Source: a virus. From it: a stretch of 35,371 nt of DNA. The notes beneath the pieces were generated by a model, which made no database searches, was not told the origin of the DNA, and saw nothing but the letters and a program-made list of their open reading frames with translations. Shown here one piece after another: positions 1 through 35,371 of this stretch (the first letter of the stretch is position 1; every line of letters starts with the position of its first letter). The stretch lies in IMG/VR virus record IMGVR_UViG_3300029913_000065, positions 1 to 35,371 of that record; one strand, written 5' to 3'. The position numbers were made by a program, and so were the translations under genes.

Positions 1-288
1 TCTGAAGACCCTAACGTAGGTCAGGCTATTACTGCTGACATTCCTAACGAGGGCGGCTTGAACAATACTGGCAACCCCGGCCTGTTTGCCGTAGCTACGA
101 TATTTGAGGGATGTTGGATGTCGAGCTATCAAACCGGTTACGCTATTGAGACGGCGGCGGTGACGGAGAACTGCAACATCCTTGTCACAGACATCTTTGA
201 CGTGGCAGGTTCGGTTTACGGAGAATTTATTGATTCGGGCCTAAATACATCAGATACAACCGGGCGTAGCCTGCTGTATTCAATCTAG
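1..288 (+). CDS. C-terminal part of an unrecognised phage protein (5' end outside window)
   Basis: The reading frame is open from base 1 and ends at TAG 286-288, giving 95 visible residues. An internal TTG at 58 is not a convincing start because the frame runs on upstream with similar composition. The visible part is rich in Gly, Thr, Asn and Ser with few Lys, as is common in beta-rich virion proteins, but I see no named motif. It sits just upstream of the head gene cluster on the same strand, so a structural role is likely by position only. The gap after it carries a weak hairpin and then an inserted homing endonuclease gene. Confidence 0.6.
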   Translation, partial: SEDPNVGQAITADIPNEGGLNNTGNPGLFAVATIFEGCWMSSYQTGYAIETAAVTENCNILVTDIFDVAGSVYGEFIDSGLNTSDTTGRSLLYSI

Positions 289-300
289 TTACTGTTATTT

Positions 301-335
301 GATTCTGGTATCAGCCATTTATTGATAGTGGAATC
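301..335 (+). terminator. Weak interrupted hairpin after the first gene
   Basis: GATTC (301-305) pairs with GAATC (331-335) and TATCA (309-313) with TGATA (323-327), separated by a 3x3 internal loop. No T-run follows, so it is at best a weak or Rho-assisted terminator, or an mRNA end-stabilising hairpin. Confidence 0.25.
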
Positions 336-389
336 AACTTTGCGACTTTCTGGGTATTAGTTAGAAGTAACTGATACTTGGAGAGTCGC

Positions 390-1343
390 ATGAGTGTTTT
401 TACGGTCTACAAAATTACCAACCTTCTCAACTCTCGGTATTACCTTGGGGTTCACGAGACTAATAATCCCAACGATGATTATCTTGGCTCTGGTATTGTC
501 ATCAAACGCGCTGTTAAGAAGTACGGTCGCCATAACTTTACCAAAGAAGTTATAACCCAATTCTCCCTTGCATCCGAGGCATATGCTAAAGAGGTAGAAC
601 TCCTCCAATCGGCCTGTCAAGACCAACTATGCTACAACCTCCATGAGGGGGGTCAGGGAGGTTTCAAATACATCAATGATAAGGGACTCTCTGACCCCGG
701 TCGTGCGGGACGTATAGCCAAAGAAAAAGGTAACACGGGTAGGCGCAAGGGGGCAAAGACCCGTGTACACCCAATTTCTCCTGATGATAGGCTGCTGTGT
801 GAGTACGGCTGCTTCAACCCCGCCAAATTCCTTGTAGGTAAGAAGGAAACCCCTTGTTGTTCACACCATCAAGGTTCATGCTCAGCCTACAGTAAGCATA
901 AGAAGAGCATGAAGGTAAAGATGATTGAAAAGGAAGCAGCTTGTGGCTATGGTTGTGGTGCTCAAGCTCTGTTCTTGTTGGGAAATAATGAGAAGCCGTG
1001 CTGTTCAAAGACCTTCTACGAATGCTCGGCACACTGGAGAAACAGACGTACTTTCGCCGACCCAGAGTTAAAACAAAAAGCAGAAACCACCATGCTGGCT
1101 AAGTATGGGGTAACCAACCCAATTCTCAATTTGACACTACAAGCTAAGAAGAATGCGACCATACTAGAGCGATTTGGCGGCTTAAGCCCATCATGTCGCC
1201 CCGACATAGAGAAGAAACGTATCAAGACTAACCAGCTACGTTATGGCGGCAACTCTCCGGCCTCTAGCCCTGATGTAATGGCGAAGATGCAAGAAACAAA
1301 GAGGAAACACCAACTACCTATTCCTCTAGTGAAGGACATATAA
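390..1343 (+). CDS. Free-standing GIY-YIG homing endonuclease with duplicated Cys clusters
   Basis: A 317-residue site-specific DNA endonuclease of the GIY-YIG family. The N-terminal domain shows the split motif VYKIT (6-10) and YYLGV (17-21), then a conserved GSG segment and a downstream acidic helix AKEVELL. Two similar cysteine clusters follow: CEYGC...PCCS...CSAY and CGYGC...PCCS...CSAH. They are probably zinc-binding DNA-recognition modules. The C-terminus carries repeated KYGVTNP-, RFGGLSP- and RYGGNSP-type segments, as in the recognition tails of phage homing endonucleases. I chose ATG 390, with GGAGAG at 380-385, over the upstream TTG at 378. Its stop is one base before the next gene's GTG, and its last codons supply that gene's AAGGA ribosome binding site. 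It is inserted between two structural genes; mobility is inferred. Confidence 0.85.
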   Translation: MSVFTVYKITNLLNSRYYLGVHETNNPNDDYLGSGIVIKRAVKKYGRHNFTKEVITQFSLASEAYAKEVELLQSACQDQLCYNLHEGGQGGFKYINDKGLSDPGRAGRIAKEKGNTGRRKGAKTRVHPISPDDRLLCEYGCFNPAKFLVGKKETPCCSHHQGSCSAYSKHKKSMKVKMIEKEAACGYGCGAQALFLLGNNEKPCCSKTFYECSAHWRNRRTFADPELKQKAETTMLAKYGVTNPILNLTLQAKKNATILERFGGLSPSCRPDIEKKRIKTNQLRYGGNSPASSPDVMAKMQETKRKHQLPIPLVKDI

Positions 1344-1344
1344 A

Positions 1345-3351
1345 GTGAAGCCCAAGAATCCCCTTCTCCAAAAAGACGCACGTACTCCCCTCGACTTCGA
1401 CTTGTTGTACGGGAAGGCGTTCAAAGTTACCGACCCTGAAGGCAACCCGAATAGGGAAGGCTTCAGCATCGTTACGCCTTCTAACGGTGGTGTGTTCAAT
1501 GAGTGGAAGGAACGTCCCCAATTCAAAGAGATAGTACGCAAGAAGCTGAACGAGCCTGACTTTCTTGGCGACCACAAGTACAAGCAGATTATTGAGTCAG
1601 CTAGTAAGCTGGGTATTCGCCTTGCCTCAAGCAAGACCGCCCTTGACGCTCTACTTGAGCAAATCGCAGATGAAGATTACGCGACTCATCAGCACCACTC
1701 CGACCCAGACTTTACCACGCAGAACGGCAAGATGATGGGGAAGGGTACAGAGCAGGAGCAGGGTGCTTTGGATTCTCCTACAATCCCAGCCTCATCCATG
1801 ATTGGAATCCCCAATAATTTTGTATATGCATCCTACGATGCTAAGAAGAGGAAAGACCCTCGGGCCGGTGACTGTGGCATCCACACTGCGTCTCCCGTTC
1901 ATGAGTTGGTGCAGCCCGTAGAGAATGAGATAGAAGACGCTACCTTCTTCAAGGAAGGCGATGAGGACTTCGCTGTGAGCCGAGTGGGAGGTAAGATAGC
2001 CGTTACCCAGTCCTATGGCACCAGCACACCCTATGGTGTAACCCCCCCGGTTACCAATCCCAACGCAACTCCGGGTGTCGCACACATGACCCCAGAGCAG
2101 CGTTCGCAGTCTGCTGAGTCCACTACCATTGCTCCTGCACAGAAAGACCTACAACCACCCCCCGGCACGCTGCCCCAGCTACCTCAGGGTCAGCAGCAGA
2201 CCGGTATGGAGACACAGACGGGTCAACAGCAACAGCAGCCGGGTCAACCTACGCCTCCGGGTCAGCCTGTGCAACAACCGATGCAGCCGGGTATGGTACC
2301 TGACCCTCTCGAACAGTTGCGTCAGATGACAACTTCATCCGTCAAGCTCCGCCTCTCTTGTGCAGTGGACAAGGAGTTCGCTCCTTCCATAAGCACCGTT
2401 GTGAAGGCATCGGCTGAAGCGTTGGAGATGGCTGGATACACTATTCATAGAGCCACACAGAAGCTCTCATCTCTCGGAGCCAGCGAAGGTATCACACTTA
2501 TTGTAGGTCACAAGAAGGGGTCGCAGGTAGATGTTAAGGACATCGCACGTCGTGTCAATGGTGCAGTCAACCCAGACTACTTTGTACGCACCGCCGACAT
2601 CGAGCAAAAGACCAGCCCGAAGAGTCTCCCGCCCCGTAACGACATGCGCCGTCACCTTGACGAGGGTGCGAAGGATGAAGTCAAGGAAGGCATTGCTGAC
2701 GTTCCTACGCCAGTACCCCAGCAACAGATACAAGCCCCGCCCACGCCAGTACCCCAGCAACAGATACAAGCTCCGCCCACGGCTGAGCAACAGCTTCTGA
2801 ACACGGTTCTTGCTACTGACAAGACCGCTATCCAGTGGGACTATGAGGATGATGATGAGGACGATGATGAAGGGGGGTCTATGGGTACTCTCTATGGTAA
2901 GCCGCTGGGAGGAACCACCACACCCTCGATTCAAGACCGTCTGGAGTACCTGAGAAGTCAGCTTCAAGCTGAATCTATCAGCCAAGGTGAACTCATGGAG
3001 CTACAGGACTTGGCCGACCATATCGAGCCGGGTGACGAACTGCTAGAAGCGGCAGGGGTTCCCGAGTTTGGAGAAGAGGAAGATGAGCCGGTAACTCCCT
3101 CACCTTCGAATCCCAAGAAGTACACCCCCCGCAGCAAGTTCGATAAGTGGTTCATGGATACTTTGAAAATCAAAGGGAGCACGGCTACTTCGTTTCCTTC
3201 CACAACGGGCTTTGTCCCGCTTACTGAGGATGGGGTCAACCAAGTGTGTCCGGCGTGCTCCAGCCAGAACGTAAAAAAGTTTGAAAATTCGGACGCAGAA
3301 GATGGCAGCTTGGTTGAGTGTGTCGATTGCGGATGCTTTTTTGCGATGTGA
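1345..3351 (+). CDS. Large low-complexity virion-type protein with C-terminal zinc ribbon
   Basis: Unrecognised 668-residue protein. It starts at GTG 1345, with AAGGA nine bases upstream inside the end of the endonuclease gene. The N-terminal third looks folded. The middle is a Pro/Gln-rich linker (about residues 260-320). A globular segment follows (about 335-430), then an exact-looking duplication of TPVPQQQIQAPP and a long acidic stretch (EDDDEDDDE). The C-terminus has a zinc-ribbon pattern CPACSSQNVKKF...CVDCGCFF. It lies directly upstream of the prohead protease, where portal or head-core genes are usual in phages, but I see no portal signature. A minor capsid or core protein is the best positional guess. 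Confidence 0.75.
   Translation: MKPKNPLLQKDARTPLDFDLLYGKAFKVTDPEGNPNREGFSIVTPSNGGVFNEWKERPQFKEIVRKKLNEPDFLGDHKYKQIIESASKLGIRLASSKTALDALLEQIADEDYATHQHHSDPDFTTQNGKMMGKGTEQEQGALDSPTIPASSMIGIPNNFVYASYDAKKRKDPRAGDCGIHTASPVHELVQPVENEIEDATFFKEGDEDFAVSRVGGKIAVTQSYGTSTPYGVTPPVTNPNATPGVAHMTPEQRSQSAESTTIAPAQKDLQPPPGTLPQLPQGQQQTGMETQTGQQQQQPGQPTPPGQPVQQPMQPGMVPDPLEQLRQMTTSSVKLRLSCAVDKEFAPSISTVVKASAEALEMAGYTIHRATQKLSSLGASEGITLIVGHKKGSQVDVKDIARRVNGAVNPDYFVRTADIEQKTSPKSLPPRNDMRRHLDEGAKDEVKEGIADVPTPVPQQQIQAPPTPVPQQQIQAPPTAEQQLLNTVLATDKTAIQWDYEDDDEDDDEGGSMGTLYGKPLGGTTTPSIQDRLEYLRSQLQAESISQGELMELQDLADHIEPGDELLEAAGVPEFGEEEDEPVTPSPSNPKKYTPRSKFDKWFMDTLKIKGSTATSFPSTTGFVPLTEDGVNQVCPACSSQNVKKFENSDAEDGSLVECVDCGCFFAM
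2707..2778 (+). repeat. Two tandem 36-bp repeats inside a coding region
   Basis: Units 2707-2742 and 2743-2778 differ at one base (C/T) and each encodes TPVPQQQIQAPP in frame. The near identity at DNA level points to a recent in-frame duplication that lengthens a Pro/Gln linker. Confidence 0.85.
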
Positions 3352-3389
3352 GAACCCAAAGAAAGTGAACTACGTATCCTCTAAGTAGT

Positions 3390-4280
3390 ATGTCATTCGA
3401 GAAGATAGCCAACGCGGAACTTAAAGAACCTATCCTGAGTACACAGGATTGGAGCAAGCTGTATGGCACCCGTACGTTTGGGCAGAAAACCGCCGCCTTC
3501 AATAAAATCGCAGCGGATCAAAGTAAATACCTTTTGTCTCACTGCACAATTATGAGCAGTTTAGCCACAGAGGCACCACCTTTCGACTATTTGGTGCGCC
3601 CCTCCTCCTCTCATCTTTTCAACAACAACGACGACGGTTGGTCCAACCCGGTTTTGCGCCTGTCGCACCGCTCCTTCGTTGGTGCCTTCAACTTCGTTGA
3701 ACACTTCCAAAATTCGAAGTATGCGAAAGGCCATATTCTTGACTCGGTGCTCCGCAAGATTCATCTTGGCCCAGAAGCTGAAGATTGGGTTTACTTCTGC
3801 GACATTCTTGTTGCTACCGACCTTGCTCACGAGAAGCTCATCAATGACATTCGCAATGGTGAAGTTCGTTACCTGTCGATGGGCTGCGTGACTGACCTTG
3901 TTATCTGCTCCTTTTGCGGAGCCCATGTAACCGATCAGAGTTCTTATTGTGTTCATTTAAACTTCCAGAAGGGCCAATTTCTATTAGATGATGACGGCAT
4001 CTCTCGTCGTGTAGGTGAACTCTGTGGTCATCACACTTTGCCCAACGGTGGAGTCAAGTTCGTGGAAGCCTCGTGGGTAGGTACCCCGGCCTTCCCCGGA
4101 GCAGTTAAGCGGTCAATCGTTTCTGATGAATGGGTCGGCCCTAAGACTCCCTACACCCGCAAATCAAGCAGTTTGGATGGGATTACGAAAGCAGCGTCAG
4201 AAGATAGTGAATATCGGACACCTAATTTAGGCGAGGTTTTAATGCAAGAAGATGACCTTCGTGGGAGAAGCATACGCTAA
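3390..4280 (+). CDS. Prohead (head maturation) protease
   Basis: A 296-residue protein that matches head maturation proteases of large tailed phages, which cleave scaffold and capsid proteins inside the prohead. Key features are a His in the segment EHFQNSKYAKGHILD (H105) and the serine motif YLSMGC (S163). The characteristic cysteine/histidine run follows directly: C173xxC176 and YCVHL (C187, H189). Family knowledge makes H105 and S163 the likely catalytic pair; the Cys cluster may bind zinc. The gene lies directly upstream of the acidic scaffold, which is the classic protease-scaffold-capsid order. Its stop codon overlaps the scaffold ATG (TAATG at 4278-4282), suggesting translational coupling. 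The ATG at 3390 has no strong ribosome binding site. Confidence 0.85.
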   Translation: MSFEKIANAELKEPILSTQDWSKLYGTRTFGQKTAAFNKIAADQSKYLLSHCTIMSSLATEAPPFDYLVRPSSSHLFNNNDDGWSNPVLRLSHRSFVGAFNFVEHFQNSKYAKGHILDSVLRKIHLGPEAEDWVYFCDILVATDLAHEKLINDIRNGEVRYLSMGCVTDLVICSFCGAHVTDQSSYCVHLNFQKGQFLLDDDGISRRVGELCGHHTLPNGGVKFVEASWVGTPAFPGAVKRSIVSDEWVGPKTPYTRKSSSLDGITKAASEDSEYRTPNLGEVLMQEDDLRGRSIR

Positions 4281-6484
4281 TGGCAAACAAAGAAGCAACA
4301 CAATCAATTCTCAAGGTTATCGCGAACGTCAAGGCTAAGTTCGCTGAACTGGACATGCTCGATAACGAATTCGCTGACCTTGATGCCTCTATGCCTCAGG
4401 GCGAGGGTATGGAGCAGTTCAGCTTGCTCACCGATAAACGTGAGGAACTCGAAACCGAGATTCGCGCTATGCGTGAACGGGTACAGCTTATCTCCGAGTG
4501 GGAGAAGTTCAAAGGTTCGGGTTGGTCTGATGATGTACAGACTGAGCTAAACGCTCTCGACTCACAGTTTGCAACTATCGCCGATGGTGATGATGCGGGT
4601 ATGGACATGATGTCCCCCGACATGCCTATGGCTCCTGATGCCCTCGCGGCTCCCGCTGCTCCGATGGCTCCCGAGGCACCGGCCTTGCCGGAAGTACCCC
4701 CCACCCCCGAAGTTCCGGCAGCGGATGCATCTGTTGCCACGCCAGAAGGTGATACAGCTTTGGAGCCAATGCCCGACGCGGCGATGGATGCTCCACCGGC
4801 TGAACCACTCGAAGCACCTGTGGCAAGCAACAAAAATGCACAAACCAAACAAAAAAACAACTATGAAACTTCTGATAAGAAGGGGTCTGCTGCTGACTCC
4901 TCTCACTTGAAGAAAGGCGATACTCACATGGCAAATACGAACAACCTCTCGCTGAAGGAAAAGCTGGCTGAGGTTAAGAACAAGCGGGAGGCAATTTCGA
5001 AGGAAGCAAAGACCCGTGTAGCTTCAGCTTGGGCTATCGCCAAGACTATGCTTCCCACGGCACCGACTTCTGTACAGAAGTCTCTCGCGGCTTCTCTTCT
5101 TTCGGGCAACAGCACAAAAGCCATCAAGGCTATGCTCCGTCAGACCGCTATCAACGCGCACTATCAGAAGCTTGCTGAGACTTTCAAGGAAGTCCACAAG
5201 GTCGAGTTGAACGACTTGCTCGAAGACCCGTCCGTTCTCAAGTCCGAGAAGTCGGCTGTGTCCTCGGAACTCAGTGGTGATGCGAAGAACGCCAACGTCA
5301 AGAAGGCTGACGACCGTAAAGAAAACGGACCTCAGGAAGGCACCTATGATGACGGTCGCGACGGCTCTGAGCCGAAGGAGATTGACGCATCCAAGGCTGC
5401 TGAGCGTCCCGACGCTGGCGAGAAGCCGGGTCAGACCCAGAATTTGTCCGATGGCAAGACCGAGAAGGCTGCTGCCAAGAAGACCGCTTGCGAAGGCAAG
5501 GATTGCAAGGGCTGCACCAACGCCGACTGCAAGGGCAAGAAGGCTTCCACCAAGAAGGCTGACGGCGAGTTCCCTCCTGCTGAAGAGACCGCTGCTCCCG
5601 CAGAGGCCGCTCCTGTAGAGGAAGCTGCTGCACCTGTCGAAGGTGAAATCGAAGCTCCGGCTGAGTTTCCCGAAGAAGTTCCCGGCGACCCAGAGGGTGA
5701 AGCAACAGAAATTCTGACCGACGAGAAGAAGCAGGTTCTCGAAGAGAAGATTGACGAAGCTCAGGCTGCTATCAAGGCTATCGAAAGTGAAATCCTTGAA
5801 GAGGGGGATGAGGAACTTGACCTCGCCAAACTTGAGGGTGAGGAAGAGGCACTTGGTGGTATGGAAGGCGAAGGCGAAGGCGAAATCGAAGGTCTCGACG
5901 GCGAAGTAGTGGAAGGTGACCCAGAGGGTGACGAACTCGACTTCTCCAAGGTATTCGACGCCGACGCGATGGAAGAGAAGGCCGCTTCCTTGGCGAACGA
6001 GGGTGAAGAGAAGTCTGCTGCTGGTGAGGACGATTTCTTCGCTCCCTCTGGCAACCTTGGAGCCTCGATGGACGACGACGGCATGGGCGACATGCACGAC
6101 ATGTTCTCCTTGCAGGGCTCTGACGGTGATCCGCTTGCCTCTCTCATCGCTGGTCTGAAGGAAGCTGCCGGTGTTGACGGGTTCGACATTGTTCCGTCCT
6201 CAACCGGGGAAGCTGCCAACCACTTTGAGTCCGACGAAGCCACCGGTGAAGGCCGCGACAATGAGAACGACCACTCGGGCGACCTGTGGGCAGAGACCAT
6301 CGAGGACATCACCCCCGAAGAGCAGGGTGCCAAGCGTGTGAAGCAGGACTCGACCAACGAGCTTAAACTTCCCAAGGCTGCTTCCGCTCCCATCCTGAAG
6401 AAGATTCGTACCGCTGGTGGCCCGACCGTTGGTGCCCCTAAGTTCGACATCGGTCAGGCACTTTTCGGCTCCGACGACAACTAA
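4280..6484 (+). CDS. Head scaffold / core protein
   Basis: A 734-residue, very acidic, Ala/Glu/Asp/Lys-rich protein placed between the protease and the decoration and capsid genes. This matches scaffold or prohead-core proteins, which fill the procapsid and are then degraded. Residues 1-85 look like a coiled coil. About 95-180 is an Ala/Pro/Met linker. Residues 217-340 form a basic helical segment. A small Cys cluster (CEGKDCKGCTNADCKGK) follows, then long acidic stretches and a conserved-looking C-terminal tail rich in basic and hydrophobic residues, the usual capsid-binding end. An in-frame internal ATG at 4928 with AAAGG upstream could make a shorter form. The start overlaps the protease stop. 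A strong terminator follows at 6507. Confidence 0.8.
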   Translation: MANKEATQSILKVIANVKAKFAELDMLDNEFADLDASMPQGEGMEQFSLLTDKREELETEIRAMRERVQLISEWEKFKGSGWSDDVQTELNALDSQFATIADGDDAGMDMMSPDMPMAPDALAAPAAPMAPEAPALPEVPPTPEVPAADASVATPEGDTALEPMPDAAMDAPPAEPLEAPVASNKNAQTKQKNNYETSDKKGSAADSSHLKKGDTHMANTNNLSLKEKLAEVKNKREAISKEAKTRVASAWAIAKTMLPTAPTSVQKSLAASLLSGNSTKAIKAMLRQTAINAHYQKLAETFKEVHKVELNDLLEDPSVLKSEKSAVSSELSGDAKNANVKKADDRKENGPQEGTYDDGRDGSEPKEIDASKAAERPDAGEKPGQTQNLSDGKTEKAAAKKTACEGKDCKGCTNADCKGKKASTKKADGEFPPAEETAAPAEAAPVEEAAAPVEGEIEAPAEFPEEVPGDPEGEATEILTDEKKQVLEEKIDEAQAAIKAIESEILEEGDEELDLAKLEGEEEALGGMEGEGEGEIEGLDGEVVEGDPEGDELDFSKVFDADAMEEKAASLANEGEEKSAAGEDDFFAPSGNLGASMDDDGMGDMHDMFSLQGSDGDPLASLIAGLKEAAGVDGFDIVPSSTGEAANHFESDEATGEGRDNENDHSGDLWAETIEDITPEEQGAKRVKQDSTNELKLPKAASAPILKKIRTAGGPTVGAPKFDIGQALFGSDDN
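4928..6484 (+). other. Possible internal in-frame start inside the scaffold gene
   Basis: ATG 4928 (codon 217) follows AAAGG at 4913-4917 with 10-base spacing. It begins MANTNNLSLKEKL, right after a linker of low complexity. The product would be 518 residues. Nested in-frame scaffold genes are known in other phages (lambda C/Nu3), so the arrangement is plausible but unproven here. Confidence 0.35.
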
Positions 6485-6506
6485 CCCTCTGTACAACAGA
6501 AACAGG

Positions 6507-6538
6507 AACGCCCCGAGAGTATCGGGGCGTTTTCTTTT
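6507..6538 (+). terminator. Strong Rho-independent terminator after the scaffold gene
   Basis: A perfect 10-bp stem (AACGCCCCGA 6507-6516 with TCGGGGCGTT 6522-6531), 5-nt loop, then TTCTTTT. It separates the + strand scaffold gene from the convergent minus-strand gene ending at 6542. A-rich sequence on the other side is limited, so it is mainly a + strand terminator. Confidence 0.85.
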
Positions 6539-6541
6539 GCC

Positions 6542-6832
6542 TTATACGCTGGGACGGTCGTGACAGCAAGGGCAGTTATCGTCATAGGTATCATCGTCAT
6601 CTTCCCTGTGGAACCGGGAACATACTGCCTTCTCCGACTTCTTCCTATCGTTTCTGCTCCGGCCTTCGGCATAGCCCACAAGGTTAGCGATGAGAACCCC
6701 GACAGCAATCCTCACACAGTGCTGGGGTGCGATAAATACGAGGAGGTAGTACGGCAAGAGGATACCAAGTGCTGAGAAGAGAAGTGATACGGGACGAAGG
6801 CTGTCCCTGAGCGTGTCTTTCCAAAAACCCAT
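6542..6832 (-). CDS. Small membrane protein with acidic Cys-rich tail
   Basis: Unrecognised 96-residue protein. The ATG at 6832 has AAGGAG upstream at 11-base spacing. A basic/amphipathic N-terminus precedes a hydrophobic stretch (about residues 16-35), a short break and a second hydrophobic stretch (about 40-55), then a charged region. The tail reads EDDDDTYDDNCPCCHDR, a possible metal-binding end. It belongs to a minus-strand block inserted in the head gene cluster. Function unknown; a holin-like or membrane-modifying role is possible from size and topology alone. Confidence 0.7.
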   Translation of the reverse strand: MGFWKDTLRDSLRPVSLLFSALGILLPYYLLVFIAPQHCVRIAVGVLIANLVGYAEGRSRNDRKKSEKAVCSRFHREDDDDTYDDNCPCCHDRPSV

Positions 6833-6847
6833 AATGTTTGTTTCTCC

Positions 6848-6958
6848 TTAGTCGTCCAGAATGTCTTTCTCATAAGAGCCCTCAGCCGACTCACAGTCAG
6901 GGTCTTCATATGCATCACGGTGAACGTCGCTCAACTGCGAACGGAAACTCGACTTCAC
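6848..6958 (-). CDS. Tiny acidic protein (36 residues)
   Basis: The minus-strand frame starting at GTG 6958 (or TTG 6961) with AAGGA just upstream ends at TAA 6848-6850. The sequence ends EGSYEKDILDD, acidic and protein-like. The stop sits just upstream of the AAGGAG of the next minus-strand gene, which supports real coding. The 5' end overlaps another open frame that follows the gene at 7012-7281, so this could be the third segment of a frameshifted gene instead of an independent one. Confidence 0.45.
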   Translation of the reverse strand: MKSSFRSQLSDVHRDAYEDPDCESAEGSYEKDILDD

Positions 6959-7011
6959 CAAATCCTTGATAGCCTACGCGGCGTGCATCCCGGATGCGGT
7001 TCTCCCCCGCG

Positions 7012-7281
7012 TCACCGACCACCCAGCTCGGTGAGCCGGAAGGTCATGATGAAGACGGAGAACGTCGGATTTACTCCCTTTACTCCCAAGTCCCGGTTGG
7101 CAATGTCCAGTAGCTCCTTGGCCTCATCCCAATTCCTGAACAACTGGGGTGAAGGGGCACCAAAAAGTGCCCTCATGTCTTTTGTGGTTACATAGCCAGT
7201 GAACTTCTGGCGGCGGTGTGGCTTCTTGATAGAGTTGTCCTCGTAGACGACCGTGTAGAACACATCGGATGGCTGATTCAT
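7012..7281 (-). CDS. Hypothetical 89-residue protein, possibly frameshift-extended
   Basis: ATG 7281 has AAAGGAAAT upstream. The protein starts MNQPSDVFYTVVYEDNS and reads as a small mixed alpha/beta protein with no recognised motif. It terminates at CGG TGA C. The +1 frame immediately past this stop stays open for 32 codons to a stop at 6915-6917, with protein-like composition (segment VGYQGFGEVEFPF). The stop-plus-C context resembles the poor-termination context of the bacterial RF2 frameshift, so a longer 121-residue form is possible. An indel in the sequence would look the same. Confidence 0.65.
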   Translation of the reverse strand: MNQPSDVFYTVVYEDNSIKKPHRRQKFTGYVTTKDMRALFGAPSPQLFRNWDEAKELLDIANRDLGVKGVNPTFSVFIMTFRLTELGGR

Positions 7282-7378
7282 ATATTTCCTTTTGACTAGA
7301 CTAGACGTAAAGCTGGGCTTTCGCCCTCACAGTAGTAGATACCAAGCTTTGCGGGAACTCGATAAAGAAAAAACTTCG

Positions 7379-8056
7379 CTAGGAGTCTAGTACCTCGTCT
7401 AGGGTCAGCCCAATTTCTTCTTCGACAATCTCAGACATTCTCTTCCAGTGTAGGCACGCCTTACGGTGCCCACCGTATACGCCTTTGGTAACTTGCTCAA
7501 ACTCATTCCCGCAGTCAGGGCATAGGTAGTCCTTCAGTTTCTTGTTTTCAATGTCATTGACGCGACGGGCTACCAACGCCTGTTTACTACGTCTAGCTTG
7601 GCCTATAGGTGTGGTCTCATCCCACCAAGCAGCCATTTTCTTCCGCTGAATTATAGGCTTTGGCTTACCCTTGAAGAGGGCTGACGCAACTGCTCTCTGT
7701 TTTTTAGACGGAATCCGACCCATGGCCTTTTGTCTAATTTTTTCACGCACCTCCTCAGTTCCGGTAACCCCCTCACCTCCATAGGTCATATTGTACCCAT
7801 ATTTGGTGCTGTGAGTACCTAGTAACAAAATCCACATCTTCTCCAACTCGCTCAACTGTTCTGAGTTATTACATTCTGCGATAGTCTGTACATGAAAAGC
7901 GTCAACCCCATACTTTCGAATAGCTCGGTATAGATGGTAGGGCAACCCCATCTTTGCGTTCTGAAGGTGGGTTTCCCACCGTCCCTTGACGGTTTTCGAG
8001 GTTTTTCCAATGTAGGCTTTGCCGTTTATCGTGTTGGTAACTAGGTATATGAACAT
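7379..8056 (-). CDS. GIY-YIG homing endonuclease, antisense to the split decoration gene
   Basis: A 225-residue GIY-YIG family endonuclease. MFIYLVTN (1-8) and KAYIGKT (13-19) form the two halves of the motif. R26 in GRWETH is the likely catalytic Arg, E72 in LEKMWI the likely metal-binding Glu, and GYNMTYGGEG follows as usual. A NUMOD3-like segment (EEVREKIRQKAMGR) and a C-terminal zinc finger (CPDCGNEF...HRKAC) would bind DNA. I chose ATG 8056 because family members start close to FIYL; a GTG at 8077 is the alternative. Neither has a clear ribosome binding site. It lies about 200 bp upstream of a group I intron, on the opposite strand. Confidence 0.88.
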   Translation of the reverse strand: MFIYLVTNTINGKAYIGKTSKTVKGRWETHLQNAKMGLPYHLYRAIRKYGVDAFHVQTIAECNNSEQLSELEKMWILLLGTHSTKYGYNMTYGGEGVTGTEEVREKIRQKAMGRIPSKKQRAVASALFKGKPKPIIQRKKMAAWWDETTPIGQARRSKQALVARRVNDIENKKLKDYLCPDCGNEFEQVTKGVYGGHRKACLHWKRMSEIVEEEIGLTLDEVLDS

Positions 8057-8260
8057 ACTAAGGTATAGGTAGTTCACTTATTTATTATGGACAGAAAAAC
8101 GGGCATAAAATTAAAATTTAATGTAAGTCTAGCTTTCTCCCAATACCCACCCCATAGGTATGTGAAGTAAGTCACTGCTCTATAGTTCAACGGTCGGTCT
8201 CCTCGACTAAGAATTGGAGTGAGGGCTAATTCAAAACTTCTACATGGAGAAAAAGTCAAA

Positions 8261-8992
8261 ATGGCTCTTAAACTGACTTAATAGCTAGGCCAGTATAAAC
8301 CCACTCTGATCGACTTGGAAGCTGAGATGCCAACAGGGGGCAAGCAAGTAACAAACAGTTACTGTGCAGCCTGAGAGACTAAGCGAGAGGGCACCTAAAC
8401 GGTGATGCGATAGTCCGCTCTTATAGGAAATAGTGAACTATAAGAGGTAGGCAGAAATGCCCTACCTCCACGAAAGTGGATAACACATAGGTATTACGGA
8501 CAGAACGACTCTCAGTGGTCGCCTGACGTTGTGCTCACGGGTGACCCCGGCACTGACCAGCAGACGTTGACTGCGGCTGGGTACCTCGGTGGCAAGATTG
8601 TTGCCCTCAAGGTTCCTGCTGTCAACACCTCGCTGGAAGCTGTCATCGTTCCCGCCGACACTGACACCGCTGCGGCACTTGTGCCCTTTGGCGTCCTGCT
8701 CAATGGTCCCGGCGAATTCGCTGGTGCGATTGGTCCCTCCGGTTCCAAGAAGGCTCCTATTGTCCGCGCCCTGTTTCAGGGCAACGTCAACTCTGAGTCT
8801 TACGACACAGTGAACTCGCCGACGTTTGTTATCGGTAAGTACATCTACTGTGGTGGAACCACTCACAGCAACATTGGTCTGTACACCGACACCACCAACA
8901 AGGGAACGCTTTCTGGCAATCCTGCGGTCGGTATCTGCACCCATGTTCCTTCCGCTGCTGAGCCTTGGCTTGGCGTAGCTTCACTGCTCTAA
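8261..8992 (+). CDS. Head-decoration-like capsid protein, split by a group I intron
   Basis: Coding exons are 8261-8278 and 8492-8992. Exon 1 encodes only MALKLT; its ATG has GGAG 11 bases upstream, and without splicing the frame stops at TAA 8279-8281. Exon 2 continues in phase as YYGQNDSQWSPDVV and runs to TAA at 8990-8992, giving 172 residues. A GTG at 8531 would give a truncated product. The protein is rich in Gly, Ala, Thr and Val and lies directly before the major capsid gene, the usual place of head decoration or capsid cement proteins. It resembles that class in size and composition, but I see no diagnostic motif. Confidence 0.75.
8279..8491 (+). ncRNA. Group I self-splicing intron (213 nt, no internal ORF)
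   Basis: P1: the exon end ACTGACT (8272-8278) pairs with GGCCAGT (8288-8294), with the expected U.G at the splice site and one A.C mismatch. P6-like hairpin: AGTAAC 8347-8352 with GTTACT 8358-8363. P7: GACTA 8377-8381 with TAGTC 8411-8415, the latter in the conserved GATAGTCC context. P8: CACC/GGTG between them. P9: CTCTTATAG 8418-8426 with CTATAAGAG 8438-8446. P9.1: 8447-8466. P9.2: TCCAC-GAAA-GTGGA 8467-8480. The intron ends with G8491. Cutting after U8278 and G8491 restores the reading frame exactly. Confidence 0.9.
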
Positions 8993-9016
8993 CGAGAGAA
9001 AAGGAAAAGGAATATT

Positions 9017-9973
9017 ATGGCTAATCTTTCTCGCACACAGCAGCAGACCGCGATGCTCGGACAGTTGCTTAAGACTGCCGGTGGTCGTCAGAAGCTTGCT
9101 GCCTCGCTTGGCCCGTCACTTCGTCGTCGTCGTGACTATATGTCCATCGCCCGTAAGGCGCTGATGGTTGAGACTTTGCCCGATGGTGCTCTGCCCATCT
9201 ACGATAAGGAATTTGACACTGCTGCTATGACTGTGGGCTCGGCCCCCGGTGGTAGCTTCGTGGAAGCCTTCGTCGTCGGTGAAGAAGGTGGTGACATCGT
9301 TCGCGTGACAAAGCCGAAGCGTGTTACGGTTCCGACGTTCGAAATCGTATCCAACCCGATGATTCCTATCACCCAGATTAAGGAACGCCGCTTCGACCTC
9401 GTGGCCCGTTCGCTTAACTTGGCGAAGGCTGAAGTCGGTGCAGCAGAAGACGGCTACGTTTTCACCCTGTTTGACGCGGTTGCAACTGCCGCAGCAGGCA
9501 AGGCGCAGACCGACCCCGTGTACAACGTGGACATCGCGATTTCGGCTCCTATCGACATCAACAGCATGGCTGATGGTTTCGGTCAGGTTCAGCGTCACGA
9601 CCTCTCGGTGGCTTTCTGCTTCTTCAACCCCCGCGACTACACTGACTTGCTCAAGTGGACACAGCAGAACATCGACCGTGAGACACAGCGCAAGCTCTTG
9701 AAGACCGGTGTTATGGGTTACCTGTGGGGCGCAACTCTGCTCCAGTCCCGTAAGGTTGGTTATGGCTGCGTGTACATTCTGGCCGACGCTGAGTTCCTCG
9801 GTGTCATCCCAGAGCGTATCCCGCTAACCGTCATGAGTGCAGACCGTCCTGACCTCCGCCAGATTGGTTTCTCCATCTTCGAGAACCTCGGCTTCTTGGT
9901 CTTCAACCCGTCCGGCGTACAGCGTCTGACTGTAAGTGGTCGCTTCGCTTCCCCGAACGTAGGCGAGAACTAA
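9017..9973 (+). CDS. Major capsid protein (HK97-type fold)
   Basis: A 318-residue protein with a strong ribosome binding site (AAAAGGAAAAGGAA) before ATG 9017. A basic N-terminal helix (RTQQQTAMLGQLLK...RRRRDY) is followed by a Gly/Ala-rich region and long beta-rich segments ending in FNPSGVQRLTVSGRF. This matches the general layout of HK97-fold capsid proteins in size and organisation. Context supports it: protease, scaffold and decoration-like genes lie upstream and a strong terminator directly downstream. Codon use is the most biased toward C- and G-ending codons in the window, as expected for the most highly expressed virion gene. Confidence 0.8.
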   Translation: MANLSRTQQQTAMLGQLLKTAGGRQKLAASLGPSLRRRRDYMSIARKALMVETLPDGALPIYDKEFDTAAMTVGSAPGGSFVEAFVVGEEGGDIVRVTKPKRVTVPTFEIVSNPMIPITQIKERRFDLVARSLNLAKAEVGAAEDGYVFTLFDAVATAAAGKAQTDPVYNVDIAISAPIDINSMADGFGQVQRHDLSVAFCFFNPRDYTDLLKWTQQNIDRETQRKLLKTGVMGYLWGATLLQSRKVGYGCVYILADAEFLGVIPERIPLTVMSADRPDLRQIGFSIFENLGFLVFNPSGVQRLTVSGRFASPNVGEN

Positions 9974-9997
9974 TCTAGGTGACTAGATAAGGTTAAA

Positions 9998-10030
9998 GGG
10001 ACTGAGAGAAATCTCAGTCCCTTCGCTTTT
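9998..10030 (+). terminator. Rho-independent terminator after the capsid gene
   Basis: A perfect 10-bp stem GGGACTGAGA (9998-10007) and TCTCAGTCCC (10012-10021) with a GAAA loop, followed by TTCGCTTTTT. It closes the capsid transcription unit. The endonuclease gene at 10042 begins right behind it. Confidence 0.88.
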
Positions 10031-10041
10031 TGGGTATTAGT

Positions 10042-11475
10042 ATGGATATGCTGGGTATGCAGTGGAACCGACTTCGTCTTGACCCTCAGCAGGAGAACCT
10101 ACCTCTTAATCTTAGGGTGTCTCATACGAAGTATCGGTTCGTGTGCTCCTGCGGTGGAACAAAAGAAATATCGTGGGCTTCTGTGCTGCGAGGGTTATCC
10201 AAGTCATGTGGTTGTCTGGTAAAAGAGAGTCGCCAGAATCGTATCCCCAGTATGGTGGGCAGGAAATTCGGACGGCTTCTAGTTATAACATTAGACCACC
10301 AACGTAACGAGGGGTCGTATAACGGTCAGTCATTCTGGCAGTGCTCTTGTGAATGTGGGGGCATGGCACTGGTATCCACTGCTCACTTGAATAGTGGACA
10401 CACGTCTTCATGTGGTTGTTACATGAGAGAACAAGCCACACTCGCTAACTTCAAGGACATAGAAGGGCAGCGGTTCGGCGCTCTTACGACAACGACTGTA
10501 CATGGAGTGGGTCAGGGGGGGAAGTACCAGTGGAATGTGACTTGTGATTGCGGGAACACGTCAGTGGTTTACGGCGACTCCCTCGTACAAGGACTGATTA
10601 AGTCCTGTGGATGTCACCGAATGGGTATGATGGCGAACTCTCCAGCCACCCATATTGCCGATTTCATTCGTAACGAATACCACGTTCCGGTAGAGATGGA
10701 AGTCCCTTTGTCCTCTTTGGTTCCCCAGTTTTCCAGACGACATACAGTGGATATCTACGTTCCTTCGGCCTCGTTAGCTATTGAGTACCATGGACTGATA
10801 TGGCACTCGGAGAGATACCTTCAAGGGTCTAAAGACGCCGATAAGTTTCAGTGGTTACAACAGGGCGCAACCCGCCTTCTCCAGATTTATCAGGATGAGT
10901 GGAATGAGAAACCTGATGTAGTTAAGGCACTCGTACGTTCGATGATTCAACCCCGGAGTGGGAAGCGCATCAAGCCGGTTTTTGCTATCCATCATGAAAC
11001 TCCATTTGAAGCTCGAACCTTTCTAGATGCGTACCATTACCTCGGAGCCGCATCCGGTGGCCTGACGGTGACTGCCCACCATGGTACCCAACTTGTGGGT
11101 GTATGGGTTTTTATGAAACGTGAAGAGGGTGTCATCCTGTGGCATCGGGCTAGTTGGAATCATGAATATAAAGCATGGAATCCTCATGAAAAGGCTCTTC
11201 ATCTAGCTCTTCCTGAGCTACGCTCTATGGGATTCAAGCGAATGGTCACCTTTAGTGATAATCGGTTTCACACGGGTGGGCTCTATGGAAAGCTGGGGTT
11301 CACATTCGAAGAGGAGTTAAAGCCGGATTACTCGTACACCAACGGTTCAGTTCGTAAAAGCAAGTACGCTCTAAGGGTCAAGGCAGGCATGGATGAGAAA
11401 TCCGAAGCGGAAGCCAAGGGATGGTATCGTATTTGGGATAGCGGGAAGAAACGCTTCTCACTGAATATTAATTAG
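10042..11475 (+). CDS. EDxHD (Vsr-like) homing endonuclease with Cys repeats and C-terminal GNAT-like domain
   Basis: Three parts are visible in 477 residues. (1) The N-terminus has three copies of a Cys repeat of the form CxCG...SxxxGxxxSCGC, ending SCGCL, SCGCY and SCGCH, likely zinc-binding DNA-recognition units. (2) The middle has the EDxHD nuclease pattern: D237 in HTVDIYVP, E248 in AIEYHG, H255 in WHSE and Asp in GSKDADKF, ending with IYQDEW. This is the PD-(D/E)xK-related fold of I-Bth0305I and Vsr nucleases. (3) The C-terminus (about 315-450) contains HYLGAASGG, ALPELRSMGFKRM and LYGKLGF, typical of GNAT-like folds. The start is uncertain (ATG 10042 or 10048, or TTG 10030), and no ribosome binding site is clear. 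It is inserted just behind the capsid terminator. Confidence 0.82.
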   Translation: MDMLGMQWNRLRLDPQQENLPLNLRVSHTKYRFVCSCGGTKEISWASVLRGLSKSCGCLVKESRQNRIPSMVGRKFGRLLVITLDHQRNEGSYNGQSFWQCSCECGGMALVSTAHLNSGHTSSCGCYMREQATLANFKDIEGQRFGALTTTTVHGVGQGGKYQWNVTCDCGNTSVVYGDSLVQGLIKSCGCHRMGMMANSPATHIADFIRNEYHVPVEMEVPLSSLVPQFSRRHTVDIYVPSASLAIEYHGLIWHSERYLQGSKDADKFQWLQQGATRLLQIYQDEWNEKPDVVKALVRSMIQPRSGKRIKPVFAIHHETPFEARTFLDAYHYLGAASGGLTVTAHHGTQLVGVWVFMKREEGVILWHRASWNHEYKAWNPHEKALHLALPELRSMGFKRMVTFSDNRFHTGGLYGKLGFTFEEELKPDYSYTNGSVRKSKYALRVKAGMDEKSEAEAKGWYRIWDSGKKRFSLNIN

Positions 11476-11587
11476 GTATGACGACGAAAGAACAAATCAT
11501 CAACTCATTTTTTGTGAGTATTATGTTACTGTAGGCTGTGGTTTTGGACGACCCCTAGTCTATGCATCATCGTTACCTCCTGCATAG

Positions 11588-11630
11588 GTGCCCAGTGGAA
11601 ACTAAGCTCCACTGGGCACTTGTGTGTTTT
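11588..11630 (+). terminator. Very stable terminator after the EDxHD endonuclease gene
   Basis: A perfect 12-bp stem GTGCCCAGTGGA (11588-11599) with TCCACTGGGCAC (11608-11619), 8-nt loop, then TTGTGTGTTTT. An additional smaller inverted repeat (CTATGCA/TGCATAG) lies just upstream. Confidence 0.88.
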
Positions 11631-12143
11631 GGAACAAGTATTCGGGGGAACATCGCGAAAAGCTGAAAGGTGCTGATTGTGGATTTGCCCATGGGTTACA
11701 TCCCCTCAAATTCAGCGGCATTCCTGATCGGTGGGGAGTTGGGAACCATCAGGGGCGATTTCATGGCCCGTGCTGTCTTCGATTCGAGCGTTGTACCAGC
11801 GGGCCGAAGTAGCGCCGTCGCGCCATGCGGTAAGCCGGTCATACCTACAGCGTTATCGTCCGCAACCCTAACTCTTGGAGCGCATCGACCGGCATCCATG
11901 AGGAGCTTGCCAACTGCGGTCACAATCACAAGAGCTTTGCGACTGCCCAAGCCTGCTAATAGGGGTGGATTTCATGCTGGCCTCCGAAGCCGTTCTAGAT
12001 TGAGGTTTGTTGCCCCTCTATGTTTCTAAGGGATTCCCGCACTCTTGTCAAGAGTTATTTCAAACTATTTTGCAGAAAGGGAATGAAGTCCCTTTTATAG
12101 ACTACCAAGGTCTTATACAGAACTCAAGTTTAGGCGGCTTCGG
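11631..12143 (+). other. Gene-poor stretch, possibly a decayed gene
   Basis: No convincing gene. A frame from GTG 11670 to 12029 (119 residues) begins plausibly after GAAAGG (MLIVDLPMGYIPSNSAAF) but drifts into Arg/Ser/Pro-rich sequence, as in a decayed or shifted frame. An 84-residue minus-strand frame (11696-11950) is also open but lacks a ribosome binding site. AAAGGGA (12076-12082) pairs with TCCCTTT (12089-12095) around a 6-nt loop; this could terminate any transcript here. The gene at 12144 follows without a clear Shine-Dalgarno sequence. Confidence 0.4.
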
Positions 12144-12803
12144 ATGTCCATAGCATACGTACAATCAAATTCAGTGGGGTTTGCTGGTAGAGGCTCTCGG
12201 TCGTTGACCTATCTAACCAACACCACGTTGGGTAACTTTTTAATAGCCTCGATGAGCGGAGGGGGCTCGTCCTGCTCTGACACTGCGGGTAACACATGGG
12301 TTGCTACCGGAACAGGACTCTGGTACTGCTCAAGATGTGTAGGCGGACCCACCACTGTAACCATCAGCGGCTCGGAGGGGGTACAGGCCATGACTGTAGG
12401 GGAGTTTTCCGGTGTCAATGCCTACGACACTGGAAGTCTAATATCGGGAGTCGGACCCGACGCCATATGGAAGAGTCCTCCTCTCACTACCAGCTACATC
12501 AGTGAGTTATGCATCGCAGTGGTATCCAACGGTTATGGCAACCTTGGTATAGATTCCCCCTTCACCACGTTGGGCTCGGGGGAGAACTACTTCAGGGTGG
12601 GTTACTACATAGCTCCAACATTTCAAACGGGGCTCATCTGTACTGGAAGTAACGGTAATGGAAACGGCAATAACCTATGGGGGTGCTCTCTAGATGGGTT
12701 CTATCAACTAGGAGTAACCGGGATTACAGTGCTAGACAGCATAACAGGAGCACCCTTCGTCCTAAGCATAGTGAACGGAGCCGTGGATGTTACCCCCTCC
12801 TGA
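12144..12803 (+). CDS. Beta-rich virion-type protein with a C-terminal GA-motif repeat
   Basis: Unrecognised 219-residue protein, rich in Gly, Ser, Thr and Asn, with several Cys (SSCSDTAGNTW, WYCSRCVGG). The layout is like a phage adhesin or minor tail/decoration protein made of beta-sandwich. The last 25 residues (VLDSITGAPFVLSIVNGAV) match a repeat that occurs three times at the end of the protein encoded at 16185-17081, which suggests a shared binding or assembly module. ATG 12144 is the first start, but the upstream bases hold no Shine-Dalgarno sequence. A hairpin overlaps the stop codon. Confidence 0.65.
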   Translation: MSIAYVQSNSVGFAGRGSRSLTYLTNTTLGNFLIASMSGGGSSCSDTAGNTWVATGTGLWYCSRCVGGPTTVTISGSEGVQAMTVGEFSGVNAYDTGSLISGVGPDAIWKSPPLTTSYISELCIAVVSNGYGNLGIDSPFTTLGSGENYFRVGYYIAPTFQTGLICTGSNGNGNGNNLWGCSLDGFYQLGVTGITVLDSITGAPFVLSIVNGAVDVTPS

Positions 12804-12812
12804 TAGGGGGTA
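12791..12812 (+). terminator. GC-rich hairpin spanning a stop codon
   Basis: TACCCCCT (12791-12798) pairs with AGGGGGTA (12805-12812) around a 6-nt loop that contains the TGA stop. A second, weaker stem GTAGG/CCTAC (12810-12828) followed by TTTT overlaps it. Either could act as a weak terminator or mRNA end. Confidence 0.35.
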
Positions 12813-12903
12813 GGGGGTTATAACCTACTTTTACCAATATTCCCCCCTTTTGTAGGTGTTGAATCATAATTGCCTACTTGAGTAAGGTATAAGGGGATAC
12901 AAG

Positions 12904-13341
12904 ATGCAGCGTAGTTACGTCGCAACTACCACCATTGATTTCATGGACTTCCACTTCTACGTCCGTCCGGGAGATGTGCTGGTGCATGACACGGGTAATC
13001 ACAATCGACTCACCGTATACCGGAATGGTCAGATTGTGAAGGTGGTCAAACAGGAGCCGCTAGGCATCGGGGTCTTTCTTAAGAACAAGTTCATCGAACC
13101 TGTACTCGATACCCCCGCTGTGGCTCTTGTCCCTCCCCCAGCCCCCCAGTCTACCCCTGTCGTCGCAGAGACACCTGTAGCCGCGTCTGAGCCCAGCAAA
13201 GAGGACAAGGATCGCGAACTGAAGCGTCGTAAGGCTCATCCCATCGAGCTTTCCGCTGATGAGGTTCCCTACCGCTTGAAGCAAGTCCTCCTCGAACTCA
13301 AACCAAAACCGGTTGAAGAGCCGGTAGAAACTGAGAAGTAA
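12904..13341 (+). CDS. Hypothetical 145-residue protein with Pro/Ala linker
   Basis: ATG 12904 is preceded by AAGGGGA. An N-terminal domain of about 65 residues looks like a small beta-barrel (DFHFYVRPGDVLVHD, RLTVYRNGQIV). A Pro/Val/Ala-rich linker and a charged helical C-terminus (KEDKDRELKRRKAHPIELS...YRLKQVLLEL) follow. No known family is recognised. It sits among tail/connector-type genes, so a minor virion or assembly role is likely by position. Confidence 0.7.
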   Translation: MQRSYVATTTIDFMDFHFYVRPGDVLVHDTGNHNRLTVYRNGQIVKVVKQEPLGIGVFLKNKFIEPVLDTPAVALVPPPAPQSTPVVAETPVAASEPSKEDKDRELKRRKAHPIELSADEVPYRLKQVLLELKPKPVEEPVETEK

Positions 13342-13346
13342 TTTTC

Positions 13347-13691
13347 TTGTCCCGCATTTCTAGAACCCTTTGGATTGAAGCTATTAGAAAGTGTGAGGGG
13401 AGATGCTGGTTCTGTGGTCGGGAAGCTAAGACCATAGACCATGCCACTCCCCGCTGCATGGGTGGACAGAACACCATCGACAACCTCCTCCCCGCCTGTG
13501 AGTGGTGTAATAACACAAAGGCTGACCAAAATATAAGGGGGTTTCGAAAATACCTGAGAGCCCTCGTCGTTCGTCGCCTCCTTTCTATGGGGTACGCTGG
13601 GGTACCTAACCTACACAGTAGGATTCAAGTTGTTTTCTACGGTGAGAACAACAGTAGCCCATTCGACTTCCGCAGTCTCTCTGACAATTGA
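13347..13691 (+). CDS. HNH endonuclease
   Basis: A 114-residue HNH nuclease of the McrA-like zinc type. C20xxC23 and C51xxC54 bracket the catalytic core: D31-H32 in DHATPRCMGG, N46 in NLLPAC and N55 in CNNTKAD. All motif residues are present, so it should be active. The only usable start near the N-terminus is TTG 13347, six bases after the previous stop, with GAGAAG upstream. Free-standing HNH genes between structural genes are usually homing endonucleases. A terminase-associated HNH is the alternative, but no terminase genes are nearby. Confidence 0.85.
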   Translation: MSRISRTLWIEAIRKCEGRCWFCGREAKTIDHATPRCMGGQNTIDNLLPACEWCNNTKADQNIRGFRKYLRALVVRRLLSMGYAGVPNLHSRIQVVFYGENNSSPFDFRSLSDN

Positions 13692-13726
13692 ACTACATGA
13701 ATCTATCATGAGGGCTTACTAGGTCA

Positions 13727-16198
13727 ATGGCTTCCTTTATCACCATCTCACTCGGCAACATCAGCTACCCGCAAACTAAAGTGGCGATTAGCGTACCCGA
13801 ACTTGTGAGCCAGACGAATTCTTTTAGTATCAAGCGTCGTCCCGGCTGTACTCCCTCCCTGCTCGACTCGAACCCGAAGCAGTTGTTTCTTCGCTACAAC
13901 GTTAAGTGCCGTGAGTCCTACTCAGACCCTGCCGGTCACGACGTGACGGTGAAGTTTGACGTGGACAAGGTGGAGGATACTCAGAACGCCAACGACCTTG
14001 ATGTGAAGCTTAATTGTAGCTGCCCTGCCCATCTCTACTGGGGGGCTCAGTGGAACCTTCACCAGCGAGATGCCCTGCTGGGTGAGCCACGCCCGGAACT
14101 TACTGCTCCTACGAAGCGGCTTGACCTACGTAAGAATTTTGTTTTATGCGTAGCCCCCGGAACCCGCGTCCTGATGGGGGATGGTACTGAAAAACTGATT
14201 GAAAATGTACAGGTGGGGGATTGGGTTGTCACTCATAAAGGGCGTGCTCGTAAAGTTACTCATGTTTCTGGACGACCTGCACATGTTGGAGAGATAGCTC
14301 GGGAGGTTAGAGCTAAAGGGGCATCCGAACCCCTGATTGTATCTAAAGAGCACCCACTAGCTGTTGTGCGAGGAAATGAAACCTGCTTCTGTGGCTGTAA
14401 AGGTTCACTGCCCCTCGGTTATAGGGGGGTAAAGTGGGGGCGTAAGTTCTTGCCGGGTCACCACCGTAATCGTCCTTCTCGAAAACTCTCTGAGGAAGCA
14501 ATAGCTGAGATACATTCAAGTATAGAAAATCAGTACACTCTGGCTGAGAGGTATGGGGTTAGTCAGGGCACTATATCCCGAGTGCAAAACCGGGTCGCCC
14601 ATGTGGGCGATCCTGAAATTGAAGACTGCTCACAAGGCAAGTTGGGGTGGGTTGAATCGGATAAATTGGAGTTTCACGAGTACCTGTTTTTCCCAAAAAT
14701 ACAATGGGATGGAGGCACTGAAGTTGATTCCAACTTTGCTTCTTTGCTGGGGTATTATTTGGCAGAAGGTAGCCCAATATATAGAAAGGGAATCCCGAAT
14801 AAGGTCAAGTCAGGCAGACCCACCACAAAAGGAGTGGTATGCGATATAAACGGGGTAACCTCTCGTGTATGGGGGGTAAACTTTACGATTAATCAGGACG
14901 AGGCCGAAACTCTTGGGCAGGATATCCAGTCCAAATTGTTTGGGGTTCTCGGGGCTGAAGCTGATATTCAAATTAAGTTTCGCAACTATGGGGGGAAAAA
15001 GTGGCTCAATGTCATTGTCAATGACGGTAAGTTTGCGGCTAAGATGATTCAATTGGCGGGGTGCGGCTCCCTTACGAAGCGCCTCGCTCCTGATGTGTTT
15101 AAGTGGAACACAGAGGCCATTCAAGCCCTTGTGTCATCTTACGCTTTGGGGGATGGGCATTTTGATGCTTCGGGGCAACAATATGTGTATTCAATCTCTC
15201 CTCATGTTGTATCCCAAATATCTACCATGCTGTATAGCATGGGTATTTGGCATGGGCGTCTCCACCAAGATTGGCGGGGTAAAAAGGAGGGGGTTAGAAA
15301 GAAAAACAGGTATTTCCGCCTTTACTGGAATTACAAACAGTACCCCCAGCTTCTTGATTTGATGAGGGGTAGGTTGCGTACTCATGTTATCGACCAGTTG
15401 AATACAGGTCTTCCTAACCAAGAAACCGATGTATGGCAAGATGGGTTTACTAGAGTGCTTCACTCAGCGAATGATGTTGATGCCCCGGAATATTTTCACG
15501 ATTTGACCGTGGATGAAGATGAATCATTTATAGCTAATGGTGTGGTCGTACACAATTGCAAGCACGAAAAGGCTGTGCTGGAACGTATCCTACCCTCTGT
15601 GCAGCACAACATTCAGAACATTATCCGTGAGAATACGGTTAAACGGAACAAGGACAAACAACAGCCCACGGAGAAGTCGGAGAAACTGAAGAAGGAACAG
15701 GACGCGATGAAGAAGCGTCAGGAGATAAAGAAGCTCCGCGAGAAGAAAAACAAGAGCATCCAACAAAAGCTCATCGATGCCCTGCGTGAACAGGAAGAAG
15801 GTAAGAAGGCTCCCGAAGAGGAAGAAGTCCCCGGTGTTGTCGAACGTAATGAGAACGCGACAGAACCCTTGGTTGTGGACACGCCGAAGACTGAGGATGT
15901 GTCCAAGGAAGAGCCGGAGGGGGAAGACGACCTCAACGCTATGGTGGAGAACGAAGAACATAAGCTTGAGCAACAGGAGCACGACAAGATAAAGAAGGAA
16001 CCCCACTTGCATAAGGGGCTCCCCTATGAGACTGAGGCTGAGAAGGCAGAGCATGGACACAACGTTCCAACGGACGACGACCTGTTGAGCACCATGCGTA
16101 AAACCAAAGAACAGGTTGAACAGAAGATGAAGAAACGCAAGCAGACTTCACTAGAGATGAAACTGCTGTCTATGTTGGTGGGGGATGACGATGTTTAG
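13727..16198 (+). CDS. SWIM-type zinc-motif virion/assembly protein interrupted by an intein
   Basis: The 823-residue precursor contains a 470-residue intein (residues 141-610). The spliced protein has 353 residues. Its N-terminal half carries CSC (C97, C99); joining the exteins creates CKH (precursor C611, H613). Together they give CxC...CxH, the SWIM zinc-finger pattern, with a spacer of about 41 residues. The C-terminal half is a highly charged helical region (KKEQDAMKKRQEIKKLREKK) followed by acidic linkers and a conserved-looking basic helix, as in assembly or DNA-bound proteins. Function unknown. The stop overlaps the next gene's ATG at 16185, so the two are probably co-translated. Confidence 0.8.
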   Translation: MASFITISLGNISYPQTKVAISVPELVSQTNSFSIKRRPGCTPSLLDSNPKQLFLRYNVKCRESYSDPAGHDVTVKFDVDKVEDTQNANDLDVKLNCSCPAHLYWGAQWNLHQRDALLGEPRPELTAPTKRLDLRKNFVLCVAPGTRVLMGDGTEKLIENVQVGDWVVTHKGRARKVTHVSGRPAHVGEIAREVRAKGASEPLIVSKEHPLAVVRGNETCFCGCKGSLPLGYRGVKWGRKFLPGHHRNRPSRKLSEEAIAEIHSSIENQYTLAERYGVSQGTISRVQNRVAHVGDPEIEDCSQGKLGWVESDKLEFHEYLFFPKIQWDGGTEVDSNFASLLGYYLAEGSPIYRKGIPNKVKSGRPTTKGVVCDINGVTSRVWGVNFTINQDEAETLGQDIQSKLFGVLGAEADIQIKFRNYGGKKWLNVIVNDGKFAAKMIQLAGCGSLTKRLAPDVFKWNTEAIQALVSSYALGDGHFDASGQQYVYSISPHVVSQISTMLYSMGIWHGRLHQDWRGKKEGVRKKNRYFRLYWNYKQYPQLLDLMRGRLRTHVIDQLNTGLPNQETDVWQDGFTRVLHSANDVDAPEYFHDLTVDEDESFIANGVVVHNCKHEKAVLERILPSVQHNIQNIIRENTVKRNKDKQQPTEKSEKLKKEQDAMKKRQEIKKLREKKNKSIQQKLIDALREQEEGKKAPEEEEVPGVVERNENATEPLVVDTPKTEDVSKEEPEGEDDLNAMVENEEHKLEQQEHDKIKKEPHLHKGLPYETEAEKAEHGHNVPTDDDLLSTMRKTKEQVEQKMKKRKQTSLEMKLLSMLVGDDDV
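14147..15556 (+). mobile_element. LAGLIDADG intein with HTH insertion
   Basis: The intein starts at Cys141 (CVAPGTRVLMGDG) and ends ...VVVHN (His609-Asn610), with Cys611 as the +1 nucleophile. This fits class 1 protein splicing. Block B-like sequence is SKEHPLAVV. The endonuclease part has two LAGLIDADG motifs, LLGYYLAEG (about 340-348) and SYALGDGH (about 472-479), so it should be an active homing endonuclease. Between block B and the endonuclease lie a Cys module (CFCGCKGSLPLG...GHHRNR) seen in many phage homing proteins and a helix-turn-helix (TLAERYGVSQGTISRV), probably for DNA binding. The block F/G region reads YFHDLTVDEDESFIANG. Confidence 0.93.
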
Positions 16199-17081
16199 TT
16201 TTGAAACCAATACCCCCTACCCTGACCGCATCCAGTGGATTCTGAATGACTACCTCGGTCCATTTGTGCAGGAAGGACCTCTAGGGGAGTTCGACCCTCG
16301 CCGCGACCTTGAAGTGTATGTGGATGGGTACCTCACCCCGGTACGTACATTCGCGTTCGATGTCGAAAATAATAGGTACCTGCTCTATATGGACACTTCA
16401 ATCAACCTACAGGGAGTGATTCAAGCCATACACCACATGCCCAGACCCTTCTTTATAGACTCAGGGGTGAGGGGGTTACCCAGCTTCGCTTTGATAGCAG
16501 GGTACAGTAGCGCAGGAGACGTAGGAACAAACCCCACCCCAACTGCAATCCTTAGAGCTATCCCTAACTCGGTCACAGCCCTTTACGTCCCCCTCACCCT
16601 TATCTGGGAGACCACGGGTATTGTTCAAATTAGAATAACGGCGACGGGGTATGACTCTGGGCTCATCGATACAGGGGGCGTTGGGAGTGTGTTCTTTCCA
16701 GAAGGAGTGTCTACAACAACTCTCTTTACGTTGGACGCCTATGACGTGGTGGGGCACCTCGCACTTACTACAACGGCTCAAGTTACGGTGCTTGTATTCA
16801 CATTTGTGGATACCGTTACAGAGGGTGCCTATAACGTTGTAGTTGCAGATGGAGCAGTGACTGTCATCCCTGTTGTAGTGGCAGCAGGCGTGAGTGAGGT
16901 GATACTGATTGACTCGGTTACGAGCAGCTTGTACCAGCTTCAAGTCACGAGTGGTGCATTGGAGTTTATCCCAGTGCTGAGTGGAGTGGGGGTTCCCTAC
17001 CTGCCGTTTACTGACATTGAAACCAATCTCCCCTATAAGCTTTATATCACCAATGGTGCCTTTGACCTCATCTCTTTGTAG
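16185..17081 (+). CDS. Virion-type protein with three C-terminal GA-motif repeats
   Basis: Unrecognised 298-residue protein; ATG 16185 overlaps the end of the upstream gene by 14 bases (ATG 16191 is an alternative). The N-terminal 90 residues look folded (DLEVYVDGYLTPV, NRYLLYMDTS). Residues 115-200 resemble a beta-sandwich. The C-terminus has three repeats (206-230, 240-264, 273-298) of the form hhDohTxxxYxLxVxxGAhxhhP, for example DSVTSSLYQLQVTSGAL. A fourth copy ends the protein at 12144-12803. Position just before the fibre genes suggests a baseplate/fibre connector or adhesin. Confidence 0.7.
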   Translation: MTMFSFETNTPYPDRIQWILNDYLGPFVQEGPLGEFDPRRDLEVYVDGYLTPVRTFAFDVENNRYLLYMDTSINLQGVIQAIHHMPRPFFIDSGVRGLPSFALIAGYSSAGDVGTNPTPTAILRAIPNSVTALYVPLTLIWETTGIVQIRITATGYDSGLIDTGGVGSVFFPEGVSTTTLFTLDAYDVVGHLALTTTAQVTVLVFTFVDTVTEGAYNVVVADGAVTVIPVVVAAGVSEVILIDSVTSSLYQLQVTSGALEFIPVLSGVGVPYLPFTDIETNLPYKLYITNGAFDLISL

Positions 17082-17131
17082 TCAAAGATAAAAACAGACT
17101 ACGAGATTCTTATATACAAGATGGAGGACAA

Positions 17132-20100
17132 ATGAAGCGACTTTTGTTGGTAATATTGGCGATGGCTGTTGGACTGGGTGTAGCCGCCCCCACCCCCCTT
17201 TCCGCCCAAATTACACGTACGCTGGTAGTATATCTGGGGGCGTGGAGTGGCTCAATATCCTATAACGTCAACGACATGGTTACCTATGGTGGGTTGACTT
17301 ACATCTCCAAGGTCGCCAATAACTCGGGGCACACTCCGGCATCTCTATCCTCCTATTGGGATGCACTGTCCTCCAATGCTCCAGTCGCAACTAACTCAAC
17401 CCTTGGACTTATGAAGCCAGACGGAACTTCCTGCACGGTTTCAGCGGGAGTGCTCTCCTGTAGCGGGAGTGGGGGCAGTGGCTCGGTCGTAGGTCAAACC
17501 CCCAATTATGTAGGTCTGGCAACTAATGCTAACACTATTGGTGGTCCCTCACACATCAACGAAAGCACGGCGGGTATTACGCAGGTTACACAGACGCTGG
17601 GCACCTCGACTCAGAATCTCACAGCACCCAATGCGTCATTCTTCACTCAACCGGGGGCGATCTACGGAGGTCTGTCCGCTTTTGAGGAAAACTACACCTT
17701 GCAACCTCCACTCACAAATGGGACATCAGGTCATACATTTAATATGACCTCGTATGGACCTTACTCTTTATCGAATGGGCTATTAGCCGCAGAAGGAACG
17801 TCTGCCACCACGGTTCAAATTTATGACAATATGTCGGCGGCTTCGACAAAGCAGGCTTTGACTATCTGGCACTTTGCCCCTAGTGTAGGTGATACCGGAG
17901 GGATATATCTCTACAATGCATCGCAAGCTGGAAGGGCTTATTCCAGTGACGAAGGCAATGTCGCATTTCACGAATTGGGTGGTGAAGCAGTCCCCGACTC
18001 ACCTACCGTTGGAACCTACTCAGCACCGAACATAACCTTCTCGGCACATGACTGCGGTGGACCCGGTATTCCTCAGCAGTGCTGGCCTTCGGCGGGATCA
18101 CAGCTTGTGGAAACTACTGCACCAATTGTTACTACTCAGTTGCGAGGATATTCGACGGGATTCACTGCGTGGTCTGCACCATGCAATACAGCAGCCCTTT
18201 ATTGGATGTACCAGATGGCGACTTCTGGTGGTCTTCCCACCACTTCAGTTGGTGGATGCGCAATTAACGTGAATCTGGAGCCTAACACAACGCCAGATGC
18301 TCCTGTGTCCACATCCATCGCCATGCAAGGAGGGTCAGGTACTTTTAGCATAGGAGACTCCGTTGCAGTAATTGGTAATCAGTTTCTTGAAGAGTCCAAA
18401 ATCACAGGTGTATCCGGCTCGGCTCCGACTCAGACAATCACGTTGCCAATTACTCGTCCGAACGTCAGTGTCGTCGTCCTGAAAAGCCATCTTCACAACC
18501 TAACATCAGCAGCCGACCTTGCCTCGCCTTACAACTTGCGTACGGGGTACTGGGCGACAGATTCTCTTGATGGGACAAACCTTATCTATATGACTGAAGG
18601 TACTTCGTCGGTCAACCCATTTCAACTTCCGCAACAATACTCTGAACAAATGCAAGTGTCTCTACCTGCTACTACGTCATTTGTGTACAACTACACAAAC
18701 ACCTACGTGTTTGATGGTGTGAACGATCAGCAAAATATTACTACCTCATCTTGCACCTCTGGCAGCACTTTCCCAGCTTGGAATAGCTCTCTGAATGGAC
18801 ACACAACGTGGGGAACCTGTACCTTTGCCAACCGGGGAACAACGCCATCGAACGTCACCCTTTATCCTGCCGCAAGAATTGTGAAGTCTGGGTCAGGAAC
18901 TCCTCCGTCTACTTTTCAGCTAGGACCTAACGGTGGGACGTGGTCAGCAGAGGTAGTCTCTGACACTAACTTCGATGAACAAGGCACCGCATTCATACAA
19001 GGGACAAATCGGTGCCTTACTGCTGGTGAAGCCGGATGCCAAGGGTTCTTTTTTCAGGAATCTGGTCTCGGAGCGACTGCTAGTAACGGTGGTGCTATTG
19101 ATATCGAAAATGCAAACGATGAGAGTTTTTACCTAAACGCTGACGGTTCGCTAAAAGGAGCCGCTCCTCCAACCTTTATGAGTGCTGGAACTGAGGGATT
19201 TGGAGGATCGACATCTGGACTGTTTGGGTCCGACTTCATCAGTAATTTATCTCCATATGGTATTGCCTTTCAGTGGAACAACTGGGCTACCGGACAAACC
19301 AGTATGACGGAGTTCAAAGACCCTGCTGGAAATACAATCAGCAGCAACACAAGTGGCCAGTGGTTGTTTAACGGTAACTCGGCTTGCTTCTCAGGTGGAA
19401 CATTTTGTAACAGTAGCTATCTCGATTATGGAGTGACGCAAGGTGGTGTGATTTCAGCGAACGCTCCATTTGCGCCGCTGGATGGTGTTTTCGGCAATAG
19501 CAGCACAGCCGGACATCTGCTTATGAGCGGAGAGTCTTTCGCCAGCATTGGTTCAACTTCAGACCGAATCGACTTGTACGCAAGCGGTTTTGGCTACCCT
19601 TCGGTAAATTCCTTTGCCGGTGGCGTCGCGCTAAGAGGCGAGAACGGACCCAATACCGGAATGGTCTGGATTGATAGTTACAACCCTTACAGCCTGTGGC
19701 CTGCCCACGTTGGCAACGTAGGGCTGAACTGGACGGCTGGAAATGCCGTTCCGTACCCACTGTCAGTGCATGGCATCGCAGGATTCGGATGCTCCGGGTC
19801 GAGCACCACTGTAGTTGGGACATGCCCGGCGCAGATCGATGCCAGTGGCGACGCAACGTTTGTAGCTCTCACGGCCACCGGTTCCCTCTCATCAGGGGTC
19901 TCTCCTCCTACGGGATGCTCTACAATCACGGGCGGGTGTTTAGGGCTGAACGAGGCTACGGGGTCAGGTACTCCGACGGTGGGTCAGTTCTATATGTATG
20001 TTCCAATTTCAACCGGAAAGGTAACGTGGGATGTGGGTGCGGCGGGTGAGACAAACATATGGAGTCCTGCTCAGGGCGGCTCGGGGGTAGCTAACACAGC

Positions 20101-20911
20101 AACTCTCACACTCGGAACGAGCAACCAGAATTGGGCTACTCTGGCTACAGGTATCGTCAAGAACACGACTACGACCGGAGCAATCTCGGATGCGGTAGCG
20201 GCTGACGTGTACGGGTTGTGGTCTGGTTCCTGCTCATCGTCAACCTTCCTACGCGGCGACGGGGCTTGCGCTGCGGCAGGCGGTAGTGTAAGCAACCTAT
20301 ACACTAACGCAGGCTCCCTTGGAATTGGTCCAACTACATTTGTGCCAACAGATACTTTGGACATACAGGATACAACGTCTGGAACTGGGAACACCGCCGT
20401 ACGAATTCTTTCTGGTCCCGGACAGTTGGGTGACCCTCTCGACATTAAGCTGCCTAACGGGTATTCCTTCCACTTCGACCTATATGGACACTTGGGTATA
20501 CCGGGCGCAATCAACAATCTGGAAGGATTCCCAACGGTTGGCGTCGGGACATCAGCAGACCGTGCCGACACAGGTCAGATAGCTGCTACAGGTCCAATAG
20601 GCACAACTACCTTGTTCAACGATTCGCAGAACCAGAGTGGGCCATGGTATTACGGTTGTTCTCTTTGGGTTACCACAGCTTGGGCTGGTACAGCGACAGT
20701 TACCCTTGGGTATACAGACCCAGCCGGAAATGCGCAGTCCTACTCCTACCCGGCGCTAAACACGACGACAGGGCACCCGAACCTCAACGGATCACCGATT
20801 CAGGTATCCACCGTAGCAACGTTCGCGACTAATAACTTCACCTATGCTGTATCAACATCGGGTACTGTCGGTGGGTACACGGTGGACTGTACTCTTACAC
20901 AGGCTAACTAA
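17132..20911 (+). CDS. Tail-fibre-like protein with Sec signal peptide and N-terminal carbohydrate-binding module
   Basis: A 1259-residue protein with a good ribosome binding site (GGAGGACAA). Residues 1-25 form a signal peptide (KR, a hydrophobic core, cut likely at LSA|Q). Residues 30-80 fit a small carbohydrate-binding module (YLGAWSGSISYNVNDMVTYGG...W). The rest is Gly/Thr/Ser/Asn-rich repetitive beta structure typical of phage fibres, including NSTLGLMKPDGT and GLWSGSCSSSTFLRGDGAC, which resemble common fibre repeats. The C-terminal 200 residues look like a receptor-binding tip (beta sandwich). A signal peptide is unexpected on a cytoplasmically assembled fibre. Alternatives are an exported adhesin or a phage-encoded secreted decoy. 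Confidence 0.7.
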   Translation: MKRLLLVILAMAVGLGVAAPTPLSAQITRTLVVYLGAWSGSISYNVNDMVTYGGLTYISKVANNSGHTPASLSSYWDALSSNAPVATNSTLGLMKPDGTSCTVSAGVLSCSGSGGSGSVVGQTPNYVGLATNANTIGGPSHINESTAGITQVTQTLGTSTQNLTAPNASFFTQPGAIYGGLSAFEENYTLQPPLTNGTSGHTFNMTSYGPYSLSNGLLAAEGTSATTVQIYDNMSAASTKQALTIWHFAPSVGDTGGIYLYNASQAGRAYSSDEGNVAFHELGGEAVPDSPTVGTYSAPNITFSAHDCGGPGIPQQCWPSAGSQLVETTAPIVTTQLRGYSTGFTAWSAPCNTAALYWMYQMATSGGLPTTSVGGCAINVNLEPNTTPDAPVSTSIAMQGGSGTFSIGDSVAVIGNQFLEESKITGVSGSAPTQTITLPITRPNVSVVVLKSHLHNLTSAADLASPYNLRTGYWATDSLDGTNLIYMTEGTSSVNPFQLPQQYSEQMQVSLPATTSFVYNYTNTYVFDGVNDQQNITTSSCTSGSTFPAWNSSLNGHTTWGTCTFANRGTTPSNVTLYPAARIVKSGSGTPPSTFQLGPNGGTWSAEVVSDTNFDEQGTAFIQGTNRCLTAGEAGCQGFFFQESGLGATASNGGAIDIENANDESFYLNADGSLKGAAPPTFMSAGTEGFGGSTSGLFGSDFISNLSPYGIAFQWNNWATGQTSMTEFKDPAGNTISSNTSGQWLFNGNSACFSGGTFCNSSYLDYGVTQGGVISANAPFAPLDGVFGNSSTAGHLLMSGESFASIGSTSDRIDLYASGFGYPSVNSFAGGVALRGENGPNTGMVWIDSYNPYSLWPAHVGNVGLNWTAGNAVPYPLSVHGIAGFGCSGSSTTVVGTCPAQIDASGDATFVALTATGSLSSGVSPPTGCSTITGGCLGLNEATGSGTPTVGQFYMYVPISTGKVTWDVGAAGETNIWSPAQGGSGVANTATLTLGTSNQNWATLATGIVKNTTTTGAISDAVAADVYGLWSGSCSSSTFLRGDGACAAAGGSVSNLYTNAGSLGIGPTTFVPTDTLDIQDTTSGTGNTAVRILSGPGQLGDPLDIKLPNGYSFHFDLYGHLGIPGAINNLEGFPTVGVGTSADRADTGQIAATGPIGTTTLFNDSQNQSGPWYYGCSLWVTTAWAGTATVTLGYTDPAGNAQSYSYPALNTTTGHPNLNGSPIQVSTVATFATNNFTYAVSTSGTVGGYTVDCTLTQAN

Positions 20912-20923
20912 GAGGGGTATGGC

Positions 20924-21118
20924 ATGGATGAACAGCAGAGCAGATTGCAGTTCAACAGCAGGTTACATTTCAACAAGCAGTGGGAGCGGTGGAAGTCGCG
21001 ACACATTTCTCCTGTCGCCGATTCGCTCCCGGTAATTGCAGGGGAAGAAAAGATGCGTGCTTTCGCAGTCTTATTCTGGGACGCGGGTATTAATTGGAAG
21101 AAGGAGCACGACCAGTGA
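20924..21118 (+). CDS. Small hydrophilic protein (64 residues)
   Basis: ATG 20924 follows AGAGGGG at good spacing. It begins MDEQQSRLQFNSRLHF and is rich in Gln, Trp, Arg and His, with no membrane segment. The stop TGA overlaps the GTG of the next gene (GTGA at 21115-21118), so it is translationally coupled to the exported protein that follows. Not recognised. It may be a chaperone or fibre-assembly helper by position. Confidence 0.6.
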   Translation: MDEQQSRLQFNSRLHFNKQWERWKSRHISPVADSLPVIAGEEKMRAFAVLFWDAGINWKKEHDQ

Positions 21119-21438
21119 AGAATATTCGATTACTACTGTTCCTATTCTGCCTCCCCGCGATGGCTCAGACCATCGTATTCACCCCCCTCTACGTTATAGT
21201 AGGGGACACGAAGCTGAATAAGATAGTTCTACCACACGGGGCACATCATAAAATTGGTACCTGTGCTGACTCGGTAACGCTCACAGGGTCGCCTTCAACC
21301 TGTGCTACGGGAACGGGAACCTACGTGCAAATTAGGCAAACTGGTAATGAACAGAGAGTAAAAGTGGACGGTAAAACCATAATAATCCCCGCCGTTCAAC
21401 ACGGTCTTTCAGGAGTTCGGGTAACCAATGCTAAGTAA
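21115..21438 (+). CDS. Small exported protein (107 residues)
   Basis: Start GTG 21115 has AAGGAG eight bases upstream; an upstream TTG at 21094 is less likely. A signal peptide (residues 1-16: KN, then IRLLLFLFCLP) is probably cut at AMA|Q. The mature part is a small domain with two Cys (CADSVT...STCATG, possible disulfide) and beta-strand-like segments ending IPAVQHGLSGVRV. It overlaps the giant enzyme gene at 21428 by 11 bases. Its place between two exported glycan-module proteins suggests a partner or chaperone in the same compartment. Confidence 0.65.
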   Translation: MKNIRLLLFLFCLPAMAQTIVFTPLYVIVGDTKLNKIVLPHGAHHKIGTCADSVTLTGSPSTCATGTGTYVQIRQTGNEQRVKVDGKTIIIPAVQHGLSGVRVTNAK

Positions 21439-24400
21439 AAACCTAGTTCTATTTTTGGTTTTATTGTTTTCAGGGGCTCTTTTTGCCCAGACGACGATCA
21501 CGATTCCCGTGGCGTCGGGCGGCGGTATCCAATCCGTCCTGCCAACAGGTCCAAATGGGCACGTCTTTGGCGTCAATCTTGACGATGGCGCGCTCTATCT
21601 CAACGGTCAGATGTCGGCAAATCTGCTGGCCGCTGCGGGTGGTTCTTTTAACCCGCAGATGTGGAACATGGCAACAACCTGCCTTTCGGGAACCACATCG
21701 ACATGGGTTGACCAGAACCAGTACTCCCCACAGCCTGCGAACTTCTGGCAGGGAGCTACTTTTCAGGTTGTTTACGGCGCAGACACGGGTGAGACAGGAA
21801 CGATCACGTCAAGCGACGCAGCCTCCGGGTCCAACGGGCAGACTCTCCATGGCACATGGGGAACAGGATGCTCGAACGGCGATTTGATGATCGTGCGGTG
21901 TACGTCGGCTCTCAGCACCTGCGCCGGTGGGTATACATCGACGGCGGCGAGTTCAGCGGGTTACTTTGGCTTGAGCAGCACAGCCAACGGCTCTTTCGAG
22001 ACCACAGACCTGTCGCCATCTTCTACCGCCCCGCAGGCTCTCCATATGGTCGCGCCAAATACGCTGACCATGCAGGCCGATCAGCCTGCCCTTGGTAACG
22101 TGTGGATCAACCTGAATGGGTCGTATACGCTGAGCTTCCGTGCCAAGGGCACCACAGGAACCCCGACGATTTCGTATCAGGTAAACCGAATTGGCGGTAC
22201 ATATTTCACCACTGGGACAGTGACTCCCACAGTTAATGCAACTGCCGGAGCCGGGTGGACGAACTACACCGAGACCTTCACAGCGTCTGAGACAGGCTCT
22301 CAAGTAACCGAAGGAATCAACGTCCAACTCACGGTCGCCAGCGGCACAGTCATTGTGCAGGACGTGGCGCTCACCGAAGCACCCACCGGTGGCAACACAA
22401 CACCGTTCCGCAACGCCGTCTACCAGCGGCTTCTAGCGTTGAAGCCGGGGATTCTACGTCTGATGACGGGAGGCATCTGGGGATGCACAGTCGAGAATGT
22501 CATGCTTCCCTACGAGTCGCGTGCGATGTGCGCAGCGAGTACTTTTGGTCAGTACGGCGGGATCATCGACATTGGATGGCCAGAGCAACTACAACTGGCG
22601 TCTGCAATTGGTGCTGACCCGTGGATAACATTCTCCGCCTACGCAACCCCTTATGACGTGCAGAGTCTTGAGGCATATCTGTCAGGCACGTGCGGCAATG
22701 GCAATGCTTACACTACTATCCGTTGCAACTCGGGGCAGATTACCCCATGGACTTCGGTTTTTAACCACATCTATCTGGAGATGGGTAATGAGATTTGGAA
22801 TGGCCCGAACGGGCAGAACCTGTATGCGAATCAGGGCTTAGTCTACGGCACCCTTCTCGGCGAGAATACGGCGATTTTCAGGGATTCGTCCTTTTACAAC
22901 TCAAAGATGAAGATGGTTGGTTCCGGCTTCGTGTTGGAGTCGAACGATAACGGCGGCTGGAACCAGAACGTCTTGACGCAAGCCGCCAGTTCGGGCTCTG
23001 CCCCCGATTACATTGACGGCGCTCCATATGTCTTCAACATCATGACCGACACCAGTTCCAATGCCAACATTTTTGGACCGATGTTCGCCGAGCTTTCAAA
23101 CTATAATTCGGTGTCGTCTAATATTCCCGGCACAGGCTATACCTACTTCCTCCAGCACTATTCGCAATCAAACTTCGGCGTGCAGGGAGCGATCTACGAG
23201 ACCAACCTCGGCACCCAATGCGGACTGGCTGGAGTCACCCAAGGCACCATCAACGGCGTGGTAGCTGGTATTGGTTCAGGCTTGGATGCAACGCTCAATA
23301 TGTTGCTCGGCGTGCGCGATGCTGGTGTACTGGTACAGAACGCCTTTGCGTTGCCGGAAGACGCCAACGCCTTTTATACAGCGACCAGCGACACGGCGGG
23401 AGCCTGCGGTACCTCCAGTGCGCTCAAGTCTCCCTTGTGGGGTTTTAATCGCATCATGCCGGGGCCGACGAATGCAAGCGTGGTGGACAGGCCGTCTGGA
23501 ATCGCGCTGAATATGGTCAACGCCGCCATGCTGCCGAATCTGCTTGCCGTCACGCAGACGGGAACCCCGACCTACAGTTCACCAGCGGCGCAGCCCAATC
23601 CCGGCTGGACGACGCTCACGTATCAAATCGTGGCTAACCCCGCTGTTCCGTATGTGCAGGCATTTGGATTCGGGGATGGGGCGGGGAACTACTCGCTCAT
23701 CGTCTACAACTTGAACCTGACCAGCAGCGAGGCGGTGACCTTTGCAGGCGCGGCGGCTCCAACCGGGACAGTCACGAAGACCGTATTTACCAGCACGAAC
23801 ATCACGGACAACAATGAGAGCACTGTAATCAGCAGCGGAACGCCCCCCATCGTCCAGCCTACGCCTACGACGTTGAGCAATCCGTCCGGCGACACGCTCC
23901 CCCCGTTCTCGATGACCACGTACACATGGGCTACTGGTCCGATTTACACGGACAACTTTACAGGCTCAACACTTGGCTCCCATTGGACTCAGGACAGCAC
24001 TGCTCCGTCAACCTGCATAGCATCTTCTGGCACCGCTGTAACATCGGGCGGCAGCTATTGCATGGTTTCACTCAATAGTCTGACGTTCACCAACCCCTAC
24101 TATAGTCAGGCAGTTTTGAATTGGTCTGGGGGCGGATATTCTGGACTAGGCGTAGCCGACACAACCGGCGATGGGTATTTTTACATTCCCAATATCGGGT
24201 CTGTCTTCTACATTGTCGCGGGTAGCGGTTCTAGAGCAGATTTAGGCGGGTGCTCGACCGCACCGGCGTCAGGCCACACGATTAAATTTCAATTCACGCC
24301 GGGTACGGTAGGGTCATCCCCAAATAGTTATATAGTCACCGATGTGACCACCAGCACAACCATCTGCTCGGGCACCTCGGGGTCAAACAACGCCGTCTCT

Positions 24401-26812
24401 GGGCTTATGCCTGCTATGTTTATCTATCCAAGCGACTCAATTGGGTCGCCTTATGTGGCCGACGACGTAGGAACCCCGGTCGCCAACCCAACCTTTTCGC
24501 CGGGGACAGGCACATACACATCCACTCAGACAGTAACGATCAGCGATTCTACCAGTGGCGCGACGATCTGCTACACGACTGATGGTTCAACCCCCGCAGC
24601 ATTAACTCCCGGAACCTGCTCAAGCGGGTCTACATACTCTGCTCCGATCACAGTCTCTTCCACACAGACTGTGAAGGCTATAGGTACTAAATCTGGGCTT
24701 ACGAACTCTTCAGTAGTGAGTGCGGTTTACACCCTTGTCGGAGCCCAGACATGGTTCGTACGATCAAATGGTGGACCTCGCTATGATGCTACGGACAACC
24801 CCACCGGTACCTGCGATGGTACGGCGGACACAGCGCCTATAGGCTCAACCCCGAATCAGCACTGTGCATTCAATGAAGCCCCCTATCTATACACGACAGG
24901 CGGGTATGGCAATCAAGCGTGGGTTGGAAACGGCGGTGACACGTACGTCATCCGTAGCTGCGCTAACCAGCCGAATGAAGTCAACCCGGCGTCACCGGCC
25001 TGCCGAATCGGTCAAGTCGATCCAAATAATACCTACGGCCTGTGTCATGGAGTTACAACCTCCTACGGGTGCTCTATTCCTCCACCCAAAAATGGAACGT
25101 CGGGGCAACCTACTAGAATCTTCGGAGGGTGTGCCTATGATGGGGACTGCACTCCTGTGATTGGATACCCTTTCTCCGGTAACGAAACTCAGCTATTCGG
25201 AGGATTCGGAGTAGGAGCAGTCTTGTACTTGAGTGGTAGCTCATACGTTGATGTAGAAGGTCTGGAGATTACCTCACACAATGGTGCGTGTACGACGATT
25301 GGTGGAGGAGGTCAGCAGTATCCATCGACTTGTAGCTCCGGCTCACCAGCAAGTGACTACGCCAACTGGGGTGTCATCATCAACCAAGCTACGTCAAATA
25401 TCCTACTACAGGATTTATACATCCACGGCTTCACAAACCTTGGGATCGGTGGACCCTTGGGTGGTCCTACGACCCTGAACAGAGTCTCCGTAGACTTCAA
25501 TGCCTTCGCTGGCTGGAACTTCGATGACGGAGGTGGAGGGGCTGAACCAGTCACTGCATTTTCCATCACCAGTAACGTCATCACTCTGACAGCGAGCAAT
25601 ACCTTGGTTGCAGGAAACCTCATTCAACTGGAAGGATTCTCCGCGCCGTACACCTACCTCAACGCTCAGACCATTATCATCACGGGCGCGACATCAACAA
25701 CCATCACCGGACCACTCACTCACGCAAACGACTCCGCTACAACCAGCGGAACCTATCAAAGGTACGCGACTCCAGACGCTTCTGGTTCAACACTGACGCA
25801 GCACTACGTGACCATGGTCGGAAACGGATGCCTGGAGCAGTATCCAATCGTCAACACCGCGTATCCGGCGAAGTCGTGCTGGGACCAAGGAAGTGGCGGG
25901 TTTGGCGATGCGTGGTCTGGGCAAGGTTCTCTGCTCAATACCTTTACCTGCGACCATTGCTACATCGGCTACAACGTGAAGGACGGCGCCATGGGCCCAC
26001 ACACGCTCATCCACAATCTGAACCTGACAGACTCCGTTTGGATTGGCAACATGGGACAGAGTGGGAAGTGGGGGCAGGACGCAAACTCTACGCTCGTCTT
26101 CGACAACAACCTGATGATGGGCAACTGCATGAGGCTGTCCGTCCAGCTCACCGGGGCGGCGCAGAACTTCAACATCACGACTGGGCTTCCCGGCTCATAT
26201 CTCTCAACCTACTGCCGCGCCGGTGGTCCGCTGTTCGACTACTTTGCGGACGCGGGGGCCACGGTCAACTTCACAAACAACACGTTCGTTAGCTATCAGC
26301 CTATTTTCTTTGAGCCGGGATGCAACACGGTCGGAGCCTGCACGACGACGCCGTACAACTTCACAAACAACATCGTTCTCGGCTACACCTCGCCATACAC
26401 GGCGTCTCCGTTCAACCCCGGCAACCCGCCCGATATGTACTACTTCGATGATACGAATCCGGTTGATATGGTGTCCTCGTACAACATCGAGTACGGCGTT
26501 CAAAGCGGGGATACCTGCGGGACGAACCACATCCTCTGTGCCGACCCGCTCATGTTGAGTGAGCCGTCGCAAACTTGGGTTTCAGAAGCAGCGTTTGATG
26601 TATACAACCCGTTCGCAGGCTCTGGCAATAGTTTCTACCTCAGTGGGATAAGCCCAGCAATATACACCGGAATCTACACTGGGCTGACGACCGATTACTA
26701 TGGCACCACACGGCCAAATCCGCCATCGATAGGCGGGGTGGAATCATCGGGGGTAACTGCACATAAGGGAAGCTCCCTTAACGGGGGAACTCTGAAAGGC
26801 TACATTCAATAA
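21428..26812 (+). CDS. Exported two-part polysaccharide depolymerase: GH-A-type glycosidase plus beta-helix lyase-like domain
   Basis: A 1794-residue protein. Residues 1-20 are a signal peptide cut at LFA|Q. Residues about 190-315 look like a carbohydrate-binding jelly roll. About 320-700 resembles a clan GH-A (beta/alpha)8 glycosidase: YLEMGNEIWNG puts N454-E455 in the acid/base position, and E591 in GAIYETN is the likely nucleophile. A beta-sandwich tail follows, then a laminin-G-like domain starting at NFTGSTLGSHW (about 840). A CHB_HEX_C-type domain lies at 1017-1100 (ICYTTDGSTP). The last 690 residues form a right-handed beta-helix of the pectate-lyase/tailspike class (VDVEGLEITSHNG, NNTFVS, NNIVLG). 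Likely role: degrade host capsule or exopolysaccharide. Base composition of the first half is more GC-rich than neighbours, hinting at transfer from a bacterium. Confidence 0.72.
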   Translation: MLSKNLVLFLVLLFSGALFAQTTITIPVASGGGIQSVLPTGPNGHVFGVNLDDGALYLNGQMSANLLAAAGGSFNPQMWNMATTCLSGTTSTWVDQNQYSPQPANFWQGATFQVVYGADTGETGTITSSDAASGSNGQTLHGTWGTGCSNGDLMIVRCTSALSTCAGGYTSTAASSAGYFGLSSTANGSFETTDLSPSSTAPQALHMVAPNTLTMQADQPALGNVWINLNGSYTLSFRAKGTTGTPTISYQVNRIGGTYFTTGTVTPTVNATAGAGWTNYTETFTASETGSQVTEGINVQLTVASGTVIVQDVALTEAPTGGNTTPFRNAVYQRLLALKPGILRLMTGGIWGCTVENVMLPYESRAMCAASTFGQYGGIIDIGWPEQLQLASAIGADPWITFSAYATPYDVQSLEAYLSGTCGNGNAYTTIRCNSGQITPWTSVFNHIYLEMGNEIWNGPNGQNLYANQGLVYGTLLGENTAIFRDSSFYNSKMKMVGSGFVLESNDNGGWNQNVLTQAASSGSAPDYIDGAPYVFNIMTDTSSNANIFGPMFAELSNYNSVSSNIPGTGYTYFLQHYSQSNFGVQGAIYETNLGTQCGLAGVTQGTINGVVAGIGSGLDATLNMLLGVRDAGVLVQNAFALPEDANAFYTATSDTAGACGTSSALKSPLWGFNRIMPGPTNASVVDRPSGIALNMVNAAMLPNLLAVTQTGTPTYSSPAAQPNPGWTTLTYQIVANPAVPYVQAFGFGDGAGNYSLIVYNLNLTSSEAVTFAGAAAPTGTVTKTVFTSTNITDNNESTVISSGTPPIVQPTPTTLSNPSGDTLPPFSMTTYTWATGPIYTDNFTGSTLGSHWTQDSTAPSTCIASSGTAVTSGGSYCMVSLNSLTFTNPYYSQAVLNWSGGGYSGLGVADTTGDGYFYIPNIGSVFYIVAGSGSRADLGGCSTAPASGHTIKFQFTPGTVGSSPNSYIVTDVTTSTTICSGTSGSNNAVSGLMPAMFIYPSDSIGSPYVADDVGTPVANPTFSPGTGTYTSTQTVTISDSTSGATICYTTDGSTPAALTPGTCSSGSTYSAPITVSSTQTVKAIGTKSGLTNSSVVSAVYTLVGAQTWFVRSNGGPRYDATDNPTGTCDGTADTAPIGSTPNQHCAFNEAPYLYTTGGYGNQAWVGNGGDTYVIRSCANQPNEVNPASPACRIGQVDPNNTYGLCHGVTTSYGCSIPPPKNGTSGQPTRIFGGCAYDGDCTPVIGYPFSGNETQLFGGFGVGAVLYLSGSSYVDVEGLEITSHNGACTTIGGGGQQYPSTCSSGSPASDYANWGVIINQATSNILLQDLYIHGFTNLGIGGPLGGPTTLNRVSVDFNAFAGWNFDDGGGGAEPVTAFSITSNVITLTASNTLVAGNLIQLEGFSAPYTYLNAQTIIITGATSTTITGPLTHANDSATTSGTYQRYATPDASGSTLTQHYVTMVGNGCLEQYPIVNTAYPAKSCWDQGSGGFGDAWSGQGSLLNTFTCDHCYIGYNVKDGAMGPHTLIHNLNLTDSVWIGNMGQSGKWGQDANSTLVFDNNLMMGNCMRLSVQLTGAAQNFNITTGLPGSYLSTYCRAGGPLFDYFADAGATVNFTNNTFVSYQPIFFEPGCNTVGACTTTPYNFTNNIVLGYTSPYTASPFNPGNPPDMYYFDDTNPVDMVSSYNIEYGVQSGDTCGTNHILCADPLMLSEPSQTWVSEAAFDVYNPFAGSGNSFYLSGISPAIYTGIYTGLTTDYYGTTRPNPPSIGGVESSGVTAHKGSSLNGGTLKGYIQ

Positions 26813-26848
26813 AGTTGGACTTTAAACTCCATAGTAAGGAGAGCTTCC

Positions 26849-27193
26849 ATGAACACTGCATTTACCTACATACTTAAGTTTCTTTCTTCCTTGTTTAGCT
26901 GGCTGAGGTCTGTCTATAGCGAGTCGGATGGTTCCGGCTCTTCAACCCGAGTTCACATGGCTGGTCTTATTGCCTTTATTCTCGGCGTCGGTATCTCCTT
27001 CGCTGTTTCAGTTCATCACAAGTACGTTACCATCGAACAGTTCGATGCATTTCTTACTTCTGGAGCAACGTTTATTGTCACTACTTGTGGGGCTTTGTAC
27101 GGTATTAACAAAGTGTCTAGCTGGGCAGAGAATAACCAGCAGAGCACAGTACCTACAACTACAGTACCCCCCCAAGGAGAACCCCCACAGTGA
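26849..27193 (+). CDS. Two-helix membrane protein, holin-like
   Basis: A 114-residue protein with a strong ribosome binding site (AAGGAG). A basic/amphipathic N-terminus (residues 1-25) is followed by a charged segment, a first membrane span (about 37-54, LIAFILGVGISFAVSV), a short loop with FDAFLTSG, a second span (about 70-88) and a Pro/Thr/Gln-rich tail. Size, two spans and charged ends fit a phage holin. It is followed by a small exported protein, a pair that could be part of a lysis set, but no endolysin is visible in the window. An unrelated membrane protein is possible. Confidence 0.55.
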   Translation: MNTAFTYILKFLSSLFSWLRSVYSESDGSGSSTRVHMAGLIAFILGVGISFAVSVHHKYVTIEQFDAFLTSGATFIVTTCGALYGINKVSSWAENNQQSTVPTTTVPPQGEPPQ

Positions 27194-27597
27194 AGCTAAT
27201 CGGTCTACTTACTTTAGCAATGGTGTCCACCAGCATCCTTGCTCAGTCAACCCCACCGCCAACCCCGACCCCGACAGTCACTCCTACTGAAGTGACGGCC
27301 AAAGTGCTTGACCCCCTTGCCCATGCTCAGGTTCTTCTCGCTATCGAGAAGGAAACGACTTTGACTCTCTCCGCCGCTGCCATGAGCGGAGAGTACAAGG
27401 AGAAAATGTCCGAAATGAAGGCTCAGTACGCTGTCCTTGAAGGGCAGGAGGCCGCATGGGTCGAACGTGTTCGCAAGGACAATGGCTGGGATACCAGTTA
27501 TGTGTATGACCAGAGCAAGGATGCGTGGTACAAAACGGCTGCACCACCAGCACCACCCGCGGCAACACCAGCACCACCAGCAACGCCAAAGAAGTGA
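27190..27597 (+). CDS. Small exported protein with coiled coil and Pro/Ala tail
   Basis: GTG 27190 overlaps the previous stop (GTGA), so the two genes are coupled. Signal peptide: MKLIGLLTLAMVSTS, cut likely at ILA|Q. A Pro/Thr linker follows, then a helical segment (about 45-95: LAIEKETTLTLSAA, KEKMSEMKAQYAVLEGQEAAW), then a DNGWDTSYVYDQ segment and a Pro/Ala tail. No lipobox. Together with the membrane protein upstream it could act in envelope disruption (spanin-like), but that is inference from size, export and helical content. Confidence 0.6.
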   Translation: MKLIGLLTLAMVSTSILAQSTPPPTPTPTVTPTEVTAKVLDPLAHAQVLLAIEKETTLTLSAAAMSGEYKEKMSEMKAQYAVLEGQEAAWVERVRKDNGWDTSYVYDQSKDAWYKTAAPPAPPAATPAPPATPKK

Positions 27598-27624
27598 ATA
27601 ACCTCTAATTTTCAACTATGAAAG

Positions 27625-27651
27625 CCTCTATTATATAGAGGATTTCATTTT
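27625..27651 (+). terminator. Hairpin terminator before the 73-residue gene
   Basis: CCTCTA (27625-27630) pairs with TAGAGG (27636-27641), 5-nt loop, then ATTTCATTTT. The sequence resembles the hairpin at 27917-27949 on the other side of the small gene. Confidence 0.65.
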
Positions 27652-27676
27652 GACCTCAAACAGGAGAAAAGTTACC

Positions 27677-27898
27677 ATGGCTAAGAAAATCGCAAAGTCC
27701 GACGCAGACGCGATGAACTCACTTTACGGTTCGGAATTGAACCGCATGGGCGTCAAGTACGCTGCTTCCGACGACAAGGGTGCTCCCCACGACCCACAAG
27801 CATTCGAGGATCACAGCGAGTACCTCGAAACTTTGAAGGCAGTGATGTCAGAAGATAAGAAGACTGACGGAGCACCTAACGATCCTCTCACGGATTGA
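27677..27898 (+). CDS. Small hydrophilic protein (73 residues)
   Basis: ATG 27677 with AGGAGA upstream; the frame is open from TTG 27650, but that start overlaps the terminator. MAKKIAKSDADAMNS opens a short charged, helical, soluble protein with two similar GAPHDP/GAPNDP motifs near 41 and 66. Flanked on both sides by related terminator hairpins, so it is a single-gene transcription unit. Function unknown. Confidence 0.7.
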   Translation: MAKKIAKSDADAMNSLYGSELNRMGVKYAASDDKGAPHDPQAFEDHSEYLETLKAVMSEDKKTDGAPNDPLTD

Positions 27899-27916
27899 CC
27901 AGTCGAAATGTCAACT

Positions 27917-27949
27917 ACGAATAACCCTCTATACTAGAGGGTTATTCGT
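27917..27949 (+). terminator. Perfect 15-bp inverted repeat, probably bidirectional terminator
   Basis: Arms ACGAATAACCCTCTA (27917-27931) and its exact complement (27935-27949) with a 3-nt spacer, followed by ATGTTCATTTATTT. The other strand also offers a U-poor but A-rich edge, so termination is most likely for the + strand. Confidence 0.75.
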
Positions 27950-28009
27950 ATGTTCATTTATTTGATTGTCAACCATGTCACGGGTAAATATTTTCTAAAC
28001 CTACAGTAG
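27950..28009 (+). pseudogene. Possible GIY-YIG endonuclease remnant (19 codons)
   Basis: ATG 27950 to TAG 28007-28009 encodes MFIYLIVNHVTGKYFLNLQ. This fits the start of GIY-YIG proteins and matches the N-terminus of the endonuclease at 7379-8056 (MFIYLVTNTINGKAYIG) at 8 of the first 13 positions. Only the first motif remains and no recognisable nuclease sequence follows. It may be a deletion relic or a chance similarity. Confidence 0.35.
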
Positions 28010-28019
28010 GTGAAAAAGC

Positions 28020-29450
28020 ATGAACGCCAAATTCTCCCCTCTCATCCGTGCTGGTGCTATCGTCCATTCTGCTGACGGGAGTGTCTTTCGCTGCACGTCT
28101 AAATTGGCATCCGAAGGAACGGTACGTTACTGTTTCGCCGACTTGCAGGGCAAGCCTGTCCAACCACCAACTGATTTTTTTCCAGTCACTGCCGCCCTTG
28201 CACGTCACGCTGCTTGGATGCGTTACATTGTTGCTTTCAACAAAGACTTCGATCAGTATGTAAAGGAATACATACGTGAGTCCGGTCTGCCGGTTGACGA
28301 AACCATGAACTGGGCTAAGTGGTTCGCGGCAGTAATCGCTCCCAAACTTATGTCTCGCGATGAGGAAGAGCAGGACGAGGCCATCCACCATATCATCATT
28401 AACGCGCTGGCAAAGCGCAAGGTGCTTAGCCGGTTCGAAGAACGCATCCACTCCTTCCCCGAGAAGACACAATCCGAAACTCTAGAACGTCAGGTCACGT
28501 TGTTCCTGATTCAGACTTTTATGTGGCGTGTGGAAGAAGCCAACAACTACATCAAGAAGGTCATGCGTCAAGAGAACACGGACTCCATGTGGTCGCCGGG
28601 TAATGACGACAGCAAGGAAGTTAATGTGTTGGACACGGAAGAGCACGCGAGTGAGGGTGAGTATGAAGCTGTCGAAACCGACATCGACATCAACCACTTC
28701 CGCAGCTTCTTCGTCAACTGGCTTAACACCAACATCGGCGAATCTCAGGCTACTCGTTACGTGGTGCTGTTCGATTTGATTTACGATGCATTCAAGGCAT
28801 CGGAGTCGGTCAAGCAGTCCACCCTTTTCGAAGAATGGAACGCTGAGATTGGTGCAGACCCAGTTGTCTTCAAGAAGGTCTGGCGTGACTTCCCCAAGCT
28901 GATTGACATCGCCATCAAGCGTCAGGGCAAGGGCTACCGTCCGAACCCCTTCCTCGAAATCATGCGGCAGATTGGCAAAAAGCAGAAAGCCATGGCAGTA
29001 GCAGCTTCGGCTAAGACGGCTGAAGACAAGTGTGCTCTGTGCGGCGAGACCCGTACATCAAATAAGGGTCACAAGTGTAACTCCAACTGCTGTAGCTGCC
29101 ATCGTACCCCTGACAAGAAGGTAGCGGGTCCGGTAGCAGACTTCCTCAACCCCCCTCCCGACAGCGGCTCACAGGATGATAAGGGTAAGAGCTTCAACAT
29201 GCAAGCTCCTATCAGTGGCGAAGGTGAAGGGGCTATAGGTGCTATCGGGGGCGACACACTTGCAGAACTTGGTGGTATGGCGTTGGCTGCTTCTGCTCAC
29301 ACCGCGAAGATGTGGGAGAGCCCGACCTGCAAGGGTTGTGGCAAGGGCAACAACCCCACGGAGTGCCCCGCATGTAAGGGTCTCTTCTGCGGCGATTGCG
29401 TTCTTAACCATCATGCTAATAATCCCTCTCATGATCGAGTGGGGAACTAA
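28020..29450 (+). CDS. Helical protein with two C-terminal zinc-binding Cys clusters
   Basis: Unrecognised 476-residue protein. Residues 1-55 look like a small beta domain; 60-320 is largely helical with acidic segments (SRDEEEQDEAIHHII, EEWNAEIGADPVVFKKVW). C338xxC341 ... CNSNCCSCHR and C437xxC440 ... CPACKGLFCGDC...HH form two zinc-binding clusters, the second like a zinc ribbon or B-box-type finger. The helical DEEEQDEAI...ALAKRKVLSRFEE region has a loose resemblance to sigma-factor region 2, so a transcription factor is possible, but I cannot assign it. It is preceded by AGTAGGTGAAA and followed two bases later by the next ATG. Confidence 0.65.
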   Translation: MNAKFSPLIRAGAIVHSADGSVFRCTSKLASEGTVRYCFADLQGKPVQPPTDFFPVTAALARHAAWMRYIVAFNKDFDQYVKEYIRESGLPVDETMNWAKWFAAVIAPKLMSRDEEEQDEAIHHIIINALAKRKVLSRFEERIHSFPEKTQSETLERQVTLFLIQTFMWRVEEANNYIKKVMRQENTDSMWSPGNDDSKEVNVLDTEEHASEGEYEAVETDIDINHFRSFFVNWLNTNIGESQATRYVVLFDLIYDAFKASESVKQSTLFEEWNAEIGADPVVFKKVWRDFPKLIDIAIKRQGKGYRPNPFLEIMRQIGKKQKAMAVAASAKTAEDKCALCGETRTSNKGHKCNSNCCSCHRTPDKKVAGPVADFLNPPPDSGSQDDKGKSFNMQAPISGEGEGAIGAIGGDTLAELGGMALAASAHTAKMWESPTCKGCGKGNNPTECPACKGLFCGDCVLNHHANNPSHDRVGN

Positions 29451-29452
29451 CA

Positions 29453-29923
29453 ATGTCCGTACCTTTCATGCCAGTTCGTCAGCAAACTACCCCGACTGTA
29501 CCTCCTGCACCGGGTGCCCCTACCCCTATGGGGGAATCCATGGCGGTCAATGAGGAGCCAGAGCAGGAGAAGCACACAGTCGTCCCAGAACTCCCCAATG
29601 CCTTGTTCCACATGGCTGGCTGGGGTGGCTGGAACCGCGTCTCGATGAACACAGTGCAAAGCGACGACAAGCGTTTCACCATCACTCAGATTGACCCTAC
29701 CCGTCGCATCAAGACTTTCATGTTGAAGGATTTGGAGACGGGTGAGTCCTACGAAGAGCGAACGATGCGTGGGGCTAAGAAGAAGGCTAAGGAAATCAGG
29801 GAGGGAGTTACTACTGAACCTGTAACTCCTGTGGAAGAAGTGGAAGAACCCACCCAGCCGACTTATACTCCACCAGTAGCTATAGCGGCCTCTTACAAGA
29901 ATCCGTTGTTGAAGAAAAAGTAA
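29453..29923 (+). CDS. Hypothetical 156-residue protein with Pro-rich ends
   Basis: ATG 29453 is two bases after the previous stop, with translation probably coupled to it. A Pro/Thr-rich N-terminus leads to a small domain (about 50-115: NALFHMAGWGGWNRVSM, FTITQIDPTRRIKTF, LKDLETGESYEER) and a basic helix (RGAKKKAKEIREG), then a Pro/Glu tail ending in KKK. No known family is recognised. The central domain looks like a small beta-fold nucleic-acid- or protein-binding module. Confidence 0.65.
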   Translation: MSVPFMPVRQQTTPTVPPAPGAPTPMGESMAVNEEPEQEKHTVVPELPNALFHMAGWGGWNRVSMNTVQSDDKRFTITQIDPTRRIKTFMLKDLETGESYEERTMRGAKKKAKEIREGVTTEPVTPVEEVEEPTQPTYTPPVAIAASYKNPLLKKK

Positions 29924-29941
29924 TTTAGAAACCATCTGTAG

Positions 29942-29958
29942 ACTGCAAAAAGTGCAGT
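29942..29958 (+). promoter_or_regulatory. Small hairpin just upstream of a ribosome binding site
   Basis: ACTGCA (29942-29947) pairs with TGCAGT (29953-29958) around AAAAG, immediately before the GGAGG of the next gene. It could mark an mRNA 5' end or modulate translation. Confidence 0.35.
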
Positions 29959-29967
29959 GGAGGAATC

Positions 29968-30780
29968 ATGGCTAGTAAGAATGAACAATCGAAGTGGGCT
30001 CGTCTCCGTCAGGTAGCTGGCGAGGAGCCGAAAGAAGCTGATGTGGCTCTCGCGGAAGTAGCCGACGCTCTTGGCACTATGGCCGACGCCTTGTCGAACC
30101 TGCGTGACAATCTCGACCTCATCGAGGCTCCGAAGACTGCCTCCATCCAAGTCCGTCTTGCTACCACCAAGAAGTACGCGACCGCGTTCAAGCGTATCGC
30201 TGAAGAGGCCCCTGAAGTTGTGGCCGACGCTATCAGCGAGGTTTATCACTCACTCGATGATGTTGCCGGTGCGATTGAAGCTCTCGCCGAGAACATGGGT
30301 ATTGACCTCGACCTGACCCCGGTCGAAGATGCTTTCGCCGAAGAGGGTGAGAAGGAAGTTGTCGAAGGCGAGAAGGAACATCCTGAAGAGAAGATTACCG
30401 TTGACGAGGAGAAGTTCGAGGAAGGCGAAAAGGAACTTGAGTCTTCTGAAGCCAAACCGGCTGAGGAAGCTTTCGACAAGGAAGCCAAGATTAAAACTAA
30501 ACCTCACGCTTACAAAATGACCCCGTTTGCGGCAGGTCACAGCACAGATTTCTGCGAAGAGTGCCATAAGAAAGAGAAAGACCCGATTCATACTAAGAAG
30601 GAAAAAAAGGCCGATGGCTCCGTCCCGTTCATCACTGACCGCGACAACAACGCCAAGCCTGAGGCACCAGCCAAGCTGGAGATTCCCGAAGCACAGGGAA
30701 GCTCTGAAGAGAACAAGGCCGCATCCGTTCGTGAGCGTACCCGCAACCGTATTGCCAAGCGGTACGGCATCGAGCTATAA
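29968..30780 (+). CDS. Acidic helical virion/assembly-type protein (270 residues)
   Basis: ATG 29968 with GGAGG at ideal spacing. Residues 20-115 form amphipathic helices (EVADALGTMADALSNL, EEAPEVVADAISEVYHSL) rich in Ala and Asp; 120-175 is a Glu/Lys-rich acidic stretch. A CxxC...H motif (FCEECHKKEKDPIH, about 197-210) may bind metal. The last 20 residues are basic (VRERTRNRIAKRYGIEL). The layout resembles the scaffold protein in miniature. The gene ends before the terminator that separates it from the convergent small gene. Confidence 0.65.
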   Translation: MASKNEQSKWARLRQVAGEEPKEADVALAEVADALGTMADALSNLRDNLDLIEAPKTASIQVRLATTKKYATAFKRIAEEAPEVVADAISEVYHSLDDVAGAIEALAENMGIDLDLTPVEDAFAEEGEKEVVEGEKEHPEEKITVDEEKFEEGEKELESSEAKPAEEAFDKEAKIKTKPHAYKMTPFAAGHSTDFCEECHKKEKDPIHTKKEKKADGSVPFITDRDNNAKPEAPAKLEIPEAQGSSEENKAASVRERTRNRIAKRYGIEL

Positions 30781-30839
30781 TCACACTGCAACTGTGGTCG
30801 AGTGAATAATGGGGGCGTGTGCCCTCATGAGTTAGAGAA

Positions 30840-30872
30840 GGGGAGCCAGTAAAGGCTCCCCTCCTTACGTTT
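30840..30872 (+). terminator. Terminator between convergent genes
   Basis: GGGGAGCC (30840-30847) pairs with GGCTCCCC (30854-30861) around AGTAAA, then TCCTTACGTTTT. On the minus strand the arm is followed by CTTCTC. It lies between the + gene ending at 30780 and the minus gene ending at 30865, so it probably works in both directions. Confidence 0.75.
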
Positions 30873-31029
30873 TGAAGCAAGTCAAGAGAATGACCGCCTC
30901 GTTCCGAATGACTACCATAGGGGCTCCCAGTTCAATGAGCCTCTTCATCCGCTGCTTCCGGACCTCGTAAATCTCAGGGGGAACGGCCAGTGCTGCGGTG
31001 TCTTCAAATCCAACCAAAAACTTCTCCAT
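30865..31029 (-). CDS. Small minus-strand protein (54 residues)
   Basis: The start ATG at 31029 has a very strong ribosome binding site (AAGGAGGC) at seven-base spacing. The 54-residue protein begins MEKFLVGFEDTAALAV and contains a basic helix (VRKQRMKRLIEL) and a hydrophobic C-terminal part (APMVVIRNEAVILL). Not recognised; too short to assign. It is transcribed divergently from the early block, across the operator-like repeats, so it could be a regulator of that region. Confidence 0.65.
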   Translation of the reverse strand: MEKFLVGFEDTAALAVPPEIYEVRKQRMKRLIELGAPMVVIRNEAVILLTCFKT

Positions 31030-31067
31030 ATTAATTGCCTCCTTAACCCTATAGGAGCCGAGAACCC

Positions 31068-31205
31068 CACATTGTTACCAAAAAGTTCAACTATTTCACT
31101 TTAGTGTGCGCTCACAATCCCCCAAAAGCATATAGGGATAGAACCCTCTAACCGGTAACGTTGTGCCGCTTATCCGCTAAAAAGCTCTTAACCGGTAACA
31201 TTGTG
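31068..31205. promoter_or_regulatory. Operator-like repeats in a divergent control region
   Basis: Two direct copies, GGTAACGTTGTG (31154-31165) and GGTAACATTGTG (31194-31205), lie exactly 40 bp apart inside a longer shared block that includes TAACCGGTAAC and YCGCTT. The CCGGT core is near-palindromic. A third, inverted copy is CACATTGTTACC (31068-31079). They sit between the divergent minus gene (30865-31029) and the first early promoter. Likely binding sites for a phage or host regulator; an origin-type iteron set is the alternative. Confidence 0.6.
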
Positions 31206-31221
31206 TCGCTTTCCCGACATC

Positions 31222-31278
31222 GTAAAAAATTACCGAAATTCTTGTTCAACTTCGTGTCACGTCAGGTATACTGTACCC
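31222..31278 (+). promoter_or_regulatory. Early promoter 1, leaderless type
   Basis: GTAAAAAATT (31222-31231), TTGTTC (31242-31247), 19 bp, TATACT (31267-31272), 6 nt, ATG 31279. No Shine-Dalgarno sequence fits between the expected start of transcription and the ATG. Same layout as the promoters at 33241 and 34178. Confidence 0.8.
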
Positions 31279-31875
31279 ATGGCAATCAAGACACATACCG
31301 CGAAGTCCCTGATGGCTCTGGCGATGGCTGAGCAGAAGCAGGTCGAGGCTCTCGACAAGGAAATCAAGCGTATGACCAAGCCCCTTGAGGCACAGATTGC
31401 TGTGACTCAGGCAAACATGAACGACCTCATCGAACATGCCCATCGCCTCACCCTTGCCAAGAAGAAGCTCGACTGGAAGTTCCTGCTGGCAGCGTACCCT
31501 ACCTCGGACGCTAAGTACACAGCTTTCGTCAAGACCCTCACGGACTTAGGTCTGACGGCGGTATTCTGTGGCAACGTCTGGAAGGATACCCAACAACGGG
31601 TCATTACGATTGACTTGCAACGTAGCCCTGAGGGTCTCAAGCACAACGAGCGGCAGCGTCAGGCGATAAAGACCCTGCTACTCTATGTCACCAAGAATGA
31701 CTTTGGGCACAAGCACTTCGGCGTCTTTACGTGTGATGAGTGTACCGAAGTGGAGCAGTTCTACTTCACGGGGGAGTATTGGGTCATCTCCACCCGCTTC
31801 GGTAGTTCGCGCACGTACAAGAACATGAAGGAAGCCTTCGCCTACATCAGCCAGAACCATTACTACCGGAGTTAG
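31279..31875 (+). CDS. Early protein with coiled coil (198 residues)
   Basis: Start at ATG 31279, six bases after the -10 element; the open frame continues upstream to 31201 but would cross the promoter. Residues 10-60 form a coiled coil (AEQKQVEALDKEIKRM, AQIAVTQANMNDLIEHA). The rest is a mixed domain with Trp/Phe and one CDEC motif (TCDECTEVEQFYF, about 152-164). Not recognised. It is the first gene of the early block and the next gene starts four bases after its stop with GGAG upstream. Confidence 0.75.
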   Translation: MAIKTHTAKSLMALAMAEQKQVEALDKEIKRMTKPLEAQIAVTQANMNDLIEHAHRLTLAKKKLDWKFLLAAYPTSDAKYTAFVKTLTDLGLTAVFCGNVWKDTQQRVITIDLQRSPEGLKHNERQRQAIKTLLLYVTKNDFGHKHFGVFTCDECTEVEQFYFTGEYWVISTRFGSSRTYKNMKEAFAYISQNHYYRS

Positions 31876-31878
31876 GTC

Positions 31879-32745
31879 ATGACTACAAAGACACGTAAGC
31901 CGAAGGCACCCAAGGCACCCAAGGCACCTGAGACCTACGAGGATTTCCGCGTCCACGAGTGGGGTTCATTCCAGCGTGACATCCGCGACCAACTTGCTCA
32001 GGTCAACCCCCCCAACTACGACTTCAAGGTTGGTGAGAAGGTTCGCATCGGCAACCTCGTGGACTGCACGGTCGAAGAGGTTCTCATGGACGGCAAGGTG
32101 ATTCACATCAGCCGCTCAGACGTGGGTCAGGAGTATGGCAAGCCGTTCGACAACAACCGCCGTCTCCCGCTCTATCGCTGGTGGCACGATGTCGAGCCTC
32201 TCGTCACCGAAGAAGACACCAACTTTGGCCGGGAGTCCCTTCAGACCTCCTACCTCTCTACCTCGCTGGACTCACTGGTTCACATGGCGTATCACCGGGG
32301 CTTCATCACATCGCCGGACTACCAGCGTGACTACGTGTGGTCGCTCGAAGACAAGCAGCGTCTCATCCACTCCATCATGGACAGGACGGACATCGGCAAG
32401 TTTGTGTTCCTCGAACGTGACGAGGACTACCGTCTGGAAGTCATCGACGGCAAGCAGCGTATGAACGCCATCATCGAGTTCATGGAGGGCCGCTTCACGT
32501 TCAAGGGCAAGACGTGGTTCCAGTTCAGCCGGGGCGACAAGCACTCGTTCACGGACTTGGGTGTGCAGTACGCCAAGCTGCAAGCCAGCCGGGTCAAGCG
32601 GTCGGACGTTCTCTGGCTGTTCCTCTCGGTCAACGTTGGCGGTGTACCTCAGACCGAAGAGCACATCGCCAAGGCACGCAAGCTGTACGAGGAAGCCCTC
32701 GTGGAAGCCATGGCTCACGACGTTCTGGAGAACACCAAATGCTAA
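31879..32745 (+). CDS. DUF262 / ParB-like nuclease-fold protein
   Basis: A 288-residue protein. The N-terminus is Lys/Pro/Ala-rich. Residues 45-110 look like a small beta domain. The DUF262 signature follows: PDYQRDYVW (146-154), LIHSIM, IGKFVFLE and VIDGKQRMNAI (188-198), the D-G-x-Q-R motif of ParB/GmrS-like folds, then NVGGVPQTEEHI. DUF262 proteins bind nucleotides and occur in GmrSD-type modification-dependent restriction enzymes. Here it stands alone, without the DUF1524 HNH half. In a phage early operon it could act in nucleotide hydrolysis, host takeover or defence against rivals; role not known. Confidence 0.8.
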   Translation: MTTKTRKPKAPKAPKAPETYEDFRVHEWGSFQRDIRDQLAQVNPPNYDFKVGEKVRIGNLVDCTVEEVLMDGKVIHISRSDVGQEYGKPFDNNRRLPLYRWWHDVEPLVTEEDTNFGRESLQTSYLSTSLDSLVHMAYHRGFITSPDYQRDYVWSLEDKQRLIHSIMDRTDIGKFVFLERDEDYRLEVIDGKQRMNAIIEFMEGRFTFKGKTWFQFSRGDKHSFTDLGVQYAKLQASRVKRSDVLWLFLSVNVGGVPQTEEHIAKARKLYEEALVEAMAHDVLENTKC

Positions 32746-32912
32746 TCCGGTTCACCATCGCCCTGTGGGCCGCATTCTTCTACGCCGACTACCACCTGAT
32801 GGTCAGCCGGTTCCGCCTGAAGTCTTTCGCTGGTAGCATGGTGCTACTCGCCGCACACATCTTCGTGTTCTTCGACGCCCTGTACCTCACCGTACTTCAA
32901 TTCCCGAAATAG
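32739..32912 (+). CDS. Small membrane protein (57 residues)
   Basis: ATG 32739 overlaps the end of the DUF262 gene by seven bases, with GGAG eight bases upstream. Two hydrophobic stretches (IALWAAFFYADYH and GSMVLLAAHIFVFFDALYL) separated by a basic loop (SRFRLKSF) give a two-span membrane protein. Function unknown; small early membrane proteins in phages often alter host envelope or exclude other phages. Confidence 0.7.
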   Translation: MLIRFTIALWAAFFYADYHLMVSRFRLKSFAGSMVLLAAHIFVFFDALYLTVLQFPK

Positions 32913-32921
32913 GAGACCACC

Positions 32922-33026
32922 ATGAAACTCTTCTACAAAGAAACACCCTCGATGTCTCGCGTCATCGCGGACGGCATAGCCTTGGGTGCCATCCTTGGCA
33001 GCATCGCCTTCCTGCTGGTGGGCTAA
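32922..33026 (+). CDS. Single-span mini membrane protein (34 residues)
   Basis: ATG 32922; the AGGAG Shine-Dalgarno overlaps the preceding TAG stop. Basic N-terminus (MKLFYKETPSMSRV) followed by one hydrophobic segment (IALGAILGSIAFLLVG). The stop is three bases before the next ATG. Function unknown. Confidence 0.65.
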   Translation: MKLFYKETPSMSRVIADGIALGAILGSIAFLLVG

Positions 33027-33028
33027 CC

Positions 33029-33244
33029 ATGTCCCTCAAGACCTCACGCTCCCTAGCCGTCCATGGTGACTGCCGCCCTATGTTCCTCATGGGGTATGGC
33101 CGGGACATCCTGACCGCCAACTACATCGACTCCGGTATTGAGTTCGGCATCCTCGATGGCCGGTACTGGGAGTACGACCCCCGTTACCTCGCCCGTCGCC
33201 GGGAAGCCGCCCAAGACCGTGCCATGGAAGCGATGGACAGGTAA
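33029..33244 (+). CDS. Hypothetical early protein (71 residues)
   Basis: ATG 33029 directly follows the previous stop (TAACCATG). A soluble, Arg- and Tyr-rich small protein (SGIEFGILDGRYWEYDP, then a basic helix RYLARRREAAQDRAME). Its stop codon lies inside the A-rich start of the next promoter (33241). Not recognised. Confidence 0.7.
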   Translation: MSLKTSRSLAVHGDCRPMFLMGYGRDILTANYIDSGIEFGILDGRYWEYDPRYLARRREAAQDRAMEAMDR

Positions 33245-33297
33245 AAAATTCCTAAAATAGTTGTTCGAAAGACCTGTCGCCCCGGTATACTGTGGGT
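33241..33297 (+). promoter_or_regulatory. Early promoter 2, leaderless type
   Basis: GTAAAAAATT (33241-33250), AAAATAG, TTGTTC (33261-33266), 19 bp, TATACT (33286-33291), 6 nt, ATG 33298. The element begins within the stop codon of the upstream gene. Confidence 0.8.
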
Positions 33298-33774
33298 ATG
33301 AAGAAGTCTACCGCACTCCAAATTACCGCCTCCAAGATTGAAGTCTCGGCCAACAGCCACTCCAAGACTGGTTACTACGCCAGCCACCGGGTATGGGGCA
33401 TCCTGCCGGGTTGCCGGAAATCTCAGCTTCTCACCATTACCGCCATGACTGGCTACATTTGGGTCAAGGCCCTGTACAGCTACAACGGGTCGGCTCACAT
33501 CAAGCCTGAGGATTGGGCCGCGTTGCTCAATGCCAGCCCGGTCAAGTCGGACACGCTCCAGTCCTTCAAATACGACGTGACGCCTGAGGTTGAGGCTGCT
33601 GCCCGTGCGGAAGTTCTGAGTATCACGACCTGCCCTGCGGTCACCGACACTAGCCGTCTCCACCCGGATTACAAGCTGACCTTCAACCCCATCGAGGGCA
33701 TCCGGGCCACCTACTACCCTTCCATGAACGCTGACCGCAAGGCCAGCCTCAACAGCCAGATTATGCACGCCTAA
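33298..33774 (+). CDS. Hypothetical early protein (158 residues)
   Basis: ATG 33298 sits six bases after the -10 element; a GTG two codons upstream (33292) would lie within the -10 to +1 region and is unlikely. The protein is soluble and mixed alpha/beta (QITASKIEVSANSHSKTGYY, LLTITAMTGYIWVKAL, KPEDWAALLN). No recognised family. The first gene behind promoter 2; its mRNA should lack a leader and a Shine-Dalgarno sequence. Confidence 0.75.
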   Translation: MKKSTALQITASKIEVSANSHSKTGYYASHRVWGILPGCRKSQLLTITAMTGYIWVKALYSYNGSAHIKPEDWAALLNASPVKSDTLQSFKYDVTPEVEAAARAEVLSITTCPAVTDTSRLHPDYKLTFNPIEGIRATYYPSMNADRKASLNSQIMHA

Positions 33775-33778
33775 TCCC

Positions 33779-33910
33779 ATGCACATACTTGGTCTTTATC
33801 TCACGATTACCGCCGTTCTGGTCGCCCGTAGGGGCTCTGTAGAGGATGTTTGCTACCGAGCCCTCCACCCAACCCGCCTCAGCCGCCTGAAGCCCCGCCA
33901 CACCCGCTAG
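33779..33910 (+). CDS. Small basic protein (43 residues)
   Basis: ATG 33779 four bases after the previous stop, without a clear Shine-Dalgarno sequence, so translation would rely on coupling. A short hydrophobic N-terminus (MHILGLYLTITAVLV) and a basic tail (RLSRLKPRHTR). Its TAG stop merges with the AGGAG of the next gene, as seen for other genes in this block. Function unknown. Confidence 0.45.
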   Translation: MHILGLYLTITAVLVARRGSVEDVCYRALHPTRLSRLKPRHTR

Positions 33911-33918
33911 GAGCCACC

Positions 33919-34206
33919 ATGAAACAGCCCGTCGCAGTCCCCGCCCCGTTTGGATGGACACCAGCCCCGCAGTGGGCGAAAGACGCCAAGGATGCCGACC
34001 TCGCCGACGCAGCCGCTGAGACCTCCACCATGCCGGATGTCCTCCGCAAGTTCCTCACCGGCCTGTCCGACGATGACGCTGAGCAGGTTTGGGCATATCT
34101 GGACGGCAGCAACGGCCTCGAAGAGATTGATGTCCTTTGCGAGTCCCACCCATCATGGTCGCCAAGAACGGCGGACAGTAAAAATTTCCAAAATAGTTGT
34201 TCATAA
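33919..34206 (+). CDS. Hypothetical early protein (95 residues)
   Basis: ATG 33919 with AGGAG at five-base spacing; the longer frame from 33850 would overlap the preceding gene. The protein is acidic in the middle (AKDADLADAAAETS, LTGLSDDDAEQVWAYLD). Its last nine codons lie inside the A-rich upstream block of promoter 3, so promoter and coding sequence overlap and the C-terminus may be under dual constraint. Not recognised. Confidence 0.65.
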   Translation: MKQPVAVPAPFGWTPAPQWAKDAKDADLADAAAETSTMPDVLRKFLTGLSDDDAEQVWAYLDGSNGLEEIDVLCESHPSWSPRTADSKNFQNSCS

Positions 34207-34233
34207 CCGTGGTTAGTCCCGTATACTACAGAC
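34178..34233 (+). promoter_or_regulatory. Early promoter 3, leaderless type
   Basis: GTAAAAATTTCC (34178-34189), AAAATAG, TTGTTC (34197-34202), 19 bp, TATACT (34222-34227), 6 nt, ATG 34234. One base shorter in the A-rich block than promoter 2. Confidence 0.8.
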
Positions 34234-34494
34234 ATGGCAAACGTGAACGAAACCCGAGCCCGTAAGATTGCGAACAAGCTTCTCGCCGCGATGGCGACCT
34301 ACCACCGCTTCATCCCCATCGCCGACATCGACGCCATCCTGAATCAGGCTGGTCTCAAGGGCATGGAAGAGGGAATCTACTGCGGTCGTGAAGGCCGGGT
34401 AAACGAGCAGGTCGGTGTCAACACTTGGCTCTGCCTGTCGTGGTACAAAATGGAAGTATCGGGCGACTATGAAATCACCGCCTACGTGAGCTAA
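34234..34494 (+). CDS. Hypothetical early protein (86 residues)
   Basis: First gene behind promoter 3; ATG at the predicted transcription start. N-terminal basic helix (ETRARKIANKLLAAM), then a small domain (FIPIADIDAILNQAGL, NTWLCLSWYKMEVSGDYEI). Soluble, no recognised family. The next ATG follows two bases after the stop (TAACCATG). Confidence 0.75.
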   Translation: MANVNETRARKIANKLLAAMATYHRFIPIADIDAILNQAGLKGMEEGIYCGREGRVNEQVGVNTWLCLSWYKMEVSGDYEITAYVS

Positions 34495-34496
34495 CC

Positions 34497-34577
34497 ATGA
34501 GCCTGAAGACTATCAACGACGGCATCAAGAAGCTCATCAGCAACGTCGAGCTAGTACGTGGGATGTCCCGGTGGTGA
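34497..34577 (+). CDS. Mini-ORF (26 residues), perhaps the first half of a frameshifted gene
   Basis: ATG 34497 is two bases after the preceding stop. The product begins MSLKTINDGIKKLISNVELV, a plausible amphipathic helix, then stops at TGA 34575-34577. The next frame (34571-34735) overlaps it by seven bases and is open far upstream without an ATG. A -1 shift near 34559 would join the two into one protein of about 79 residues. Confidence 0.4.
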   Translation: MSLKTINDGIKKLISNVELVRGMSRW

Positions 34578-34735
34578 AAGAATACAGCCGGGTTCGCGAG
34601 GAAGACGGCTGGAAAGAGTTCCCCGGCCCTCAGATGAACGTCCACTGCTGGTGGGAACTTGAGAACGGCAAGGCTGTAGGTTGGAATGAAAATCCGGCGA
34701 CCGGGTGGTCTTTTCCGGTTGTATCCATGAAGTGA
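34571..34735 (+). CDS. Hypothetical small protein (54 residues), overlapping start
   Basis: The best start is GTG 34571 (next GTG 34574) with a weak GGGAT upstream. The product is Trp-rich and protein-like (EEDGWKEFPGPQMNVHCWWE, NENPATGWSFPVVSMK). Overlap with the mini-ORF at 34497 suggests either coupling or a frameshift. Function unknown. Confidence 0.55.
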   Translation: MVKEYSRVREEDGWKEFPGPQMNVHCWWELENGKAVGWNENPATGWSFPVVSMK

Positions 34736-34744
34736 GGTAAAACC

Positions 34745-34924
34745 ATGCAAGACCCAATCGTAATCAAAGCAACTGCACTTGAAGACGACAACGAGTTCCT
34801 AGTAGTCATCACGGGAGGCCCTGAGGTCATTGACCACCGAGTCAAGCCAGAGCCCACCGCTGACATCAACAAGCTGGAGCCCGGTGTCCACCTGTTCGAC
34901 AGCATCGAAGACATCAAGATGTAA
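34745..34924 (+). CDS. Hypothetical small acidic protein (59 residues)
   Basis: ATG 34745 with GAGG nine bases upstream. Acidic soluble protein (MQDPIVIKATALEDDNEFLV, ITGGPEVIDH, SIEDIKM). No recognised family. Part of the dense early block. Confidence 0.7.
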   Translation: MQDPIVIKATALEDDNEFLVVITGGPEVIDHRVKPEPTADINKLEPGVHLFDSIEDIKM

Positions 34925-34965
34925 TGCTTCACAATCTGTGAACTTTCGTTTCTAGGAGACCTGTC

Positions 34966-35118
34966 ATGGCTGTTATGGACGCAACCCGCATCATCAAAAT
35001 CAAAGAGGGCGACGACATTTGGGTGGGCAACCGCTACACGCCCCGCGATAAGGTGAAGAAGGTCGTTCGCGTGACCAACACCCGCATCGTCCTCGAAGGC
35101 CATGGCGTGTGGTCGTGA
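34966..35118 (+). CDS. Hypothetical small basic protein (50 residues)
   Basis: ATG 34966 with TAGGAG at eight-base spacing. Small beta-type domain (TRIIKIKEGDDIWVGNRY, DKVKKVVRVTNTRIVLEG), possibly an SH3- or OB-like nucleic-acid binder from the pattern of strands and basic residues. Its last 17 bases overlap the next gene. Confidence 0.65.
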   Translation: MAVMDATRIIKIKEGDDIWVGNRYTPRDKVKKVVRVTNTRIVLEGHGVWS

Positions 35119-35362
35119 CGCAGTGAACCTACCCGGTCAACGCACCTGTGCAAGTAACAATGGTCTCTACAACAAAGAGCGCGGGTGGGATTACCGCGAC
35201 GAGCGTCACTGCCTCGCCTGTGACCGCCATGAGTACCACGCCGGGTACGCCCCGACCGGCAAGCTGGATGAGAAGGGCAAGCCCGAGACCGCCACCGTAT
35301 GGAAGGTTGTCCCCGGCCACGAGGGACACATCGCCAACTATGGCTACGCCAACTACCACTGA
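35102..35362 (+). CDS. Small Cys/His-rich protein (86 residues)
   Basis: ATG 35102 lies inside the end of the previous gene, with GAAGG upstream. Several Cys and His residues (MACGRD, RTCASNNGLYNKERGWD, HCLACDRHEYHAGY) suggest a zinc-binding fold. Then a Lys/Glu-rich turn and GHEGHIANYGYANYH at the end. Not recognised. The last complete gene before the window edge. Confidence 0.65.
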   Translation: MACGRDAVNLPGQRTCASNNGLYNKERGWDYRDERHCLACDRHEYHAGYAPTGKLDEKGKPETATVWKVVPGHEGHIANYGYANYH

Positions 35363-35371
35363 GCGTTACTG

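What the first reader, a model, noticed from the sequence alone, without database searches (positions are those of the whole stretch)
31222..34236. Family of three early promoters that predict leaderless mRNAs
Three sites share an A-rich block starting GTAAAAA, TTGTTC, 19 bp, TATACT, and exactly 6 nt before an ATG (31279, 33298, 34234). Transcription normally starts 6-8 nt after a -10 hexamer, so the mRNA would start at or next to the ATG with no Shine-Dalgarno sequence. Other genes in the same block use AGGAG sites, so the first gene of each unit would be translated differently from the rest. The 19-bp spacer is longer than the usual 17 for the main sigma factor, so a different sigma or a phage factor may read them.
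Basis: partly seen in the sequence, partly recalled or inferred. Interest (0 to 1): 0.78.

Follow-up and report, generated by a model that had tools for sequence, protein, structure and literature searches.

The report
Phage promoters fused to start codons
A soil phage and some relatives place promoters so that the messenger RNA should begin exactly at the start codon, with no ribosome-binding leader, and another relative has at the same spot a leader that is little more than the ribosome-binding site.

Summary
In detail: three copies of TTGTTC-N19-TATACT-N6-ATG, none in shuffles. The window is part of a 183,684-bp phage record, G002, with a family of 16 candidate sites (held-out tests both ways). 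Eight have ATG exactly at N6; five of these open ORFs of 86-199 codons, three do not.

A relative, G013, has its own family with another -35 (CTAGCC), the same 19-bp spacer, and ATG at N6 in 7 of 15 sites. The base before the ATG is a pyrimidine in 40 of 40 such starts in four phages, against about half of control starts, as expected if transcription starts at that A. At orthologous promoters leaderless starts and Shine-Dalgarno leaders replace each other.

Leaderless mRNAs are thus well supported by sequence; no RNA was measured. 'Early' has no evidence. The reading factor is open; a divergent sigma-like protein of the clade is a candidate. Leaderless genes with a -10 box about 12 bp upstream are a known kind; the repeated, swappable fusion looks like a new variant.

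The parts
31222..31241 (+). A-rich block upstream of site 1 (UP-element-like)
31242..31247 (+). -35-like TTGTTC, site 1
31267..31272 (+). -10-like TATACT, site 1 (19-bp spacer)
31279..31875 (+). Predicted leaderless gene 1, 198 aa; matches phrog_7208 (unknown function, E 2e-9)
31879..32745 (+). Next gene of the unit, 288 aa, GGAG upstream; relatives in 12 viral loci, two of them this same phage
32922..33026 (+). Small gene with AGGAG upstream, contrast to the leaderless starts
33241..33260 (+). A-rich block of site 2; its first bases include the TAA stop of ORF 33029-33244
33261..33266 (+). -35-like TTGTTC, site 2
33286..33291 (+). -10-like TATACT, site 2
33298..33774 (+). Predicted leaderless gene 2, 158 aa; its G013 ortholog also starts at N6
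33919..34206 (+). Gene with AGGAG upstream whose 3' end overlaps promoter site 3
34178..34196 (+). A-rich block of site 3
34197..34202 (+). -35-like TTGTTC, site 3
34222..34227 (+). -10-like TATACT, site 3
34234..34494 (+). Predicted leaderless gene 3, 86 aa; its G013 ortholog is SD-led from an equivalent promoter

Best explanation
The three sites are promoters of one phage-specific family: an A-rich block, a -35-like element, a 19-bp spacer, then G-TATACT. RNA polymerase opens the DNA at TATACT and starts 7 nt after it, at the A of the ATG, so the first gene is carried on a leaderless mRNA and translated from its 5'-terminal AUG, while several other genes of the block use Shine-Dalgarno sites. 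Elsewhere in the genome promoters of the family stand before RNA genes and SD-led genes. Some relatives keep the geometry while the -35 and -10 letters drift, and exchange AUG at +1 for GGAGG at or just after +1. Shown by sequence: the family, the spacing, the N6 position, the pyrimidine at -1, the ortholog swaps. Inferred: that they are transcribed, the exact start, leaderless translation, and the reading factor (most likely the phage's own divergent sigma-like protein, about 0.5; otherwise the host's main sigma).
For: Three exact sites, 0 in shuffles. In G002 TTGTTC-N17..21-TATACT occurs 6 times, all with 19 bp, against 0 for the reversed pattern. Held-out training in both directions recovers members of the other group. 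ATG with ORF>=60 at N6 after TATACT: 5 in G002 (other offsets: mean 0.23, largest 2) and 7 in G013 (mean 0.30, largest 2, p 3e-8); the word and offset were fixed by the finding before G013 was seen. Words picked after the fact show the same in G019 (TAGAAT N6, 10; other offsets mean 1.25, largest 6) and Tunturi_5 (TATTA[CG] N5, 15; mean 0.82, largest 3). -1 pyrimidine 40 of 40, against 69/134, 32/66, 104/186 and 160/281 control starts. Orthologs: window gene 33298 at N6 in both phages; window gene 34234 at N6 in G002 but SD-led from the same promoter place in G013; two further genes at N6 in G013 and SD-led in G002 or G021. In G021, 26 of 32 sites have GGAG or GAGG at N6-N8, 16 of these with ATG at N15-17. 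In G002 one site leads into a permuted tmRNA and two precede a tRNA and RNase P RNA array.
Against: No RNA or protein data. In G002 half of the 16 sites lack ATG at N6, and 3 of the 8 with it open only 8, 13 and 30 codons, so ATG may partly be an initiation-site preference. The exact letters are not found beyond this phage: 7 matches in 16 relative records against 7 in the reversed control. G023 and G026 show no clear peak. The window, G001 and G002 are one phage, as are G021 and G027, so independent cases are fewer than records. Window 31279 has AGGT 12-15 nt upstream that could act as a weak SD if transcription began further up; its distant G013 relative shows no such promoter in the 75 bases before any of its four possible starts.
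Confidence: 0.8

Rival explanations
1. Same promoters and leaderless mRNAs, but read by the host's main sigma factor helped by the A-rich block (UP element), not by a phage factor.
For: -10 TATACT is close to a normal -10; the A-rich block lies directly upstream of the -35. A presumed host relative has -10-like words before ATG most often at N7 (29; mean of other offsets 10.0, largest 21) with 16 at N6, and 3 of 3 Acidobacteria genomes have leaderless genes (PMC3160421, passages).
Against: Spacer 19 and -35 TTGTTC. Upstream of acidobacterial-type 16S genes TTGAC[AC] has spacers 15-18 only (1, 15, 12 and 7 hits in 78 loci, range tested 15-21; not shown to be the rRNA promoters, and 6 of the named cultured strains gave none). 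0 of 10 acidobacterial genomes hold the pattern with N6-ATG. The -35 and -10 letters drift between phages. The host group itself is inferred.
Confidence: 0.4
2. Real promoters, but the start point leaves a short or normal leader, and the ATGs are reached by a weak SD, S1-type binding or coupling with the upstream gene.
For: Window 34234 starts 27 nt after the stop of gene 33919-34206; window 31279 has AGGT upstream.
Against: Start fixed at N6 in two phages and -1 pyrimidine in 40 of 40; in G021 the SD itself starts at N6-N8 in 26 of 32 sites, so the start point cannot lie much further downstream.
Confidence: 0.12
3. The ATG at N6 is only a preferred initiation sequence; translation begins elsewhere.
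For: 3 of 8 N6-ATG sites in G002 open only 8-30 codons, one of them leading into tmRNA.
Against: The other 5 open 86-199 codons in G002, and 6 of 7 open 94-501 in G013; window 33298 has no other in-frame start in its first 45 codons and aligns with its G013 ortholog from residue 7 on.
Confidence: 0.05
4. A 19-bp promoter switched on by a MerR-type DNA-distorting activator.
For: Spacers of 19-20 bp are typical of such promoters (recalled).
Against: I see no conserved palindrome in the spacers (by eye); no activator was sought.
Confidence: 0.03

Closest known systems
TA-led leaderless bacterial genes (Zheng et al. 2011, PMC3160421; passages seen)
   Same: TANNNT about 12 bp upstream of the start codon, no SD in the mRNA; reported in Acidobacteria (3 of 3 genomes, mean 13.3%)
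   Different: Here in phages, with a -35-like element at 19 bp and an A-rich block, repeated as a family, and swapped with SD starts at orthologous promoters
Lambda cI leaderless mRNA (cI named in PMC9031893, lambda in PMC3160421; passages seen)
   Same: Phage mRNA starting at the AUG
   Different: There one transcript (recalled); here a promoter family spread over the genome
phiKZ-group phages (PMC5312081; passages seen)
   Same: Large phages with promoters at a fixed distance to the start point; the paper says phage transcripts are 'often leaderless'; phiKZ late promoters are TATG
   Different: phiKZ TATG starts at the G and is read by a phage multisubunit polymerase; a search with Pfam RNA_pol_Rpb2_6 found none in G002 and 5 other records
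Tunturiibacter phage Tunturi_5 (PP885688; PMC11924767, passages seen)
   Same: Nearest named phage by terminase (45.5% over 64%); sigma-like homolog; TATTA[CG]-N5-ATG family
   Different: Different -10 word and N5; the word promoter does not occur in the paper's main text

Membership tests
TA-led leaderless genes | TANNNT about 12 bp upstream of the start codon | tested here: met
   TATACT begins 12 nt before ATG at all three sites
TA-led leaderless genes | No Shine-Dalgarno in the upstream region | tested here: met
   Longest SD match in the 15 nt checked: AGGT at 31279 (weak), GGT at 33298, none at 34234; all would lie outside the predicted mRNA
TA-led leaderless genes | 5' end of the mRNA at the start codon | not testable with these tools
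   Needs 5'-end mapping; the -1 pyrimidine bias supports it
Housekeeping sigma-70 promoters | TTGACA-like -35 at 16-18 bp | tested here: not met
   Spacer 19 in all 6 exact copies; standard scan at chance level
UP element | A/T-rich tract directly upstream of the -35 | tested here: met
   A-rich block of 19-20 nt before all three; the comparison with the consensus is recalled, alpha-subunit binding is untested
Sigma factor (G002 6783-8099) | Sequence match to Pfam Sigma70_r2 | tested here: not met
   0 of 6 records including G002; the control search rings in 10 of 14 genomes
Sigma factor (G002 6783-8099) | Sigma-2/sigma-4 fold | tested here: inconclusive
   All 50 listed VIA-align rows are, by title, sigma factors or RNA polymerase transcription complexes (top Z 6.2, 89 residues, 3.2 A), but Z is under 8, mean pLDDT is 63, and Foldseek E for the full-length model is not significant
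Sigma factor (G002 6783-8099) | Homology to an annotated phage sigma factor | tested here: met
   36% identity, E 5e-34 to Tunturi_5 gp3, whose own name is only an annotation

The most novel reading that the evidence does not exclude
A clade of large phages, probably of Acidobacteriota, encodes its own divergent sigma that reads promoters with a 19-bp spacer whose start point is fused to the translation signal. Each promoter is one cassette: start transcription here, and either AUG or GGAGG is the first thing in the mRNA. Lineages flip individual genes between leaderless and 5'-terminal-SD starts without moving the promoter, which would give the phage a separate translation channel from most host and late genes.
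Probability: 0.3. Interest if true: 0.75.

Novelty: new variant of a known kind. Interest (0 to 1): 0.55.

Why it matters
Leaderless translation is mostly studied on single genes or host-wide. Here one promoter architecture carries leaderless starts in some phages and a leader that is almost only a Shine-Dalgarno in another, at orthologous genes: a natural experiment on the cost and benefit of a leader. The nearest named phage, Tunturi_5, was isolated on a cultured host (PMC11924767), so the prediction can be tested. It also warns that gene callers can misplace such starts: Tunturi_5 gp303 is annotated 36 nt inside its N5 ATG, while gp313 is annotated at its N5 ATG (the only two such sites whose annotation I compared).

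Tried and rejected
Exact motif in relatives: TTGTN20-22TATACT gave 7 matches in 16 records and 7 in the reversed control, so the letters are not conserved, only the geometry. TTGTTC-N17..21-TATACT was absent from the 10 other records found through the 31879 gene. The 17 other contigs with GTAAAAA...TTGTTC...TATACT in the viral collection were not examined and had no control.

T4-like late motif TATAAATA: in 0 of the 178 upstream regions of G002. A GTATTA class (CAGTATTAT) exists in G021 and G002 and was not resolved. Searches with window genes 31279 and 33298 gave only the same phage. A UvrD search of bacterial genomes gave no relative. PDB sequence search and Pfam on the sigma-like family gave nothing convincing. 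The p-values for G019, Tunturi_5, G021, G027 and the host use words chosen after enrichment was seen; only G002 and G013 were tested with a word fixed beforehand. The 16-site matrix is self-trained; in an earlier round the best simulated score was 11.0, in the last 10.2.

Literature: leaderless in phages was searched; in their listings I saw no such promoter family. Passages only were seen of PMC3160421, PMC5312081, PMC9031893, PMC11924767 and PMC5397173; PMC4178840 is not held.
Full report
OBSERVATION. The three sites are as described. The pattern with spacers of 17-21 gave three matches, all with 19 bp, and none in 100 shuffles. Site 2 begins at the stop codon of ORF 33029-33244, and site 3 overlaps the end of gene 33919-34206, so there the promoter fills the gap and leaves no room for a leader.

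THE GENOME. The window is a 35,371-bp IMG/VR record. It matches G002 (183,684 bp) at 99.99% over 35,359 bp; G001 (97,064 bp) holds the same three sites. These are one phage, not independent evidence. In G002 the pattern occurs 6 times, always with 19 bp, with 0 in the reversed control. A position matrix that ends at the -10, and so ignores everything downstream, gave 16 sites above 23 bits; the next real site had 9.8 and the best simulated score in that round was 10.2, 11.0 in an earlier one (self-trained). A matrix from the three window sites alone ranked 108121, 108258, 31781 and 105130 next, then chance-like sites; a matrix from five other sites recovered all three window sites, with 31781 among them.

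WHAT FOLLOWS THE SITES IN G002. ATG stands at N6 in 8 of 16. Five open ORFs of 198, 158, 86, 122 and 199 codons; three open 30, 13 and 8. The last of these, 108911, leads into a permuted tmRNA. Of the eight without ATG at N6, 105130 leads into a strongly folded RNA (z -3.8) and, some 600 nt on, a tRNA with CUA anticodon; 179688 and 179933 precede a tRNA and RNase P RNA array; 145028 and 31781 precede SD-led genes; the rest were not followed. By the coordinates, none of the 16 lies in the blocks of long genes at 37-82, 111-142 and 152-167 kb.

RELATIVES. A terminase search gave 21 loci; whole sequences of six further IMG/VR records and of Tunturi_5 were read. G021 and G027 are near-identical where they overlap and count once. 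In G013 (terminase 66% identical) a family with CTAGCC-like -35, aaaa, 19 bp and TATACT has 15 sites; ATG is at N6 in 7, with ORFs of 129, 110, 501, 94, 137, 424 and 10 codons. In G021, 26 of 32 sites with cGTGG-TATACT carry GGAG or GAGG at N6-N8, and 16 of these also ATG at N15-17: the mRNA would begin with or next to the Shine-Dalgarno itself. G019 has TAGAAT-N6-ATG 13 times with ORF>=40 (next best offset 7) and Tunturi_5 TATTA[CG]-N5-ATG 15 times (next best 3). G023 and G026 show no clear peak.

START POINT. At these fused starts (ORF>=40) the base before ATG is C or T in 40 of 40 (5, 7, 13 and 15 in G002, G013, G019 and Tunturi_5), while control starts give 69/134, 32/66, 104/186 and 160/281. 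The three G002 sites with shorter ORFs also have C or T. Bacterial RNA polymerase prefers a pyrimidine at -1 and a purine at +1 (recalled), so the bias marks the A as +1. It was not used to define the sites.

ORTHOLOGS. Window gene 33298 has a G013 ortholog (49%) that also starts at N6. Window gene 34234 has an ortholog (66%) whose promoter lies in the same place but continues GTGGAGGAAACACCATG. G013_55050 is at N6 in G013 and SD-led in G002; in G021 its counterpart has GGAGG at N6 with an unclear start. G013_68596 is at N6 in G013 and SD-led in G021. Window gene 31279 has only a distant relative (26%) in G013, whose possible starts show no such promoter in the 75 bases before them: a result against conservation for that gene. 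The G002 genes at 89914 and 167244 had no convincing relative in the seven other genomes.

WHO READS THEM. Upstream of acidobacterial-type 16S genes (78 loci) TTGAC[AC] has spacers 15-18 only: 1, 15, 12 and 7 hits, and 0 of 10 acidobacterial genomes hold the phage pattern with N6-ATG. The host group is inferred from Tunturi_5 and is not proven. A presumed host relative has its own leaderless-type peak, 29 at N7 and 16 at N6, against a mean of 10 and a largest other value of 21. All seven relatives read carry a homolog of the protein at G002 6783-8099, which is 36% identical to the annotated sigma of Tunturi_5. Pfam does not see it, but all 50 rows of the structural second look are, by title, sigma factors or transcription complexes (top Z 6.2). 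Since host sigma is highly conserved (recalled) while -35 and -10 letters drift from phage to phage, I favour the phage sigma, at about even odds.

VERDICT. The leaderless prediction is well supported by sequence and conservation but unmeasured. The kind is known (PMC3160421, PMC5312081, passages); the fused, repeated, swappable form was not seen in the listings named in Tried and rejected.

Noticed in passing
L053:821-1143 (+), G002 180821-181143: RNase P RNA, bacterial class A (179.6 bits), inside a tRNA array of the phage. In one search the listing showed no paper plainly on RNase P RNA in phages.
   Followed up: partly
L049:8488-8888 (-), G002 108488-108888: Permuted tmRNA with tag ANSNVALPIAA, directly after a family-like site at 108911.
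   Followed up: partly
L049:4437-4510 (-): tRNA with CUA anticodon (ARAGORN calls it Pyl), a possible amber suppressor; recoding was not tested.
   Followed up: no
L049:4970-5093 (-): Strongly folded RNA (-56.4 kcal/mol, z -3.8) right after promoter 105130; no Rfam match at that place.
   Followed up: partly
window 31149-31176 and 31189-31216: Two 28-nt direct repeats (TAACCGGTAAC...TTGTG), 40 bp apart, just upstream of site 1; their core occurs only there in G002; operator-like.
   Followed up: partly
window 13727-16198; L044:9113-11932; L052:13416-16835: Intein or LAGLIDADG domains in a window protein, in the terminase and in a ribonucleotide reductase.
   Followed up: no
L061-L076 (Tunturi_5), e.g. 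record 45409 and 218497: GGGTATTA heads the list of upstream words (29 of 328 genes); by eye it often sits in the loop of a hairpin, at times with a T-run after it.
   Followed up: partly
G021 and G002, CAGTATTAT: A second promoter-like word: 20 copies in G021 and 6 in G002 (reversed word 3 and 0); some copies in G021 have ATG at N5.
   Followed up: partly
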